Made by a program: the position numbers and the translations under genes. This document shows, in pieces, positions 1 to 64,000 of a stretch of 64,000 nt of DNA. The stretch covers positions 1,922,001-1,986,000 of the forward strand of contig NZ_JADWYI010000001.1 of assembly GCF_016904885.1 (NCBI RefSeq), written 5' to 3'. The stretch comes from Archangium primigenium. Lineage in GTDB: Bacteria > Myxococcota > Myxococcia > Myxococcales > Myxococcaceae. How positions within the stretch are numbered: the stretch's first letter is position 1; every line of letters begins with the position of its first letter. The notes beneath the pieces were generated by a model. It searched no databases. It had not been told where the DNA came from and worked only from the letters and a program-made list of their open reading frames with translations.

Positions 1-182
1 GCTCGCTCATGCTCGTCACCGCGCTCAACCCGCACATCGGCTACGACAACGCGGCGAAGATCGCCAAGAAGGCCCACAAGGACGGCTCCACGCTCAAGGA
101 GGCCGCCGTGGCGTTGGGCCTGGTCACCCCCGAGCAATTCGACCAGTGGGTGCGCCCGGAGAAGATGACGGGCAACCTGTAG
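1..182 (+). CDS. fumC: Fumarate hydratase class II, C-terminal end (partial)
   Basis: Only the last 59 residues are present; the frame is open from base 3 and ends in TAG at 180-182. The text [19 protein letters not shown], followed by [13 protein letters not shown] and a terminal [16 protein letters not shown], is the typical carboxy-terminal region of class II fumarases (fumarate/L-malate interconversion in the TCA cycle, cytoplasmic homotetramer). The family's catalytic residues lie upstream, outside the window. The gene converges on the GH88 gene 15 bases away. The close aspartase relative cannot be strictly excluded from this fragment, but the ending fits fumarase well. Confidence 0.88.
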
Positions 183-197
183 CGAACCCGTCGCGCT

Positions 198-2057
198 CTA
201 TCGCGCGCGTCTCCGGCGCGCGAGCCAGGGCACGAGGCCGAGCAGCCCCAGCAGCGCGCCGGTGCCCGCCTGGCAGCCCATGCCGGCGCGGCCCGGTGGC
301 TCGGCCAGGGGGGCGGTCGCGTCGGGCGGGGCCGGCTGCTCCGTGGCGGGCCGCCCGTCGAGCAGCTCCTGGGGCGTCGGGGCCCTCACGGTGTGGTTGT
401 TCACCCGGTAGGCCTCGTCGAAGCGCTCGCTCTTGAATGCCACCTGTCCCAGGTCGTCCGTGGGCGGGGCGTCCGCGCGGAAGGGGAAGCGCTCGGCGAG
501 CAGAATCTCGGCTTCGCCTTGGGGGGTCACCCAGACGCTGTACGTCCGCGCGGGCAGGTCCACCCACAACCGTACGTGCAGGGGTCTGTGGGCCGTGTAG
601 GGCACGGCCGCGAGCGCGCCGTACGCGTCGCCGCGTCGCGCGTCGACGAGGCCCTCGGCGTTGAGCCGCACGGCGAGCGCGAGGTCCGTGTAGCCGGTGA
701 TGGTCGTGGCGCTGTCCGCGTAGCCGATGACGCCGTCGATGGGCTGGCTCAGGGGCGTGACGTCGAAGTCCACCACGCGCACGCCCGTGTGGCTCGTGCC
801 CAGCGCATGCGGGGCGCCGGGGAAGGCGAGCGCCGAGAGCCAACCGCCCGCGGCGGCGCGCTGGAAGCGCCCGAGGGCCTCGACGAAGTAGTAGTCGCCG
901 TAGATGAGGCTCGCGTCGATGTCGTCCCCCGAGGGCTTGAGGGGGGTGCGGTAGAAGGCCGTGCCGTGCAGGAGGATGCCGGGGTTGGACGTGCCCTCGG
1001 CGAGGTAGGCCGGAGAGGCGAGGCTGTCGAGCATGGCGAGGGCGGCCTCGCGGTAGCGTCGGGCCTCGGCGGTGCTCGTCGCGTAGGTGCTCAACTCCTG
1101 GAGCGCCGAGGCGGCGATGGCGGCGGCCGAGGAGTCCTTCTGTTGCTGGCTCGGGGGCGCGTCGAAGTCCCACGGCGGCACCGCGTCCGCCGGGAGCCGG
1201 GCGAGGTAGGAGTCGGTGACCTTGCGCGCGGCCTGGAGCATGCGGGGGTCGCGCGTGTAGCGGTAGGCCATCGTGAAGCCGTAGACGGCCCACGCCTGGC
1301 CGCGCGACCACGTGGAGTCATCCGCGTAGCCCTGGAAGGTCTCCTTGGAGCGCACCCGCCCCGTGTCGTCGTAGTCCACCACGTGCCACGTGCCGCCATC
1401 CGGGCGCACCATGTCCCGCGCGGCCGTGAGCGCGTGCTGGAGCGCCAGGTCGTTCCACGCCGGATCTCCCCCGTTGCGCGCGGCCCAGAAGAGCAGCTCC
1501 AGGTCCACCAGCGTGTCGGTGACGGTGGCCACGCGCCAGGGGGGGTCGTTCCAGTCGCAACAGTCGATGGCGCCCACCTCCGGGTGGTAGCGCGAGGCGA
1601 GCGAGCGCGCGGCCTCGAGGAGCACGTCCCGGTAGTACGGGTCGCCCGTGAGCCGGTAGGCGTGGCCGTAGCTGGGCATGAACTTGAAGCCCAGATCGTG
1701 CGTCTCCCGGTTGCCCTTCTGCACCTCCAGGGGCCTTGTCCACGTGTCCGCCCGGGTGCGCCAGACGGCCTCGCGCCCGGGCTCGTGCATGAACCACAAC
1801 AGGCCCGGGAAGAAGCCCTGGGTCCAGCCCACACGGTCGGTGTTCGCCACACGCTTCCACGGTCCGCCCAGGCTGCTCTTGGGGGACTGGGTGGGGGGCA
1901 CGGCGGGGTCGGTCGCGGTGTGCTCCAACTGCCGCCGGGCGAAGGCGAGGGCCCGCTCCGCCGCCGCCTCGTCGAAGCCCCGCGCGGGTGGGGCGAGCGC
2001 GCCCAGGGCGCCCAGGAGCACCCAGGCGCGGAGGGTGGGGATGACGCGGCGGGCCAT
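198..2057 (-). CDS. Glycoside hydrolase family 88 (unsaturated glucuronyl/rhamnogalacturonyl hydrolase-like), MYXO-CTERM anchored
   Basis: This 619-residue exported protein has an N-terminal signal peptide (about residues 1-27, cleavage near PPARG). Residues about 30-420 look like an (alpha/alpha)6 GH88 hydrolase, which removes unsaturated uronic acids from oligosaccharides made by polysaccharide lyases. Asp121 in HDLGF and Asp181 in VTDTLVD are spaced like the two active-site aspartates of UGL enzymes; DDSTWSRGQAW at 246-256 is also family-like. About 170 further residues follow, with no recognised domain. The C terminus has Gly-Cys, a short hydrophobic stretch and a run of arginines, a MYXO-CTERM sorting signal suggesting surface anchoring. 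The ATG at 2057 has an AAGGAAGG ribosome site. The substrate is not predictable from sequence. Confidence 0.82.
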   Translation of the reverse strand: MARRVIPTLRAWVLLGALGALAPPARGFDEAAAERALAFARRQLEHTATDPAVPPTQSPKSSLGGPWKRVANTDRVGWTQGFFPGLLWFMHEPGREAVWRTRADTWTRPLEVQKGNRETHDLGFKFMPSYGHAYRLTGDPYYRDVLLEAARSLASRYHPEVGAIDCCDWNDPPWRVATVTDTLVDLELLFWAARNGGDPAWNDLALQHALTAARDMVRPDGGTWHVVDYDDTGRVRSKETFQGYADDSTWSRGQAWAVYGFTMAYRYTRDPRMLQAARKVTDSYLARLPADAVPPWDFDAPPSQQQKDSSAAAIAASALQELSTYATSTAEARRYREAALAMLDSLASPAYLAEGTSNPGILLHGTAFYRTPLKPSGDDIDASLIYGDYYFVEALGRFQRAAAGGWLSALAFPGAPHALGTSHTGVRVVDFDVTPLSQPIDGVIGYADSATTITGYTDLALAVRLNAEGLVDARRGDAYGALAAVPYTAHRPLHVRLWVDLPARTYSVWVTPQGEAEILLAERFPFRADAPPTDDLGQVAFKSERFDEAYRVNNHTVRAPTPQELLDGRPATEQPAPPDATAPLAEPPGRAGMGCQAGTGALLGLLGLVPWLARRRRAR

Positions 2058-2080
2058 GGGGACCTTCCTTCGGCGGGAGT

Positions 2081-2099
2081 TCCCAGCTCAAAGTTGGGA
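2081..2099. promoter_or_regulatory. Small inverted repeat upstream of the GH88 gene
   Basis: TCCCAGC (2081-2087) and GTTGGGA (2093-2099) form a 7-bp stem with one G-T pair around a 5-base AT-rich loop, 24 bases upstream of the GH88 start codon. It could be an operator or a leader hairpin; no binding protein can be inferred. Confidence 0.25.
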
Positions 2100-2251
2100 T
2101 GTGGTAGCGGGAAGGCCAGGGCCGTCTCTCCGGGAGGTCACGCGATGGATGAACGCATGAACGAGCTGACGTCCAGGGAGCCGCTTCCCGGGCGTGTCCC
2201 CGTGTCGGACGCGGCGCTGGGCTTCCGCGTGTCCCGATAGGGCCCGTCCCC

Positions 2252-2821
2252 ATGCGCCGCGAACAGCTCATCCAGCTCATCGCCCGCGAGGTGGTGGCGC
2301 GCCGGCCTCCCCACGAGAAGCTCCGGGCGCTGCCCGCGTACTGGAACTGGGACGAGGACTCCCCGGGCTGGGCGCTCCTGCACCCGCGCGTGCGCGAGGA
2401 ATTGCTGCAGCGCGCGGGCTCGCCGCCGTGGATCTGGCGCTCCACCTACGACGCCTTCTTCGAGTTCGTCGAGCAGGACGCGCGGCGGCTCGTGCGGGGC
2501 GAGGCCCTGCGCCTGGAGGCCGCGGCGCTGTTGGGGCTGGAGGTGCCCTCGGTGGAGGGCCTGCCCGACGTGGCCCACCCGTGCCCGTGCTGCGGCTTTC
2601 GCACCTTCGAGTGGCGGGGCGAGTACGACATCTGCCCCGTCTGCCAGTGGGAGGACGAGTCCGCCGACGACACCTTCGAGGACGGGCCGGCGCGTCTGGA
2701 GCGCTTCAGCCTGCCCCACCACATGACGCGCGCGGAGTTCCGCCGACGCTACGAGGCGCGGCGGGACGCGGAGCGCGGCGACCCCGGGTACGCCCTCAAG
2801 TACGAGCGCTACGAGCGCTGA
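2252..2821 (+). CDS. CPCC-type cysteine-rich domain protein
   Basis: A 189-residue cytoplasmic protein with no signal peptide or membrane segment. Residues about 110-165 match the cysteine-rich CPCC domain: HPCPCCGF, then about 17 residues later YDICPVCQWEDE, so CPCC and CPVC are likely to form one metal (zinc) site. The family is often found as a short protein or fused to other parts; its function is unknown. The N-terminal 100 residues are acidic and aromatic, with no recognised fold. The ATG follows a GGGCCCGTCCCC context without a clear ribosome site. It converges on the minus-strand gene ending at 2823. Confidence 0.72.
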   Translation: MRREQLIQLIAREVVARRPPHEKLRALPAYWNWDEDSPGWALLHPRVREELLQRAGSPPWIWRSTYDAFFEFVEQDARRLVRGEALRLEAAALLGLEVPSVEGLPDVAHPCPCCGFRTFEWRGEYDICPVCQWEDESADDTFEDGPARLERFSLPHHMTRAEFRRRYEARRDAERGDPGYALKYERYER

Positions 2822-2822
2822 C

Positions 2823-3569
2823 TCAGTGCTCGCTGCGCCCCTCCTGGCTGCCGCGGTAGGCCGAGGGCCGCATGGCGTGCAGGAAGCCCGTGGGCCGGAT
2901 GCCCAGCCCCGTCAGGAAGGGGTTGAAGCGCAGGCGCTCGGGGTCCAGCGTCACCTCCTCGCGCAGGAAGAGGTCCGCCAGGGGCGTCCACGTGGGGGGC
3001 CGGCCGGCCTCCAGCGAGCGGGCCTCCAGGGTGAGCAGGGCGGTGCCCGCCGTGAGGGCATGGCGCAGCCGCTCCACCCGCGTGCCGCGCGCGGGCGCCG
3101 AGCGCCGGGGCGTGGTGAGGCGCAGCATCAGCCGGGCGCCACCGTCCACCTCGAAGGGCGCGATGCCGAAGTAGTCGTTCTCCAGCCAGTCGTGCACCTG
3201 GGTGGTGAACATGGCGGGCAGGAGGGTCCACATGTGCCGCATGGTGCTGAAGAGCAGATCCTGATCCCCCGGGTGGGCCTGCTCGGTGATGCGCGGCTCG
3301 CGCAAGAGGCGCACCGCCGCGCCGAGGATGTCCGGCCACTCCTTGCCGCCGCGCCAGGTGGCGGTGGACAGCCGCACCAGCGCCGGACCCGCCAGGCGCG
3401 CCGCCACGTCCTGGAAGCCGGGCTCGTTGAGCTGGGGCAGGACCTCGGCGCGCAGGCAGATGCCCTCGGCGTGCAGCGAGCGGGCCTGGCGCTGGGCCGC
3501 GACCGCCTTGAAGGGGGGCTCCCAGAGCCGTCCCACCGTCCTGCCCACCCACTCCGTCCACGAGTCCAT
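2823..3569 (-). CDS. Conserved hypothetical protein, possibly catalase-fold-like
   Basis: A 248-residue protein. I chose the start MDSWTEWVGRTV at 3569; the frame stays open upstream to about 4214, but that extension is antisense to clpP and was rejected. The middle carries an ALVRLSTATW segment followed by a WPDILGAAVRLL segment, then a DLLFSTMRHM region and an AMFTTQVHDWLENDYFG region. This pattern recalls mycobacterial and myxobacterial proteins related to the catalase fold but lacking clear haem ligands; that is a memory-based, weak assignment. There is no signal peptide. It is divergent from clpP, with 168 bases between the start codons. Function unknown. Confidence 0.6.
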   Translation of the reverse strand: MDSWTEWVGRTVGRLWEPPFKAVAAQRQARSLHAEGICLRAEVLPQLNEPGFQDVAARLAGPALVRLSTATWRGGKEWPDILGAAVRLLREPRITEQAHPGDQDLLFSTMRHMWTLLPAMFTTQVHDWLENDYFGIAPFEVDGGARLMLRLTTPRRSAPARGTRVERLRHALTAGTALLTLEARSLEAGRPPTWTPLADLFLREEVTLDPERLRFNPFLTGLGIRPTGFLHAMRPSAYRGSQEGRSEH

Positions 3570-3737
3570 GTCCGCCTCCGTCTCCGTTGCCGGGCTCCAG
3601 GGGGCAAGGTGGGGATGGACCCGCCCCGGGGCCACCTCTGGCGGGGGGGTTGTCCGGGGGCCGGAGCGTGGGCTGGCGTACGGTCCGCGAAGAACGAGGG
3701 GGCGTCCGGGCGCGGAGCGCATTAGTGTTGCCGGGCC

Positions 3738-4349
<612 letters not shown>

Positions 4350-4358
4350 CGAGCGGCG

Positions 4359-4382
4359 GGCGGCCCGTCACGAGGGGCCGCC
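4359..4382 (+). terminator. GC-rich hairpin after clpP
   Basis: GGCGGCCC (4359-4366) pairs perfectly with GGGCCGCC (4375-4382) around an 8-base loop, 10 bases after the clpP stop. There is only a short TT after the stem, so it resembles an intrinsic terminator without a good U-tract. Confidence 0.45.
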
Positions 4383-4416
4383 TTGGACGCGGGGACGTGT
4401 CCACCTTTGGACCATC

Positions 4417-4809
4417 ATGGTCCTCGCACGCCCCGTGGCCCTCCTGGTGTCCTCCCTCTTCCTGGTGCCCGCCTGCGCGGGCATGTCGACTCCCGAGCGC
4501 CGCCTGGTGCCGGAGCCGCCGCCCACGGTGCAGCGGGAGCTGGGCTACAACGACGTCGTGCGCCTGAGCCAGGAGTACGCCACCGGCCACGGCTACGAGG
4601 TGGCGGACGTCGCCGAGGCCCAGCGCGTGCAGCCCAACTTCTGGCGGGTGCGCTTCGGCCTCGCACCCCGGGGCTCGGGCCGAGCCCTGGACCTGAGCTT
4701 CGACGAGGCCCAGGGCCGGGTGGTGGGCTCCACCGAGGTGGAGGACCTGGCCACGGGCGGCTCGGGCCCGCTCACGCCGGTGTTGCCCGGCGGCCCGCCC
4801 TCACGGTAG
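4417..4809 (+). CDS. Small predicted lipoprotein, function unknown
   Basis: A 130-residue protein with a lipoprotein signal: hydrophobic stretch at 5-18 and the lipobox VPAC with Cys20. The mature part is a small soluble domain with a conserved-looking RLSQEYATGHGYEVADV stretch and a C-terminal beta-rich segment; I recognise no family. It converges with the next gene, and the two stop codons overlap by 9 bases (4801-4809). The cell location is probably periplasmic, tethered to a membrane. Confidence 0.65.
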   Translation: MVLARPVALLVSSLFLVPACAGMSTPERRLVPEPPPTVQRELGYNDVVRLSQEYATGHGYEVADVAEAQRVQPNFWRVRFGLAPRGSGRALDLSFDEAQGRVVGSTEVEDLATGGSGPLTPVLPGGPPSR

Positions 4810-5775
4810 CGAGGACAGGAAGCCCGACACGTCCTTCTCGAAGCGGTCCGCCTCCTCCAGGTAGGGGTAGTGCGCGCTGCGCTCGTACTCGAGGTAGGTG
4901 GCCGTCGGCAGCTTCTTGGCGAGCGCCGACAGGGTGTCCACGCCGATGGAGCCGTCGTGGCGGCCCGCGATGACGAGCACGGGCGTGTGCACGCGCTCGG
5001 CCGCGGCGAAGCGGTAGGCGGGCAGCTCCGTGGAGAACAGCGCCCGGGACAGCTCTCCCGTGTTGCGCAGGCCGCTCTCCTCGTCCACCGCCTCCTGCTG
5101 CTGCTGGTAGACGACGTCGTGGAACTGCAGCTGGTTGAAGAACGTCTGGGCATCCAGGCCCCGCAGGGCGCGCATCACCCGGGCGTAGTCGGATTGCTCG
5201 CCGGGCAGCTCCGTGGCGCTCAGCCGTCCCGGGTGCAGCCGCTCCAGCTCCTTCTTCCAGCTCGCGAAGGAGGCGGGCGCATCCGACAGGCCGCTCACGT
5301 ACACCACTCCCGCCACGCGCTCCGGGTAGCGGGTGGCGTACTCCAGCGCCAGCGTCGCCCCCACCGAGTGCCCCATGAGCACCCAGCGCTCCACCCCGAG
5401 CTCCTGCCTCAGGGCCTCCAGGTCCCCGAGCTGCGCCTCCAGGCTGTAGTTGCCATCCCAGGGCCGCTCGGACTGCCCACAGCCGCGCTGGTCCAGGTAG
5501 ACCATGCGCCGGCCCTTCTCCAGGCGCGTGCCCATGAGCCGGGCGAAGCTGTAGCTGTTGTAGCCGGGGCCTCCATGGAGGAAGAGCACCGGCGCCTGCC
5601 ACGCGGGGCCCTCGGCGCCCGCCACCCGGTAGTACAGCCGGACGCCGTTGAGCACTTCCTGGTACTCGCCCACCTCGACGCTCTTGCCGCCGCCGAGCAG
5701 GGATTGGTGCGTACACGATGCGACCAGCACGTACAGGATGGCCCATCCGACGACTTGAGGACGCGAAACACGCAT
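4801..5775 (-). CDS. Alpha/beta hydrolase, proline iminopeptidase-like lipoprotein
   Basis: A 324-residue alpha/beta-hydrolase of the S33 (proline iminopeptidase/tricorn F1) type. Motifs in order: HGGPG oxyanion loop, YLDQRGCGQS, and the nucleophile elbow GHSVGA; the acid in GRHDG and the terminal His in SAHYPY complete a plausible triad. I chose the ATG at 5775 because it gives a lipoprotein signal (VASC, Cys21). The frame extends 17 residues further upstream to 5826, which would bury that signal. Membrane anchoring is unusual for proline iminopeptidases, which are mostly cytoplasmic, so the substrate may be a peptide or ester in the periplasm. Confidence 0.82.
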   Translation of the reverse strand: MRVSRPQVVGWAILYVLVASCTHQSLLGGGKSVEVGEYQEVLNGVRLYYRVAGAEGPAWQAPVLFLHGGPGYNSYSFARLMGTRLEKGRRMVYLDQRGCGQSERPWDGNYSLEAQLGDLEALRQELGVERWVLMGHSVGATLALEYATRYPERVAGVVYVSGLSDAPASFASWKKELERLHPGRLSATELPGEQSDYARVMRALRGLDAQTFFNQLQFHDVVYQQQQEAVDEESGLRNTGELSRALFSTELPAYRFAAAERVHTPVLVIAGRHDGSIGVDTLSALAKKLPTATYLEYERSAHYPYLEEADRFEKDVSGFLSSLP

Positions 5776-5862
5776 GGCCCGTATGTGTGTCTCCCGCTCC
5801 CGGCGCGCCTTGGCCGAAGGTCGCAAATGTCGTGCGTCGGGGGGCCAAGTGTCGCCGGGTGA

Positions 5863-7539
5863 CTACTTCACGCGCGTAATACGGTCCGTGGCGGGGGGCG
5901 CGAGCGGGGAATGCGCCTTGAGGTAGGAATCCATGGCTTCCACGTCGAGCGGGCCTCCCTGGCGATGCGTGCCCAGGGCGAAGACGCGGAAGCCGTCCCC
6001 GCCGCCCGCGAGGAAGCTGCTGACCGTCACCCGGTAGAGGGTCTCGGGGCGCACCGGGGCGCCATCGAGCCGCAGGCTCGCGGGGTCCACCTTCTGGCCC
6101 TCGGGGGCCGACTCGCGCCAAGTATAGGTGAAGCCGCGCGAGGGCTGGAGGATGTGCGTGGCGCCGCCGCGCCACTGGGACTCGAGCAGCTCGTGCAACT
6201 GGGCGCCGGAGAGCGTGAAGGTCACCAGGGCGTTGCCGAAGGGCTGCACGGTGACGGCCTCGCCATAGGTGACGTCGCCGGCGTCGAGCTCCGCGCGGAT
6301 GCCGCCCGCGTTCATGAAGGACACCTGGGCGCCCGCGCCGCGCGTGGCCTCCAGCTGCGCGTCGGAGATCATGTTGCCCAGGGAGGACTCGCCCGAGGGC
6401 CACACGTTCGCGTCCGGCTTGCGCAGGGGCGCGGTGAGCCGGCCGAGCACCCGGTCGCGCAGTGGCGCGGACAGCGCGTCGTAGTGCTCGACGAGCGCGC
6501 GCACCGCCTCCACGCCGGGGCCCTCGCGCGTGACGATGACGTTGTGCGCGTCCGTCTTCACCACGTCGCCACTCGCGCGGTCGAGCGTGAGGTCCATCCG
6601 GGTGATGAGCCGGCCGTAGGACGCCGCGCTGGTGACGCGCTTGCCGAAAAGCTCGCAGTTGTAGGCCTGATGGGTGTGGGCGCTGAGCACCACGTCCACC
6701 TCGGCGTCCATGCGGCGCACGATGTCCACGAGCGGCCCGGTGAGGCCCTCGCACCCGTCATACGTCCCGCCCGGCTGCTGGATGCCACCCTCGTGCACCA
6801 GCACCACGATGGCCTTCACGCCCTGCTCGCGCAGCCCGGGCACGAGCGCGTTGACGGTGTCCGCCTCGTCGAGGAAGCGCAGGCCCTGGATGCCCGCCGA
6901 GTCGACGATCTCCGGCGTGCCCTGGAGCGTCATGCCGATGAAGGCCACCTTCACGCCGTCGAACTCGCGCACGGCGTAGGGCGCGAAGAGCGTGGCGCCC
7001 CGCGCATCCACCACGTTGGCCGCGAGGAACTGGAAGCGCGCGCCCTCGAAGCGCTCCTTGCCCACGCAGCCGTCCTTGGGATGGCAGCCGCCCGTCTGCA
7101 GGCGCAGGAGTTCCGCCGCGCCCTCGTCGAACTCGTGGTTGCCCACGGCGTTGAGCGCGAGGCCCATGAGGTTCATCGCCTCGACGGTGGGCTCGTCGTG
7201 GAACAGGCCGGACACGAGCGGGCTCGCGCCGAGGAGGTCTCCCGAGGACACCATCAGCGTGGCGCCCGGCGCCGAGGCGCGCAGCTGCTCCAGGTGGCTC
7301 GCGAGCCACGCCGCGCCGCCGGCCTTCACGCGCTCGTCGCCGGTGCGGATCTCCCCGGACGAGCCCTCGGGCGGCCCGAGGTTGCCGTGGAAGTCGTTGA
7401 TGGCGAGCAGGCGCAGGTGCACGGGGGTGGGCGCCTCGGGGATCTTGGGCGCCGGGGCCGTGTGCGCGCAGGCCACGAACAGCGAGGCCCCGAGCGCCAG
7501 GGCGAGCGGGGCGGTGGGACGGGACGGGCGGAAGGTCAT
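5863..7539 (-). CDS. 5'-nucleotidase / UshA-like metallophosphatase lipoprotein
   Basis: A 558-residue exported enzyme of the UshA/5'-nucleotidase family. The lipobox FVAC places the lipidated Cys at 24. The N-terminal calcineurin-like domain has AINDFHGNL (metal-binding DxH), the SGDLLGAS segment, GNHEFDEG and SAHTHQ. The C-terminal domain contains SFMNAGGIRAEL and the late GGDGF motif, both typical of the substrate-binding 5'-nucleotidase C domain. Such enzymes hydrolyse extracellular nucleotides or UDP-sugars for salvage. A gene with its own promoter is likely, as the upstream region lies at the edge of the low-GC island. Confidence 0.9.
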   Translation of the reverse strand: MTFRPSRPTAPLALALGASLFVACAHTAPAPKIPEAPTPVHLRLLAINDFHGNLGPPEGSSGEIRTGDERVKAGGAAWLASHLEQLRASAPGATLMVSSGDLLGASPLVSGLFHDEPTVEAMNLMGLALNAVGNHEFDEGAAELLRLQTGGCHPKDGCVGKERFEGARFQFLAANVVDARGATLFAPYAVREFDGVKVAFIGMTLQGTPEIVDSAGIQGLRFLDEADTVNALVPGLREQGVKAIVVLVHEGGIQQPGGTYDGCEGLTGPLVDIVRRMDAEVDVVLSAHTHQAYNCELFGKRVTSAASYGRLITRMDLTLDRASGDVVKTDAHNVIVTREGPGVEAVRALVEHYDALSAPLRDRVLGRLTAPLRKPDANVWPSGESSLGNMISDAQLEATRGAGAQVSFMNAGGIRAELDAGDVTYGEAVTVQPFGNALVTFTLSGAQLHELLESQWRGGATHILQPSRGFTYTWRESAPEGQKVDPASLRLDGAPVRPETLYRVTVSSFLAGGGDGFRVFALGTHRQGGPLDVEAMDSYLKAHSPLAPPATDRITRVK

Positions 7540-7596
7540 GAGCGACTTCTTCTCACAACCCGAGAAGATCTGCCCGGGATGTATGACATGCTTGGC

Positions 7597-7629
7597 GAAA
7601 ACGGCTCCTGTCGTTTCAAGAAAGGAGCT
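7597..7629 (-). terminator. Rho-independent-type terminator of the helicase-nuclease operon
   Basis: On the minus strand, AGCTCCT (7629-7623) pairs with AGGAGCC (7609-7603), giving a 7-bp stem with one G-T pair and a 13-base loop, followed at once by GTTTTC. It lies 13 bases after the nuclease stop codon at 7642, the expected place for an operon terminator. Intrinsic terminators with a U-run are otherwise rare in this window. Confidence 0.6.
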
Positions 7630-7641
7630 GTGGCCGTCCGC

Positions 7642-9039
7642 TCATATCGGCTCCCCACCAGGGGTTTCGGGCTCGATGGCCGAGCGGGTGTGCACCATGA
7701 GTGTGTCCATCCGGGCCTGACCGGGTTGGGTCAACCAATCATGGAACGACTGAAGGCTCATGGAGTCCTTCATGAGGCGGGTGAATGCCTCAGCGAGATC
7801 ATGGGTTTCCACGACACACAGCCGTGCGATGGATTCGAGGTTCTCGGGGACGTTGGGATCGACTCCCGGCTGGCAGAGCGTCACGCAAAAATTGTCCCGA
7901 TAGCCGTATTGCTCTGAACTCGCGAGGACGACCCGGGCGGCGGTGAGGTCAACGAGTTCTTTTCCCTGCTTGGTCTTGCATTCCACGACGACGTCCGGCC
8001 GCTCGTCGAACTGGAGTAGATAGTCGAACGCCCCTGCCTTCTGGTCTGCGTCGAACAGCTTGTATTCAATCCCCACACGCTTCAGAAGGTTCTGGAAGGC
8101 GACCTCAAACTCCTTTCCTCGGCTGCGATAGAACTCCTCGATCAAGTGGCGATCCGCCTCGTCAACGCGGTCAATCTGCTGCTGCAGATGCCGCTCGCGA
8201 ACGGTGGTGTGCCAGTTGTTGGCGAGCTGTTGGATTTCCTTGGCGCGCTCATGCGGATTACTCACGCCATCCGCGGTCAGGATTTCAACGAGAGTGTTCC
8301 AATTGCTTCGTCTCCGAAGACTCTCGAATGAGCCGAGGCCAACTTGATGGAGGGAGAACGCTTCTTGCCGACCGACAGCGCGCTCTCCGGTCGCGGTCTT
8401 GAGCCGGGTCATCCACAGAACGGCAGAGGGAAGACCGACGTCTAGGCGCCATTGGAGCCGGCGTATTGGCGCAAGCAGCTTGCGCAGTTCGCTGAGCGCG
8501 GGGCGCGAGAAAGCCCTCAGGCACAGGGGTCGCTCCTGGACCGAGATTGTCGGTTTGGTGGCCGCCGCGAGGATGTTGGCGAGTCCAGAGAGGACCCAGG
8601 AGACATCTCGGCAGAGGCCCTTGATGGTGCCTGCCCGAACTCCAGGAAGCTGTCCCTCCAGGAGGTTCATGGGCACGCCATCGCTCCAGTCGATGAGAAG
8701 GGTGGCGGCGTTCGCTGCGGAACGATACGCCTGCCAGGTAGGCTCCGCGAGCAGTGAGGCATAACGCTCGACCCGCTCGTTCTGGACGGTTTCGTCGAAG
8801 CCGTAGGGAATCGTGCGTGTCCGATTATTGCTGGAGAACTCGGGCGCGGTCAGGCATGCATTGAGCAGGCAGTAGTTCAGTTGCATGGCGTCGCCCGGGT
8901 GTTGCTCACCACCGGGCACCAGCGCACTGAGTTCGTTGCCACGAAGTGACAGGTATTCCAAGAGGTAGGAGGCGGTGCTCGGAAGCAGTCCGCTAAAGGC
9001 GACTTGCCGTCCGACCTCTGTCGCATGGAGCGCCGTCAT
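7642..9039 (-). CDS. Ski2-helicase C-terminal domains fused to a PD-(D/E)XK nuclease
   Basis: A 465-residue protein (ATG at 9039) whose ATGA overlaps the helicase stop, so translation is probably coupled. Residues 1-30 (HATEVGRQVAFSGLLPSTAS) look like the end of the winged-helix region of Ski2/Hel308 helicases. Residues about 85-215 resemble the ratchet bundle (LLIDWSDGVPMNLLEG, then DVSWVLSGLANIL). Residues about 215-270 resemble a helix-hairpin-helix tail. Residues about 300-430 form a restriction-endonuclease-like domain with Glu309/310, Asp339 (GAFDYLLQF) and Glu353-Cys-Lys355 (VVVECKTK). It therefore completes the upstream helicase and adds a nuclease. Base composition is lower in GC than the neighbours, suggesting transfer. 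Nuclease activity is inferred from motifs only. Confidence 0.72.
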   Translation of the reverse strand: MTALHATEVGRQVAFSGLLPSTASYLLEYLSLRGNELSALVPGGEQHPGDAMQLNYCLLNACLTAPEFSSNNRTRTIPYGFDETVQNERVERYASLLAEPTWQAYRSAANAATLLIDWSDGVPMNLLEGQLPGVRAGTIKGLCRDVSWVLSGLANILAAATKPTISVQERPLCLRAFSRPALSELRKLLAPIRRLQWRLDVGLPSAVLWMTRLKTATGERAVGRQEAFSLHQVGLGSFESLRRRSNWNTLVEILTADGVSNPHERAKEIQQLANNWHTTVRERHLQQQIDRVDEADRHLIEEFYRSRGKEFEVAFQNLLKRVGIEYKLFDADQKAGAFDYLLQFDERPDVVVECKTKQGKELVDLTAARVVLASSEQYGYRDNFCVTLCQPGVDPNVPENLESIARLCVVETHDLAEAFTRLMKDSMSLQSFHDWLTQPGQARMDTLMVHTRSAIEPETPGGEPI

Positions 9040-10580
9040 AGGATGAATCCCCACGACTTGAGTTCGAGGACGGCTTGTCTCATGGATTCCTTCCAGTGGG
9101 CAAGTCCGGTGCGGTTGGCCCCTCGTTCCCTCATCGCGCTGAAGCTACCCGAGAGAAATTCGTCGATGTCATCTGCGGTCTGGCACACGCCCGAGGAGAC
9201 GAGTTGAAGCGCCAGTTGACTGAATACCTTCGGATCAATCCGAGGAGTGAGGGGAGTGGTCTGATCGGGAGTGAGATAAGTCGCGATGGTCTGTCGCTCA
9301 AAGAATTGATCCGTGGCCATGAAGATAACGCTCCCATGCGAGTGCTGGGAACCCATGCGCCCGACTCTGCCGGCCATGTTGTGGAATTCGCTCGCGGACA
9401 GGGGCTTCTTGGATTTGCTCCGGCTGTCCCACAATTTCCAGTCGTCGAAGACCGCTGTTTTGAAGGGGAAGTTGACCCCGGCTGCCAGGGTGCTGGTCGC
9501 GAAGACCACATCGAGTTTTCTTGAGTTTAGTTGCTCCTCCACCACGATCCGTTCTTCCTCAAGCAGGTCGGAGGTGTGAAAGGCGAACCGCTGAGGAATG
9601 ATGCTGGACAGTGTCCTCGCGGATGCTGTGGGTTCTCTCAGAGGGGGAAGAAGCGGTTGCTTGGGCGAGAAGCGCACTCCTCGGACCCGGGCATAGTTCT
9701 GGACGGATTGTTCTACCCGCTTCTTGGACATACAGAAGACCACGATGGGCAGGTTCGACTTGTCCTGTACCAGGTTCATGAGCACCGTGTCGGGGTTGTA
9801 CCCTTCCTGGGGTGAACGGTTCCTCTCGGAAACACCTGCTTCCGGCTGATCCGTCTTGAATGTGAGCGCCCGTGTGGAAGTCCGGCATTCGTAATGGAGG
9901 TGCTTCTCCCGGCGTTCGAGCCGGATGAGGATGACTTCGAGCCAGTCCTTCAAGTCTCTCGCATCGCGCGCGTCGATGACCGCTGAGAGGCCGATAAACT
10001 GTCCCCAGCGCGCCTTCCGGAGGAGTGTCAGCAAGACCTCGATGTTACGGCCCCGATTCTCATCCCCAAGGATTTGAATTTCGTCGCAGACGATGGCGCA
10101 GTGGGACATGTCCGTGCTGATGCCCGTGCCAGAAATCATCGCGAGATACTTCTCGTAGGTTGCGACGAGGATGGACGAGTTCAAGGGCTCCGACGGAATG
10201 TTTCCCGCACCATCCTCGACGGTATCGCCGTTCGCCAGGACGATGCTCGTCCTGTCCTTATTCAGGTGGCGGTCACACAGAAGCTTCAAAAGTTCCTCGA
10301 ACTTCTGCCTGGCCAATGCGCGATGCGTGACCAGATACACGGCGCGGCGGGAGTTGCGCGAGAAGATCCAACTGGACAGGGCCCACACGCCGACGAGGGT
10401 TTTTCCCGTGGACGTCGGTGCCACGACGAGCAGGGACTCGCCTCGCGCAACTCCCTGGCTCAATGCTTCATGCTGGACGTCGGTCAGGGATGGTGCGCCC
10501 TCTTTCGTTCTGGGAACGAGCTCCGCGTCACCGAGGAGTGCATCAGGAAGACCGTGGTTCGCGGGTAGGCTAAACTTCAT
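9036..10580 (-). CDS. Ski2-like superfamily 2 helicase core (split helicase)
   Basis: A 514-residue SF2 helicase core. Walker A is APTSTGKT at 54-61, motif II is DEIQ at 166-169 (DEIH/DEVH in most Ski2 proteins), motif III is SAV at 199-201, motif V is ATSTLAAGVNFPF at 361-373 and motif VI is HNMAGRVGRMG at 400-410. It ends at LELKSWGFIL, in the middle of what is normally a winged-helix domain; the rest of a Ski2 helicase is found in the next gene. The chosen ATG at 10580 has a GAGGG ribosome site; the longer open frame to 11198 crosses the neighbouring plus-strand gene. Its role is probably ATP-driven translocation on nucleic acid to feed or license the partner nuclease (inference). Confidence 0.82.
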   Translation of the reverse strand: MKFSLPANHGLPDALLGDAELVPRTKEGAPSLTDVQHEALSQGVARGESLLVVAPTSTGKTLVGVWALSSWIFSRNSRRAVYLVTHRALARQKFEELLKLLCDRHLNKDRTSIVLANGDTVEDGAGNIPSEPLNSSILVATYEKYLAMISGTGISTDMSHCAIVCDEIQILGDENRGRNIEVLLTLLRKARWGQFIGLSAVIDARDARDLKDWLEVILIRLERREKHLHYECRTSTRALTFKTDQPEAGVSERNRSPQEGYNPDTVLMNLVQDKSNLPIVVFCMSKKRVEQSVQNYARVRGVRFSPKQPLLPPLREPTASARTLSSIIPQRFAFHTSDLLEEERIVVEEQLNSRKLDVVFATSTLAAGVNFPFKTAVFDDWKLWDSRSKSKKPLSASEFHNMAGRVGRMGSQHSHGSVIFMATDQFFERQTIATYLTPDQTTPLTPRIDPKVFSQLALQLVSSGVCQTADDIDEFLSGSFSAMRERGANRTGLAHWKESMRQAVLELKSWGFIL

Positions 10581-10634
10581 GCATCCCTCATGGAGAGTGA
10601 CGCAAAAAACATGGCGGACGGCTCCTGCCCTTTC

Positions 10635-10654
10635 CATACCCCCTTGGAGGTATG
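10635..10654. promoter_or_regulatory. Imperfect palindrome upstream of the helicase gene
   Basis: CATACCCCC and GGAGGTATG flank a central TT, giving 9-base arms with one mismatch, 55 bases upstream of the helicase start. The position and symmetry suit a dimeric regulator binding at the operon promoter. No regulator gene is seen in the island. Confidence 0.35.
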
Positions 10655-10796
10655 ACACCGCAGTCATGCTGAGGGGCAATGTGCTTGTTGAACTGGCTCC
10701 CGTGAATGGCCACCGGTTTCCGTCATGAGCGGAGACGCGGGAACTCTTTGGCTGGCCGGGTGTCCGAGCGGGCGTCTCTTTCCACGGAGGTCCGCC

Positions 10797-11165
10797 ATGC
10801 TGGATGCATTCGTTGCTGGAGGATTCGGGATGTACCCCACGCTGCTCGCGGGGCTCGGACTGCTGGCCGCTTGTCTGCGCTACGCCCGCCGCCCCGAGGC
10901 CCGTCATGTCCCCTTGATGCTCTGTCTGGGGCTCTTCACGTTGATGGCGGGCGCGCTCGGCTTCGTCACCGGCGTGATGGCGATGCTCCGCGGCTTCGGA
11001 ACGTCCGCGGGCGACGTGCGCCCAGAGGTCGTCCTGTCCCTCGGGCTCCAGGAGTCGCTGCACAACATCGCGCTGGCCCTCCTCTTGGTCACCCTGTCCG
11101 TGCTGGCGGCGTCCGTGGGGGCCTGGCGGCTGTCTCACCGCGTCTCCTCGCCCGTGCCCGCCTAG
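10797..11165 (+). CDS. Small membrane protein resembling the start of MotA/TolQ/ExbB proteins
   Basis: A 122-residue protein with three hydrophobic segments (about 10-27, 38-58 and 84-108). The N terminus AFVAGGFGMYPTLLAGL recalls the first helix of MotA/TolQ/ExbB proton-channel subunits, and the remaining helices are laid out similarly, but the protein stops before the family's conserved C-terminal helices finish. The ATG at 10797 is preceded by ACGGAGG, a good ribosome site, so the longer upstream frame was not used. It lies at the edge of the low-GC island but has the high GC of the chromosome. No partner (ExbD/TolR) gene is nearby. Function uncertain. Confidence 0.6.
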   Translation: MLDAFVAGGFGMYPTLLAGLGLLAACLRYARRPEARHVPLMLCLGLFTLMAGALGFVTGVMAMLRGFGTSAGDVRPEVVLSLGLQESLHNIALALLLVTLSVLAASVGAWRLSHRVSSPVPA

Positions 11166-11302
11166 GAACCCGGACAGGCCCGGGGATGGTTTCCGCACCG
11201 AGGGCTTGCCCGCTCGTCCGCCTCTTCGGGTGAGCCCTGGAAGGGAGGGCGCGGCGCGGAGCGAGCCGGTAGACTCCCGAGCGTCACGAAGGGAGACGCC
11301 GT

Positions 11303-13087
11303 TTGGGGGCTCGATCCTCCTCCACCATCCAGGCGATGACCGCCGTGGGCTTCCTGCTGCTGTTCTACGCGGGCGCCCTGGGCGTGGCGGGGCTGCTGCT
11401 GGCGCTGCCCTACCTGCTGTACACGACCCACCGCTTCCACGCGCTGCTCACCGTGCTGTGCCTGGCGGGCTCGGGCGCGCTCGTGTGGAGCCTCTGGCCG
11501 CGCTTCGAGCGCTTCGTGCCCCCGGGGCTCCGGCTCACCGAGGCGGAGCATCCCCGGCTGTTCGCCGCCATCCGCGACGTGGCCGGGCGCATGGGCACGC
11601 GCATGCCGGACGCCGTGTACCTGGTGGAGGACGTGAACGCGTATGTCCTCCAGGTGGGCGGCGTGCTCGGACTGGGCGGGCAGCGGGTGCTCTGCGTGGG
11701 CCTGGGCCTGCTCGCGGTGGACGACTTGTCGCAGTGGCGCGCGGCGGTGGCGCACGAGTTCGGCCATTTCCAGGGCGGGGACACGCGGCTCGTGGGGCTG
11801 CTGTGCGCCACGCGCTCGGCGATGATCCGCACCCTGGGCGGGTGGCGCTTCTTCTCCTGGGTCCCGGAGACCTTCCTGCGCCTGACGCAAGCCCTGAGCC
11901 GTCGGCAGGAACTGGTGGCGGACACGTGGAGCGTGCGGCTGGCGGGCAAGCGCGCGCACCTGTCCGGCCTGCGCTGGGAGGCCCTGCACGCGCGCGCCTG
12001 GCGCCGCTACCTGGCGCGCGAGGTGCTGCCCCTGGCGAGTCGGGGCGTGGTGCCGGACAACCTCTTCGAGGGCTACCGCCGCTACCTGGCGAGCGCGGAC
12101 TGGGCCGAGGGCCTGCGGGAGTGGGATGCCGCGTGCGAGCCGGCGAGCTGCCCGTACGACTCGCACCCGAGCCTGGAGGAGCGCATCGCCTTCGCCGAGC
12201 GGCTGGAGGCGCCGGACGTGCCCCCGGACGAGCGGCCCGCGTACACCCTGCTGTCGGACGCGGAGGCGCTGGAGCGGCGCTTCACGGCGCGGCTGTGGCC
12301 GCGCGCGGTGGAGTTCATCCCCTGGAGCGCGGCGGGCGAGCACTGGCGGGCGCTGTGGAACGAGACGGCCAGCCGCGTCCAGGCGCGGGTGCCGGACTTC
12401 AGCCTGGCGCGCGTGGCGGCGCTGGTGAAGGACGCGGGCGCGTGGGAGCCCTTCGCGGAGGCCATCCAGCCGCGGCTGGTGGGCTACCGGGCGCCGGACC
12501 GGGCCGAGCGCGTGCGGGAAGTGGTGGCCGGCTCGGTGAGCGCGTATCTGGCGAGCATCCTCTCCGCGCAGGGCCTCGCGTGGCGCACCTCGCCGGGGGA
12601 GCCGCTGCGGCTCGACTGCGCGGGGGAGCCGGTGGAGCCCGTGGCCCTGGTGGACGGCCTGCTGGCGGGCACGCTCGGCGCGGACACGCTGGAGCGGCTG
12701 CGCGAGCGGCTGGCGGTGGACGCGGACGCGGCGTGGCGTGTGCCGGAGTCAGCGCGCGCCGAGGCGCTCGAGCCCCGGGCCCCGGTGACGGTGGAGCGCA
12801 CGGGCGGCGCGGTGGTGGTGCGCGCGCCCTTCTCGCGCCTGGGCCTGCCCGAGTGCTGTGCCCTGTGCGGCGGCGAGCGCGCCCGCCACGTGGAGACGCG
12901 CTTCCACGTGGGCGGCATGCTGCGCGACGACGGCGACGTCACGCTCCCGGTGCCCGTCTGCCAGGCGCACGCGCACCAGCCGCACAAGGCCTTCAAGGTC
13001 CGCCACTACGAGGAGGAGTCGGACCTCATCACCCTGGAGGTGCCCACCTGGGAGTACGCGCGGCTCATCCAGCGCAGCAACGCGTGA
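11303..13087 (+). CDS. M48-family zinc metallopeptidase with a cysteine-rich C-terminal extension
   Basis: A 594-residue membrane-associated peptidase. Two hydrophobic segments lie at about 12-35 and 45-65. The zinc motif HEFGH is at 151-155, and the downstream RRQELVADTW supplies the probable third ligand (Glu) of M48/HtpX-like enzymes. After the catalytic domain (to about residue 300) come some 290 residues without a recognised domain, including CCALCGG and two later conserved-looking Cys/His clusters that could bind metal. I chose the TTG at 11303 because AAGGGAG stands just upstream; the next ATG (11336) has no ribosome site. Such peptidases act in membrane protein or envelope quality control; the target here is unknown. 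Confidence 0.82.
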   Translation: MGARSSSTIQAMTAVGFLLLFYAGALGVAGLLLALPYLLYTTHRFHALLTVLCLAGSGALVWSLWPRFERFVPPGLRLTEAEHPRLFAAIRDVAGRMGTRMPDAVYLVEDVNAYVLQVGGVLGLGGQRVLCVGLGLLAVDDLSQWRAAVAHEFGHFQGGDTRLVGLLCATRSAMIRTLGGWRFFSWVPETFLRLTQALSRRQELVADTWSVRLAGKRAHLSGLRWEALHARAWRRYLAREVLPLASRGVVPDNLFEGYRRYLASADWAEGLREWDAACEPASCPYDSHPSLEERIAFAERLEAPDVPPDERPAYTLLSDAEALERRFTARLWPRAVEFIPWSAAGEHWRALWNETASRVQARVPDFSLARVAALVKDAGAWEPFAEAIQPRLVGYRAPDRAERVREVVAGSVSAYLASILSAQGLAWRTSPGEPLRLDCAGEPVEPVALVDGLLAGTLGADTLERLRERLAVDADAAWRVPESARAEALEPRAPVTVERTGGAVVVRAPFSRLGLPECCALCGGERARHVETRFHVGGMLRDDGDVTLPVPVCQAHAHQPHKAFKVRHYEEESDLITLEVPTWEYARLIQRSNA

Positions 13088-13113
13088 GCCGAGCGTTCGT
13101 GGCTGGACACTCG

Positions 13114-13140
13114 GCCGCGCGCGGCTTCCCGTCCGGACGG
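13114..13140. repeat. Two short perfect palindromes after the M48 gene
   Basis: GCCGCGCGCGGC (13114-13125) and CCGTCCGGACGG (13129-13140) are back-to-back 12-base palindromes between the peptidase stop and the next small gene. They may act in transcription termination or simply reflect GC-rich composition. Confidence 0.3.
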
Positions 13141-13175
13141 CCATGCACACCTTGTCCCATCAAGGAGGGGAGTGC

Positions 13176-13466
13176 ATGCCAGAGAAGCCGTCGACCACAC
13201 CCGATGCGCCGGTGAAGGAGCCCGAGCCGCGGACGCCACCTCAGAAGGAGCCGGTCACGCCTCCTCCCGAGCGCGAGCCGCCCAAGCCCGAGGTGCCCAA
13301 ACGCGAGCCGCCCACGCCCCAGGTGCCGGAGATCGAGCCGCCCAGCCGCAAGCCGGAGATCCGGGAGCCGGAGGGCTCGCCCGGGCCGGACACGTCGACG
13401 CCGGGCATCCACACGCCGCCGCCCATGCCGACGACGCCCGGCCAGCCGCCGAACATCATCGCCTGA
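13176..13466 (+). CDS. Small proline-rich disordered protein
   Basis: A 96-residue protein made almost only of Pro, Glu, Lys, Thr and Arg, in PE/PK/PR-type repeats such as PKPEVPKREPPTPQVPEIEP. The ATG at 13176 follows a very strong AAGGAGGGG ribosome site, which argues that it is real. No signal peptide, cysteine or hydrophobic stretch is present, so it should be an intrinsically disordered cytoplasmic protein. It converges on the acyl-CoA ligase gene. No function can be named. Confidence 0.6.
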   Translation: MPEKPSTTPDAPVKEPEPRTPPQKEPVTPPPEREPPKPEVPKREPPTPQVPEIEPPSRKPEIREPEGSPGPDTSTPGIHTPPPMPTTPGQPPNIIA

Positions 13467-13477
13467 GGCGCACCGCC

Positions 13478-15298
13478 CTAGTCACCGCCGCCCTTGGCGA
13501 AGAGGGCCTCGATGACCGGGGCGTAGTGTTCACTGACCACGTGGCGCCGCACCTTGAGGGAGGGCGTCAGCTCGTTGCGGTCGATGGTGAAGTCGTGGGC
13601 GAGGATGGCGAACTTGCGGATGGACTCGGCGCGCGACACCGAGCGGTTGGCGCCCTCCACGGCCTGCTCCACCTCGGCGCGCAGCGTGGGGTCCTCGGTC
13701 AGGGCCTCCAGCGTCTGGCCTTCCTTGCCGTTCTTCTTGCACCAGTGCGTGAAGGCCCCGGGGTCCAGCGTCACGAGCGCCGCGACGAACGGCTTGCCCT
13801 CGCCCACCACCATGGCCTGGCTGACGAGCGGGTGCTCGCGGATGCGGTCCTCCAGGGGGCCGGGCGCCACGTTCTTGCCCGCGGCCGTGACGAGGATCTC
13901 CTTCTTGCGGCCGGTGATGCGCAAGAAGCCCTGGGCATCCAGGCGGCCGAGGTCGCCCGTCTTGAGCCAGCCGTCCTCGGTGAAGGCGTTCTTCGTGGCC
14001 GCCTCGTTGTGCCAGTAGCCGCGCAGCACCTGGGGCCCCTGGACGAGGATCTCCCCGTCCTCGGCGATGCGCACCGTGGTGCCCGCCACCGCCTGACCCA
14101 CCGTGCCGATGCGATTGGCGTGGTCGGCGTTGACGGTCATCACCGGGCTCGTCTCCGTCATGCCGTAGCCCTCGAGCACCTTCACGCCCACGCCGTTGTA
14201 GAAGTGGTTGAGCCGCTCCTGCAGCGGCCCGCCGCCCGACACGAGGAAGCGCAGCTGGCCGCCGAGGATGCGGCGCAGCGTGGCGTACACGAGCCGATCG
14301 AACACGGCGTGCTTGATGCGCGTGACGAGCCCCAGCCGACCCTCGGCGCGATCGCGCGAGTACTGCACGGCCGTCTCCACGGCCTGGTCGAACACGCGCT
14401 CCTTGCCGGCCTGCTCGGCCTTCTGCCGCGCCGTCTGGAACACCTTCTCCAGCACGCGCGGCACGGTGCCGAACCAGGTGGGCTTCACCAGGGCGAGCTC
14501 CTCCACGAGCTTGCCGGCGCTGGTGGCGAAGGCGATGGACACGCCGCGCTCCACGGACGCGAGGAAGAGGATCTTCGCGAGCGCGTGGGCCAGGGGCAGG
14601 AAGAGCAGGGTGCGATCCTCTCCGCTGAACACGCGGCCCACGTGGTCGAGCACCTGCAAGGAGTTGACGCGGATGTTGCCGTGGGTGAGCTCGCAGCCCC
14701 GGGGCCGACCGGTGGTGCCCGAGGTGTAGATGAGCGTGGCGAGGATCGCGGGGGTGAGCGCCGCCAGTCGCTCCTCGAGCCGGGCCTCGTCCACCGCGTC
14801 GCCGAGCTTCTGCAGATGCTCGAGCGCGGCCTGATCGATGACGAAGGTGTGCTGGCACTCCGGCAGCCGGTCTTGCGCCTTGCGGTAGAGGGCGTGCAGG
14901 GCATCGGTCTCGAAGAAGGCGATCCGCGCGCCGCTGTCCTGGAGGATCCACTCCACCTGATCCGCGGACGAGGTCTCGTAGATGGGCACGGTGGTGGCGC
15001 CGGTGGCGAGGATGGCGAAGTCGAGCAGCGCCCACTCCACGCGCGTCTTGGACATGAGGGCCACGCGCTGGCCGGGCTCCACGCCGAGCGAGAGGAGGCC
15101 CCGCGCCACCCGGCGCACCGTGTCGACGATCTCCTTCACCGTCAGGGGCTCGAAGCGGTCGCCCACGCGGCGCGAGAACAGGACCTTGTCCGGCGTCTCG
15201 CGCGCGTGCTTCAGCAGGGGCTGGAGCAGGTGGCCGTCCGGGGGAAGGGACACGTGACCCTGTCCCGCGAATTCCTTGAGTTGCGAGGTGTCGCTCAT
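13478..15298 (-). CDS. Long-chain fatty acid-CoA ligase (AMP-forming)
   Basis: A 606-residue adenylate-forming enzyme of the eukaryote-like FAA1/long-chain acyl-CoA synthetase group. Key motifs: LIYTSGTTGRPRGCELTH (ATP/AMP-binding P-loop), GYGMTETSP, LKTGDLGRLDAQGFLRITGRKKE (the hinge region) and a C-terminal lysine-bearing NELTPSLKVRR segment. It activates fatty acids with ATP and CoA for beta-oxidation or lipid synthesis, which is relevant to the lipid-driven development of myxobacteria. No transmembrane segment is evident. It stands alone between convergent and co-directional neighbours. Chain-length specificity cannot be told from sequence. Confidence 0.92.
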   Translation of the reverse strand: MSDTSQLKEFAGQGHVSLPPDGHLLQPLLKHARETPDKVLFSRRVGDRFEPLTVKEIVDTVRRVARGLLSLGVEPGQRVALMSKTRVEWALLDFAILATGATTVPIYETSSADQVEWILQDSGARIAFFETDALHALYRKAQDRLPECQHTFVIDQAALEHLQKLGDAVDEARLEERLAALTPAILATLIYTSGTTGRPRGCELTHGNIRVNSLQVLDHVGRVFSGEDRTLLFLPLAHALAKILFLASVERGVSIAFATSAGKLVEELALVKPTWFGTVPRVLEKVFQTARQKAEQAGKERVFDQAVETAVQYSRDRAEGRLGLVTRIKHAVFDRLVYATLRRILGGQLRFLVSGGGPLQERLNHFYNGVGVKVLEGYGMTETSPVMTVNADHANRIGTVGQAVAGTTVRIAEDGEILVQGPQVLRGYWHNEAATKNAFTEDGWLKTGDLGRLDAQGFLRITGRKKEILVTAAGKNVAPGPLEDRIREHPLVSQAMVVGEGKPFVAALVTLDPGAFTHWCKKNGKEGQTLEALTEDPTLRAEVEQAVEGANRSVSRAESIRKFAILAHDFTIDRNELTPSLKVRRHVVSEHYAPVIEALFAKGGGD

Positions 15299-15395
15299 GG
15301 GCGGCGGACCCTACTACGGTCGACGCGCCGCGGCGCTCCGAAATGCCGCGGAGCGTCGAAGTGAGAATTCCCGAGGGATGAGACGCGGGCGGGGC

Positions 15396-15821
15396 CTATC
15401 GCCGCGCGAGGATGCGGCCCTGCCCGTCGAGGGCGTACTCAGCGCCCGCGTCGGGAACGGCGAAGCCCGGTGCGCAGGTGGACAGGTCGGGAGAGAACAG
15501 CACGAAGATGAGGTCCTCGCTCGCGCGCATGACCACGGTCCGGTAGTTCTCCCACCGCGCGAGGCACTGGAACTCGGGACCTTCCAGGTCCTCGGCGCGC
15601 ACATGGGGCGGGAGGTAGTCGTTCATCGCCACGGACAGGGCCCTCATCATGGCCCCATCGAGGCGCGTCCCACCTTCATAGGTGTCGGGGAAGGTGATGG
15701 CCGCGGCGGCCTCGGGTGGGGCGTGGTCGGGCTTCGAGTGCTTGTAGTAGCCGAAGTGACCGAGCAGCGCGCAGCCCGGGACGAGGCTCACGCAACCGAG
15801 CAGCAGGAGCAGGCGCTTCAT
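15396..15821 (-). CDS. Predicted lipoprotein of unknown function
   Basis: A 141-residue protein with a clear lipoprotein signal: Lys-Arg, a leucine-rich core and the lipobox LVPGC (Cys17). The mature part carries an AMNDYLPPHV segment, a CLARWENYRTVVMRA segment and an FSPDLSTCAPG segment, with two cysteines that could pair. The last residues (AEYALDGQGRILARR) form a short beta-like end. I recognise no family; similar short lipoproteins are common in myxobacteria. It is divergent from the next small gene, with about 85 bases between the starts. Confidence 0.68.
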   Translation of the reverse strand: MKRLLLLLGCVSLVPGCALLGHFGYYKHSKPDHAPPEAAAAITFPDTYEGGTRLDGAMMRALSVAMNDYLPPHVRAEDLEGPEFQCLARWENYRTVVMRASEDLIFVLFSPDLSTCAPGFAVPDAGAEYALDGQGRILARR

Positions 15822-15905
15822 GGATACTTGCTTGTATCAGGCTCAGCGCTTCCTCAGATGTCGGATGCGGCTGGCGCGTTCCCGGACTCGGGATAGCCTC
15901 GGCGC

Positions 15906-16154
15906 GTGAATTCCGACATCGTCATCCTGGTCGTGGGCGCGGTGCTCATCCTCGCGTTCTTCTACTGGTTCCTGCACCGGACCGAGGCGAGCCGCCTGCG
16001 CGATCAGTACTTCCTGCACATCCACCAGCCCCGCGCCGAGGCCGAGGCCTCGCTCGCCCGGCACATGGCCCGCGCCCAGGAGCAGCACCCCGGCAAGTCC
16101 GAGGCCTGGTACCTGCGCAAGATCCTCAATGACCTCCGGCGCGACCGGCGCTGA
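15906..16154 (+). CDS. Small single-pass membrane protein
   Basis: An 82-residue protein starting at GTG. Residues 5-23 form one transmembrane helix (DIVILVVGAVLILAFFYWFL), followed by a charged, helical cytoplasmic tail rich in Arg, Glu and His. It ends next to the convergent GAF gene, with 3 bases between stops. No family or function is recognised; size and layout fit a small membrane-anchored helper protein. Confidence 0.55.
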   Translation: MNSDIVILVVGAVLILAFFYWFLHRTEASRLRDQYFLHIHQPRAEAEASLARHMARAQEQHPGKSEAWYLRKILNDLRRDRR

Positions 16155-16157
16155 GCC

Positions 16158-16742
16158 TCAGCGCGTGCCCGTCGCGCAGATGGCCATCATCGTGCGCAGG
16201 TCCTCGCGCGTCTGGGCCATGGCCTCGCGCCGCAAGTCCTGGCGCAGCGCGTTGGACAGCGAGCGCGACAGCGTCTTGATCACCGTGAGCTCCGCGTCCG
16301 GCCAGCGCCGCTCGCTCTTGCAGTCGTCCAGCCGCAAGAAGCCCCACCAGGGCGCGTTCACCGTGCCCACGTTGATGGGGCTGAGCAGCACCGAGCGCAC
16401 CCCTTGCGCCTCCAGGTTCACGTTGAGCGAGCCCGGCACGTTGCGCGTCAGCTCCCACAGGGGCTGGCCCCGCGAGAGGATCTCCACCCAGCCGGGCATC
16501 TGATCCCTCAGCGGGAAGGTGCGCAGCAGGGGCGGCATGGGCGCCGAGCCCCAGGCGTGCCGCAGGGGCGCCAGCCGCTTGCCGGGCATCGTCTCGGTGC
16601 TGTTCTCGTAGATGAGCGCCCGATCCACCCCCAGCGCCCGGCCCACCAGCTCCAGCGCCTTCGTCACCGCGGGTCCCGCGAATCCTTGCTCCACCAATAA
16701 CTTGGAGGCTTCGGTCACCTTCGCGAACGCTTCGACGGACAT
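16158..16742 (-). CDS. Stand-alone GAF domain protein
   Basis: A 194-residue cytoplasmic protein. Most of it (about residues 8-170) reads as one GAF sensory domain: an ALELVGRALGVDRALIYEN entry, a central LLRTFPLRD segment, GQPLWELTRNVPGS, and a VRSVLLSPINVG core strand followed by WWGFLRLDDC and a helical exit RRWPDAELTVIKTLSRSLSNAL. No kinase, cyclase or DNA-binding output domain is attached, so it may act in trans on a partner or bind a small molecule. The ligand cannot be deduced. Confidence 0.75.
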   Translation of the reverse strand: MSVEAFAKVTEASKLLVEQGFAGPAVTKALELVGRALGVDRALIYENSTETMPGKRLAPLRHAWGSAPMPPLLRTFPLRDQMPGWVEILSRGQPLWELTRNVPGSLNVNLEAQGVRSVLLSPINVGTVNAPWWGFLRLDDCKSERRWPDAELTVIKTLSRSLSNALRQDLRREAMAQTREDLRTMMAICATGTR

Positions 16743-16993
16743 GGTGCTCTCCGGGGGTCGAGGGCCAACTCCGGGGCGATGGACAGCCCGCGAGATGCCA
16801 ATTTCTTGACAGGAACAACCGGATTAAACGGGAAAAGCAGACGAGTGTCAATGTGGGCACTCCTTTCTCGCTCCATGCGAAATCGCGAGCACTCCGAGAG
16901 GAAAAAGGGGGCCGGGTGGCGGCGCGGTGCACGTGCACGCTGCGTGACAAGAGGGCTTCCGGCGGCGGGCGGCGTTCATACCTTTGTCCGGCC

Positions 16994-18262
16994 ATGGATT
17001 CTCCTTCCTCGATTTTCGACACCTCCCCGTCGGCGCTGGTCCGCTGGGAGGATCCCAACACGCAGAACGATCACAACGAGATGCGCGGACCCATGAGCTT
17101 GCCTCCGGGGTTCGAGGCCTTCAGCCACGCGCTCTACCAGTCCACGTGCCTGCGTCCCCAGCCGGGACACCAGGTGGAGCTGGTGAACAACGGGCTGGTG
17201 TTCGATCAGATCTGCGACGCCATCCGCAAGGCCAAGGAGTCGGTGCACATCGTCGTCTTCATCTGGCGCAAGTGCGAGCCGTCCGACCGCATCGTGGAGG
17301 CGCTGCTCGAGCGCGCCAAGGAAGGCGTGTCGTGCCGCGTGGTGGTGGACCCCTGGGGCAGCGAGGTGGAGAACTTCGGCCCCACGGTGGAGCAGCGGCT
17401 GCGGCAGGGCGGCGTGGAGGTGCACTACTTCCGGCCGCTGTCGGAGCGCTGGCTGGGCCGCATCTTCGGGCGCACGCACCACAAGCTCGTCATCGTGGAC
17501 GGCAAGGTGGGCTTCACCGGGGGCTTCGGCATCTGGAAGTCGTGGGTGGGGGACGGCCTGTGCCCCACCGAGTGGCGCGACACCAACGTGCGCGTGGAGG
17601 GCCCGTCGGTGCACGAGATGCAGCTGGCCTTCGCGCGCATGTGGCAGGAGTGTGGCGGCGCGCTGCTGCCGGAGAGCTGCTTTCCGCCCCTGCCGGCGCG
17701 CGGCAACGCGCACGCGAGCTTCATCGAGAGCTCGGGCGTGTCGGGCATCTCCGACGCCGAGCGCATGCTGCGCATGGTGTTCGCCGCCGCGCGCGAGCGG
17801 CTGTGGATCTCCAACGCCTACTTCACGCCGCCCAAGGCCATCCTGGAGCAGCTCCTGGAGAAGCGCCGCCAGGGCGTGGACGTGCGGGTGCTCGCCGCGG
17901 GCCCGGTGCATGACTGGCGGATCGTCCGCGCCTCCCAGCGCGCCACCTACGAGAAGCTGCTCAAGGGCGGCATCCGCATCTGGGAGTACCAGCCCTCCAT
18001 GCTGCACTCCAAGACGGTGCTCGTGGACGACTGGCTGGGCGTGGTGGGCTCCACCAACCTGGACGCGCTGTCCCTGCACCGCATGCGCGAGGGCTCGCTC
18101 GTGGTGGCCGACCGCAACCTCGCCACGGGCCTGGAGGCGGGCTGGCACCAGGACATGAACTGCGCCAAGGAGATCACCCTCAACCGCGGCGGCCGGGGCC
18201 ACACCAACCCCTGGCGCCGCTTCGCGCGGCGGGTGACGCAGCTGCTCGCGCTGGACCGCTAG
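16994..18262 (+). CDS. Phospholipase D-like / cardiolipin synthase-type phosphatidyltransferase
   Basis: A 422-residue protein with the two HKD motifs of the PLD superfamily: THHKLVIVDGKVGFTGG and MLHSKTVLVDDWLGVVGSTNLD. The order and spacing fit bacterial cardiolipin synthases (ClsB/C-like, no N-terminal membrane helices), which join two phosphatidylglycerols or use other phospholipids at the membrane. The ATG at 16994 was chosen; the frame is open upstream to 16853 but has no good signal there. The stop codon touches the stop of the convergent endonuclease III gene. A general phosphodiesterase role remains possible. Confidence 0.86.
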   Translation: MDSPSSIFDTSPSALVRWEDPNTQNDHNEMRGPMSLPPGFEAFSHALYQSTCLRPQPGHQVELVNNGLVFDQICDAIRKAKESVHIVVFIWRKCEPSDRIVEALLERAKEGVSCRVVVDPWGSEVENFGPTVEQRLRQGGVEVHYFRPLSERWLGRIFGRTHHKLVIVDGKVGFTGGFGIWKSWVGDGLCPTEWRDTNVRVEGPSVHEMQLAFARMWQECGGALLPESCFPPLPARGNAHASFIESSGVSGISDAERMLRMVFAAARERLWISNAYFTPPKAILEQLLEKRRQGVDVRVLAAGPVHDWRIVRASQRATYEKLLKGGIRIWEYQPSMLHSKTVLVDDWLGVVGSTNLDALSLHRMREGSLVVADRNLATGLEAGWHQDMNCAKEITLNRGGRGHTNPWRRFARRVTQLLALDR

Positions 18263-18928
18263 TCACACGCCCACGCGGGGGCACATGGCACGCACCGGGC
18301 ACGTGGCGCAGTGGGGCCGCGTGCCGGTGCACACGTGCTTGCCGAAGGGCACCAGCAGCCGGTTGAGCTCCACCCAGTGACGCCGGGGCAACTTCGCCTC
18401 GAGGGCGTCCAGGGTGCGCTCGGGCGTGCGCGCGTGCACGTAGCCCCAGCGGTTGGTGACGCGGTGCACGTGGATGTCCACGCTGATGTACTCCTGACCC
18501 CACGCGACACCGAGCGCCAGGTGCGCGCACTTGGGCCCCACGCCGTGCAGGGAGCGCAGCACTCGCGCGTCCGCCGGCAACGTCCCCCCGAACTCCTCCA
18601 CCGTCCGGGTCGCGAGCGCGTGGATCGTGCGCGCCTTGGGCTCGGGGAAGGTGACGGGCCGGATGAGGGCCTCGATGCGCTCGGGGCCGAGCTGGCGCAT
18701 CGCCTCGGGCGTGGCGGCGCGGGCGAGCAGCTGGAGCGACACCGGCAGGGACACCTCGTCGCGGGTGCGGATGGACAGCAGGCAGGCGACCAGCTGCTCG
18801 AAGAGGCTCGCGTGCCCGCGCTCCGCCAGTTCGAACATGGCGGCGGCCGCGTACCCCTGGATGGCGGTGCGCACCCGCTCCAGCGCCGTGTCGATGTCGA
18901 AGGGCTCCCAAGGACCTCCTGACGCCAT
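18263..18928 (-). CDS. nth: Endonuclease III-like base excision repair glycosylase
   Basis: A 221-residue HhH-GPD glycosylase. The helix-hairpin-helix LHGVGPKCAHLAL carries the catalytic-type Lys, VDIHVHRVTNRWG carries the conserved catalytic Asp, and the C-terminal C-x6-C-x2-C-x5-C (CTGTRPHCATCPVRAMC) is the 4Fe-4S loop. Such enzymes remove oxidised pyrimidines from DNA and nick the abasic site. The start MASGGPWEP at 18928 was chosen over a GTG at 19000 because AAAGGA lies upstream of it. Differences from the canonical LPGVGRKTA sequence suggest a divergent Nth-family member (for example an Nth-like paralogue) rather than the main Nth. Confidence 0.84.
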   Translation of the reverse strand: MASGGPWEPFDIDTALERVRTAIQGYAAAAMFELAERGHASLFEQLVACLLSIRTRDEVSLPVSLQLLARAATPEAMRQLGPERIEALIRPVTFPEPKARTIHALATRTVEEFGGTLPADARVLRSLHGVGPKCAHLALGVAWGQEYISVDIHVHRVTNRWGYVHARTPERTLDALEAKLPRRHWVELNRLLVPFGKHVCTGTRPHCATCPVRAMCPRVGV

Positions 18929-19039
18929 GTCCCACCGTCCTTTCCCCGGGAAGCATGGTGACTCCGGGCGTCGGATGGAAGAGGTGACCGGCGCGGTCAC
19001 CCGTGCTGCCCTGGAGGTCGGGCGTTAGAATGGCGCCCC

Positions 19040-19885
19040 ATGAAGCACGCCCGTCGGTTGTTGCTCGCCTCGCTGCTGGCCCTGTCCGCCTGCGAGGACT
19101 CCTCCCCGGACCCCACGCCCCTCCCGGATGCTGGCGCCGCCGCGGACGCGGGCGTGCCGCCCGGCACGCCGCCCGGAGAGCCCGTGCCGGACGCGGGCAC
19201 GCCGACGACGAACGTGCCCCGCTTCGAGCACTACATCCGCCGTCAGCCCTATCCCCGCATGGTCCTGGAGGTGGACGGGTGGGGCGGCTACACGCCCACG
19301 GCCTCCGTGGCCGACAAGCTCACGAAGGGACTGCTCGGCATCCTGGACAAGGAGAGCGTCGAGGTCCGCGTCGACCAGGCCTTCCCCGGCAAGGGCAAGG
19401 ACCATGCGTGGACGAATCAGGAGTTGCTCGCGCTCGCGGAGGAGACCGGCACGCTGGAGGTGCCCGTGGGCACCATCAAGCTGCACGTGCTGCTGGTGGA
19501 TGGGCACTCGGCCATGGACACGGACCAGGGCCGGGTGCTGGGCCTGGCCTTTCCGTGGACGCACCTGGTGCTCTTCCGCCAGACCATGGACACGCTGTGC
19601 AACAAGGGCTCGCCGCTCAACCCATGCGCCAAGGCGGAGCTGGGCGTGTGGGCGCACGAGGTGGGGCACCAGTTGGGCCTGGTGAGCAACGGCCTCGCCA
19701 TGAGCACGCCCCACAAGGACGAGACCCACGGCGCCCATGACGCCAGCGACACGTGCATCATGTACTGGGCCTACGAGGGCTCCAGCGGCCTGGCGGATCT
19801 CATCGGCCTGTTCGGGGACGCGCCCAACCTGGGCTTCGACGCGGCCTGCCTCGCGGACCTCGACGCGGTGAAGAACCGGCCCTGA
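19040..19885 (+). CDS. Predicted metzincin-like metallopeptidase lipoprotein
   Basis: A 281-residue protein with lipobox LSAC (Cys18) and a Pro/Asp/Ala-rich linker (residues 20-58). The catalytic-looking core has HEVGHQLG at 206-213 and, about 30 residues on, CIMYWAY, which resembles a metzincin Met-turn. The usual third His of HExxHxxGxxH is not at its standard place; His230 or His233 just before the Met-turn could substitute. Predicted role is proteolysis at the cell surface or periplasm. The ATG at 19040 is near the GTTAGAATGGC stretch with no obvious ribosome site. Confidence 0.65.
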   Translation: MKHARRLLLASLLALSACEDSSPDPTPLPDAGAAADAGVPPGTPPGEPVPDAGTPTTNVPRFEHYIRRQPYPRMVLEVDGWGGYTPTASVADKLTKGLLGILDKESVEVRVDQAFPGKGKDHAWTNQELLALAEETGTLEVPVGTIKLHVLLVDGHSAMDTDQGRVLGLAFPWTHLVLFRQTMDTLCNKGSPLNPCAKAELGVWAHEVGHQLGLVSNGLAMSTPHKDETHGAHDASDTCIMYWAYEGSSGLADLIGLFGDAPNLGFDAACLADLDAVKNRP

Positions 19886-19888
19886 GCC

Positions 19889-20392
19889 TTACCCGCCCGT
19901 GCCCAGCTCGAGCGTGTACCAGCGATCGCACCCGAAGTGGCCCGTGGCGCCCAGGGGCGTGTCGCGCGGCTGGAAGCCCAGGCGCCGGTAGAGCGTCTGG
20001 GCCTGGGTCATGCCCGCCAGCGTCTCCAGGTAGCAGGTGCGGTAGCCCGCCTCCCGCGCGAAGGCGAGGCACTGGCGCAGCATCCGCTCGCCGAGGCCCC
20101 GGCCGCGCGCCTCCGGGCGGAAGTACATCTTGCGCAGCTCGCAGATGCCCGGGATGCCCCCGTCCAGCGGCGCGATGCCCCCGCCGCCCATCACCCGGTC
20201 CGCGTCGTCCACCACCACCCAATAGGCTCGTCCCGGCAGCGCATAGGCGGCGCTCAGGCCGTCCACCTCCACGTCGTGCAGGGCGAAGCCCGGGCCGTCG
20301 GCGCCGAACTCGGGCATGACCGCGCGGATGACCGCGGCCATCGCCTGATCGTCCCGCGCCTGGATGGGGCGGATTCTCCATTCCGTGCTCAT
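19889..20392 (-). CDS. GNAT family N-acetyltransferase
   Basis: A 167-residue single-domain GNAT protein. It shows the acetyl-CoA binding region ELRKMYFRPEARGRGLGERML (motif A, with the RGRGLG pyrophosphate loop) and motif B LAGMTQAQTLYRRLGFQPRD. The start MSTEWRIRPI at 20392 fits family N termini better than an upstream ATG. The acetyl acceptor is not predictable. The gene converges on the metzincin-like gene, 3 bases apart. Confidence 0.86.
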   Translation of the reverse strand: MSTEWRIRPIQARDDQAMAAVIRAVMPEFGADGPGFALHDVEVDGLSAAYALPGRAYWVVVDDADRVMGGGGIAPLDGGIPGICELRKMYFRPEARGRGLGERMLRQCLAFAREAGYRTCYLETLAGMTQAQTLYRRLGFQPRDTPLGATGHFGCDRWYTLELGTGG

Positions 20393-20568
20393 GAGCGGGC
20401 ACGCTTTCACGGCCTTCGTTCAGAGGCCAGCGCTCCGCGCGTTCCCTATCCGCCGGCCTGCCCCCGGGGACCTTCCCGAATCCGCGCCCCGGGGAAGATT
20501 CAGGCCCGGAGAGGTCGTGTCCGCTCGCACTGGCGCGGGCCCGCGGGCTCTCCGGGGGGACGTCGGTC

Positions 20569-21255
20569 ATGCGGATGCGCTCGTGGAGTGCCCGGACGCG
20601 GGTGTGGGCGGGAGTGGTTGGGTTGGCGCTCACCGGCTGCGGCGAGGAGGGCGGTGCGCGGGACCATGGCAGCGGCCGCATCGTGGACAAGGAGCTGGCG
20701 GTGACGGGCTTCACCGGCGTGCGGGTGAGCTTCGGGGTGCACGCGGACATCACCGTGGGCGAGCCCGAGCGGGTGGTGCTGCGCGGGGACGACAACCTGC
20801 TCGAACGGCTGCAGCCCAAGGTGGTGCAGGGCCAATTGGTGCTGCAGCGCGACGCGCTCTGGGAGCAGAACCCGCCCACGCCCACCGAGCCCCTGCGCCT
20901 CACGGTGGTGACGCCGCGCTTCAACCGGCTCCAGGCGAGCGCGGGGGCGCGGGCGCGGGCGGTGGGGGTGGACTCGGCGGACTTCGCGCTGGACGTGAGC
21001 AGTGGCGCCCAGGTGGCCCTGGCGGGCGAGGCGGGCCGGCTCTCCCTGGAGGCGTCGAGTCAGGGGGACGCGGACCTGCGCGAGCTCGTGCTCCAGGAAC
21101 TCCACGTGCAGGCGAGCAGCGGGGCGCGGGTGCACGCCAACGTCACCGGGGCGGTGTCGGGCGAGCTGTCGAGCGGCGCGCGGCTCGTGTGCGAGGGCCA
21201 GCCCGAGGTCCGCCTGGTGTCCACGTCGAGTGGTTCGGACGTCAACTATCCCTGA
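20569..21255 (+). CDS. Head GIN (DUF2807)-type beta-solenoid lipoprotein
   Basis: A 228-residue protein with lipobox LTGC (Cys24). The mature part reads as the head-GIN/DUF2807 fold: GSGRIVDKELAVTGFTGVRV, VRGD-type strand turns, then repeated short Ala/Gly/Ser strands (SAGARARAVGV, SSGAQVALAG, SSGARVHANV, SSGARLVCEG) of a right-handed beta-solenoid. In other bacteria such domains occur at cell surfaces with no fixed function. It is the first gene of a plus-strand run that continues with argC. Confidence 0.76.
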   Translation: MRMRSWSARTRVWAGVVGLALTGCGEEGGARDHGSGRIVDKELAVTGFTGVRVSFGVHADITVGEPERVVLRGDDNLLERLQPKVVQGQLVLQRDALWEQNPPTPTEPLRLTVVTPRFNRLQASAGARARAVGVDSADFALDVSSGAQVALAGEAGRLSLEASSQGDADLRELVLQELHVQASSGARVHANVTGAVSGELSSGARLVCEGQPEVRLVSTSSGSDVNYP

Positions 21256-21360
21256 GCCCGGCGGGTGTCCGTGGCCCACCGTGTCATCGCGGTGGGGTGG
21301 ATTCCCCGGCGGGGCGCCTCTATACACCCGCCCGGGAAGTCCCACTCGGAGACATCGCAC

Positions 21361-22425
21361 ATGGCCAACAAGGTCAAGGCAGTCCTCATCGGGGGTACCG
21401 GCTACGGCGGATCGGAGATCCTCCGTCGGCTCCTCTTCCACCCCCATGTGGAGGTGGTGCGCATCACGTCGGTGGACAACATCGGCAAGAAGGTGGGCGA
21501 CGTCCATTTCAACCTGGCGGGGCTCTCGGAGCTGACCTTCCAGGAAATGCCCCCGGTGCAGGCCGTGGCGGGCGCGGACGTGGCCTTCCTGGCCATGCCC
21601 CACAAGGCCACCGCCAAGGTGGTGATGGACATCCTCGACTCGGGCGTGCGCATCGTGGACCTGTCGGGCGACTTCCGGCTGGAGGACGCGGCGGCCTACG
21701 CGAAGTACTACGGCGCGGAGCACCCGGCGCCGCACCTGCTCACCAACAAGGCCTTCACCTACGGCCTGCCCGAGCTCAACCGCGAGGCCATCCGCAAGGC
21801 GCGCTACATCGCGAGCCCCGGCTGCTTCGCCACCACCATCACCCTGGGGCTGATGCCGCTGGCGCGCGCGGGGCTGCTCTCCGGCGCCATCCACACCGTG
21901 GCGGCCACGGGCTCGTCCGGCAGCGGCGCCAATCCCCAAATCACCACGCACCACCCGCTGCGCGCCGCCAACCTGCGCACCTACAAGCCGCTGGAGCACC
22001 AGCACGTGCCGGAGATCCTCCAGACGCTGCGCGCCGCGGGGGCCCACGCCCAGACGAGCCTGGAGTTCGTGCCCGTGTCGGCGCCGCTGCCGCGCGGCAT
22101 CTTCGCCACGTCCTTCGTGGAGGTGCCGGCGACCACCACCCAGGAGCAGCTCACCCAGGCGTGGAAGGACACGTACGCGAACGAGCCCTTCATCCGCATC
22201 ATCAGCGGAGGCCGTCAGCCCGAGGTGGTGGGCGTGGCGGGCAGCAACTACGTGGAGGTGGGCTTCACGCTGGGCCCGGTGACGGGGGCCACGCGGCGCG
22301 TGGTGTGTTTCTCGGCGCTGGACAACCTGGTCAAGGGCGGCGCGGGCCAGTCCATCCAGAGCTTCAACGTGATGATGGGCTGGGACGAGCGCCTGACGCT
22401 CGCCGAGCCGGGGCTGTGGCCGTGA
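21361..22425 (+). CDS. argC: N-acetyl-gamma-glutamyl-phosphate reductase
   Basis: A 354-residue enzyme for the third step of arginine biosynthesis (N-acetylglutamyl phosphate to the semialdehyde, NADPH-dependent). The N-terminal nucleotide-binding loop is IGGTGYGGSEILRRLL, the active-site cysteine is in ASPGCFATT, and AATGSSGSGANP plus the late VAGSNYVEVGF segment are typical. The ATG at 21361 is preceded by GGAG. Its stop overlaps the argB start by 4 bases (GTGA), so the two are one translationally coupled operon. Confidence 0.95.
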   Translation: MANKVKAVLIGGTGYGGSEILRRLLFHPHVEVVRITSVDNIGKKVGDVHFNLAGLSELTFQEMPPVQAVAGADVAFLAMPHKATAKVVMDILDSGVRIVDLSGDFRLEDAAAYAKYYGAEHPAPHLLTNKAFTYGLPELNREAIRKARYIASPGCFATTITLGLMPLARAGLLSGAIHTVAATGSSGSGANPQITTHHPLRAANLRTYKPLEHQHVPEILQTLRAAGAHAQTSLEFVPVSAPLPRGIFATSFVEVPATTTQEQLTQAWKDTYANEPFIRIISGGRQPEVVGVAGSNYVEVGFTLGPVTGATRRVVCFSALDNLVKGGAGQSIQSFNVMMGWDERLTLAEPGLWP

Positions 22426-23270
22426 GCGGACTGGCGGACTTCCGGGGACGTTGGTTCGTGGTGAAGATCGGCGGCGAGCTGGCGCAGGACCGGCCCCGGC
22501 TCGCCGCGAGCGTGGGCGCCGCGGTGCGCGCCTTCCTCGACGCGGGCATCCGCGTGGCCGTCATCCACGGCGGCGGGCCGCAGGCCACCGAGCTGCAGAA
22601 GAAGCTCGGGCTGGAGCCGCGGATGGTGGCGGGGCGGCGCTACACGGACGAGGCCACGCTCGAGGTGATGAAGATGTCGCTGGCGGGGCAGGTGTCCGTG
22701 GACGTGGCGGCGGCGTTCCGGCTCGCCGGGGTGCCCGCCCTGTGCACCACGGGCATGTCCGCGAACTTCGTCGTGGCCCAGCGCCGACCGCCCCGGGTGA
22801 TGAGCGGCGCGGGTCCCGAGCCGGTGGACCTGGGCCTGGTGGGAGACGTGGTGAGCGTGGACACGGAGGCGCTCGGGCGCGTCGCGGCCGCGGGGCTGGT
22901 GCCGGTGCTGGGCTCGCTCGCGGGAGATGCCCAGGGCCAGGCGCTCAACATCAACGCGGACACGGTGGCCACGCGCGTGGCGGCGAAGCTGGGCGCGGCC
23001 AAGCTCTTCCTCGTGTCCAACGTGCCCGGGGTGCTCGCGAACAAGGACGACCCGTCCACCCGCCTGCCCACGCTCACGCCCGCGCAGGCGCGCGAGAAGA
23101 TCCACGCGGGCATCATCCAGGGCGGCATGATCCCCAAGGTGGAGGAGAGCCTGGAGATGCTGCAGGAGGGCATCGAGGCCATCCACATCGTGGGCCTGTC
23201 GCCGCCGGACGCGATCCTGCGCGAAGCCGAGCGGGCAGGCAGCCACGGCACGGCCTTCCTGCGGGAGTAG
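22422..23270 (+). CDS. argB: Acetylglutamate kinase
   Basis: A 282-residue amino-acid kinase-family enzyme that phosphorylates N-acetylglutamate (second step of arginine synthesis). Motifs: VVKIGGELA near the N terminus, IHGGGPQATELQKKLGL, AGRRYTDEATLEVMKM, NINADTVATRVAAKL and GGMIPKVEESLEML. The start is the GTG at 22422, inside the argC stop. The frame stays open upstream to 20364, but that part overlaps other genes and is not coding. It lies directly downstream of argC, the usual pairing. Confidence 0.95.
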   Translation: MSGLADFRGRWFVVKIGGELAQDRPRLAASVGAAVRAFLDAGIRVAVIHGGGPQATELQKKLGLEPRMVAGRRYTDEATLEVMKMSLAGQVSVDVAAAFRLAGVPALCTTGMSANFVVAQRRPPRVMSGAGPEPVDLGLVGDVVSVDTEALGRVAAAGLVPVLGSLAGDAQGQALNINADTVATRVAAKLGAAKLFLVSNVPGVLANKDDPSTRLPTLTPAQAREKIHAGIIQGGMIPKVEESLEMLQEGIEAIHIVGLSPPDAILREAERAGSHGTAFLRE

Positions 23271-23370
23271 GGGGGCGGGCGTGCGTCCGCGGGGGCGTGT
23301 GCGCTAGGCTGGCGCGCACGCGCCTCGGTCGTGGTTGGTGGGGGGGCGCCTGCGAAGGGGTTGTCCCGTC

Positions 23371-26300
23371 ATGTATTGCGCGTCCTGTCGGCAGGAGCGG
23401 CTGGGTGGCCAGCTCTGCGCGGCGTGCGGCGAGTCCATGGAGTCGCGTTCACGCGAGACCCTGGAGCTGGAGCTCGCCCATATCGACTTCCTGCTCGAGG
23501 AGCTTCCGCACTGGGACACCGCGTCCGTGCCCTCTGGAGCCCTCCGCTACCTGACCCAGCGCTACGAGCGGCAGTGCCGCATCCTGCGGCTGGTGCTCGA
23601 GGGCCAGCCCGCCGCGGCGCGTGTCATGGCCCCGGAGCCGGCGCCGCCCGTGCCCGCCGTGGAGCCGACGCCGCCCGCGCCCGTCATGGCCGCTGCCCCG
23701 GTCGAGCCGCCTCCCGCCGAGGCGCCGTCCCCCGCGGCGCCAGAGGAGGCGTTCTCCTACGCCGCGTTCCGGGCCGAGGCGGCTCAGGACGAGTCGGCCC
23801 AGGACGACGCACGTCAGGAGGTGCCCGAGCCGCTGCCCCTGCCTCCGGTGACGACCGAGCCCCTGTTCGACGTGCCGGTCCGCCGCGTTCGCACCGCGCG
23901 CCTGGTGGAGGAGGTGTCCACCTGGAACACCATCTGGAAGCCCTTCCTCTACGAGAGCATCGGCTGGTTCATCGGCGCCTTCCTCATCGTGGCGGGCTCG
24001 CTCTACCTGGCCTTCGAGAGCTGGGCCGGGCTCACGTCCTCCTCGCGGTCCCTGGTCGTCTTCGGGATGACCGCGGGCTACTCCTCCGCCTTCTCCGTGT
24101 GTGGCGCGCTGATGTGCCGCCGCGACACGCTCGCCAGCGCGGGCCGCATCCTGGGCCTCATCGGCGCCGCCGTGGCGCCCTTCGCGGGGCTCGCCCTGGG
24201 GCCCGTGGGGGGCCTGGGCATGGCGGGCCTCTCGCCCCTGCTGCTCGTGCCCCTGCTCGTCGGCTGGTCCCTGGCCTCCGCCCGGCTCGTGCGCGGACCG
24301 GCCGAGGCCTTCGACACGCCCTCGCGACGGCTGCTCCAGGGCGCCCTGGTGGGCACCACGCTGATGATGGGCCTGGCGCCGCTGTTCGCGCGAATGGGTG
24401 CCCCGGCGTTCTGGCTCCAGGCGCTGCCGTGCGCCTTCTTCGCCGTCCTCGCGCGCCAGCCCCTCGACAAGCCCCGAGCGGGTCCGGCGCTCGCCTTCGT
24501 GCTCGGCTCGACCGCGTACCTGACGCTGCTCTTCGGCGCGCGCCTGCACCTGGCGCTCGGCGTCGAGGGCCTGCCGCCCGCGTTGGGCAGCTACGCCCCC
24601 TTCCTCGCCTTCCTGCTCGTCACGTGCTTGCGCTTCCGGACGGAGGAGACGGACGCGCCCGCGGACACGCTGTCCGTGAGCGTCGTCGCCCTCCAGGTGG
24701 GTTGTGGGGTGATGGCGAGCACGGGCGCGCCACCGGCCTTCTTCCTCACGGCGCTCACGCTCGTCTGGACCGCGCTCGGCCTGTCCCGGGGGGATGCGCG
24801 CCGCCTGCCGTGGCTGTACGCCGTCTACGCGGGGGCCTGGTTCGCCTACACGTCCGGGGATCAGCTCCTGCCCGAGGGACTTCGCGCCGCGCTCGCGACC
24901 TTCCGGGACTCCTGGTTCAACGACGCCTCCGAGATGCAACTGCGCGCGTTCTCGGCACTGCCCTTCCTGCTGGCGGGCGCCGCCGGAGCGGCGTGGCTCT
25001 TGTCGCGCGCGAAGCCCGCCGACGCCGATGCGGACGACGAGGCGCGCGCGGACATCCTCCTGCGCGCCACGGCCGCGGCCGGCGGGCTGATCGCCCTCAC
25101 CAGCCACGCGGGCTCGAGTGCGCCCGTGGCCCTGGTGTGCTCGCTCGCGGTGCTGGCCCTGGGCGTGGGTGTGGGCTGGCGCTTCGAGCGGCCCTACCTG
25201 TCGCTCGTGGGCGCGGGCTGCTCCTTGCTGCTGCCGTTCTCGCTGTCAGGCGTGTTGGGCAACGCCGGTGCGTCGGTGGCCTGCGGGGCGCTCGCGCTGG
25301 GGTTCGCGGCGCTCTACCCGGTGTCCTCGCCGGGGGCCCGCCAGGGCTTCCACGCGGCGGCCGGCTGGCTGGCCCTGGTGGGCTTCAGCCTGTCCCTGGG
25401 CGCGGGCGCCCGGGTGCCCGCCGTGGCGGGCATGGCCTTGTCGGGCGCGGCCGTGCTGCTCGTGGCGTGGCAGAGGGCCAACCCCCAGCTGCTCGCGCTG
25501 GCGGCCTGTGTCGCCGCGGCCGTGGTGCCCAAGATCGCGAGCTTCCTGGGCCCGAACTGGGTGCCTCCGGCGATGGCCCTGGCCGCCTGTGGCCTCGCGG
25601 TGCTGAGCGGGCGCGCGGAGCGCCTGCGGCTGCTGGCGGTGTCCGGCGTGGCCTACGCGCTGCTGGGCGTGGTGTGGGGCTTGGGCGAGCGCGGGCCCTG
25701 GTTCGGCGTGACCGTGGCGCTGGCCTCCGCCGCCGTGGCACAGGCCTCGCGCCTGTTGCCGAAGGTGCGTCCGCTGGCGGTGGTGCTCGGGGGCGTCGCG
25801 CTGATGCCTCGGCTGGGCGGCGCGACGCTGTGGCCCTGGATGACGCCGGGGCTCTCCATGGCCCTGTTCGTCCTGGGCTCCCTGGGCGCGTCGGTCGTCG
25901 CCGCGCGCCGGGGCCGGAGCCCCAGTGCGTCCACCGCGGGCGTCACGGTGCTCGTGCTGACCCCGTGCCTCCTGCTGCTCGCGGGTCGGCCGTTGTCCAC
26001 CGGGCTCGTGTTCGGCGGGATGCTCGCGGCCCTGTTCACCGCGCGCGCGCTGAATCCGTCCGTCGCCGTGGTGTCCGCGACCCTGTGGCTGGGGCTGCTG
26101 GCGAAGCACTGGCTCGGCGAGCCGTGGGGGCTGCTGCTCGCCACGGTGCTCAGCGTGCTCGCGCTGTTGGATTCGGTCCCCGCGTTCTCGCGGATCTTCG
26201 CGGGCGGGCGCCGCTTCGCCCATGTCGCCACCGTGTGCGCCATGGTCGTGCTGGGCGGGGTCTGCGTCGTGGGCGGAGGAACCACCACGGCGCCCTGGGC

Positions 26301-28764
26301 GCTCCTGGCCACGCTCGTGCTGCCCTGGATGTGGACGCGGGCCAACCGCGAGCCGCTGCTGGCCACCTTCTCGCCCCTGCTGGCCCTGGTCGTGCTGCAC
26401 GCGGCGTCCCCGCGGCTCGACTTCACCTGGCAGGCGCTGCCGTGGCTCTGGCTCGCCCTGGTGCGGGCCGCGCGGCAGTGGCTCCCCGTGCGCCGCCTGT
26501 TGCTCGGCCGGGGGGAGGACACGGACCTGGAGCGGCTGTCCGTCGGGATGCAGGGGGCGCTGACCCTGATGGGGGCCTTGCTGGTGACGCGAGGCGCCGA
26601 GGCGGTGCGCGAGGCTTTCCCCGTCATCGCCGCGCTCGTGTTGTTGCCGGGAGCCCACCCCTCGGTGCGCGTGGGCTTGGGCACGGCCCTCGTGAGCTTC
26701 TTCCCGCCCCTGCGGGTACCGGCCCTGGGGCTGCTGCTCGCGTTGGGTCTGCTCACGCACCACGTGCCGCTCCGGGTGGCGCGCTTCTTCCGGGCCGCCG
26801 AGGATGCGTGGCTGCGGCCCGTGTCCGTGGTGGGCGCGCTCGTGCTCGCCGCGGTGCCCCTGCTGACGGGCCCCTCGCCCCAGGAACTGGTGGTGCTGGC
26901 GGGGGTGCTGCTCCTGGGCGCCTTCCTGCTGTCCCAGGCGTGGATGCTGACGGTGTCGCTGCTCATGCTCGCGAGCGCGTCGTTGGGCCGCACGGCCACG
27001 CACGGCTTCCTCGAGTGGCGTCCGGGCGCGGCCCTGGCCTTCGTGGGCGTGGCGTTCGGCGCGGCGCTCGTGTCGGCGCTGTGCCAGCGGGGTGGGGTGC
27101 AGCGCGCGCTGAAGCAGGCGGCGGCGCGGCTGTCTCCGGGCCTCGACACCACGTGGAGCGAGCCCTTGTGGGTCGCGGGCGTGCTCACCCTGGGCGTGCC
27201 CGTGATGCGCTCGCTCGGCATCGGGGACTTCGGCGGCCTGCCGCTGCACGTGGCGGCGCTCGGCGTGCTCACCGCGCTCGTGTTGATGGTGGCGCGTGAG
27301 CGGTGGATGACGAACGTGGCCACGGCGCTGCTGGGTGGGGTGCTGGTCGCGGCGGTGCCGCCCGAGTGGGCACCGGCGGTGCTCGCGGGCACGGGACTGC
27401 TCCTGTGCATGGCGGGCACGTGGCTGGAGAACCAGGACCTGGAGGTGGGGGCGGCGCTGCACCACTCGGGCTGGGTGATGTCGCTCGTGTCGGTGGGGGG
27501 CCTGAGGAGCCTCACGCACCCGGCCATGCCGCTGTGCATGCTCTTCGCGCTCGGCTCGGCGTGGGCGGTGGTGTACCGGCGCCGCGAGCGCGAGTGGGTG
27601 GGGTGGATCGCCTCGCTCGTGGCCGAGCACGCGCTCTTGCTGCACGTGGGGGCGGTGAACTCCACGGGCAGGGGCGCGGCGCTCATCCTGCCGCTGTTCG
27701 GCGCGGGCAGCGCGCTCCTGGCCTCGGCGGCCCTGCGCTTCGCGGGTGAGCGCATGCGCCGGGTGATGGGCCATGCCTTCGCGGTGGTCGCCATGGGCGA
27801 GGTGGTGCTCGGACTGGTGCTGGTGTCCGGCTCGCCGTACTCGGTGCGCGGGGCGGTCATCGCGTGTGGCGCGCTGGCGGTGCTCTGCCTCGCGCTGGTG
27901 CGCCGTGGCATCCGAGAGGAGGACGAGACCTCGGCCTTCCTGGCGCAGGCGACGCTCGCGTCTGGCTACCTCGCGGCGCGGTTGCACGCGTGGGGCTCGG
28001 GGCTGGGCACGGAGGACAGCGTGGTGGCGCTGGTGGGCGGCGTGCTCTTCTCCGGGCTGTATGTCCTCGCGCGGCGCGAGGGGGCGGGGCTGCCCGCCTT
28101 CCGTCGGCCGGCGTTGTGGGGCGCGTTCCTCTTCCCCATGGCGGGCCTGCTCACCGCGCCGTGGCACCAGCCGATGGTCGCGGCGGCGCTGCTCGTGGGA
28201 CACTCGGCGCACTTCGCCACGCTGGCGGTGCAGCCGTCGCAGCGGGGTGTGGGCTCGCTCCTGTCGGCGGCGGCCTTCAACGCGGCGCTCCTCATGCTCT
28301 GGCTGGGGGCGGGGGCGGACGATCCCCGCTTCGTCATCATCCCCGCGGCGCTGTCGATGCTCGTGCTGCTGCGGGTGTTCCGCGACTCCATGGCGCCGGA
28401 GACCCAGGTGTGGCTGCGCGGGGCGGTCATCACCTGCGTCTACGTGTCGTGCTCGTGGCGGGCGGTGATGTTCCCGGACGTCCAGACGACGCTCTCGTGC
28501 GTGGCGGTGTGCGTGGTGGGCGTGGTGGTGGGCGTGGCGCTGCGCATCCGCTCCTACGTCTACCTGGGCACGGCCTTCATGGTGACGTGCGTGGTGGCCA
28601 ACCTGGTGCGCTTCGGCACGCGGGATCGGCACGTGGGCGCGGCCTTCCTGACGGTGCTCGGCCTGGGCGTGGTGGCCTTCATGGTGCTCTTCACCGCCAA
28701 GCGCGCCGAGCTGCTCTCCCGCTACGAGCGGGTGCGCGCGATGCTCGACACCTGGGAGGGATGA
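23371..28764 (+). CDS. Very large polytopic membrane protein with N-terminal zinc ribbon (DUF2339-like)
   Basis: A 1797-residue protein. Residues 1-30 hold two CxxC pairs (CASCRQERLGGQLCAACG), a likely zinc ribbon, followed by a helical stretch and a Pro/Ala/Glu-rich linker to about 160. From about 190 to the end it is nearly continuous hydrophobic segments, more than 40 by eye, with few motifs. This layout recalls DUF2339-type membrane proteins but is about twice their length. The ATG at 23371 has AAGGGG upstream. The next gene is 9 bases away and probably co-transcribed. Function unknown. Confidence 0.72.
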   Translation: MYCASCRQERLGGQLCAACGESMESRSRETLELELAHIDFLLEELPHWDTASVPSGALRYLTQRYERQCRILRLVLEGQPAAARVMAPEPAPPVPAVEPTPPAPVMAAAPVEPPPAEAPSPAAPEEAFSYAAFRAEAAQDESAQDDARQEVPEPLPLPPVTTEPLFDVPVRRVRTARLVEEVSTWNTIWKPFLYESIGWFIGAFLIVAGSLYLAFESWAGLTSSSRSLVVFGMTAGYSSAFSVCGALMCRRDTLASAGRILGLIGAAVAPFAGLALGPVGGLGMAGLSPLLLVPLLVGWSLASARLVRGPAEAFDTPSRRLLQGALVGTTLMMGLAPLFARMGAPAFWLQALPCAFFAVLARQPLDKPRAGPALAFVLGSTAYLTLLFGARLHLALGVEGLPPALGSYAPFLAFLLVTCLRFRTEETDAPADTLSVSVVALQVGCGVMASTGAPPAFFLTALTLVWTALGLSRGDARRLPWLYAVYAGAWFAYTSGDQLLPEGLRAALATFRDSWFNDASEMQLRAFSALPFLLAGAAGAAWLLSRAKPADADADDEARADILLRATAAAGGLIALTSHAGSSAPVALVCSLAVLALGVGVGWRFERPYLSLVGAGCSLLLPFSLSGVLGNAGASVACGALALGFAALYPVSSPGARQGFHAAAGWLALVGFSLSLGAGARVPAVAGMALSGAAVLLVAWQRANPQLLALAACVAAAVVPKIASFLGPNWVPPAMALAACGLAVLSGRAERLRLLAVSGVAYALLGVVWGLGERGPWFGVTVALASAAVAQASRLLPKVRPLAVVLGGVALMPRLGGATLWPWMTPGLSMALFVLGSLGASVVAARRGRSPSASTAGVTVLVLTPCLLLLAGRPLSTGLVFGGMLAALFTARALNPSVAVVSATLWLGLLAKHWLGEPWGLLLATVLSVLALLDSVPAFSRIFAGGRRFAHVATVCAMVVLGGVCVVGGGTTTAPWALLATLVLPWMWTRANREPLLATFSPLLALVVLHAASPRLDFTWQALPWLWLALVRAARQWLPVRRLLLGRGEDTDLERLSVGMQGALTLMGALLVTRGAEAVREAFPVIAALVLLPGAHPSVRVGLGTALVSFFPPLRVPALGLLLALGLLTHHVPLRVARFFRAAEDAWLRPVSVVGALVLAAVPLLTGPSPQELVVLAGVLLLGAFLLSQAWMLTVSLLMLASASLGRTATHGFLEWRPGAALAFVGVAFGAALVSALCQRGGVQRALKQAAARLSPGLDTTWSEPLWVAGVLTLGVPVMRSLGIGDFGGLPLHVAALGVLTALVLMVARERWMTNVATALLGGVLVAAVPPEWAPAVLAGTGLLLCMAGTWLENQDLEVGAALHHSGWVMSLVSVGGLRSLTHPAMPLCMLFALGSAWAVVYRRREREWVGWIASLVAEHALLLHVGAVNSTGRGAALILPLFGAGSALLASAALRFAGERMRRVMGHAFAVVAMGEVVLGLVLVSGSPYSVRGAVIACGALAVLCLALVRRGIREEDETSAFLAQATLASGYLAARLHAWGSGLGTEDSVVALVGGVLFSGLYVLARREGAGLPAFRRPALWGAFLFPMAGLLTAPWHQPMVAAALLVGHSAHFATLAVQPSQRGVGSLLSAAAFNAALLMLWLGAGADDPRFVIIPAALSMLVLLRVFRDSMAPETQVWLRGAVITCVYVSCSWRAVMFPDVQTTLSCVAVCVVGVVVGVALRIRSYVYLGTAFMVTCVVANLVRFGTRDRHVGAAFLTVLGLGVVAFMVLFTAKRAELLSRYERVRAMLDTWEG

Positions 28765-28773
28765 GGGCCCAGG

Positions 28774-30477
28774 ATGATGTCTCGCTTTGGAAAGGTCTCC
28801 ATGCTCCGCTCGTTCTCGACGTTGCTCCTGTGCACGGCGGTCGCATGGCCCGCCCTGGCCGAGGAGGGGGATTCGCGCAAGCAACTGTTGGGCGAGTCCG
28901 TCTCCCGAGAGGACTTCGGCGCGTTCCAGCGCCACTTGAGCCGCCTCACCTCGCCCACCGGTGAGGCGGATCCGCCGGACGCGCAGTCCCTCGTGGCCCG
29001 CTGGTTCCAGCCTCCTCAATACCTGCGGGACCCGAACCTGGTGCCCGCGAGCGAGGCCCGGCTCCAGAAGGCGCTCGCGCGCACGCGCACGCTCCTCCTG
29101 CGCAACGCCTACGAGCAGCTCCAGCTCGAGGCCGCCTTCGCGCCCCTGCCCAACCTGGAGGGCGTGACGCCCGAGCTGCGCGCGCTCTCGCTCAAGGACG
29201 ACAAGGGCCGGCCCGTGGCCTTCACCCCGAACGCGCTCGCGCCCATCGAGGCGGGCCGCCTGCTCGCCTCGGGGGCGCTCTCGCCGGACGTGGACCTCCA
29301 GGGCTTCTCCAAGTGGAGCGGCACCGCGGAGGTGGTGCTCGCGCTGCCCGCCGTGTCCGAGCCGGTGCGCTTCGAGGCCAAGGACGTGGGCCAGACGACG
29401 CAGGGCTTCACCCTGGAGGCCTGGGGCGCGCGGGTGCAGGTGCGCTACACCCCCGTCGCCGGGCGGGAGGCCACCTTCCTCGCGTTCGCGGACAACGGGC
29501 TCGTGCTCGCGCCCATCAAGACTTCCCGGCTCGCCGTGGGTGAGCGCGACCTGGCGCGCCAGCTCTCGCGCCAGAAGTGGGAGGACGTCCCCGAGCGGCT
29601 CGATGCTCCCGACGAGGACGACGCGGTGGTGTTGACCTGGGACTACAGCGCGCCTCCCGCGCGGCTGGACGTCTTCGTCCCGGGTGCACCCGTGAAGCGC
29701 GTGGTGAAGCTCAAGCTCGTGTCGGCCGACGAGGACACGCCCGCCGCGACCCTGGAGGAGCCCGCCCCCGAGCCCCGGTGGTGCGCGCTGGACGCGGCGG
29801 CGCTCTCGCTGGCCGTACGGGTGGACGCGTCGCGAGCGCGGGGGGAGCGCTTCGGCACGCCCGTGCTCTTCGTGCGCCTGCCCGCCTGCGACGAGGGCGC
29901 CTTCGCCGAGGTGCGGCTCGAGGGCCTGAAGTACCTGACCGCCGCGGGCGAGGCCCTTCCCGAGGTGCGGCTCCAGGAGGAGGGCTTCCAGCACGCCTCG
30001 TTCTCGGTGCCGGTGTCCTTCTCCTCCGCGCTGCCGACACGCTCCCCGGAGCCCGTGTTCAAGCGGCTCGCGCGGGTCCGAGGCGAGGTCCGCGTGCGCT
30101 GGCCCCGGGTTCGGGTCGTGGAGCTGTCACCCAAGGCGCCGCGGGCCGACGGGGTCCGGGCCACGTTCGCGGGCAAGACGGTCACGCTGGAGCAGGACTC
30201 GCCCTGGGCCGAGCGGAGCCTCGTGCCCGTGGGCGAGGCCCCCGCCTGGGTGCGCGACAATCCCCTGTTCCTCGGCGCCGCCGGACAGGTGCTCTCGGGC
30301 GAGGTGAAGCCCGCTCGCACGGAGGGCAAGGTCACCCGGCGCGAGTACCACTTCGACACACCTCCCGCGCGTGTGCGGTGGCTCCACGCGGCGGAGGTCC
30401 TCCCGCTCTCCGTGCCGTTCGATGTCACCATCCCCCCGCCGCCGCCCGAGCCGCGCGGGTCCGGGCCCCTCCATTGA
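28774..30477 (+). CDS. Secreted protein, partner of the large membrane protein (DUF3999-like?)
   Basis: A 567-residue exported protein with a signal peptide ending at WPALA|EEGD. An alternative ATG at 28801 would give a shorter, equally good signal, with AAAGG before it. The mature part is mixed alpha/beta with late segments such as RVRWLHAAEVLPLSVPFD and a proline-rich end. DUF2339-type genes are often followed by DUF3999 genes, and this protein sits in that place; the assignment rests on context more than motif and it lacks the C-terminal membrane helix usual there. No enzyme motif is seen. Confidence 0.6.
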   Translation: MMSRFGKVSMLRSFSTLLLCTAVAWPALAEEGDSRKQLLGESVSREDFGAFQRHLSRLTSPTGEADPPDAQSLVARWFQPPQYLRDPNLVPASEARLQKALARTRTLLLRNAYEQLQLEAAFAPLPNLEGVTPELRALSLKDDKGRPVAFTPNALAPIEAGRLLASGALSPDVDLQGFSKWSGTAEVVLALPAVSEPVRFEAKDVGQTTQGFTLEAWGARVQVRYTPVAGREATFLAFADNGLVLAPIKTSRLAVGERDLARQLSRQKWEDVPERLDAPDEDDAVVLTWDYSAPPARLDVFVPGAPVKRVVKLKLVSADEDTPAATLEEPAPEPRWCALDAAALSLAVRVDASRARGERFGTPVLFVRLPACDEGAFAEVRLEGLKYLTAAGEALPEVRLQEEGFQHASFSVPVSFSSALPTRSPEPVFKRLARVRGEVRVRWPRVRVVELSPKAPRADGVRATFAGKTVTLEQDSPWAERSLVPVGEAPAWVRDNPLFLGAAGQVLSGEVKPARTEGKVTRREYHFDTPPARVRWLHAAEVLPLSVPFDVTIPPPPPEPRGSGPLH

Positions 30478-30523
30478 TGCGCGTGCGCCGTTCTGGTGAG
30501 ATCTCGCGCCAGGGGGTGGTTCC

Positions 30524-31138
30524 ATGCTGTCGCGTTCACGGGTGGTCGGAGTGCTCGTGCTCTGGTGTGGCGCCGTGGCGGGGGGCCTCGCGCTCCAGTG
30601 GCGCTATGACCACACGCCCGGGGCGCGGGAGGACTCGCCGGGCGAGTGGCCCCGGACCGAGGTCCTGACGCGCGGGCCCACCGGCCTCACCCTGGTGATG
30701 CTCGCCCATCCGCGCTGTCCCTGCAGCCGCGCGAGCCTCCAGGTGCTCGCGTCGGTGATGGAGCGGGCGCGCGGGCGGGTGTCCGCGCATGTCCTCTTGT
30801 GGGTGCCCGGACGGGGGAACGCGGATTGGCACGAGGGCGAGCTGTGGCGGCGGGCCCGGGAGATTCCCGGCGTCCAGGTCCACGCGGATGTCGAGGGCCA
30901 GGAGGCGCGGCGCTTTGGCGCGCTCACCTCGGGCCACACGGTGGTGTACGGCGCGGACGGGCGCCTGGTGTTCTCCGGGGGTCTCACCCCGGCGCGCGGT
31001 CAGCCGGAGGAGGGCGCGGGCGCGGAAGCCCTCCTGGCGCTCGCGCGGCGTGAGGTGCCGGGGGAAGCCCGCGCGGACGTGTACGGCTGTGGATTGCGTG
31101 CGCCCGGGGCGCGCGCCCGGGAACGGGGGAGCCCATGA
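30524..31138 (+). CDS. RedB-like thioredoxin-fold protein
   Basis: A 204-residue protein with an N-terminal membrane anchor (residues 6-25). Residues about 50-160 look like a thioredoxin fold whose active-site region reads [17 protein letters not shown]; the cysteines are Cys65 and Cys67 (CPC) rather than CxxC. This HPxCxC pattern matches proteins named RedB, whose partner is usually a membrane sensor. The late [18 protein letters not shown] matches the family's cis-Pro-side strand region. The stop overlaps the start of the chemotaxis receptor by 4 bases (ATGA). A redox-sensing or thiol-transfer role in the periplasm is inferred. Confidence 0.68.
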
Positions 31139-32616
31139 GCATGGAGTCCAACGCATCGATGTCGGAATGGACGAAGCACCGCGCCCAGGAGCTGTATGAG
31201 GCCCAGGAGCTCCAGCTCCACACGAGCACCGACCGGATGTTCGCGGTGCTCATGGGCCTGCAGTTCGTGGCCGGGCTGCTCGCCGCGCTGCTGCTGTCTC
31301 CCCGGACGTGGACGGGGGCCGAGAGCCAGACGCACCTGCATGTCTACCTGGCGCTGCTGCTCGGCGGGGCCATCAATGGCGTGCCCGCCTTCTTCGCCCT
31401 CGTCCACCCGGGCAAACCCCTCACCCGGCAGGTCATCGCGGTGGGCCAGGCGTTCGCCTCGGCGCTGCTCATCCACCTGATGGGCGGGCGGATGGAGACG
31501 CACTTCCACATCTTCGGCTCGCTCGCGTTCCTCGCCATCTACCGGGACTACCGGGTGCTCGTCACCTACTCGCTGGTGGTGGCCATGGACCACCTGGTGC
31601 GCGGCTACGCCTTCCCGCTGTCCATCTACGGCACGCTGGGCGTGGGCCCGTGGCGCTGGCTCGAGCACACCGCCTGGGTGCTCTTCGAGGACGCCTTCCT
31701 CATCCAGGCGTGTCTGCGCGGCGTGCGCGACGCCCAGGCCACGTGTCTGCAACAGGCGTCGCTGGAGGCGACCAACACGCTGCTCATGCGGCCTTTGCGC
31801 GAGTCGGTCGGCCTCTTGTCGGATGCGTCCCAGGAGCTGACGGCCTCCACCTCCGCGCAGCGCCAGGCCCACACGCGCCAGGCCGCGGCGCTCCAGGAGG
31901 CCCAGGTGACGGCGAAGGAGATCCAGGTCACCAGCGCCATGGCCGCGCAGAAGGCCGAGGCGGTGCTGAAGGTGACCGAGCGCGCGGACACGATGGCGCG
32001 CGCGGGCGAGCAGGCCGTGGAGGCGTCCCTGGGGGGACTGGCCGACATCGGCGAGCGGGTGCGGGCCCTCTCCGAGCACATCGTGCGGCTCAACGAGCGC
32101 ACCCAGCGCATCGGCTCCATCACCCACACGGTCAAGAGCCTGGCGGACCAGAGCAACATGCTGGCGCTCAACGCCGCGGTGGAGGCGGTGCGCTCGGGCG
32201 AGCACGGCAAGGGCTTCGCGGTGGTGGCGCGGGAGATCCGCAACCTGGCCAACCAGTCGCTCACGGCCACCGGGCGCGTGAGCGACGTGCTCGAGGAACT
32301 CTCGAGCGCCATCCGGGAGACGGTGGCCCTCTCGGAGACGGGCGCGCGGGAGGTGGAGGAGAGCCTCGGGCGCACCCGTGCCTCGGGGGAGACCTTGCGC
32401 GAGCTGTCCGGCATCCTCAAGGACAACGCCTCGTCGGTGCGGCAGATCACCGCCGCCGTGAGCCAGCAGAACCTCGGCGTCACGCAGATCTTCCAGGCCG
32501 TCACCGAACTGACGGCGACGATGGACGAGGCGCTCGAGCGGCTGGACTCCACGGACCGCGCCGCCAGCTCCCTGCACGAGGCCTCGGGCCGCATCGCCGA
32601 GGTGGTGCACGGCTGA
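31135..32616 (+). CDS. Methyl-accepting chemotaxis protein with polytopic membrane sensor
   Basis: A 493-residue receptor. Residues about 35-195 form around five or six membrane helices with conserved [30 protein letters not shown] and [15 protein letters not shown] segments; His-rich helices of this kind occur beside RedB in other bacteria. There is no periplasmic Cache domain and no HAMP. Residues about 215-480 are a coiled-coil signalling domain with the hairpin tip [20 protein letters not shown] and a following [15 protein letters not shown]. It presumably signals to a CheA kinase. It is translationally coupled to the RedB gene, which suggests the pair senses redox or a metal. Confidence 0.82.
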
Positions 32617-32636
32617 GCCCGCTCGGGCCGGACGCG

Positions 32637-34040
32637 CTAGCTGGAGCCGGGCCCCGCTCCCCGGGTTCGGGCCGCGCGCAGACGCACGGGCGGTCCCTCG
32701 GGGGCGGGTTGGATCCACGGCTTGGGCGCCAGGCCCTCCTCCACGCGCGCCAGATCCACCTGGGGGTCGAGGAAGATCTCCGCCGGCCGGCCATTGAGGG
32801 ACACGCGCGCATCGGCCCGGACCTCCACCGGCCCGCCCGCCCGGGCCGCGTAGTCCCGGGCGATGCGGTGGGCGAGCTGGAGGATGAGGTCGGGCTGCAC
32901 GGACATCTCCCGCTCCTGGAGCCGGGTGAGGTACGCGCTGGGCGGCACGTGCCACTCGCGGCCCGTGCGCGGATCACTCACGAGGAACAGCACGCTGCCG
33001 TTCTTCTCCCGGGCCATCACCCGCCAGGAAAAGCGCATGCCCTGCTCGTGCCACAGCACGTTGCCGCCGTAGAAGTGGGTGCGCAGCGGGAGGACGAGCT
33101 GCACCAGTCCATAGGCCACCGCCACCCCCAGTCCCACCCAGGCGCCACGTCCGGGACGCGGTGGGGACGGCGGGGCGGGAAGCTCGGGGGCCGCGCCGCG
33201 CGAGCGCCACGGGCGCCGGGGCCAGGACGGGTCGAAGAAGACGAGCGCCGCGGTGACCATGATGACGGGGAACATGCCGATGGGGAACAGCGCCGCGGTG
33301 GCCGCGTGGAAGCCCACCACCGCCACGTACGCGAACGGGCGCGTGCGCCGCGCGAGCAGGAAGGCGACGATCGTCGTGTCGAAGAGAAAGCCGCTCCAGG
33401 CCGCGACGTAGGCCACCCAGCGCTCATCCAGCAGGGGGCCCACGAGCGGCAGGCCCGTGCGCGCCGACAGCCAGATGTGCAGCGGCTGGGCGTACAGCAG
33501 CCAGTCGCCGGAGAGCTTGGCCAGCCCGGCGAACACGTAGACCACGGCCACCTGGAAGCGCAGCAGGTACGTGCACCCCGCGGGCAACCACGACTGGCGT
33601 AGGGCGGGGCGCCGCCAGGCATCCACCGAGAAGGCGCGGTGGGCGGGCACCGCGCACATGAGCCCTAGCAGCAGGCTCACCAGGTAGTAGTGGTTGAGGT
33701 AGTTCGTCACGTCCAGGAGCTGCACGTAGGTGAACGTGACGAACAGCAGCGCGAGCGACAGGCGGTAGAAGGCGCCCGCCGCCACGCACAACCCCAGCAC
33801 CGCGAGCCCCACGAACACCCACCGCATGCCCTCGGGCGAGGGCGCGGTCAGTCCGTCCAGGCCCCAGTAGGTGAAGCGGATGCGCGAGCGGTTGAAGAGC
33901 TCCTCCACCCAGCCATAGGCCAGGAAGCGCACCGCCGACACCGTCACCAACAGGCCGAGCGCCACCCGGAAGGCCACCAGCGCCGCGATGTCCTTCGGCG
34001 CGAGCAGCCAGGCCCAGAGGCGCGAGGCCGCCTCAGTCAT
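32637..34040 (-). CDS. HTTM-domain (vitamin K-dependent gamma-carboxylase-like) membrane protein
   Basis: A 467-residue protein whose first 290 residues are some eight membrane helices. Stretches such as RFLAYGWVEELFNRSRIRFTY, YLNHYYLVSLLL, FQVAVVYVFAGLAKLSGDWL and WSGFLFDTTIVAFLLAR are the signature of the HTTM superfamily (vitamin K gamma-carboxylase relatives). The C-terminal 130 residues are soluble and include WHEQGMRFSWRVM and ADARVSLNGRPAE. It overlaps the imelysin gene by 8 bases and follows it in one operon. Bacterial members have been linked to imelysin loci; enzyme activity is untested. Confidence 0.84.
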   Translation of the reverse strand: MTEAASRLWAWLLAPKDIAALVAFRVALGLLVTVSAVRFLAYGWVEELFNRSRIRFTYWGLDGLTAPSPEGMRWVFVGLAVLGLCVAAGAFYRLSLALLFVTFTYVQLLDVTNYLNHYYLVSLLLGLMCAVPAHRAFSVDAWRRPALRQSWLPAGCTYLLRFQVAVVYVFAGLAKLSGDWLLYAQPLHIWLSARTGLPLVGPLLDERWVAYVAAWSGFLFDTTIVAFLLARRTRPFAYVAVVGFHAATAALFPIGMFPVIMVTAALVFFDPSWPRRPWRSRGAAPELPAPPSPPRPGRGAWVGLGVAVAYGLVQLVLPLRTHFYGGNVLWHEQGMRFSWRVMAREKNGSVLFLVSDPRTGREWHVPPSAYLTRLQEREMSVQPDLILQLAHRIARDYAARAGGPVEVRADARVSLNGRPAEIFLDPQVDLARVEEGLAPKPWIQPAPEGPPVRLRAARTRGAGPGSS

Positions 34041-35253
34041 TGTCTCCCTCGAGCGTGCTCGGCAGCTCCAGGTCCAGCACCGACACGAGCTCCGTCTTGA
34101 GCACGTCGGTGACGCCCTTGACCCGGTCGTACAGGGTGCGCACCGACGCCTTGTCCTTCTCGAGCGCCTCGTGCAGCGTCGGGGCCTGGATGGCGTCGAG
34201 CGCCGCCTGGGCCGAGACCAGCCGCTCGCGCATCTTCGTCGCCAGCGCCTCGGAGCCGGCGGCCGTCAGCACGTCGTCGAACCCCACGCCCTCGTAGTTC
34301 GTCCCGCACCCCTCGAAGACGCGGCGGAAGCCCTCCAGGTTGGCGCGCAGGTTTGCCTTGGTGCGCCGCGCGAACGGGGACTCCAGGGCCTCCGGGCAGA
34401 TGTTGCTCTCGCAGTCGCGCAGGCCCAGCGGCCGCGCGAGCTTCTGATCCTTCACGATGCCCTCGAGGTAGAACAGCGCGTCGCTCAGCGCGTTCATGCC
34501 CAGCTGCGTCGAGGGGTACACGGCGTTGCCCGAGCCGGCCGTCGCCAGCGTGCGCTGGAAGTCGCCCCCGCCCGCGTCCCAGGCCCGCACGAGCTCGTCC
34601 GCGCGCGCGCGCACGTCGGTGGCCAGCACCCCGGCATAGGCCCGCTTGCGCGCCTCCCGCTCCGTCTCGGACAGCGCCGCCCACGAGCCCGAGGACACGA
34701 TGGGCGAGGACGCGCCGCACGCGGTGTCCGCGCCCTCGTAGTAGAAGAGGTACTCGAGCACGAACAGCCCGCGCCGCGTCACCAGCGTGGTGTTGAAGCC
34801 CGAGGCCTCATAGCCCTTGGAGACGACCTGCTCCTCGATGCTGCAGCGGTTGATGAGCGGCCACGAGTAGATGTTGTCCCGCACGTCGCCGCCACCGGGC
34901 TGGCTGCGCGGGGCCGCCGGGCCCACCTGCATGACCTCGAGCTGTTGCCACGTGTCCATGGCCCGCCCATAGGCCGTGCGCACCGCGTCGCGCGTGGTCG
35001 CGTCCGGCCCCGCCGCGTACGCCTGGGCCGCCTGCTCCAGCGCCACCGCCCGCGTCTGGAACTCCCGCGCGGTCGTCAGCACGCACGTGCCCGCGGCGCT
35101 CAGCAGCTCCGCCCGCACCGTGTCCGTCCCCGCGGGCGGCCGGGGTTTGCTCGTCGACTCGCGGCAGGCGGGCAGGGCGGTGAGCAGCGTGACGACGAGC
35201 GCCACCGTCCTGCGCGGAGGCGCGGACGGGGCGGAGATTCGGGGCTGGGTCAT
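34033..35253 (-). CDS. Imelysin-family lipoprotein (possible iron-uptake component)
   Basis: A 406-residue lipoprotein (LPAC, Cys30) of the imelysin/M75 family, known from iron-regulated periplasmic proteins such as IrpA and EfeO-related proteins. The core has AMDTWQQLEVMQVGP, NIYSWPLINRCSIEEQ (in place of a GxHxxE motif), FNTTLVTRRGLFVLEYLFYYE and later NLEGFRRVFEGC. The start at 35253 is close to a predicted -10 element, so the messenger may be leaderless. A Fur-box-like site overlaps its promoter. It heads the operon with the HTTM gene. Substrate and proteolytic ability are not established. Confidence 0.85.
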   Translation of the reverse strand: MTQPRISAPSAPPRRTVALVVTLLTALPACRESTSKPRPPAGTDTVRAELLSAAGTCVLTTAREFQTRAVALEQAAQAYAAGPDATTRDAVRTAYGRAMDTWQQLEVMQVGPAAPRSQPGGGDVRDNIYSWPLINRCSIEEQVVSKGYEASGFNTTLVTRRGLFVLEYLFYYEGADTACGASSPIVSSGSWAALSETEREARKRAYAGVLATDVRARADELVRAWDAGGGDFQRTLATAGSGNAVYPSTQLGMNALSDALFYLEGIVKDQKLARPLGLRDCESNICPEALESPFARRTKANLRANLEGFRRVFEGCGTNYEGVGFDDVLTAAGSEALATKMRERLVSAQAALDAIQAPTLHEALEKDKASVRTLYDRVKGVTDVLKTELVSVLDLELPSTLEGDND

Positions 35254-35260
35254 GCCCCGC

Positions 35261-35289
35261 GATTTATCAGTACGAGTTGCAACTGACAA
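35261..35289 (-). promoter_or_regulatory. Putative promoter of the imelysin-HTTM operon
   Basis: On the minus strand, TTGTCA (35289-35284) and TAAATC (35266-35261) are separated by 17 bases. Transcription would begin about at the imelysin ATG (35253), implying a leaderless or near-leaderless transcript. The -10 match is weak. Confidence 0.35.
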
Positions 35290-35297
35290 CCATTATC
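35279..35297. promoter_or_regulatory. Fur-box-like operator
   Basis: Read on the minus strand, GATAATGGTTGTCAGTTGC matches 13 of 19 positions of the classical Fur box GATAATGATAATCATTATC. It overlaps the -35 element of the imelysin operon and lies upstream of the divergent delta-60 repeat gene. The region is unusually AT-rich for this genome, which supports a regulatory role. Iron-dependent repression is inferred, not shown. Confidence 0.45.
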
Positions 35298-35310
35298 AAA
35301 ATCAGAATCC

Positions 35311-35340
35311 TTGACGGGCAAAAACTGCCCAGGCTATCAA
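35311..35340 (+). promoter_or_regulatory. Putative promoter of the delta-60 repeat gene, with hairpin in the spacer
   Basis: TTGACG (35311-35316) and TATCAA (35335-35340) are 18 bases apart. The spacer contains the inverted repeat GGGCA-AAAAC-TGCCC (35317-35331), a possible operator that would block RNA polymerase when bound. The coding start is at 35406. Confidence 0.4.
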
Positions 35341-35405
35341 GCGCTCGCTTTTTTGTCGCATTACGAATTGTTTCAAGCTCCGGAATTCCGGAAAGGCTGG
35401 CTTAA

Positions 35406-36908
35406 ATGCGGAACACTCAGGCGAAGGGTATGCGGTTGGCGTTGTCGAGCGTGCTGATGCTGGGCACGGCGCTGACGTATGGCCTGGGCTGTGGCGGGGA
35501 CGAGGCAGGCGGCGAGGACAACAACCCCCCGCAGAACCCGCCGGCGGCGGAGCCGACCCCCGACTCCGGTACGCCGGGCACGCCCGACTCGGGCACGCCC
35601 ACGACGCCGCCGGCGCTGGCCAATGACACGGACCTGGCGATCGTGCGCCTCAACGCGGATGGCAGCCTCGACACCAGCTTCGGCACCGGCGGCATCGCCC
35701 GCCTGGACATGGGCCCGGGCGCCAGCAGCGCCAAGGACGCGCTCTGGAGCGCGGCGCTCGACGCCTCCGGCCGCGTCATCCTGTTCGGCTCGAAGAAGGG
35801 CAGCGGGGACCGCATCGACGCGGACCGCGTCATCGCGCGGCTCACCCCGGCCGGTGCGCTCGACAAGTCGTTCGGCACCGACGGCTACAACGTCCTCAAC
35901 ATCGGCAACCTGGCCGACCAGGCCCGCCACGGCGGGGTGGATCCGGACGGGAAGATCGTCGCGTCGGGCTACACCAGCCAGCCGACGGGCGTGGGCGTGC
36001 AGATGGCCAACCGCATCGTGCTCACGCGCGTGGACGCGGACGGCAAGCTCGACAACACCTTCGGCTCCAAGGGTGTGGTGAACTCCGCGCCCCTGCTGCC
36101 CGCGGATCCCCTCAACCAGGAGTGGGGCTTCGCCGAGGCGTACGCCGCGGGCCACCAGTCCGGCAAGTACGTCACCACGGGCTACGGCCGCTCGGCCGCC
36201 ACGGGCACGCTGGACGTGGTCACCTTCCGCTACGGCGCGAACGGTCGGCTCGACCGGACGTGGGGCACCGACGGCGCCTTCGTCCTGGACGTGGCGGGCG
36301 GGGACGATCGCGGCCGTGACCTGACCGTGCTGCCGGATGACCGGGTGTTCATGGTGGGCAGCACCGTCAAGACCACCAACAACGTGGACGCCCTGGTGTT
36401 CCTGCTGACCAAGGACGGCCAGCGCGACACCCGCTTCAGCTCGGGCTCGGACGCCTTCAAGTCCTTCGACTTCAGCCGCACGGACGAGGCGTTCTTCAAG
36501 TCCGCCGTGTCCAAGGACGGCAAGTGGGTGGCCGCCGCGGGCTACACGGGCAATGGCGCGAGCGCCGCCGTGGATGACGCCCTGCTGTTCATCGCGCCGG
36601 TGAACCCCGCGGATGGCGCTGAGTTCGCGCAGCCCGTGCCCCTGTCCAACACGGGCAATGACCGCTTCTGGTCCGTCACCTTCGATGCCGCCAACAAGGT
36701 CTACGGGGCGGGCTTCATCAACGAGGGCGGGGACCAGCGCTTCGCGGTGGCGCGCTTCAACACGGACGGCTCGCGCGACACGACGTTCGGCACCGGCGGC
36801 CTGGTGACCGTGAACGTCATCGCGGGCGGCACCGAGGAGGCCGTGCGCGCGGTGCTCGTGCAGGCCGATGGCAAGATCGTCCTGGCGGGTGTCGCCGAGG
36901 CGAAGTAG
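35406..36908 (+). CDS. Delta-60 repeat (beta-propeller-like) lipoprotein
   Basis: A 500-residue lipoprotein (LGC, Cys29) with a Pro/Thr/Asp-rich linker, then at least six delta-60 repeats. Each repeat has an NADGSLDTSFGTGGI-like start (examples: GALDKSFGTDGY, GKLDNTFGSKGV, GRLDRTWGTDGA, GSRDTTFGTGGL) followed by strands ending in a GRVILFG- or GKIVLAG-type turn. The family forms propeller-like folds at the cell surface; function unknown. The second Met (residue 9, MRLALSS) could be the real start. The frame ends 117 bases before the TonB receptor gene. Confidence 0.8.
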   Translation: MRNTQAKGMRLALSSVLMLGTALTYGLGCGGDEAGGEDNNPPQNPPAAEPTPDSGTPGTPDSGTPTTPPALANDTDLAIVRLNADGSLDTSFGTGGIARLDMGPGASSAKDALWSAALDASGRVILFGSKKGSGDRIDADRVIARLTPAGALDKSFGTDGYNVLNIGNLADQARHGGVDPDGKIVASGYTSQPTGVGVQMANRIVLTRVDADGKLDNTFGSKGVVNSAPLLPADPLNQEWGFAEAYAAGHQSGKYVTTGYGRSAATGTLDVVTFRYGANGRLDRTWGTDGAFVLDVAGGDDRGRDLTVLPDDRVFMVGSTVKTTNNVDALVFLLTKDGQRDTRFSSGSDAFKSFDFSRTDEAFFKSAVSKDGKWVAAAGYTGNGASAAVDDALLFIAPVNPADGAEFAQPVPLSNTGNDRFWSVTFDAANKVYGAGFINEGGDQRFAVARFNTDGSRDTTFGTGGLVTVNVIAGGTEEAVRAVLVQADGKIVLAGVAEAK

Positions 36909-37025
36909 TCCTCCCCGCGGTTCGCGAAGCGATCTGGAGCCGGTGCGTGGTGCCTCCCGAGGAGGCGCTCCCGCATCGGCTCCTGGCACTTTCGCCCTCG
37001 AAGTTCTTCACCAGGAGTAGGCTCG

Positions 37026-39338
37026 ATGTGGGTTCCGGCGGGGCTCGTCGCGGTGTTCATTCTCGGTGGCACGCCTGTCGCGGGGCAGCCTCCGGATGCG
37101 GAAGTCGCCTCCCCCGCCAGCCCGGAGCCCGCGCCGCCGTCGGTGCCGGCCGAGCCCGAGGCGTCCGAAGCACCCGATGCGCCCGCGCGCCCCCCGGACG
37201 CGGCGATCCCCAACCTCGCGCCCCCGCCCAGGTTCGAGAGCGTGGTGGTGGGCACCTCGGAGGCGCGCACCAGCGGCTCGGTGCACATCATCAAGCCGGA
37301 GAAGCTCGAGCGCTTCGAGCTCGACAACCCGCAGGCCATCCTCCAGACGGTGCCGGGTGTCTACGCGCGAGGCGAGGACGGCTTCGGGCTCCGGCCGAAC
37401 ATCGGTCTGCGCGGCGCCAACCCGGACCGCAGCAAGAAGGTCACCCTCCTGGAGGATGGGGTCCTCTTCGGCCCGGCGCCCTACTCGGCGCCCGCCGCCT
37501 ACTTCTTCCCCGTGATGACGCGCATGCAGTCGGTGCGGGTGCTCAAGGGCCCCTCGGCCATCCAGCAGGGTCCCCAGACGGTGGGCGGCTCGGTGGACTT
37601 CCTCTCCCGCGACATCCCCTCCACCGAGAGCTTCGGGTTGGATCTGGCGGGTGGCCAGTACGCGTACGGCAAGGCCCACGGCTTCTACGGCGCGAGCACC
37701 GAGCGCATGGGCTTCCTCGTGGAGGGCGTGCACCTGCGCAGTGACGGCTTCAAGGTGCTCGACGGGGGCCCGGACCGGGGCTTCCAGGGCAACGGCAACA
37801 CGGGCTTTCGCAAGAACGAGTGGGTGGTGAAGAGCCGCTACCGGCTCGTGCCCGAGGGCCCCGTGCGCCAGAGCCTCCAGCTCAAGCTCAGCTACTCGGA
37901 CGAGGTCTCGGACGAGACGTACCTGGGGCTGACCGACGCGGACTTCCGGGACAATCCGCTGCGGCGCTACGGCGCGAGCCGCATGGATCGCATGGTGTTC
38001 TACCGGACCCAGGGCGTGCTCAGCCACGTGCTGGAGAGCGACGACTTCACGCTCACGACGAGCGTCTACCGCCAGGACATCGACCGGGAGTGGCGCAAGG
38101 TGAACCGCTTCCGGGGCGCGTCCATCACGGACGTGCTCGGGGATCCGACGAGCGCGCGCAACAGCATCTACTACGGCGTGTTGACGGGCCAGATCGACGC
38201 CTCCACGCGGCAGGAGACGCTGATGATCGGGCCCAACCACCGTGTCTTCGTGTCGCAGGGCGTGCAGAGCGTGGCGCGGTGGACCACCACCACGGGCCCG
38301 GTGCGCCACAACGTGGAAGCGGGCGTGCGCTACCACTACGACAGCATCGACCGGCTGCACACCGAGGACGGCTTCCGGATCATCGGCGGCGAGCTCGTGC
38401 CGGACGGCGAGAAGACGGACGTCACCGCCGACAACAAGGACTCGACGCACGCCCTGGCGCTGCACCTGGTGGATGCCCTCACCTGGCGCCGCCTCGTGGT
38501 GACGCCGGGCGTGCGCATGGAGCTCATCCGCTCCAAGTCCCAGGACCGGCTGGCCGACACGGTGGACAACGGAGGGCTCCAGGTGCTGATGCCCGGCGTG
38601 GGCGTCTACGGGGCGCTCACGTCCGAGCTGGGCCTGTTCGGTGGAGCCTACCGGGGCTTCTCCCCGCCGGCGCCCGGACAGCCCGAGGCGGTCCGTCCCG
38701 AGCAGAGCATCAACTACGAGGCGGGCGCCCGGTGGACGCGCCGGGGCGAGCGCTTCGAGGTGGTGGGCTTCTTCAACGACTACTCGAACCTCACGGACGT
38801 CTGCACCTTCTCCAACGGCTGTCTCAACGACAACCTCGACCGCCAGTTCGACGCGGGCCAGGCGCACATCTACGGGCTCGAGGCGTACGCGGACAAGACC
38901 GTGCGCACCGCGTGGGGCGTGACGTTCCCGCTCTCGCTGGCCTACACGTACACGCGCACCCGGCTGCTCGAGTCCTTCCGGTCGGTGGATCCGCAGTTCG
39001 GTCTGGTGCAGGCGGGGGACGAGCTGCCCTACGTGCCCCGGCACCTGCTCTCCGCGACCGTGGGCGTGGAAGGGGCGCGCTGGGGCGCCTACGCGAGCGC
39101 CAGCTTCGTGGACGTCATGCGCGAGCGGGCGGGGCAGGGGGAGATCCCCGACGGGCTCAAGACCGACGCCCTGCTCACCTTCGACGTGAACGCCAACTAC
39201 CAGCTCACGCGCTGGGCCCAGCTCTACCTGAGCGTGCGCAACGTGACGAACGAGCTGGGCATCGTGGGCCGCCGTCCCTTCGGCGCCCGGCCCAACGCGC
39301 CCCGCACGGGCCTGCTGGGCCTCAAGATTTCCCTGTGA
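37026..39338 (+). CDS. TonB-dependent outer-membrane receptor
   Basis: A 770-residue receptor. It has a signal peptide ending at TPVAG|QPPD, a Pro/Ala-rich spacer, a plug domain at about 85-215 (VPGVYARGEDGFGLRPNIGLRGANPDR is split across the plug start; DRSKKVTLLEDGVL and GPSAIQQGPQTVGG follow) and a 22-strand-type barrel whose last strand ends ...LGLKISL with a terminal aromatic-poor residue. The plug loops GLRGANPDRSKKV and the YFFPV segment resemble FecA-type (ferric citrate) receptors. AGGAG precedes the ATG. No FecR/FecI-type regulators adjoin it; iron regulation may come from the Fur-like site upstream of the neighbouring gene. The cargo is not certain. Confidence 0.87.
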   Translation: MWVPAGLVAVFILGGTPVAGQPPDAEVASPASPEPAPPSVPAEPEASEAPDAPARPPDAAIPNLAPPPRFESVVVGTSEARTSGSVHIIKPEKLERFELDNPQAILQTVPGVYARGEDGFGLRPNIGLRGANPDRSKKVTLLEDGVLFGPAPYSAPAAYFFPVMTRMQSVRVLKGPSAIQQGPQTVGGSVDFLSRDIPSTESFGLDLAGGQYAYGKAHGFYGASTERMGFLVEGVHLRSDGFKVLDGGPDRGFQGNGNTGFRKNEWVVKSRYRLVPEGPVRQSLQLKLSYSDEVSDETYLGLTDADFRDNPLRRYGASRMDRMVFYRTQGVLSHVLESDDFTLTTSVYRQDIDREWRKVNRFRGASITDVLGDPTSARNSIYYGVLTGQIDASTRQETLMIGPNHRVFVSQGVQSVARWTTTTGPVRHNVEAGVRYHYDSIDRLHTEDGFRIIGGELVPDGEKTDVTADNKDSTHALALHLVDALTWRRLVVTPGVRMELIRSKSQDRLADTVDNGGLQVLMPGVGVYGALTSELGLFGGAYRGFSPPAPGQPEAVRPEQSINYEAGARWTRRGERFEVVGFFNDYSNLTDVCTFSNGCLNDNLDRQFDAGQAHIYGLEAYADKTVRTAWGVTFPLSLAYTYTRTRLLESFRSVDPQFGLVQAGDELPYVPRHLLSATVGVEGARWGAYASASFVDVMRERAGQGEIPDGLKTDALLTFDVNANYQLTRWAQLYLSVRNVTNELGIVGRRPFGARPNAPRTGLLGLKISL

Positions 39339-40176
39339 GCGCGCCCTCCATCAGCACGCGCGTGTAGGCCACGCGGAAGCCCGCGCGGGCCTCGTTGGCC
39401 AGGGAGCCGCCCTCGGGGGCGGTGGCCACCAGGGCCAGCTCGCAGCCCAGCGCCTGGGCGTCCCGGAGCCGGGCGTGGATGAGCGCCGTCTGCGCGCCGA
39501 GCCGCCGGTAGCCCACGCGCGTGGCGGCGCCGAAGAGCGTGGCGATGCCCTCGTGCAGGCGCAGTCCCGCGCCCGCCACCACCTCGCCTCCGTGGCGCGC
39601 CAGGTAGAGCCGCACGCGCGGCGTGGTCGAGGCGATGTGGCCGATGGTGAGGTCGACGAAGCTCAGCGCCGCGTCCTCCTCCCGCTCGCCGAACCCTCGC
39701 GCCAGCGTGCGCACCCACGTCTCGCGCTCCGCCTCGCCGACGAGGGAGACCTCCAGTCCCGCGGGCGGTGGGGGCAGCGCGTCCAGGGCCGCGCCGAGGG
39801 GATGGAAGGCCACCTGGAGGAAGTGGCGCACGCGGTAGCCCCGCGCGCCGAGCCCCTCGTACAGCGAGGGGTGCGCGAGCGGGCAGGCCTCCACGACCGC
39901 GGGGACGCCGTGGTAGCGGTAGAAGGCCTCCAGGCGATCGAGCTCGGCGGGCGTGACGGGCCCCGCCATGGCGAGTCCGGCGGCGCGGTTGAGGGGCAGA
40001 TCCGGACGCGTGAAGCAGGCCTTGCCGCCCGCGAGGTCCAGGACCTCCGAGCCACTGTCGGGCAGCAGACGCGCGCAGCCGTGCGCGTAGTCCGCGAGGG
40101 TGAGGGCGTTCACGTGCTCCAGCCGTCGGGCGAGCGCGGCGTCCGCGTGGAGAGGAGGGGCCATGGGAAGGGTCAT
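39322..40176 (-). CDS. GNAT-fold N-acetyltransferase
   Basis: A 284-residue protein, longer than a simple GNAT. The second half holds a GNAT-like domain: YLARHGGEVVAGAGLRLHEGIATLFGAATR strands, the motif A-like VGYRRLGAQTALIHARLRDAQ and a late strand ELALVATAPEGGSLANEARAGFRVAYTR. The first half may be a second, degenerate GNAT repeat. The start at 40176 is weakly supported; 40164 is an alternative. Its 3' end overlaps the TonB receptor's 3' end by 17 bases. Acceptor unknown. Confidence 0.76.
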   Translation of the reverse strand: MTLPMAPPLHADAALARRLEHVNALTLADYAHGCARLLPDSGSEVLDLAGGKACFTRPDLPLNRAAGLAMAGPVTPAELDRLEAFYRYHGVPAVVEACPLAHPSLYEGLGARGYRVRHFLQVAFHPLGAALDALPPPPAGLEVSLVGEAERETWVRTLARGFGEREEDAALSFVDLTIGHIASTTPRVRLYLARHGGEVVAGAGLRLHEGIATLFGAATRVGYRRLGAQTALIHARLRDAQALGCELALVATAPEGGSLANEARAGFRVAYTRVLMEGALTGKS

Positions 40177-40307
40177 CTCCGAGACAGCGAGCGAGGGAGC
40201 ATGGCACCGGGGCGACGCGCCATGCGGGTGTGGCAATATGTCACGTTCCGGGGCGCGGGGCGGGCGCGCTATGGCGATGCAACCCTTGGCCCTTGGAGTC
40301 TCCGCGC

Positions 40308-41171
40308 ATGATGTCCTCCGCGTCGCGTTTCCTGTTCGTCGCCTCGCTGTTCGCCGGTCCGTGGGGGTGTGGGGTGAGTGATCCGCCCGAGGCGAAGCCC
40401 GTGGCGGTGGACATCCCCTTCGAGGCCCGCGTGGGCGCGGAGCCCTTCGCCTGTGGCCGCGTGTACACGGGCCTGGGCACCACGGGGACGACCTACGAGC
40501 CCAAGGACTTCCGCGTGTACGTGCACGACGTGCGGCTGGTGGCGGCGGACGGCAAGGAAGTGCCGGTCACGCTCACGGACGATGACCTGTGGCAGTACAG
40601 CGGCGCGGCGCTGCTCGACTTCGCCGACAAGACGGGTCAGTGCTCCGAGGGAACGCAAGGGACGAACACGCGCCTCGTCGGCACGGTGCCGGAGGGGGAC
40701 TACCGGGGCCTGCGCCTCACACTGGGCCTGCCCTTGTCGCTCAACCACCAGGACGTCACCTTCGCGCCGAAACCGTTCAAGGACACGGGCTTGTTCTGGG
40801 GCTGGCGCCGGGGCTATTTCTTCACGCGCATCGATGGCCGCACGACAGGCTTGCGCTCGGGGCACAACATGCACCTGGGCAGCACGGATTGTCCCGACGT
40901 GAATCGGGAAACCGCGCCCACCGGATGCGCCTTCCCCAACACCGTCCCCGTGGAATTGGTGGGCTTCGTGCCGGGCCAGGGCAAGGTCGTGTTCGACCTG
41001 ATGCGCTTGTTCGAGGGCTCCAACCTGGACACCAACACACCGGACACCTCGATCGGGTGCATGGCGGACCAGTGGGATCCGGACTGCGCGCCCTTGTTCC
41101 AGCGGTTGGGGCTCGCGTTTGGAACCCAGGCGGCGAACCCCGCCGCGCAGGCCTTCGTTCGTTGGGAGTGA
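40308..41171 (+). CDS. mbnP: MbnP-like copper-associated lipoprotein
   Basis: A 287-residue lipoprotein (Cys21). The N-terminal PFACGRVYTGLG and the segments LFWGWRRGYFF (Trp164, Trp166) and GHNMHLGSTDCPD (His186, His189, Cys195) are hallmarks of MbnP-type proteins. In the studied system the di-heme enzyme MbnH converts one MbnP tryptophan to kynurenine, and MbnP binds copper. Further cysteines occur at 49, 112, 207, 251 and 260. The next gene, 9 bases on, encodes the matching di-heme partner. The ATG has TTGGAG upstream. The link to copper uptake is by family knowledge only. Confidence 0.83.
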   Translation: MMSSASRFLFVASLFAGPWGCGVSDPPEAKPVAVDIPFEARVGAEPFACGRVYTGLGTTGTTYEPKDFRVYVHDVRLVAADGKEVPVTLTDDDLWQYSGAALLDFADKTGQCSEGTQGTNTRLVGTVPEGDYRGLRLTLGLPLSLNHQDVTFAPKPFKDTGLFWGWRRGYFFTRIDGRTTGLRSGHNMHLGSTDCPDVNRETAPTGCAFPNTVPVELVGFVPGQGKVVFDLMRLFEGSNLDTNTPDTSIGCMADQWDPDCAPLFQRLGLAFGTQAANPAAQAFVRWE

Positions 41172-41180
41172 GGAGGATTC

Positions 41181-42332
<1,152 letters not shown>

Positions 42333-42337
42333 AGCCC

Positions 42338-42356
42338 CGAGCGGCACGTCCGCTCG
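42338..42356 (+). terminator. Perfect hairpin after mbnH
   Basis: CGAGCGG (42338-42344) pairs with CCGCTCG (42350-42356) around a 5-base loop, 6 bases after the stop. There is no T-run, so termination is likely but not certain. Confidence 0.4.
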
Positions 42357-42406
42357 CACGGAGAGGGTGCCGGCGAGCGTCAGGGCGGCTAAGGTGCCCC
42401 CCCCTG

Positions 42407-43147
42407 ATGCGCCGACTGCTCCTCGCCCCTCTGTGCCTCCTCGCCGCCTGTGCCAGCCGTGCGCCCGGGGTCCGGCCTTCCGAGACCCCCCGTGCGCCCC
42501 TCTGGGTGGCCGAGCCCGTGCCCCTGCCGGAGCTCGCGCCCCCGCCCGCCCCCGTGCTTCCGCCCGAGCCGCCCGGGGCCGTGGCCGGGGTCTGGCGCGC
42601 GCCGAGCGAGGCGGCGCGGGTGCTCGCGGCGGCCATCGTCGAGCGCGCGGTGCAACTCGTGGGCACGCGGCGGTTGGGCAAGGTGGCGCGCCACGTGCCG
42701 GACGATTGCTCGGGCCTGGTGCGGCTCGCCTACCTGCGCGGCGGCATCGACCTGGTGAGCCATGGCTTCCTCGCGGGGGAGAACGCCGTCTCCGCCATCT
42801 ACCGGCGCGCCGAGTCCCGGGGCGCCGTGCACCAGGACAATCCCCAGCCGGGGGACCTCGTCTTCTTCCGCGAGACGTACGATCGCAACCGGGATGGCCG
42901 ACGCAATGACGGCCTCACCCACGTGGCCGTGGTGGAGCGCGTGGAGGCGGATGGCGCGCTGACCTTCATCCACCGGGGCATGAAGGGCATCGCCCGCTCG
43001 CGCATGAACCTGGCGTTTCCCGCCACGCACCGCGCGGGGACGAGCGGCGCCGTGCTCAACGACTACCTGCGGCCGGCGGCCCGGGGACAGCGCGCCTGGC
43101 TCACCGGGGAGCTGTTCGCCGGCTTCGCCTCGCCCGAGGCGCTGTAG
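42407..43147 (+). CDS. NlpC/P60-family (CHAP-like) lipoprotein
   Basis: A 246-residue lipoprotein (LAAC, Cys15). Residues about 75-200 form a cysteine peptidase/amidase-like domain: VPDDCSGLVRLAYL holds the catalytic Cys and RRNDGLTHVAVVERV the His; PQPGDLVFFRETYD lies between them, as in NlpC/P60 and CHAP domains that cut peptidoglycan peptides. The proline-rich spacer is at 25-55. The start is the ATG at 42407; the open frame extends far upstream through mbnH, which is not coding in that frame. It converges on the kinase gene. Confidence 0.8.
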   Translation: MRRLLLAPLCLLAACASRAPGVRPSETPRAPLWVAEPVPLPELAPPPAPVLPPEPPGAVAGVWRAPSEAARVLAAAIVERAVQLVGTRRLGKVARHVPDDCSGLVRLAYLRGGIDLVSHGFLAGENAVSAIYRRAESRGAVHQDNPQPGDLVFFRETYDRNRDGRRNDGLTHVAVVERVEADGALTFIHRGMKGIARSRMNLAFPATHRAGTSGAVLNDYLRPAARGQRAWLTGELFAGFASPEAL

Positions 43148-43150
43148 CAC

Positions 43151-45742
43151 CTACTTCTGCTTCGTCAGCGTCTCGAGCGCCTCGCGCGCCTCTTCCTGGC
43201 CACAGTTGCGGCCCCGGTTGAGCGCCTTGTCGCGGGGCTGCTGGCTCAGGGCCTGCAGCGCGGGCACCACGCTCGGGTCTCCCAGGCCCGCGAGCCGCCG
43301 GGCCGAGCGCCCGCGCGTGCCGCAGTTCGTCGACTGGAGGGCCTGGGCGTAGAGCGCCACCAGGTTGAGGCCGTCGGTGGCCTGGCTCGCCTCCAGGTAG
43401 CGCAGCGCGCCCCACTGGCGCGGCGAGGGCGCTTCCTCCGCCAGGTCCTCGAAGTGCTTCTTGAGCGGATCGCGGGGCAGCGAGTCGAGCAGGGCGCGCA
43501 GCTCCTTGTCGACCTCGTTCTCCCCGAAGTCCTCGGCGAGCCCGGACAGCAGGGGCTTCTCCAACTCGGCGCGGGCCTCCGGCTCCAGGGCGAGCAGCTC
43601 CGTGTGCTCGGCGTCGTGCTCGCTCAGGGCATGCAGGGCACGCGCGCGCACCTGCCGCGCCATGGGCGTGGGCTTCTCCTTGGGCGCGAGCTTGGGCAAC
43701 TGCTCGAGCGCCTCGCGGGGCTTGCCCTCGTCGAGCAGCACGCGGGCGGGGTAGGTGGGGTCGGCGCGGCGCACGAGCGCGGTGGTGCCCAGGCCGAGCA
43801 GCACGCACAGCCCCAGCCCCACGCCCAGCGCGCGACGAGGGTGGGCCCGGGCCTGGGCGCCGCCGCGCACCGCGGCCTCCCGCACGGACCACATCAGGGC
43901 GTCGCGGGCCATCCACACGGGCCGCAGCGCCTGTTCCAGGCGGTCCTTGAGCGCGGGCCGCATGGTCACCTCGTCCTGGCCCCCGAAGGGCGGGCCCTCC
44001 TCGGACCGGCGGCAGCGGAAGAGGGGCAGGCCCTCGCCCGAGCCGGGCAGGGGCACGCTGCCGCAGGGCTCGGCGTCGCCCTCCACGCGCGTGCGCGCCA
44101 GGTTCACCGAGCCGGTGAAGACGACCTCGCCCGCCTCGGCCACCTGCTCCACCGCCTTGACCACCTCCACGGGCTCACCGAGCACGGCGTCGCGCGTGAC
44201 GAGCACCTCGCCGGTGTGCAGGCAGATGCGCACGGGCAGCCGCTCCTCCTGGGCGCACTGCTGGTTGTGCCGCCAGAGCCGGTCCTGCATGGCCATGCCG
44301 CACAGCACGCCCTGGGTGGGCGAGGTGAAGACGGCCAGGAGCGCATCGCCGCGCTTCTGCACCAGCCGGCCGTTGTAGTCGCGCACGAGCGGCAGGAGCA
44401 GCCGGTCATGCGTCTCGAGCATCCGCGCGTTCTGCTCGTGGGTCTGGCGCGAGGTGCGCTCGGTGTAGCCGCGCAGGTCGGTGAGCATCACCGTGAGGTT
44501 CTGCGGCTTGACGGACAGGGAGCCGGTGGTCGCGGGCGGGGCGGCGACCCGGGGCGCGGCCACCGCGTGCATGGCCACGGGCGAGGGGTGCGTGGAGGCG
44601 CGCGACGGGGAGAACGCGTCCTCGGGAATCTGCCGGCCCGGCGAGGCGCGGGTGGGCGCCTGGGAGGGCGTGCGGCCCGAGGACGCGGGCGCGGGCACGG
44701 GCGGCTCGAGCGACGCGGGGCCGAACGCGGCGGTGCCGCTCGGGGGCGAGGGCGCCGGGACGGGCGCGGGCGAGGCGAAGGCCACCGTGCCGCTCGGGGG
44801 CGAGGGGGCCGGCTCCAGGGTGAAGGCGGAGATGGAGGCCGAGGCGGCCATGGCGCCGGACACGAGCGCCTGGGGCATGCTCACCGTCTGGGCGGTGGTG
44901 GCCGCGAGGGTCCCGAGCGCGTCCACCAGCGCGTTGGCGTGGGGCAGCCGCTGGTTCGGGTCCTTGCGCAGCAGTTGCATCACCAGCGCCACGAGCGGCG
45001 CGTGGCCGGCGAGCGTGGGCGCCGCCTCGATGAGGGGCAGGGGCGAGGCCGAGGCATGCTGGGCCACGTACTGGGTGGGGCCCGGGCCCCGGAAGGGCAG
45101 CTGCCCCGAGAGCACCCGGTAGGCGAGCACCCCGAAGGAGTACACGTCGCTGCGCGGGTCCACCGGCGCGCCCACGGCCTGCTCGGGCGAGAGGTACTCG
45201 GGGGTGCCCACCACGAGCCCCACCTGGCTCAGGTTGCCGTTCTTGTCCGGCTCCACCAGCCGGGCGATGCCGAAGTCCAGGAGCCGCGCCTGCTCGCCGC
45301 GCGTGCTCCGGGTGAGCAGCACGTTCTCCGGCTTGAGGTCGCGGTGGATGATGCCCCGGTCGTGGATGGCCGCCAGGCCCTCGGCGAGCTGGTAGAGCAG
45401 GGGCAGGGCCCGCCCTGGGGACAGCGCCCCGGACTGGAGCACGTCGTAGAGGTTGTCCCCCTCCACGTACTCCATCACCAGACAGGCGCCCACGCCCGTC
45501 TCGCCGTAGTCGATGACGCGCACCACCGACGGGTGGTCCACCGCGGACAAGAGGCGCGCCTCGCGCTTGAAGCGCTCGATCATGCTTGGGTGCACCATCA
45601 GGTCCGAGTGCAGGACCTTGATGGCCACCTTGCGCCCCAGGGACACCTGCTCCCCGAGATACACCTCCCCCATGCCGCCGGCTCCGAGCAGCTTGAGGAC
45701 ACGGAAACGGTCATCGAGGACGAGGGTTCCTGAGTCGAGCAC
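43151..45742 (-). CDS. Serine/threonine kinase fused to a degenerate class III cyclase-like domain
   Basis: An 863-residue Hanks-type kinase. The kinase domain (about 12-285) is complete: GAGGMGEVYLG glycine loop, Lys42, HRDLKPEN at 133-140, DFGIA at 156-160 and SPEQ. A Pro/Ser/Thr-rich linker follows, then a cyclase-like domain at about 415-560 with LTDLRGYTERTS and KRGDALLAVF. In the usual VNxAAR position it reads VEVVKAV, so the substrate-stabilising Asn and Arg are missing and catalysis is doubtful. A membrane helix at about 645-665 precedes a helical C-terminal domain, probably periplasmic. The GTG start at 45742 has no clear ribosome site. The gene is divergent from the TPR gene. Confidence 0.88.
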   Translation of the reverse strand: MLDSGTLVLDDRFRVLKLLGAGGMGEVYLGEQVSLGRKVAIKVLHSDLMVHPSMIERFKREARLLSAVDHPSVVRVIDYGETGVGACLVMEYVEGDNLYDVLQSGALSPGRALPLLYQLAEGLAAIHDRGIIHRDLKPENVLLTRSTRGEQARLLDFGIARLVEPDKNGNLSQVGLVVGTPEYLSPEQAVGAPVDPRSDVYSFGVLAYRVLSGQLPFRGPGPTQYVAQHASASPLPLIEAAPTLAGHAPLVALVMQLLRKDPNQRLPHANALVDALGTLAATTAQTVSMPQALVSGAMAASASISAFTLEPAPSPPSGTVAFASPAPVPAPSPPSGTAAFGPASLEPPVPAPASSGRTPSQAPTRASPGRQIPEDAFSPSRASTHPSPVAMHAVAAPRVAAPPATTGSLSVKPQNLTVMLTDLRGYTERTSRQTHEQNARMLETHDRLLLPLVRDYNGRLVQKRGDALLAVFTSPTQGVLCGMAMQDRLWRHNQQCAQEERLPVRICLHTGEVLVTRDAVLGEPVEVVKAVEQVAEAGEVVFTGSVNLARTRVEGDAEPCGSVPLPGSGEGLPLFRCRRSEEGPPFGGQDEVTMRPALKDRLEQALRPVWMARDALMWSVREAAVRGGAQARAHPRRALGVGLGLCVLLGLGTTALVRRADPTYPARVLLDEGKPREALEQLPKLAPKEKPTPMARQVRARALHALSEHDAEHTELLALEPEARAELEKPLLSGLAEDFGENEVDKELRALLDSLPRDPLKKHFEDLAEEAPSPRQWGALRYLEASQATDGLNLVALYAQALQSTNCGTRGRSARRLAGLGDPSVVPALQALSQQPRDKALNRGRNCGQEEAREALETLTKQK

Positions 45743-45970
45743 GCGCGCGGCATCTTCGCCAAAAACGCGCGGCCCGGGCAGTGCCTTGTGTGGACTGTGT
45801 CCGCCACCTTGCCTCCCCGTCGTCCAGGAGGGCAGTGAACTGGTAGCTTTTCAGCCAACGTGCGGACGCGTGGGACGCACGGTGAACATCCCGGACAGGG
45901 GATTGGCAAAAATTCCGAGGGGTTGGCTCGCGTGTTAACGTTGCCTTCCTTTCCGTACCGCCCCCCCGCG

Positions 45971-48900
45971 ATGGCCACCGACAGCGACTTTCCCCCGCCC
46001 GCGTCCGAAGCACCCGCCGCCGCCCCCGAGCTGCGCCTGCTGGATCGGCGCGCCTTCGTGGGGTTCCCGCCGCTCGAGCTGGCGCCGGGCCTGTCCATCG
46101 CCGACTTCGCGCTGCAGATTCCCGACGTCACCTTCCCCTTCAACGTCAGCGCCGGGGCCTCGCGCTACCAGCGCAAGAAGCTGCACTTCGGCTTCCTGGA
46201 GCTGCACGTCGACGCGGCGCTCGTGGCGCGCAAGGTGGCGGAGCTGGCCGGGCGGGTGACGGGGCTGGAGGGCCTCAAGCTGCACTTCCGCCCCGGCTAC
46301 CTGGAGGGCCAGGCCTTCCTCCAGGCCCCGGAGCGCACCCCGCTCACCTTCAAGATCGCCTTCGACGCGGAGGGCGAGCGGCTCGCCGTCTACCTCTACG
46401 ACGTGCGCCTGTACGGCTTCTCCGCCACGCCGTCGGTGCGGGTGCCGGGGCTGCTCGCCACGGCGGTGTCCCAGCTGGCGCTCCTGCCCGAGCTGGAGGT
46501 GCGGGGCGCCACGGGCTTCACCACCCGCGTGCTGCCCGCGCTCTGCCAGAAGGCCGCCGTGAGCCGGGGTTTCAAGATGCCCCTGCTCGACACCGCGCGC
46601 CTGTCCTCGGCCGAGGTGGGCGTGGGCGGCCTGCGCCTGCGCTTCTCCTCGGGAGGCCTGCCGCCGGCCGCGCCGCCGGACGAGGAGCTGCTGCTCGCGC
46701 TGGAGGGCGCGCGCGCCTTCGCCGACGCCGAGGCCCTGCTCGCCCAGGGGCGGCTCGCCGAGGCCCGCGACGCCTTCCTCCAGTCCGGCGACGTCCAGGA
46801 CGCGCACCCCTTCGCCGCCGAGCGGCTCCTGTCGCTGCTCGTCGCGGACCCGCAGGCGCATGACCTGGCGCTGGACGTGGCGGCCACGCTCCTGCGCCGC
46901 CGCGAGAAGAGCCCCTCCGCGCTCTGGGGCGAGGCCGTGGTGCGCGAGCGCCGGGGTGAGCACGCGCGCGCCGCCGAGCGCTACCTGGCCCTGTGTGCCC
47001 TGTCGCGCCGCGCCTCCGAGGAGTCCGCCGCCTTCTTCTCCGCCGAGGCCGCCGCCCGCGCCGCGCGCGACCACGCCCCCCAGGTGGCGGTGAAGGCCCT
47101 GCACGAGGTGCTGGGCCTGCGGCCCGACCACCTTCCCTCGCTCAAGGCGCTCGCCCGGGCCTCGGACCTGAGCCGCGACCGCGCGGGCGCCGTGCGTGCC
47201 TACCGCCGCATCGCCGCGCTCGCGCGCGACCCGGCCGAGGCCGCCGACGCCCATGTCCACCTGGCCGACCTGTGCGCCCAGACGGAGGACGACGTCGCGG
47301 GCGCGCGGCTGCACTGCGAGGCCGCGCTGCGCCTGTCGCCGGACCACCCGGACGCGCTGCTCCTGCTCGGCGACTTGTGTCACCGGGGCGGCGAGCACCT
47401 GCGGGCCCTCAAGGCCCTGGACCGCCTGCGCGAGGTGGGCATGGCCCGCCACGAGCTGGAGCGGGTGGGGCGCGCCAACCTGCTCGCGGGCCGCGTGTGG
47501 GAAGAGGGCCTGGGCCAGCCGGACAACGCCCTGTTGCGCTACCGCGAGGCCACGTCGCTCCTGCCCGGCGAGCCCGAGCCGCTCTTCGCCACCGCGCGCG
47601 TGGCCGAGGGCCTGGGCAAGCTGCAGGAGGCGCTCGCGGGCTACCAGCAGGCGCTGGAGCTCGCCGGCCCCTCGCCCCGCACGGACGGCGTGCGCCGCGC
47701 CGCGCACCAGAGCCACCATGCCCTGGCGCGCCTGTACCGCACGAAGCTGGGCGACCCGGCCCGGGCACGGGAGCACCTGGAGGCCGCGCTCGCGCTCGAC
47801 CCCCGCGACACCGCCGCGCTCGACGAGCTGATTCCCTACTTCCGCGCCACCGGCCGCGTGCAGGAACTCGCCGAGTCGCTGGAGAAGGCCGCCGCCGTGC
47901 ACCCCGAGCCCGGTCGCCGCGCCGCGCTCTGGGCCGAGGCCGGCGAACTGCACCGGGGACGGCTCCAGCAGCCCGAGCGCGCCGAGCGCCTGCTCACCTC
48001 CGCGCTGGAGGCCGACCCGCACCACGCGCCCGCGCTCGAGTCCCTGCTGGCCATCGCCGAGGCGCGCCGCGACGGCGGCCTGCTCACGCGCTGCCTCGCC
48101 ACGCTCGCGCGCCTCACGCCCGAGCCCGACGAGCGCGCGCGCAAGTACCGCCGGCTCGCCGTGGCCGCGCGCGACCTCGCCTTCGATCTGGACCTGGCCG
48201 CCACCGCGCTCAAGGAAGTGCTCAAGGCCGAGCCGGAGGACCTGGCGGTGCTCGGCGAGCTGTGCGCCCTGCAGCGCAAGCGCTCGGACATGGCGGGCCT
48301 GGCCGAGGCCCTGGGCGAGCGCGCCCGCGTGGCCGAGGCGCAAGGCGACAAGCGGCTCGCGTCGGCGGCGCTGCGCGAGCTGGCCCATGTCCTGGAGGCC
48401 CGGCTGGGTCGGCTGGGCGAGGCCCTGGTCGCCCTGGAGAAGGCCGCGCGCCTCTCGCCGGAGCAGGCCGTGCTGCTGGAGCTGGCCGAGCTGTCCCTGC
48501 GCTGCGAGCGGCCGGAGAACGCCCGGCGCGCCCTGGAGACGCTGCTCGCCTCGCTGCCGCGCACCACCGCGCCCGAGCGGCTGGCGGATCTGCGTGCCCG
48601 CCTGGGCCGCGCCTGCGAGTTGATGGGGGACCGCGAGGCCGCCATCACCGCCTATGGGCAGGCCTTCCCCCTGCGCCGGCTGGACGACGCGCTCGCCGAG
48701 CGGCTGGAGGCGCTCTACACGGAGGCGGGCGAGACGCGGGAGCTGGCCGAGCTGTGGGCCTCGCGCGCCCAGGCCCTCTCCGCCGCCGAGCGCGCCGAGG
48801 AGGCCGCGCCCCTCTTCCTCAAGAGCGCCCGCGTCCTCCTGTCCCGGGGCGAGAAGGGCCCCGCGCTCCTGCGCCTGTCGGCCACCCTGGAGGCGAGTCC

Positions 48901-51900
48901 CTCGGGGCCGCTCGCCGCCGAGGCCCTGGACGCGCTCGCCGAGCTGGAGCTGGAGCGGGGCGAGCGGCTGGAGGCCGCGCGGCTGCTCGCGCGCAAGGCG
49001 GCGCTCGTGTCCGAGCCGCGCGCCAGTGCCCGGCTGCTCCACCGCGCCTCGGTGCTGTCCGTGGGCTCCAGCCGCGAGGAGTCCTTCCTCGCCGAGGCCC
49101 TGGAGCGCGATGCGTCCTTCGCGCCCGCGCGGCTGCGCCGGGGCGAGCTGCGCCTGCAGACGGACCCTCGCGCCGCGCTGGAGGACTTCGAGGCGGTGCT
49201 GGCCCTGCCCGCGACGGATCCGGACGCGCCGCGCGAGGACGAGCTGCTCTACCTCTCGCGTCGCGCCTCCGCGTGCGCCGTGCGCGCGGGCCGTCCGGAT
49301 GCCGCCCGGCGTCTGCTCGGGCACTACTGCGCCCTGTCCCCCGAGGACATGGAGGCCCAGCTGGAGCTCGCGGCCCTGCACCGGCAGGCCGGCGCCCACG
49401 AGCCCCTGGCGGACCTGCTCGCCACCCTCTGGCCCCGGCTGTCCGGCGCCCCCCGCCGCGCCGCCCGGCGCGAGCTGGCCGAGCTGTCCCTGACCCTGGG
49501 CCGCCCCGCCGAGGCCACCGAGGCCCTGCGCGGCCTGCTCGCCGAGGAGCCCCAGGACGCCTGGGCCACGCGCGCCCTGCTGGAGCTCCTGCCGCCGCCC
49601 CACACGGGCAGCGCCGCCGAGGAGGCCGAGCGCCTCGTGCTCTTGGGCACCCTCATCGTCACGACCGAGGGCGAGGCGCGCGCCGAGCTGCTCGCCCGCC
49701 GCGCCGCCCTGCACCGCCACGCGGGCCGTACCTCCGCCGCGCGCGATGACTTCCTCGCCGCCACGCGCCTGTCCCGCCGGCCCGCGCCGCTGTGGCTCGC
49801 CCTGGCCGCCATCGCCCGCGAGACGGGTGAGGACGTGGCCGAGCTGGAGGCGTGGCGCCACGTCCTCGCCGCCGAGCCGGAGCTCGCCGAGCGCGCCCAG
49901 GCCCGCCTGCTGTCCCTGGGTACCGTGCTGCTGGAGCGCGACGCGCGCGAGCTCGCCCGCGCCGCCCTGCGCGCCGCCGCCAGCCTGCCGCTGGCCCCGG
50001 CCGAGCGCTGCGAGGTCTTCTTCTCCCTGGCCACGCTCGCGCGCCGCGACAAGCAGCCAGAGGCCGAGGCCGAGGCGCTCGCGGAGGCCGCCCGTCAGGG
50101 TCCCGTGGCCCGCCGGGTGGACGCCCTGCTCGCGCGCGCGCACCTGCTGGAGCAGTCGGACACGCTGGCCGAGGCCGCGGACAGCCTGGAGCAGGCGCTC
50201 ACCCTGGTGCCGCGCCAGCCGGGCGCCACCTCCGCGCTCCAGCGCGTGTTGCGCGCCCTGGAGGACTGGACGCGCCTGGCGGCCCTGCTCGCCACCGAGG
50301 CCCCCCACCTGCCGGCCCCCGAGGCCGCGGCCCTGTACGCCGATCTGGGCACCCTGTACGCCGAGCACCTCGCCCAGCCCGAGGCCGCCGAGGCCGCGCT
50401 GCGCCAGGCCGTGCGGCTCGCGCCCGAGGACACGCCCGTGCGGCGCCGCCTGGTGGCGCTCGTCTCCGAGCGGGGGGACTTCGCCGAGGCCGCCCAGCTG
50501 CTCGATGTGGAGGAGGGGCTGCTGCCCGAGGACGAGACGGCCGCCCTCCTGCGCGAGGGGTGCGCCCTGGCGCGGGCCGCGGGCGACATGACGCGGGCGC
50601 TGGAGCTGGCACGCCGGGCCCAGGGCCTCGTGCCCGCGCGCGACGCGCAGCTCGCCGAGCTGGCCGAGCTGCTCTTCCTCCACGGCGACGTGCGCGAGGC
50701 GCTGCCCCTGCAGGAGCAGCTGGCCACCGCGGCGGACTTCTCCACCGACGCCGCGCACGCCGAGAAGGCCTGGCTGCGCCTGGGCGCGCTCGCCGAGAAG
50801 CTGGGCGACACCCGGCGCGCGGCGAGCGCCTACAAGCGGCTGCTCGCCGAGAGCCCGCTCAACGAAGTGGCCGTGCTGCGCCTGTCCGCGCTCTGGGAGA
50901 ACGACGAGCCGCGCGCCGCCTTCGACGTGCTCGTGGCCCATGCGCGCGCCCTGCCGCCCTCCAACGACACCGCGGTGCGGCTCGTGGTGCTGTCCGAGCG
51001 GGCCCGCGAGTCGCTCGCGGACGTGCCCTTCGCCGCCTCGCTGCTGGCGCGCGCCGCCGAGATGGCGGACGAGCCCCTGCCGCTGCACCGCTCGCTCGCG
51101 GACCTCTACCGCGAGGCGGGCCTCACCTCCGAGCTGATGGCCCAGCTCCAGGTGGTGGCCGCGCTCAGCCAGGAGGCCGGGGAGATCGAGGGCGCCATCG
51201 CCGCCTGCCAGGAGCACGCGCGCCTCACGGAGAGCGCGGGCCGGGTGGACGAGTGCCTGCGCTCGCTCAAGGCGCTGCGCTTCCTGTTGGAGAAGGAAGG
51301 TCGGCTGGACGAGGCCGCCGACTGCGAGCGCCACCGCGCGGAGATGCTGCGCGATGCGAAGCTGGACCTGACGGCCGCCGAGGCCTCCCTGGAGCGCGCC
51401 TTCGCGCTGTCGGGCCAGCTCGACACGGCGCGCATGGGCCTGGAGCTCGCGGTGCGCCGCGACGACGCCCCCACCGAGGCGCGGTGGCTGGAGCGCTCGC
51501 TGCCGCTCCTGTCCGCCACGTCCGACAAGGCCCTGTCGCTCTTGCGGCTCGCGCGGCTGTACCTCGAGGGCCTGGGCGATACCGGCAAGGCCGAGGGCTT
51601 CCTGCGCGAGGCGCTGCGGCTGGATCGCTCCCTCACCGAGGCCGAGACGCTCCTGTGCGACCTGTTCGAGCGCGAGGGCCGCGTGGCGGAGCTGGCCGCG
51701 TGGTTCGAGGACGCCGCGGCGCTCGAGCCGGAGGGCCCCCAGCGCGCCGGGTTGCTGCTGCGCGCCGCCACGCTCTACCGCGAGCGCGCCAAGCGTCCGG
51801 ACGCCGCCGCCATCGCGCTCATCGCCGCGCGCGCCTCGCTGCCGGATGACCTGGGCCTCACCCGCCAGGTGGCCGACCTGCTCCAGGAGATGGGCCGCGC

Positions 51901-54900
51901 GGCGGATGCCGCCGAGTTCGACGCGCTCCTCCTGGAGGCCGACCCCTTCGTGGAGCCGCTGTACACGCGCCACCGGGCCTTCCTCGCGGAGACGGAGGAC
52001 TTCCAGTCGCTCGCGGCGCTGTTGTCTCGCCGGGCCCAGCGCCAGCCGCCCGCCGAGGCCGCCGAGAGCTACCTGGGCGCCGCCCGCGCCTTCCGCGAGG
52101 CCGGGGCCCTGGAGCGCGCCCTGCTGTGCGAGGACCGGGCCTTCGAGCTCGCCCCCGCCAGCGCCGAGGCCTTCCACCTGCTGCGCGCCCGCGCGGACGG
52201 GGACGCGCGCCGTGAGGCGGAGCTGCTCGCCCTGCGCGCCTCCGCCGTGTCCCCCGAGCAGGCCGTGCCGCTCTTGCGCGAGCGGGCCCACCTGCTGCTC
52301 GAGGCCGGCGAGGTGCTGCTCGCCGCCCAGGCCTTCGACGACTTCCTGGAGCGCGCCGCCGACGACGTGGAGGCGCTCGCCACGCGGGGAGACCTGGCGG
52401 CCGAGGGCGGCGGGCCCCGCGCGGCCTGGCCCTATGACCGGCGCCTGCTGGCCGCGGGCGGCGACGCGCTGCCCGTGCCCGTGCGCGTGCGCACCCACCT
52501 GCGGCTCGGCCATGCGTCGCTCGCCGCCGGTGCCCACCAGGACGCCGCCCAGGCCTTCGAGGCCGTGGTGGCGCTGGACGGGGAGGGTGCCCGGGGCCAG
52601 GAGGCCCTGTCGCTGCTCGCCGAGGTGTATGGCCGCATCGGGGACGCCCGGGGCTTGTACCGGGCCTCGCTGAAGCTCGCGCGCAAGGCGGACGCCGCCA
52701 CCGCCGAGGTGCTCTACCGCCGCGCCGCGGACCTCTTCGCGGACCCCAAGGAGGCCATCGACGCGCTGCTGCACCTCACGCGGCTGCGTCCCGCCGATGG
52801 CGGCATCATCGACCGGGCGGTGCGCGGCCTCATGGCGCTGGGCCGTCCGGCGGACCTGCTCGCCGTCTACGAGGCCGGGGCCCAGGCCGCGGGCGGCACC
52901 CGCGCCGCCGAGCTGTTGATGGCCGCCGCCGACGTGGCCGCCCGCCAGCTGGATGACACGGCCCGGGCCGAACGGCTCCGGGAACGGGCCGCCGAGGCGG
53001 ACCCCTCGCACGTCCCCGCGCTCCGGGCCCGGGTGGCCGGGCTGCGCGCGCGCGGCGAGACGGCCGCGTTGCTGGAGGCCCTCCCCCGGCTCGTGGACGC
53101 GACGGACGACGCGGACGAGGCCTCGCTGCTTCGGCTGGAGCTGGCGGCGCTCGCCCGCGCCGACGGCCAGGACACGCTCGCGCGGGAGGCCCTGGAGGTG
53201 GTGGTGGCCCGGGGCGCGTCGGGCGCGGGCTACGCCGAGGCGCTGGAGGCCCTGGAGCCCCTGCTGGTGGAGGACTCGGGTCGGCTCGGCGAGGTGTACC
53301 TGGCGCGGGCGGAGATCCTCCCCGACGCCGAGCGCCGCGCGTGGCTCCTGGCCGCGGCGCGGGAGTTCGAGAGCGTGGGTCGGCTCGCCGAGGCCCTGCG
53401 CGCGGCCCGCGCCGCCGTCGCCGTGGAGCCGGACCCGGACGCCCTGCGCCGCGTGGCCACCCTGCACCAGGCCCTGGGCGAGCCCGGACGGAGCGCGCAG
53501 GCGCTGCTGCAGGCGGCCCGGCTCGTGCCGTCCGCCGAGCGGCCCGCCTTGCTGCTGGAGGTCGTGGACCTGTGGGAGTCGGCGGGGGAGAACGCCGAGG
53601 CCCTGGAGGTGCTGGAGCGGCTGGCGGCGAAGGCCTCGGGCGGCGACGAGGCGACGGCACTGGCCGAGCGCTTCCTCCGGCTGGGCGCGCCCGCGCGGGC
53701 CGCCGAGGTGGGCTTCGCGCCCGCGCTGGAGGCGGGAGACCTGCCGGGCGCGCTCGCGCTCGCGGAGCGGGCGGGGGATGACCCGCGCATCCTCCAGGCG
53801 CTCTGGGCCCTGGTGGAGGCCGGTCAGGCCGAGTCCTCGCAGGTCGCCGAGCTGAGCCGTCGGCTTCGCGCGGACGGCCCCGGCGAGGAACTGCTGCGGC
53901 TCGCCGACGTGCTCTCCGCGTGGGACGAGGCCCAGGCCATCGCGCTGTGGGACGAGGTGTTGTCCGCGGAAGGGGCGCTCCCGGACAGTCGACTGCGGGC
54001 CCTGGAGCGGCTGTCGCTGGCCCCGGGCTTCACCCCCCGCCTGTGGCGCCTGTTGCCCGGGCTGGGTGGGAGCCCCGAGGCGCTGGCCGAGGCGGTGCTG
54101 GCGCGGGTGCGCGAGCTGCCCGTGAGCGAGCGCATCGAGGCCCTGAGCGAGGCGGCGGACGGCTGGCCCGAGCGGCGCGGCAAGCTCCTGCGCGAGCGCT
54201 TCCGGCTGCAGCGGGACGCGGGCTGGACGGCGGACGCGGCGGACACGCTCGGGCTGCTCATCCTGCTGGAGACGAGCCCCAAGGTCCGGGGCGAGCTGCA
54301 CGTGGAGCAGGGTGACATGCTCATGTGGGCCGGGGACAAGGAGCGCGCGCGCGAGTCCTTCGAGAAGGCCCTGGAGGACGCGCCGGGCTCCATCCGCGCG
54401 CTGGAGTTCCTGCTGCCCCTGTACGAGGAGACGCGCGACCATGCGCGCTTCGTGAAGGTGGCGGAGCAGCTCGCCGCGCTGCTCGCGGGTCCGGCGGCCA
54501 TGGGCGTGTGGCGCGAGCGACTGGCCGAGGCCTACGAGGCGCTGGGCCGGCTGGCCGAGGCCTCCGCGCAGCTCGTGTCGCTGCCGGAGACGCCCGAGCG
54601 GCTGGAGCGGCGCGCGCGCCTGGCCGAGGCCCAGGGCCTCACGGGCGAGGCCCTGCGGCTGCGCGAGCGGCTCACGGAGGAGCCGGAGAAGCTCGAGGCC
54701 ATCCTGCGCCAGTACCTGGACGCGCACCTGGTGGTGTTCGCGGTGCAGCTCGCCGAGCGGCTGCTCGCCGCGGAGCAGCTGTCCCCCGAGTCGCGGCGGC
54801 TCGTCGCCGAGCGGCTGTCGCCCACGCCGCAGGGAGCGCCCCTGGCGCGCCGGTTGTGGCCGGAGCTGCTGCGGGAGCGGCCGGTGGACGCGGACGGGTG

Positions 54901-55516
54901 GACGCTCTACGCCGAGGCCCTGGCGGCGGACAATGAGTCGGCGCCGGTGGACGTGGCGCGGGTGGATGGGTTCGGCGCGGCGCTCGTGTCGAGCACGGCG
55001 CGCGCCCCGGCCGCGACGATCTCCTCGGTGCGCGTGCCCGGTGGCTTCCAGCACTCGCTGCCCGAGCGGGTCCTCGAGGTGTCGGGCACGACGATGCCCC
55101 GCCTGGACTCGGCCCTGCGGCCCACCCTGAAGTCCCTGGGAGCGGGCAAGGTGCGGCTCTACCTGTGGCCCGAGGGCGGGGTGGAGGCGTACCTCGCCTC
55201 GCCGGACGCGCTGGTGCTGGGCGCGGGGGCCCTGGCGGCCTTCGGGCCGGTGGAGCTGGGCTACCTGTGCGCCCTGGCGCTCTGCCTGGGCGAGGCGGGC
55301 GAGGCCCTGTCGCGGCCCGGGGTGGTGCCGGGCTTCGACGACGCGGCGGTGGAGGCCTTCCAGGCGGTGCCCGCCTCGCTCGCCGCGTCGCGGGTGCTGG
55401 CGCGGCTCGCCCCCGAGGTGCGCGGCGCGGATCCCTCCGAAGTGGAGTCCGGCACGGTGCTGCGCGACAGCTCGGCGTTCCACGCGGTGGCGCTCGCGGC
55501 CCTGGACAGCGTGTAA
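45971..55516 (+). CDS. Giant TPR-repeat protein
   Basis: A 3181-residue protein made mostly of tetratricopeptide-like helical repeats (about 250-2900), with recurring patterns such as ARRLLEAALAL.P and HLALADLCE; many repeats keep the A..G....A core. The first 240 residues are a beta-rich domain (LELAPGLSIADFALQIPDV, then LRLRFSSGG) and the last 200 are a separate mixed domain. No signal peptide or membrane helix is seen, so it is probably a large cytoplasmic scaffold. The ATG at 45971 lacks a good ribosome site; a GTG about 40 bases upstream is possible. The whole gene is extremely rich in Ala, Leu, Arg and Glu. Function unknown. Confidence 0.83.
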   Translation: MATDSDFPPPASEAPAAAPELRLLDRRAFVGFPPLELAPGLSIADFALQIPDVTFPFNVSAGASRYQRKKLHFGFLELHVDAALVARKVAELAGRVTGLEGLKLHFRPGYLEGQAFLQAPERTPLTFKIAFDAEGERLAVYLYDVRLYGFSATPSVRVPGLLATAVSQLALLPELEVRGATGFTTRVLPALCQKAAVSRGFKMPLLDTARLSSAEVGVGGLRLRFSSGGLPPAAPPDEELLLALEGARAFADAEALLAQGRLAEARDAFLQSGDVQDAHPFAAERLLSLLVADPQAHDLALDVAATLLRRREKSPSALWGEAVVRERRGEHARAAERYLALCALSRRASEESAAFFSAEAAARAARDHAPQVAVKALHEVLGLRPDHLPSLKALARASDLSRDRAGAVRAYRRIAALARDPAEAADAHVHLADLCAQTEDDVAGARLHCEAALRLSPDHPDALLLLGDLCHRGGEHLRALKALDRLREVGMARHELERVGRANLLAGRVWEEGLGQPDNALLRYREATSLLPGEPEPLFATARVAEGLGKLQEALAGYQQALELAGPSPRTDGVRRAAHQSHHALARLYRTKLGDPARAREHLEAALALDPRDTAALDELIPYFRATGRVQELAESLEKAAAVHPEPGRRAALWAEAGELHRGRLQQPERAERLLTSALEADPHHAPALESLLAIAEARRDGGLLTRCLATLARLTPEPDERARKYRRLAVAARDLAFDLDLAATALKEVLKAEPEDLAVLGELCALQRKRSDMAGLAEALGERARVAEAQGDKRLASAALRELAHVLEARLGRLGEALVALEKAARLSPEQAVLLELAELSLRCERPENARRALETLLASLPRTTAPERLADLRARLGRACELMGDREAAITAYGQAFPLRRLDDALAERLEALYTEAGETRELAELWASRAQALSAAERAEEAAPLFLKSARVLLSRGEKGPALLRLSATLEASPSGPLAAEALDALAELELERGERLEAARLLARKAALVSEPRASARLLHRASVLSVGSSREESFLAEALERDASFAPARLRRGELRLQTDPRAALEDFEAVLALPATDPDAPREDELLYLSRRASACAVRAGRPDAARRLLGHYCALSPEDMEAQLELAALHRQAGAHEPLADLLATLWPRLSGAPRRAARRELAELSLTLGRPAEATEALRGLLAEEPQDAWATRALLELLPPPHTGSAAEEAERLVLLGTLIVTTEGEARAELLARRAALHRHAGRTSAARDDFLAATRLSRRPAPLWLALAAIARETGEDVAELEAWRHVLAAEPELAERAQARLLSLGTVLLERDARELARAALRAAASLPLAPAERCEVFFSLATLARRDKQPEAEAEALAEAARQGPVARRVDALLARAHLLEQSDTLAEAADSLEQALTLVPRQPGATSALQRVLRALEDWTRLAALLATEAPHLPAPEAAALYADLGTLYAEHLAQPEAAEAALRQAVRLAPEDTPVRRRLVALVSERGDFAEAAQLLDVEEGLLPEDETAALLREGCALARAAGDMTRALELARRAQGLVPARDAQLAELAELLFLHGDVREALPLQEQLATAADFSTDAAHAEKAWLRLGALAEKLGDTRRAASAYKRLLAESPLNEVAVLRLSALWENDEPRAAFDVLVAHARALPPSNDTAVRLVVLSERARESLADVPFAASLLARAAEMADEPLPLHRSLADLYREAGLTSELMAQLQVVAALSQEAGEIEGAIAACQEHARLTESAGRVDECLRSLKALRFLLEKEGRLDEAADCERHRAEMLRDAKLDLTAAEASLERAFALSGQLDTARMGLELAVRRDDAPTEARWLERSLPLLSATSDKALSLLRLARLYLEGLGDTGKAEGFLREALRLDRSLTEAETLLCDLFEREGRVAELAAWFEDAAALEPEGPQRAGLLLRAATLYRERAKRPDAAAIALIAARASLPDDLGLTRQVADLLQEMGRAADAAEFDALLLEADPFVEPLYTRHRAFLAETEDFQSLAALLSRRAQRQPPAEAAESYLGAARAFREAGALERALLCEDRAFELAPASAEAFHLLRARADGDARREAELLALRASAVSPEQAVPLLRERAHLLLEAGEVLLAAQAFDDFLERAADDVEALATRGDLAAEGGGPRAAWPYDRRLLAAGGDALPVPVRVRTHLRLGHASLAAGAHQDAAQAFEAVVALDGEGARGQEALSLLAEVYGRIGDARGLYRASLKLARKADAATAEVLYRRAADLFADPKEAIDALLHLTRLRPADGGIIDRAVRGLMALGRPADLLAVYEAGAQAAGGTRAAELLMAAADVAARQLDDTARAERLRERAAEADPSHVPALRARVAGLRARGETAALLEALPRLVDATDDADEASLLRLELAALARADGQDTLAREALEVVVARGASGAGYAEALEALEPLLVEDSGRLGEVYLARAEILPDAERRAWLLAAAREFESVGRLAEALRAARAAVAVEPDPDALRRVATLHQALGEPGRSAQALLQAARLVPSAERPALLLEVVDLWESAGENAEALEVLERLAAKASGGDEATALAERFLRLGAPARAAEVGFAPALEAGDLPGALALAERAGDDPRILQALWALVEAGQAESSQVAELSRRLRADGPGEELLRLADVLSAWDEAQAIALWDEVLSAEGALPDSRLRALERLSLAPGFTPRLWRLLPGLGGSPEALAEAVLARVRELPVSERIEALSEAADGWPERRGKLLRERFRLQRDAGWTADAADTLGLLILLETSPKVRGELHVEQGDMLMWAGDKERARESFEKALEDAPGSIRALEFLLPLYEETRDHARFVKVAEQLAALLAGPAAMGVWRERLAEAYEALGRLAEASAQLVSLPETPERLERRARLAEAQGLTGEALRLRERLTEEPEKLEAILRQYLDAHLVVFAVQLAERLLAAEQLSPESRRLVAERLSPTPQGAPLARRLWPELLRERPVDADGWTLYAEALAADNESAPVDVARVDGFGAALVSSTARAPAATISSVRVPGGFQHSLPERVLEVSGTTMPRLDSALRPTLKSLGAGKVRLYLWPEGGVEAYLASPDALVLGAGALAAFGPVELGYLCALALCLGEAGEALSRPGVVPGFDDAAVEAFQAVPASLAASRVLARLAPEVRGADPSEVESGTVLRDSSAFHAVALAALDSV

Positions 55517-55528
55517 GGTCGGGAGGCC

Positions 55529-56149
55529 ATGTCCGTCTCCCAGCGCCGCTTCCTGCTGTCCCTGCCCGTGCTCGTGGCGATCGCGGCCTGTGTGTCCGAG
55601 ACGACGTACCCCGGGGACGTGGTGGTGGGCCTGTTCAGCTTCCACGCCCAGGCGGACTGGGCGCGCACCGACTGCAACGCGGACGGGGGCGACTTCGCCC
55701 GGTTGACGGACGGGGGCTTCGACTTCGCGGGCACGTTCTCGCGCGACAGCGTGGACGGCGGCGCCTGGCTCACGGTGGATGGCTACGCGCGCCCGGCGAC
55801 CTACAGCGTGCCGGCGCAGCGCTACGTCTCCAGCGAGAAGGCACCCGCCCAGGTGCCGAGCTGTGGCGACAACTGCACGGGCGCGCAGATCGAGGAGACG
55901 CTGTCGGTGGTGGTGCTCAGCGACAGCCAGGACCGGTCGATGGGCAGCCGATGCGTGAACCTGCCCGCGGGAGGACTGCCGGACGGCTCCGTGCCGGCCC
56001 CCACGGCCAACGGCTATGACGCCCAGCGGGCCTGCGGGACGTTGTCGGTGACGTTCCTGCCGGGCACCAGCCCGGGCTGTAAATGCAAGACGGCGTGCAC
56101 GGCGGTGTACGGCCTGGAAGGAGAGCGGCGTTTCAATGGCGGCCAGTGA
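55529..56149 (+). CDS. Predicted lipoprotein, cysteine-containing
   Basis: A 206-residue lipoprotein (IAAC, Cys21). The mature domain starts [14 protein letters not shown] and contains eight further cysteines, including SCGDNC, GSRCVN and GCKCKTAC, which could make several disulphides. I recognise no family. It follows the giant TPR gene by 12 bases and overlaps the queC start by 14 bases, so it is likely part of the same transcript. Confidence 0.68.
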
Positions 56150-56837
56150 CAAGAAGGCGGTGGTGCTGTTGTCGGGGGGTCTGGACTCGACGACCTGTCT
56201 GGCGATGGCGAAGGCGGCGGGCTTCGAGCCGGTGTGTCTGGCGGTGTCCTATGGCCAGCGGCACGCGGTGGAGCTCGAGCGGGCGCGGTGGGTGGCCAAG
56301 GCCCTGGGCGTGACGGACTTCCGGATCGTGACGGTGGACCTGCGGCAGGTGGGCGGCTCGGCGCTGACGGCGGACATCGAGGTGCCCAAGGACCGCCCGG
56401 AGACGGAGATGTCCCATGGCATCCCCATCACCTACGTTCCCGCGCGCAACGCGCTCTTCCTGAGTCTGGCGCTGGGCCTGGCCGAGGTGGTGGGCGCGAG
56501 CGACCTCTACATCGGCGTGAACGCGGTGGACTACAGCGGCTACCCGGACTGCCGACCGGAGTTCATCCGGGCCTTCGAGCAGATGGCGACGCTGGCCACC
56601 AAGGCGGGCGTGGAGGGCACGCGCTTCCAGGTGCACGCGCCGCTGTCGGGGATGACCAAGGCGGAGATCATCCGCGAGGGCGTGCGGCTGGGCGTGGATT
56701 ACTCGATGACGCACTCCTGCTACGACCCGGACACGCAGGGCCGGGCGTGTGGGCGGTGTGACAGCTGCACGCTGCGGCGGCGGGGCTTCGAGCAGGCGGG
56801 CGTGTTGGATCCCACCCTCTACACGGCGGGGGCCTGA
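56136..56837 (+). CDS. queC: 7-cyano-7-deazaguanine synthase
   Basis: A 233-residue QueC. The PP-loop is [15 protein letters not shown], followed by [51 protein letters not shown] and a C-terminal zinc site SCYDP...CGRCDSC. It makes preQ0 from carboxydeazaguanine with ATP and ammonia, a step in queuosine synthesis (or 7-deazaguanine DNA modification). No queD, queE or dpd genes adjoin it. Its 5' end overlaps the lipoprotein gene. Confidence 0.95.
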
Positions 56838-56840
56838 GCC

Positions 56841-57440
56841 ATGGCCGGTGCCGCGAGTCTGATGATGGGGGTGTGGCTGGCCACGGCGGGCGCGCCGGTG
56901 GTGGACGCGACCGAGGTGGTGAAGGACCTGGTGGTGGACATGCGCTACGCCACGCCGGACAACTTCCTCAAGCAGAAGGTGTACCCGGACGACGCGCGCT
57001 GTCTGCTGTTGCCGGAGACGGCCGAGCGCCTGAAGAAGGCGGCGGACACGCTGCGCGGCCAGGGCTACCGGCTCAAGGTGTATGACTGCTACCGGCCCAT
57101 CGCGGTGCAGTGGCAGATGTGGAAGATCTTGCCCAAGCCCGGCTACGTGGCGAACCCGAAGAAGGGCGGCAACCACAACCGGGGCGCGGCGGTGGACCTG
57201 ACGCTGGTGACACTGGAGGGTCAGGAGGTGGAGATGCCCACGGCCTTCGACTCCTTCGAGCGCTCGGCGCACCACTCCTATCCGGGTGGGACGAAGGCCT
57301 CGCGTGAGCACCGGGAGATCCTGCTCAAGGCGATGGAGGGCGCGGGCTTCAAGCGCAACCCCATGGAGTGGTGGCACTACGATCTGCCGGGCGCCACGAA
57401 GTTGCCCGTGCTGGACGTGCCCTTCACGAAGTCCCCATGA
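56841..57440 (+). CDS. D-Ala-D-Ala dipeptidase (VanX/DdpX family, M15D)
   Basis: A 199-residue exported enzyme with a weak signal peptide at the N terminus. Zinc ligands and catalytic residues are visible as GGNHNRGAAVDLTL (SxHxxGxAxD-type) and EWWHYDLPG (ExxH); FSRSHHSYP-like and YDCYRP segments are also family features. It cleaves D-Ala-D-Ala, recycling or editing cell-wall peptide. Its TGA overlaps the ATG of the toxin gene by 4 bases. Linkage to vancomycin resistance genes is not seen, so a cell-wall recycling or effector role is more likely. Confidence 0.85.
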   Translation: MAGAASLMMGVWLATAGAPVVDATEVVKDLVVDMRYATPDNFLKQKVYPDDARCLLLPETAERLKKAADTLRGQGYRLKVYDCYRPIAVQWQMWKILPKPGYVANPKKGGNHNRGAAVDLTLVTLEGQEVEMPTAFDSFERSAHHSYPGGTKASREHREILLKAMEGAGFKRNPMEWWHYDLPGATKLPVLDVPFTKSP

Positions 57441-58744
57441 GCTTCCAGGGGTGGGGCGGATGGCTGCTGCTCGTCCTCTTCCTCCACTCCGCCTGCACTC
57501 CGCGCGTCGTTCAAGAGGCTCCGGCGCGGGAGCGGCGTTACAGTTTCCGGGCGGAACCTGTCTCCTCACCCATGGGCGCGGACGCGGTCCGGGTGAGCGC
57601 GACGGAACTCGACGCGGCTCTGGCCGAGCTGGTCCTCGGCATTCCGCTTCAGGTCGTCGCGCCGACGCCTCGTCTTTCCGTTCGCCGGGTGCTGGCGCGG
57701 ACGGCCTCATCGCTCACGGGCGAGTCGTGGCGGACTCCGCTGGCGAGGTCCTACGGGCTCCACTGCGAGCGAAGCGGCACGCCTGGCGATTGCCTGGGGT
57801 TGTTCGAGGACGGGCCGGGCCTGGATGGCGGGGACAAGCGAGACCTCGCCCTGGCGCTCTCCGTGGGGACGGCGTTGGAGTCCCTGGACGCGGAGGTGCG
57901 TGCCACGTTCTCCGCGACACGGCTCTCCCTGGTGGTGGGCATCACCCTCGCGGGTTACCTGGCGTTGCTCGTGGCCCCGGAGCCTATCTCCAAGGGCGTG
58001 GCCTCCGCGCTCGCCCTGCTCATGTGGGGCTATCTGGGTTGGGAGTTCCTCGACCTGATCCAGGCGTACCTCCAGCTCTGGGAAGAGTCGGCGGAGGCGA
58101 GCACCTTCGAGGAGTTGCGCACGGCGGGAGACCGGTTCGGACGGGTCATCGGGCCCAACAGCATGCGCATCCTCCTGCTGTTGGGCACGGCGGCGATCGG
58201 GGAGACCGCGGCCCTCGTCTCCAAGGCTCCGACGTTGCCGGGCTTCGGCACTGCCGCGGCGAGGCTCGAGTCCCAGACGGGCATCTCGGATGTCCTCGTG
58301 GCCATTCAAGAGGCCGACACGGTCCAGATCGCGGTCGCCGAGGGCACCTTCAGCGCTGTACTGCCAGCGAACGCCATGGCCATGGTGTTGCGTGGTTCAT
58401 CTTCGTCGCCGAGGCTCCAGGTGCACCACATCGCCACCGTGGAGAACGAGACGTCCACCGCGCGAGGCGGGCCATGGACTCCGGCGTTCAGGAAGATGTT
58501 CGACAAGGCGGGCATGTCGATGGATGACCCCGCCAACAAGGTCAAGCTCTCTGGGCATTACGGACCTCACCCCAGGAGGTATCACGAAATCGTCTTCAAG
58601 CTCTTGGAGGAGAAGACATACAAATGCGCAAGCCAGCAGGCGTGCGCTTTGGCCTTGAGGCAAGGCCTGCGCGAGCTGGCCGAGGAGATCTCCACCCAAG
58701 GGAGCAGGCTCTACGACTTGTTGACCCGTGGGGCTCGTCCATAG
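57437..58744 (+). CDS. SitA5-like polymorphic lipoprotein toxin with AHH-type nuclease domain
   Basis: A 435-residue lipoprotein (HSAC, Cys20). After a ~140-residue N-terminal region come two hydrophobic segments (about 164-182 and 186-205), then a linker, and a C-terminal nuclease-like domain: LQVHHIATVENET (His330-His331), GGPWTPAFRKMFDKAGM, DDPANKV and GHYGPHPRRYH (373-383). This is the pattern of the AHH/HNH-type toxin family and of SitA5 toxins in myxobacteria, which are exchanged between cells as outer-membrane lipoproteins. Its stop overlaps the ribosome site of the next gene, the probable immunity gene. Toxicity is inferred from family. Confidence 0.8.
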   Translation: MSFQGWGGWLLLVLFLHSACTPRVVQEAPARERRYSFRAEPVSSPMGADAVRVSATELDAALAELVLGIPLQVVAPTPRLSVRRVLARTASSLTGESWRTPLARSYGLHCERSGTPGDCLGLFEDGPGLDGGDKRDLALALSVGTALESLDAEVRATFSATRLSLVVGITLAGYLALLVAPEPISKGVASALALLMWGYLGWEFLDLIQAYLQLWEESAEASTFEELRTAGDRFGRVIGPNSMRILLLLGTAAIGETAALVSKAPTLPGFGTAAARLESQTGISDVLVAIQEADTVQIAVAEGTFSAVLPANAMAMVLRGSSSSPRLQVHHIATVENETSTARGGPWTPAFRKMFDKAGMSMDDPANKVKLSGHYGPHPRRYHEIVFKLLEEKTYKCASQQACALALRQGLRELAEEISTQGSRLYDLLTRGARP

Positions 58745-58753
58745 GAGCTGTGC

Positions 58754-60001
58754 GTGGCGGAAAAATTCTTTGGTGTGTTCGAAGATGTCTATGTCCCGGG
58801 ACGATGGCATCTGGACGAACCCTTGGACTCGACAGGGCGTGCGGTCGAGATCAACCTGTTTAGAAACAGCACGCCCTCACACGTCGAGGAAACGCTTCGA
58901 GTTCCTCTCTACGTTCCGGGAGAAGCCCTCGACTTCTCCTTCGTGGCGGGGACCTCGGTGCCCGTCGTTCATTCCAGGGTCGCGGCCGTGCTGAGGGAGT
59001 TGGCTCCCCATGACGTGGAGCTTGTTCCCGCGCGGATCGATGGGCAGAGCGACCTGTATTTCTTTCTCAACATCACCCGGGTCGTGAAGTGCATCGATGA
59101 CGCGGCCTCCGACGAGGTTCGTTACGTCACGCCCGAACATGAGCTGCCAGAGCAGCTCGGCGAGTACCGGTCCGTCATCGGCATGCGCATCGATCCCTCG
59201 AAAGTGGGTGATGCACAGGTCTTCCGCACCTGGGGCTGGACGGTCAGCATCATCGTCTCCGAGACCATCAAGGAGGCGCTGGAGCGTCTGGGCGTCACCG
59301 GCATGAGCTTCACGGAGGTGACCGGTCCCAGCGACATCAGTCCGGAGGCGCGCGAGCGGAGTCGCCAGCTGCGAGAACTCCTGGAGACCGCCGCCGCCGC
59401 TCGAGACGCCGCCTGGCGCACCCTGGGCGTCTTGGATGCGGACGTCTTCATGCCCATCGCCGTGGGAGGCGCCTGGCCTGGTCATCGGCAGCTCTGGCGG
59501 GTCATCCGGCGTGACGCGGGCCGCACGCTGCTCGTCAGCCATGGGCTCTCGGATGCGTTCATCGATACCCTGACGCCCTCCGTGGGCTTCGGGCTGGAAC
59601 TCGCCCTGGAAGTGGATGCGGCGGTGAAGGACATCACCCAGGGCTGGCCCCTGGTCCTCCTGGAGCGCGTGGCGGACGAGGTGGCCGAGCACCCGCACGT
59701 GCGCGAGGGCATCCTCGCGGGGTTCTTCTCCATGGAGGTGGCCGGCAAGGGCCTGCCCAAGGCCTTCCTGACGTCCGAGGGCCGTGTGGCCGTCCTCCTG
59801 GGGCTCTCCGCGCCCTCCGTGCCCGAGGCTTTCTCCACGCCCTACGGCCGGGTGCGGCTCGTGACCGTCAAGGTGCTCCTGCCGGCGGAGCTGGCGTACG
59901 TGCTGGCCCATGGCGCGGAGGGGCACGCCGAGCTGGCCCGGCGCTTCTCCAAGAATGGCGAGGTGCTCCTGTCCCGGACGCGGCGGCGCGCCGTGGTGTA
60001 G
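58754..60001 (+). CDS. Probable SitI-type immunity protein (Imm11-like plus SUFU-like domains)
   Basis: A 415-residue cytoplasmic protein starting at GTG, with AGGAG overlapping the toxin stop. Residues about 1-190 match the Imm11/DUF1629 immunity family (FEDVYVPGRWHLDEP, DVELVPARIDGQSDLYFFLNITRVVKCID, GEYRSVIGMRIDPSKV, FRTWGWTVSIIVSETIKEAL). From about 195 to the end a second domain resembles bacterial suppressor-of-fused (SUFU) immunity domains (WPLVLLERVADEVAEHPHVREG, VRLVTVKVLLPAELAYVLAHG). Its place directly after the toxin gene makes it the natural antidote; two different immunity modules in one protein is unusual. The SUFU call is the weaker half. Confidence 0.76.
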   Translation: MAEKFFGVFEDVYVPGRWHLDEPLDSTGRAVEINLFRNSTPSHVEETLRVPLYVPGEALDFSFVAGTSVPVVHSRVAAVLRELAPHDVELVPARIDGQSDLYFFLNITRVVKCIDDAASDEVRYVTPEHELPEQLGEYRSVIGMRIDPSKVGDAQVFRTWGWTVSIIVSETIKEALERLGVTGMSFTEVTGPSDISPEARERSRQLRELLETAAAARDAAWRTLGVLDADVFMPIAVGGAWPGHRQLWRVIRRDAGRTLLVSHGLSDAFIDTLTPSVGFGLELALEVDAAVKDITQGWPLVLLERVADEVAEHPHVREGILAGFFSMEVAGKGLPKAFLTSEGRVAVLLGLSAPSVPEAFSTPYGRVRLVTVKVLLPAELAYVLAHGAEGHAELARRFSKNGEVLLSRTRRRAVV

Positions 60002-60007
60002 CGCCGC

Positions 60008-61213
60008 TCACAGGGTCGCGTTGAGCTCCAGCACGGGCAGCTTGGGCGACATCACGTCCGGGTACTTGATGCCCGCGCCCGTGTTGAGCAGGAGCACGCG
60101 CTGGCCCGCGTTCAGCCAGCCGTCGCGCAGCAGCAGGCGCGCGGCACCCACCAGCGCGGCGCCCTCGGGGCAGATGAAGGCCCCCTCCTGGCGGCTGATG
60201 CGCTCCAGGCCCCACAGCGTGTCGGCGTCCGGCACCGCCACGCAGGTGCCTCCCGTCTCCCGCACCGCCTGGAGCACCAGGAAGTCCCCGAGCGCCTTGG
60301 GCACCCGGATGCCTTGCGCCACCGTGCTCGCGCCCTCCCACTTCTCCGAGACGTCCTTGCCCTCGCGGAATGCCTTCACGATGGGCTGGCACCCCTCGGC
60401 CTGCACCGCCACGAGCTTGGGGAAGCGCACGCCCTCCGGCAGCCAGCCCAGCTCCCGCATCTCCAGGAGCGCCTTGTAGATGCCGATGATGCCCACGCCG
60501 CCACCGGTGGGGTACAGGATGACGTCCGGCAGGCTCCAGCCGAGCTGCTCGGCGATCTCGTAGCCCATCGTCTTCTTGCCCTCGATCCGGTAGGGCTCCT
60601 TGAGCGTGGCGGCCTCGAACCAGCCGTGCGCCTTGGCCGAGCGCGAGACGATGGCGCCCGCGTCGGTGATCTGCCCCCGCACCATGTACGCCTGGGCCCC
60701 CACCGCCGAGGCCTCCAGCACGCTCATGGCGGGCGCGTCCGTGGGCATCACCAGGGTGACGGAGATGCCCGCGCGGGCTCCGTAGCTCGCCCAGGCCCCG
60801 CCCGCGTTGCCGTTGGTGGGCATGGCGAGCGCGGTGATGCCCAATTCCTTCGCCCGGCTCACCCCCGTGGCGGCGCCGCGCGCCTTGAAGGACGCGGTGG
60901 GGTTGAGCCCCTCGTCCTTGAGCCACAGGTCCGGCAGACCCAGCTCCGCGCCCAGCCGGGGCAGGGGAAAGAGCGGCGTCATGCCCTCGCCGAGCGTCAC
61001 CAGGTTCCGATCGTCGCGCAGCGGCAACAGCTCGCGGTAGCGCCACAGCGAGGCCACGCGGCCGGCCAGGTCCGAGGGCCGCACGGCGCGCGCCACGGCC
61101 TTCAAGTCATAGCGCACGAGCAGCGGGCCGCCACAGACGCACAGGTTCTGCACCCGGTCCGCGTCATGGGTCTGCTGGCAGCGGGCGCACTCCAGATGGG
61201 ACAGGAAGGACAT
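60008..61213 (-). CDS. thrC: Threonine synthase
   Basis: A 401-residue PLP enzyme converting O-phosphohomoserine to threonine. The N-terminal zinc-ribbon-like piece CARCQQTHDADRVQNLCVCGG is found in the bacterial short type of threonine synthase. The PLP lysine is in NPTASFKARGAATG, with MPTNGNAGGAWASYG and YPTGGGVGIIGIYKAL (phosphate loop). The start at 61213 is chosen; the open frame extends to 61369 without support. It converges with the immunity gene, 6 bases apart. A few other PLP fold-type II activities cannot be excluded. Confidence 0.9.
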   Translation of the reverse strand: MSFLSHLECARCQQTHDADRVQNLCVCGGPLLVRYDLKAVARAVRPSDLAGRVASLWRYRELLPLRDDRNLVTLGEGMTPLFPLPRLGAELGLPDLWLKDEGLNPTASFKARGAATGVSRAKELGITALAMPTNGNAGGAWASYGARAGISVTLVMPTDAPAMSVLEASAVGAQAYMVRGQITDAGAIVSRSAKAHGWFEAATLKEPYRIEGKKTMGYEIAEQLGWSLPDVILYPTGGGVGIIGIYKALLEMRELGWLPEGVRFPKLVAVQAEGCQPIVKAFREGKDVSEKWEGASTVAQGIRVPKALGDFLVLQAVRETGGTCVAVPDADTLWGLERISRQEGAFICPEGAALVGAARLLLRDGWLNAGQRVLLLNTGAGIKYPDVMSPKLPVLELNATL

Positions 61214-61224
61214 GGTGCGCTGTC

Positions 61225-62046
61225 TTATCTGGGTCCGGCGCGGATCTCGAAGTCCGAGGAGAAGGTCTCCCCCGGGGCCACGTGCACGAGGCCCTCGCCC
61301 GAGCGCAGCGCGCCGCCCGGAGCCGTCCAGGGCTCCACGCAGACGAAGTCCCGGCCCCGCAGCGTCCACACGACGAGCGTCTTGAACGACGAACTCCAGG
61401 ACAGCTCCACCGGGCGCAGGCCCGGGCCCCGCGAGAGCGTGGTGCGTGTCCCGGAGGGGTCCAGCACGTGCAGGTCCACCTCGGCGCCGGTGAGGTCCAG
61501 GCCCGTGTAGGGCACCGGGGCCTGTGCCTGGTTGTCCCAGGCGCGCGTGGCCGTGGTGTCCAGGCGCGTGATGGCCTTGTTCGCCTGGGGCACGTGGAAG
61601 TACGGGTGGTAGCCCAGGTGCAGGGGCATGGGCCGCGTGTCGCGGTTCTCGGCGGCGAACGTGAGGCGCAGCGCCTCGCCGGTGAGCGTCAGGGTGAGGC
61701 GGGCCTCGAAGTCCCAGGGGTACTCGGGCCGCGTCTTCTCGGAGGCCACGAGCGCGAGCACCGCCCGGTGCTTCTCGTGGGTGCGCACCTCCCAGGGCAG
61801 GTCTCGCGCGAAGCCATGCCGACGCATGGCCACGTCGCGGCCCTCCACGGGGTAGGTGCCGCCGGGGATGACGCCCGCGGCGGGGAAGAGCACGGGAATG
61901 CCCCCGCGCACGTTCTTCGTGGGGTCCGCGAGCGTGCTCGCGTCGAGGTAGAGCAGGGGCTCGCCGCCGACGTCGAAGCGACTGACGAGCGCTCCCCGCT
62001 CGGGCACGAGCTCCACCACGCTGTCGCCATCCGTGAGCACCACCAT
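61225..62046 (-). CDS. Aldose 1-epimerase-like (galactose mutarotase-fold) protein
   Basis: A 273-residue beta-sandwich protein of the galactose mutarotase/D-hexose-6-phosphate mutarotase family. Typical segments: VRGGIPVLFPAAG, RHGFARDLPWEV (with a conserved His), LHLGYHPYFHVPQ (active-site His) and VCVEPWTAPGGAL (Glu). The start ATG at 62046 has a near-perfect AGGAGGTG ribosome site 7 bases away; the GTG at 62055 falls inside that site. It would interconvert sugar anomers. It is separated from thrC by 11 bases and may be co-transcribed. Confidence 0.83.
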   Translation of the reverse strand: MVVLTDGDSVVELVPERGALVSRFDVGGEPLLYLDASTLADPTKNVRGGIPVLFPAAGVIPGGTYPVEGRDVAMRRHGFARDLPWEVRTHEKHRAVLALVASEKTRPEYPWDFEARLTLTLTGEALRLTFAAENRDTRPMPLHLGYHPYFHVPQANKAITRLDTTATRAWDNQAQAPVPYTGLDLTGAEVDLHVLDPSGTRTTLSRGPGLRPVELSWSSSFKTLVVWTLRGRDFVCVEPWTAPGGALRSGEGLVHVAPGETFSSDFEIRAGPR

Positions 62047-62110
62047 GTCATCCACCTCCTGGGCCGGGCGCGTGTCCTAGCCCAGGCGTGGACCGGGTTT
62101 CACGGCCTTC

Positions 62111-62893
62111 TCACTGGAGCGCGGACCACACGTCGGGCGGCAGACGGTCCGTCGAGAGGAACACCTCGGCGCAGCCGGAGCGGCCCTGGGCCATGGCCTC
62201 GCGCCGGTGGAAGGCGTCCAGCGTGGGGGCCACCGCCCGCGAGCCGCCGAACTGGAAGTCCACCTGGGTGCGGTAGTGGTTGCAGCCGGCGACCTTGCGC
62301 GGCAGCTCCGCGGTGACGTTCACGGCCAGGGGCTTGAGGCCCGAGGGCACGGAGTCATCCGGCTCGGCATGGGGCTGGCGCACGGCGTAGGGCGTGTCGC
62401 GGTACCACAGCGTCCGGCCCGGCTCGAGGCCCAGTGAGGGCAGGGCCCGCACCAGCTGGACATGGTCCACGTGGCTGCCCAGCGCCTGCGGCACGAAGAC
62501 GAGGTCCGGCCGCAGCTCCTTCATCAGCGGGGCGAGCATGTCCACCAGGGGGCCCTCGATGGCGTCCTCCCGGCGCGGCGGCGTGAAGAGCGTCTCCCGG
62601 ACATAACCCCGGTGGGGGGCCTCGGGCAGGTCCCCCCACACCAGCCGGTCCACGCCCATGAGCGTCGCGAAGTCCCGATCCTCCTCCCGGCGCAGCGCCA
62701 TGTAGTCCACCTCCGGGGCGATGCCCTTGGACGTCTGGCACTCCAGGGCGAAGCCGGTGGGGTGGGGCACCGAGCGGGTGAAGCAGGTGACGAGCGCCAC
62801 CGTCCACCCCTGGTCCTTGAGACGGGCGAGCGTGCCTCCACAGGAGAAGGCCACGTCGTCCAGGTGCGGCGAGAGGAAGAGGGCGGTGCTCAT
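62111..62893 (-). CDS. PIG-L family N-acetylglucosamine-type deacetylase
   Basis: A 260-residue PIG-L/LmbE enzyme: SPHLDDVAFSCGG near the N terminus (HxDD zinc motif) and PQALGSHVDHVQLVRAL (HxxH) later. Family members deacetylate N-acetylglucosaminyl or similar sugar conjugates. The start at 62893 overlaps the glycosyltransferase stop by 4 bases, so the pair is one operon. Acting after a GT4, it may deacetylate the sugar the transferase adds, as in mycothiol- or bacillithiol-like pathways, though the substrate could also be a polysaccharide precursor. Confidence 0.85.
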   Translation of the reverse strand: MSTALFLSPHLDDVAFSCGGTLARLKDQGWTVALVTCFTRSVPHPTGFALECQTSKGIAPEVDYMALRREEDRDFATLMGVDRLVWGDLPEAPHRGYVRETLFTPPRREDAIEGPLVDMLAPLMKELRPDLVFVPQALGSHVDHVQLVRALPSLGLEPGRTLWYRDTPYAVRQPHAEPDDSVPSGLKPLAVNVTAELPRKVAGCNHYRTQVDFQFGGSRAVAPTLDAFHRREAMAQGRSGCAEVFLSTDRLPPDVWSALQ

Positions 62894-64000
62894 AGCAGGT
62901 GCGGCGCGCTCCGGAAGCGGCAGGAAGGATCGGCCTTCTCCGCGGTGGTCTGGGGATCGTAGAGGCCCGTCCACCCCGTGTCCGGACGGGTGCCGGTCAG
63001 GTCCGCGTAGACGTCCTGGATCTGACGGCCCACGGCCTGCCAGGAGTACAGCTCGCGCACTTCCTTGAGCGCCTGGCGCGCGAGGCGCTCGCGCAGCGCG
63101 GGCTCGTCCAGCATCCGGGCGATGGCGTCGGCCAGGGCGTCCGCGTCCTTGGGCGGCACGAGCAGCGCGTCGCGTCCGTCCTCCAGGCAGTCCACCACGC
63201 CCACCGCCCGCGTGGACACGATGGGCAGGCCCGTGGCCATGGCCTCCAGGATGGTGTTGGAGAAGCCCTCCGAGTACGTGGGCGACACGAAGAGGTCTCC
63301 CCGGCGGTAGATCTCGGGCGCGTGCTCGTAGTCGGAGTAGCCGGGCATCTCCACGCGGCCCCCGAGGCCCAGCTCGCCCACGCTGGCGCGCACCGCCTCC
63401 ACGTCCGGACCGATGCCCGAGACGATGAGCTTGAGGTCGCGGCCGGAGGCCACGAGCTTCTTCATCGCGTGCATCATCTCCATCACGCCTTTCCGGGCGT
63501 CCACGCGGCCGTGGTACAGCAGCACGGGCGTGGGGCTCAGGGCGCCAATCGCCGACTCGTCGCGCGGGTGGAAGCGCCGGGTGTCGGTGGCGCCGGGGAC
63601 GATGGTGAAGCGGTCCATGCCCGTGCCGTGGTGGCCCTTCACCTCCTCGGCGAAGGACTGGCTGCCGATGAGCAGCGCGCCCGAGTGGCCGAGCACCGCC
63701 AGCATGGCCTGCTTGTGGGTGGCGCAGCAGGTGCCCACCCAGTGGCCGTCACCGCCCTGGATGGAGACCACGTTGGGCAGTCCCAGCCGCCGGCTCGCCT
63801 CCAGCGCCGCCAGGCCGCACGGATAGCCGTACTGGGCGTGGATGAGATCGAAGGGCCGCAGGCGGTGCTCGCGCTCGATGATGGCGACCATGTCCTCCAC
63901 GTCCTGCTCGAAGCTGGCGGGCAGGCCGTCGTTGACGCGCTGCTCGCCCAGTGCCTCGCGACCGAGCACCTTGGCGCCGTTCACCTCGGGCGGAGGGCCC
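62890..64000 (-). CDS. Family 4 glycosyltransferase (5' end beyond the window)
   Basis: At least 369 residues, with the frame open to the window edge, so the true start is outside. It is a GT-B fold GT4 enzyme: FDLIHAQYGYPCGLAALEA in the N-terminal half, LLYHGRVDARKGVMEMMHAM, YRRGDLFVSPTYSEGFSNTILEAMATGLP (the EX7E region) and VVDCLEDGRDALLVPP near the C-terminal side. It transfers a sugar from a nucleotide donor to an unknown acceptor. It is translationally coupled to the PIG-L gene by an ATGA overlap. Confidence 0.86.
   Translation of the reverse strand, partial: GPPPEVNGAKVLGREALGEQRVNDGLPASFEQDVEDMVAIIEREHRLRPFDLIHAQYGYPCGLAALEASRRLGLPNVVSIQGGDGHWVGTCCATHKQAMLAVLGHSGALLIGSQSFAEEVKGHHGTGMDRFTIVPGATDTRRFHPRDESAIGALSPTPVLLYHGRVDARKGVMEMMHAMKKLVASGRDLKLIVSGIGPDVEAVRASVGELGLGGRVEMPGYSDYEHAPEIYRRGDLFVSPTYSEGFSNTILEAMATGLPIVSTRAVGVVDCLEDGRDALLVPPKDADALADAIARMLDEPALRERLARQALKEVRELYSWQAVGRQIQDVYADLTGTRPDTGWTGLYDPQTTAEKADPSCRFRSAPHLL

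Follow-up and report, generated by a model that had tools for sequence, protein, structure and literature searches.

Does a helicase gene that breaks off inside one of its domains and appears to continue in the next open reading frame represent a damaged gene or a helicase maintained as two chains, and what could such a pair do? This question is raised by a locus in a window of 64,000 nucleotides from Archangium primigenium (contig NZ_JADWYI010000001.1, positions 1,922,001 to 1,986,000; window positions are used below). The upstream gene lies on the reverse strand at 9036–10580, starts with ATG and encodes a protein of 514 aa (chain A) with a Hel308/Ski2-type core of RecA1, RecA2 and the first part of a winged helix. 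Its C-terminus, WGFIL, lies inside this winged helix, at the wing turn when compared with single-chain relatives. The downstream gene on the same strand (7642–9039, ATG start, 465 aa; chain B) would supply the rest of the winged helix, a ratchet and an HhH domain with residues 1–278, and a FokI-like PD-(D/E)XK nuclease with residues 279–444, both according to the predicted fold. Its putative catalytic motif region, codons D339 to K355 including E353, is located at 7975–8025 (reverse strand) and is invariant in our alignments. Both open reading frames were found as given in a preliminary description of the locus, and they share an ATGA start/stop overlap at 9036–9039 on the reverse strand.

Its sequence places chain A among the SF2 helicases, in the Ski2 superfamily, with archaeal Hel308 proteins as the best sequence relatives. 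DEAD and Helicase_C were matched above the Pfam cut-offs, and the NCBIfam Hel308-type model PRK02362 aligned with residues 26–486 at 170 bits (cut-off 887 bits). The cut-offs of the Hel308 equivalog models were not reached (NF002654, 170 versus 887 bits; NF040935, 116 versus 1200 bits). In the PDB, archaeal Hel308 (2zj2) was matched with E 3.3e-28 versus E 1.3e-5 for HamB. Among the best 25 of 43 PADLOC families for chain A, HamB came first with 106 bits on core segments, followed by SngC of Shango with a partial match (73.5 bits; chain A residues 30–467 on positions 23–407 of a profile of 720), and no model covering the gene pair was present. The DEAD, Helicase_C and Hel308-type matches agree with the earlier proposal of a helicase core that ends within the winged helix.

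Chain B gave no strong sequence match, with Helicase_dom4_arc (residues 98–171) and Mrr_cat (307–417) both below the Pfam cut-offs. Its fold was taken from an AlphaFold2 model with nine relatives (mean pLDDT 82.6). In this model, the fold matches of residues 1–278 are DNA polymerase theta and Hel308, the latter with its C-terminal third (2zj8, 474–700; Z 17.9, 214 aligned, rmsd 3.5). Residues 203–276 additionally matched parts of NusA and PolX, with Z scores of 5.0–6.3 that are too low to stand alone. For residues 279–444, the best match was the FokI catalytic domain (2fok_B; Z 13.2, 156 aligned, rmsd 3.1); the nuclease of Hna (9yhn; Z 8.4, 144 aligned, rmsd 4.4) and HindIII (Z 8.1) scored lower. 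The modelled nuclease core has the order helix-strand-strand-strand-helix-strand (H309–322, E325–328, E340–344, E347–355, H365–377, E384–389), and D339, E353 and K355 are invariant in all eight rows of one alignment and all ten of another. The C-terminus of chain B is hence a predicted PD-(D/E)XK nuclease with a fold closest to the FokI catalytic domain. Judged from the sequence of chain A and the model of chain B, both chains jointly carry the RecA1-RecA2-winged helix-ratchet-HhH order of Hel308 plus a nuclease. The preliminary description had read from the letters alone one Ski2-type architecture distributed over two chains, with the remaining winged helix, ratchet and HhH at the start of the downstream gene and a nuclease marked by Asp339 and Glu353-x-Lys355 behind them; it had named a failed nuclease fold prediction as a reason to abandon this view. 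The prediction succeeded, and all these parts were recovered.

In a sample of the phylum, at least 8 of 195 genomes matched chain B, the genome of the window included. Such counts are lower bounds, because only four to eight candidates per genome were scored. One of the eight (L018/G158) was set aside as a weak match of 112 residues, and L025 was counted together with G142 as one, because their contigs have the same length. All seven complete relatives found in the window family, belonging to three genera and including the window itself, have their split at one and the same codon, and their genes overlap by RTGA (ATGA or GTGA): chain A ends with WGF(I/M/L)L, and chain B starts at the RTG overlapping the stop codon. 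The other split copies diverge from the chains encoded in the window by 33–44% in chain B and 33–41% in chain A. Judged from substitution patterns, purifying selection acts on both chains, with dN/dS values in four pairs of 0.136–0.174 for chain A and 0.140–0.204 for chain B; the values for the pair G000-G002 are less sure because its dS is near 1.4.

These data bear on two rival readings of the overlap. A stop/start overlap may resemble a frameshift caused by sequencing or by gene decay, and one Methylobacterium relative is truly broken, at a different place. A break shared by seven of seven relatives from three genera, with chain B diverged by 33–44%, excludes a sequencing error at 9036–9039, and purifying selection on both chains (dN/dS 0.14–0.20) argues against decay. 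Sequencing error and pseudogene were accordingly rejected as explanations, and an accidental frameshift of either kind is scarcely conceivable here. More serious is a programmed −1 frameshift site by which a fused full-length protein would be made as well. Chain B indeed occupies the −1 frame, which in each of the seven loci reaches back without a stop codon by at least nine codons into chain A, and a TGGGGRTTC run is kept in all of them. The Gly codon in this run is GGG in six loci and GGA in one, against a background of 90 GGG among 413 Gly codons in 14 chains; because the seven loci are related, they amount to far fewer than seven independent cases. On reading, an X_XXY_YYZ heptamer is absent, and the G run might just as well serve chain B as a ribosome-binding sequence. 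Moreover, the conserved zero-frame end GF(I/L/M)L, which the −1 reading would replace, aligns with the wing strand of the single-chain relatives. Programmed frameshifting is thus quite improbable, and we regard the pair as two genes kept as such, as had been suspected beforehand.

Outside the window family, 11 relatives were found. Nine of them are complete (seven distinct), and all nine are one uninterrupted chain of about 960 aa: two near-identical copies on Cereibacter plasmids, one in Pandoraea, two near-identical ones in Mesorhizobium, one each in Marinovum and Sulfitobacter, one on an IMG/VR contig, and G802. The two incomplete relatives are a 137-aa nuclease remnant in Bradyrhizobium (L031) and the Methylobacterium gene with a frameshift near residue 372 (L027). 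In this strain, Methylobacterium sp. J-068, another contig carries a stretch matching the last nuclease positions. Homologues are thus not uniformly single proteins, as the seven split copies of the window family show. The earlier proposal that both the domain break and the nuclease fusion set the module apart stands for the break, which is unusual; it does not stand for the fusion, which is the common form, since all nine complete outside relatives are single-chain proteins.

The single-chain relatives align across the break point. For the Pandoraea protein of 967 aa, a model of only moderate confidence (pLDDT 71.5) had Hel308/Hjm as top matches and wing strands at residues 508–510 and 515–518, and the break maps to about residue 509. 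By alignment and model, the break sits where the winged helix turns from its first wing strand to its second. A branch with 100/100 support sets the split rows apart in a tree of the nuclease chain. The helicase tree does not resolve their grouping and needs two changes, with a single change in 20% of bootstraps; the outgroup branch was too long to root the tree. Because Hel308 and all complete outside relatives have the broken domain in one piece, fission would be the simpler history. From these sequences we infer a lineage-specific fission of a Hel308-type helicase-nuclease, with its direction taken by parsimony from an unrooted tree.

The family is rare. At least 1 of 399 genomes from the order of the Pandoraea genome and at least 2 of 385 from the class of a Mesorhizobium genome carry it, in each case with the centre genome included and up to four candidates per genome scored. 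A scan of genome contigs with chain B alone found no relative, and one with a profile found eight loci. A phage collection gave no match to chain B and nine records with a single-chain relative, each with at most 51% query cover and less than 32% identity. Searching plasmids returned two records with chain B and 42 with the single chain, of which only the same two matched over most of the length. A viral scan found no relative with the chain B profile and one contig with the chain A profile. Four weaker plasmid helicases of about 1000–1017 aa (L070, L071, L072 and L073 from Bradyrhizobium, Agrobacterium, Hymenobacter and Nitrospirota) have a Ski2/Hel308-like core after an N-terminal part of about 270 residues. 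They share the core with the family, and the ratchet weakly (hhalign probability 35–83%); a C-terminal nuclease part was not seen in these four when their ends were read by eye. An integrase or transposase gene is close to three of the four.

The module was expected to be foreign and mobile, and both expectations held. Its GC content is 0.595 versus 0.721 for the window, and its GC3 is 0.73 versus 0.96 for the neighbouring gene. In all three congeners the site is empty, with the window flanks at 7424 and 11341 lying about 263 bases apart; the missing interval (7425–11340) holds the module and an ORF of 122 aa. Two of these three congeners carry the module elsewhere, at unrelated flanks: an alignment of these two modules over 3,015 columns shows 93.5% identity, and beyond it the 18-kb loci have no sequence in common at E 1e-10. 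In each of the other two genera, the module has one common site within the genus. The copies of the window family reside on large contigs between ordinary genes, and no defence island was seen around the split copies in the lists of neighbouring ORFs.

Among the single-chain relatives, the Pandoraea gene is accompanied within about 6 kb by a WYL regulator, CBASS-type genes (patatin, E1-E2 and JAB) and a SIR2-like gene that PADLOC matched with E 2e-11 but Pfam did not; a CBASS cyclase was not identified near it. Integrases lie about 2–7 kb away in Mesorhizobium, and in Sulfitobacter the distance to one is about 0.6 kb; the Marinovum copy is near IS66, and the viral IMG/VR contig also carries a Zot-type gene and an integrase. 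The plasmids with the Cereibacter copies are typed as conjugative; genes annotated as DarT-family and ADP-ribosylglycohydrolase (no PADLOC match for either) and a UvrD/GajB-like gene are nearby.

Several known systems resemble the module in part. Archaeal Hel308/Hjm proteins (2zj8, 2p6r, 2va8) and the helicase domain of polymerase theta have the same five-domain helicase; unlike archaeal Hel308/Hjm, the module is bacterial, split in the winged helix and provided with a C-terminal nuclease. FokI-type nuclease domains are the best fold match of chain B residues 279–444, but the nuclease of the module is attached to a helicase. Hna (S. meliloti SMa2245, PDC-S28 in PADLOC) also combines an SF2 helicase with a C-terminal PD-(D/E)XK nuclease. 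It is described as a single chain of 845 aa with a DinG/XPD-like helicase and as a 3′-5′ single-strand exonuclease that is restrained by ATP and stimulated by phage SSB (PMC13381803). S. meliloti Hna matched PDC-S28 with 1020 bits over residues 1–842 and contains Helicase_C_2, whereas chain B reached 12.8 bits with its nuclease only, and PDC-S28 was absent among the best 25 of 43 PADLOC families for chain A. Membership in Hna was rejected, as the module has the predicted C-terminal PD-(D/E)XK nuclease but neither a DinG/XPD-like helicase nor a full-length PDC-S28 match.

Hachiman (HamA and HamB) likewise consists of two chains with a Ski2-like helicase and a nuclease. According to one report, its nuclease has a D-ExK motif, HamB is one intact chain whose N-terminal helical domain binds HamA, and HamA is proposed to be set free as the helicase moves (PMC12278908). 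In the module, by contrast, the helicase itself is divided, and there is no DUF1837 and no HamA-binding N-terminal domain, for which no room is left because the helicase core starts at residue 26–33 of chain A. Up to E 1, neither Pfam nor PADLOC gave a DUF1837/HamA match for chain B; with HamB matching on core segments only (106 bits), membership in Hachiman was rejected as well. Hachiman had earlier been named as the nearest known idea without being an exact match. The second half of this statement was borne out; by sequence, Hel308 is nearer than HamB (E 3.3e-28 versus 1.3e-5). By analogy, Hna would be the nearest single-protein functional parallel found, and Hna and Hachiman together the nearest mechanistic ones. 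One paper describes Hel308 as absent from bacteria. In a literature search that included few subscription papers, no publication on this helicase-nuclease family or its split was found, and the Hel308-type helicase with a FokI-like nuclease apparently constitutes an uncharacterised family in bacteria. It would join the whole Hel308 architecture to a FokI-like nuclease.

The reading that we favour, with a probability of about 0.6, is a two-subunit form of a normally single-protein bacterial Hel308-type helicase-nuclease that cuts phage DNA. By analogy, the module probably defends against phages by targeting DNA, in the manner of Hna or Hachiman; defence is proposed because relatives adjoin CBASS-type and SIR2-like genes and integrases and occur on plasmids typed as conjugative and on a viral contig. 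Chain A would be translated first, and ribosomes terminating at RTGA would restart on chain B, so that both chains would be made close together. The last strand of chain A (GFIL) could then pair with the first strand of chain B (LHAT) and complete the winged helix in a 1:1 complex. Hel308 moves in 3′ to 5′ direction. In the same manner, an ATP-driven motor could travel on single-stranded tails or forks and bring the nuclease to replicating or damaged phage (or plasmid) DNA, which would then be cleaved; host DNA would perhaps be cut too, resulting in abortive infection.

Two other functions compete with phage defence. A horizontally acquired helicase-nuclease for DNA repair or genome maintenance would suit the closer relation to Hel308, which acts on stalled forks, than to HamB, as well as the ordinary neighbours of the window family, around which the ORF lists showed no defence island. 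The family is however rare and patchy, its sites differ in congeners, its GC content is foreign, and relatives sit among defence-type genes and on mobile elements, which makes repair a rather doubtful role. The same mobile elements could instead use the module as a weapon by which plasmids, prophages or integrative elements attack rival replicons, as relatives are present on two near-identical plasmids typed as conjugative, on the viral contig with Zot and integrase, and near integrases. Against this unlikely option, the neighbours of the Pandoraea copy include CBASS-type and SIR2-like genes, and the window-family copies are flanked by ordinary genes on large contigs; moreover, it overlaps with defence rather than excluding it. 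Within the preferred two-subunit defence helicase-nuclease, we put forward only tentatively, as a speculative extension, that the split itself serves as control: chain B would be inert alone, and assembly of both chains at the wing, or opening of the joint driven by substrate, would license or release the nuclease. If so, a single-protein helicase-nuclease became a two-part, dissociable defence complex, and a subunit release like that of Hachiman evolved independently by gene fission. In any case, the locus provides a helicase domain with a natural and conserved break, at a point where two chains could complement each other, and matched one-chain and two-chain relatives make it possible to test directly both the proposed defence and the consequences of the break.

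Further features were analyzed around the gene pair. A near-palindrome, TACCYCCNNRGRGGNA, is located at 10637–10652, about 57 bases upstream of chain A, and was found 57–77 bases upstream of chain A in all seven split loci; it may be a candidate operator, or promoter element, of the module itself. It does not look like the site of a genome-wide regulon, since its 1–9 matches per genome resemble the 0–10 matches of a reversed control; G142 had nine matches versus none for the control. The preliminary description had also assigned the module its own terminator, which was not confirmed: the single site of a terminator scan lies on the opposite strand and within the gene itself, and a stem-loop past the chain B stop folds no better than shuffled sequences (z −0.85). 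The 122-aa ORF (10797–11165, forward strand) lies in a high-GC part of the interval missing from the three congeners, and its start, read by eye, resembles a membrane protein. At the 3′ end of the module, homology between G002 (L011, 10893–11079) and G003 stops within a few bases of the chain B stop of G003; in G002 this stop is lost, and the reading frame runs about 63 residues on into the flank. In G142 (L021, 8259–8317), the 3′ end of chain B overlaps the end of an ORF of 1036 aa, tail to tail, by 59 bases, and this ORF, by eye, reads like a DnaE-type polymerase.
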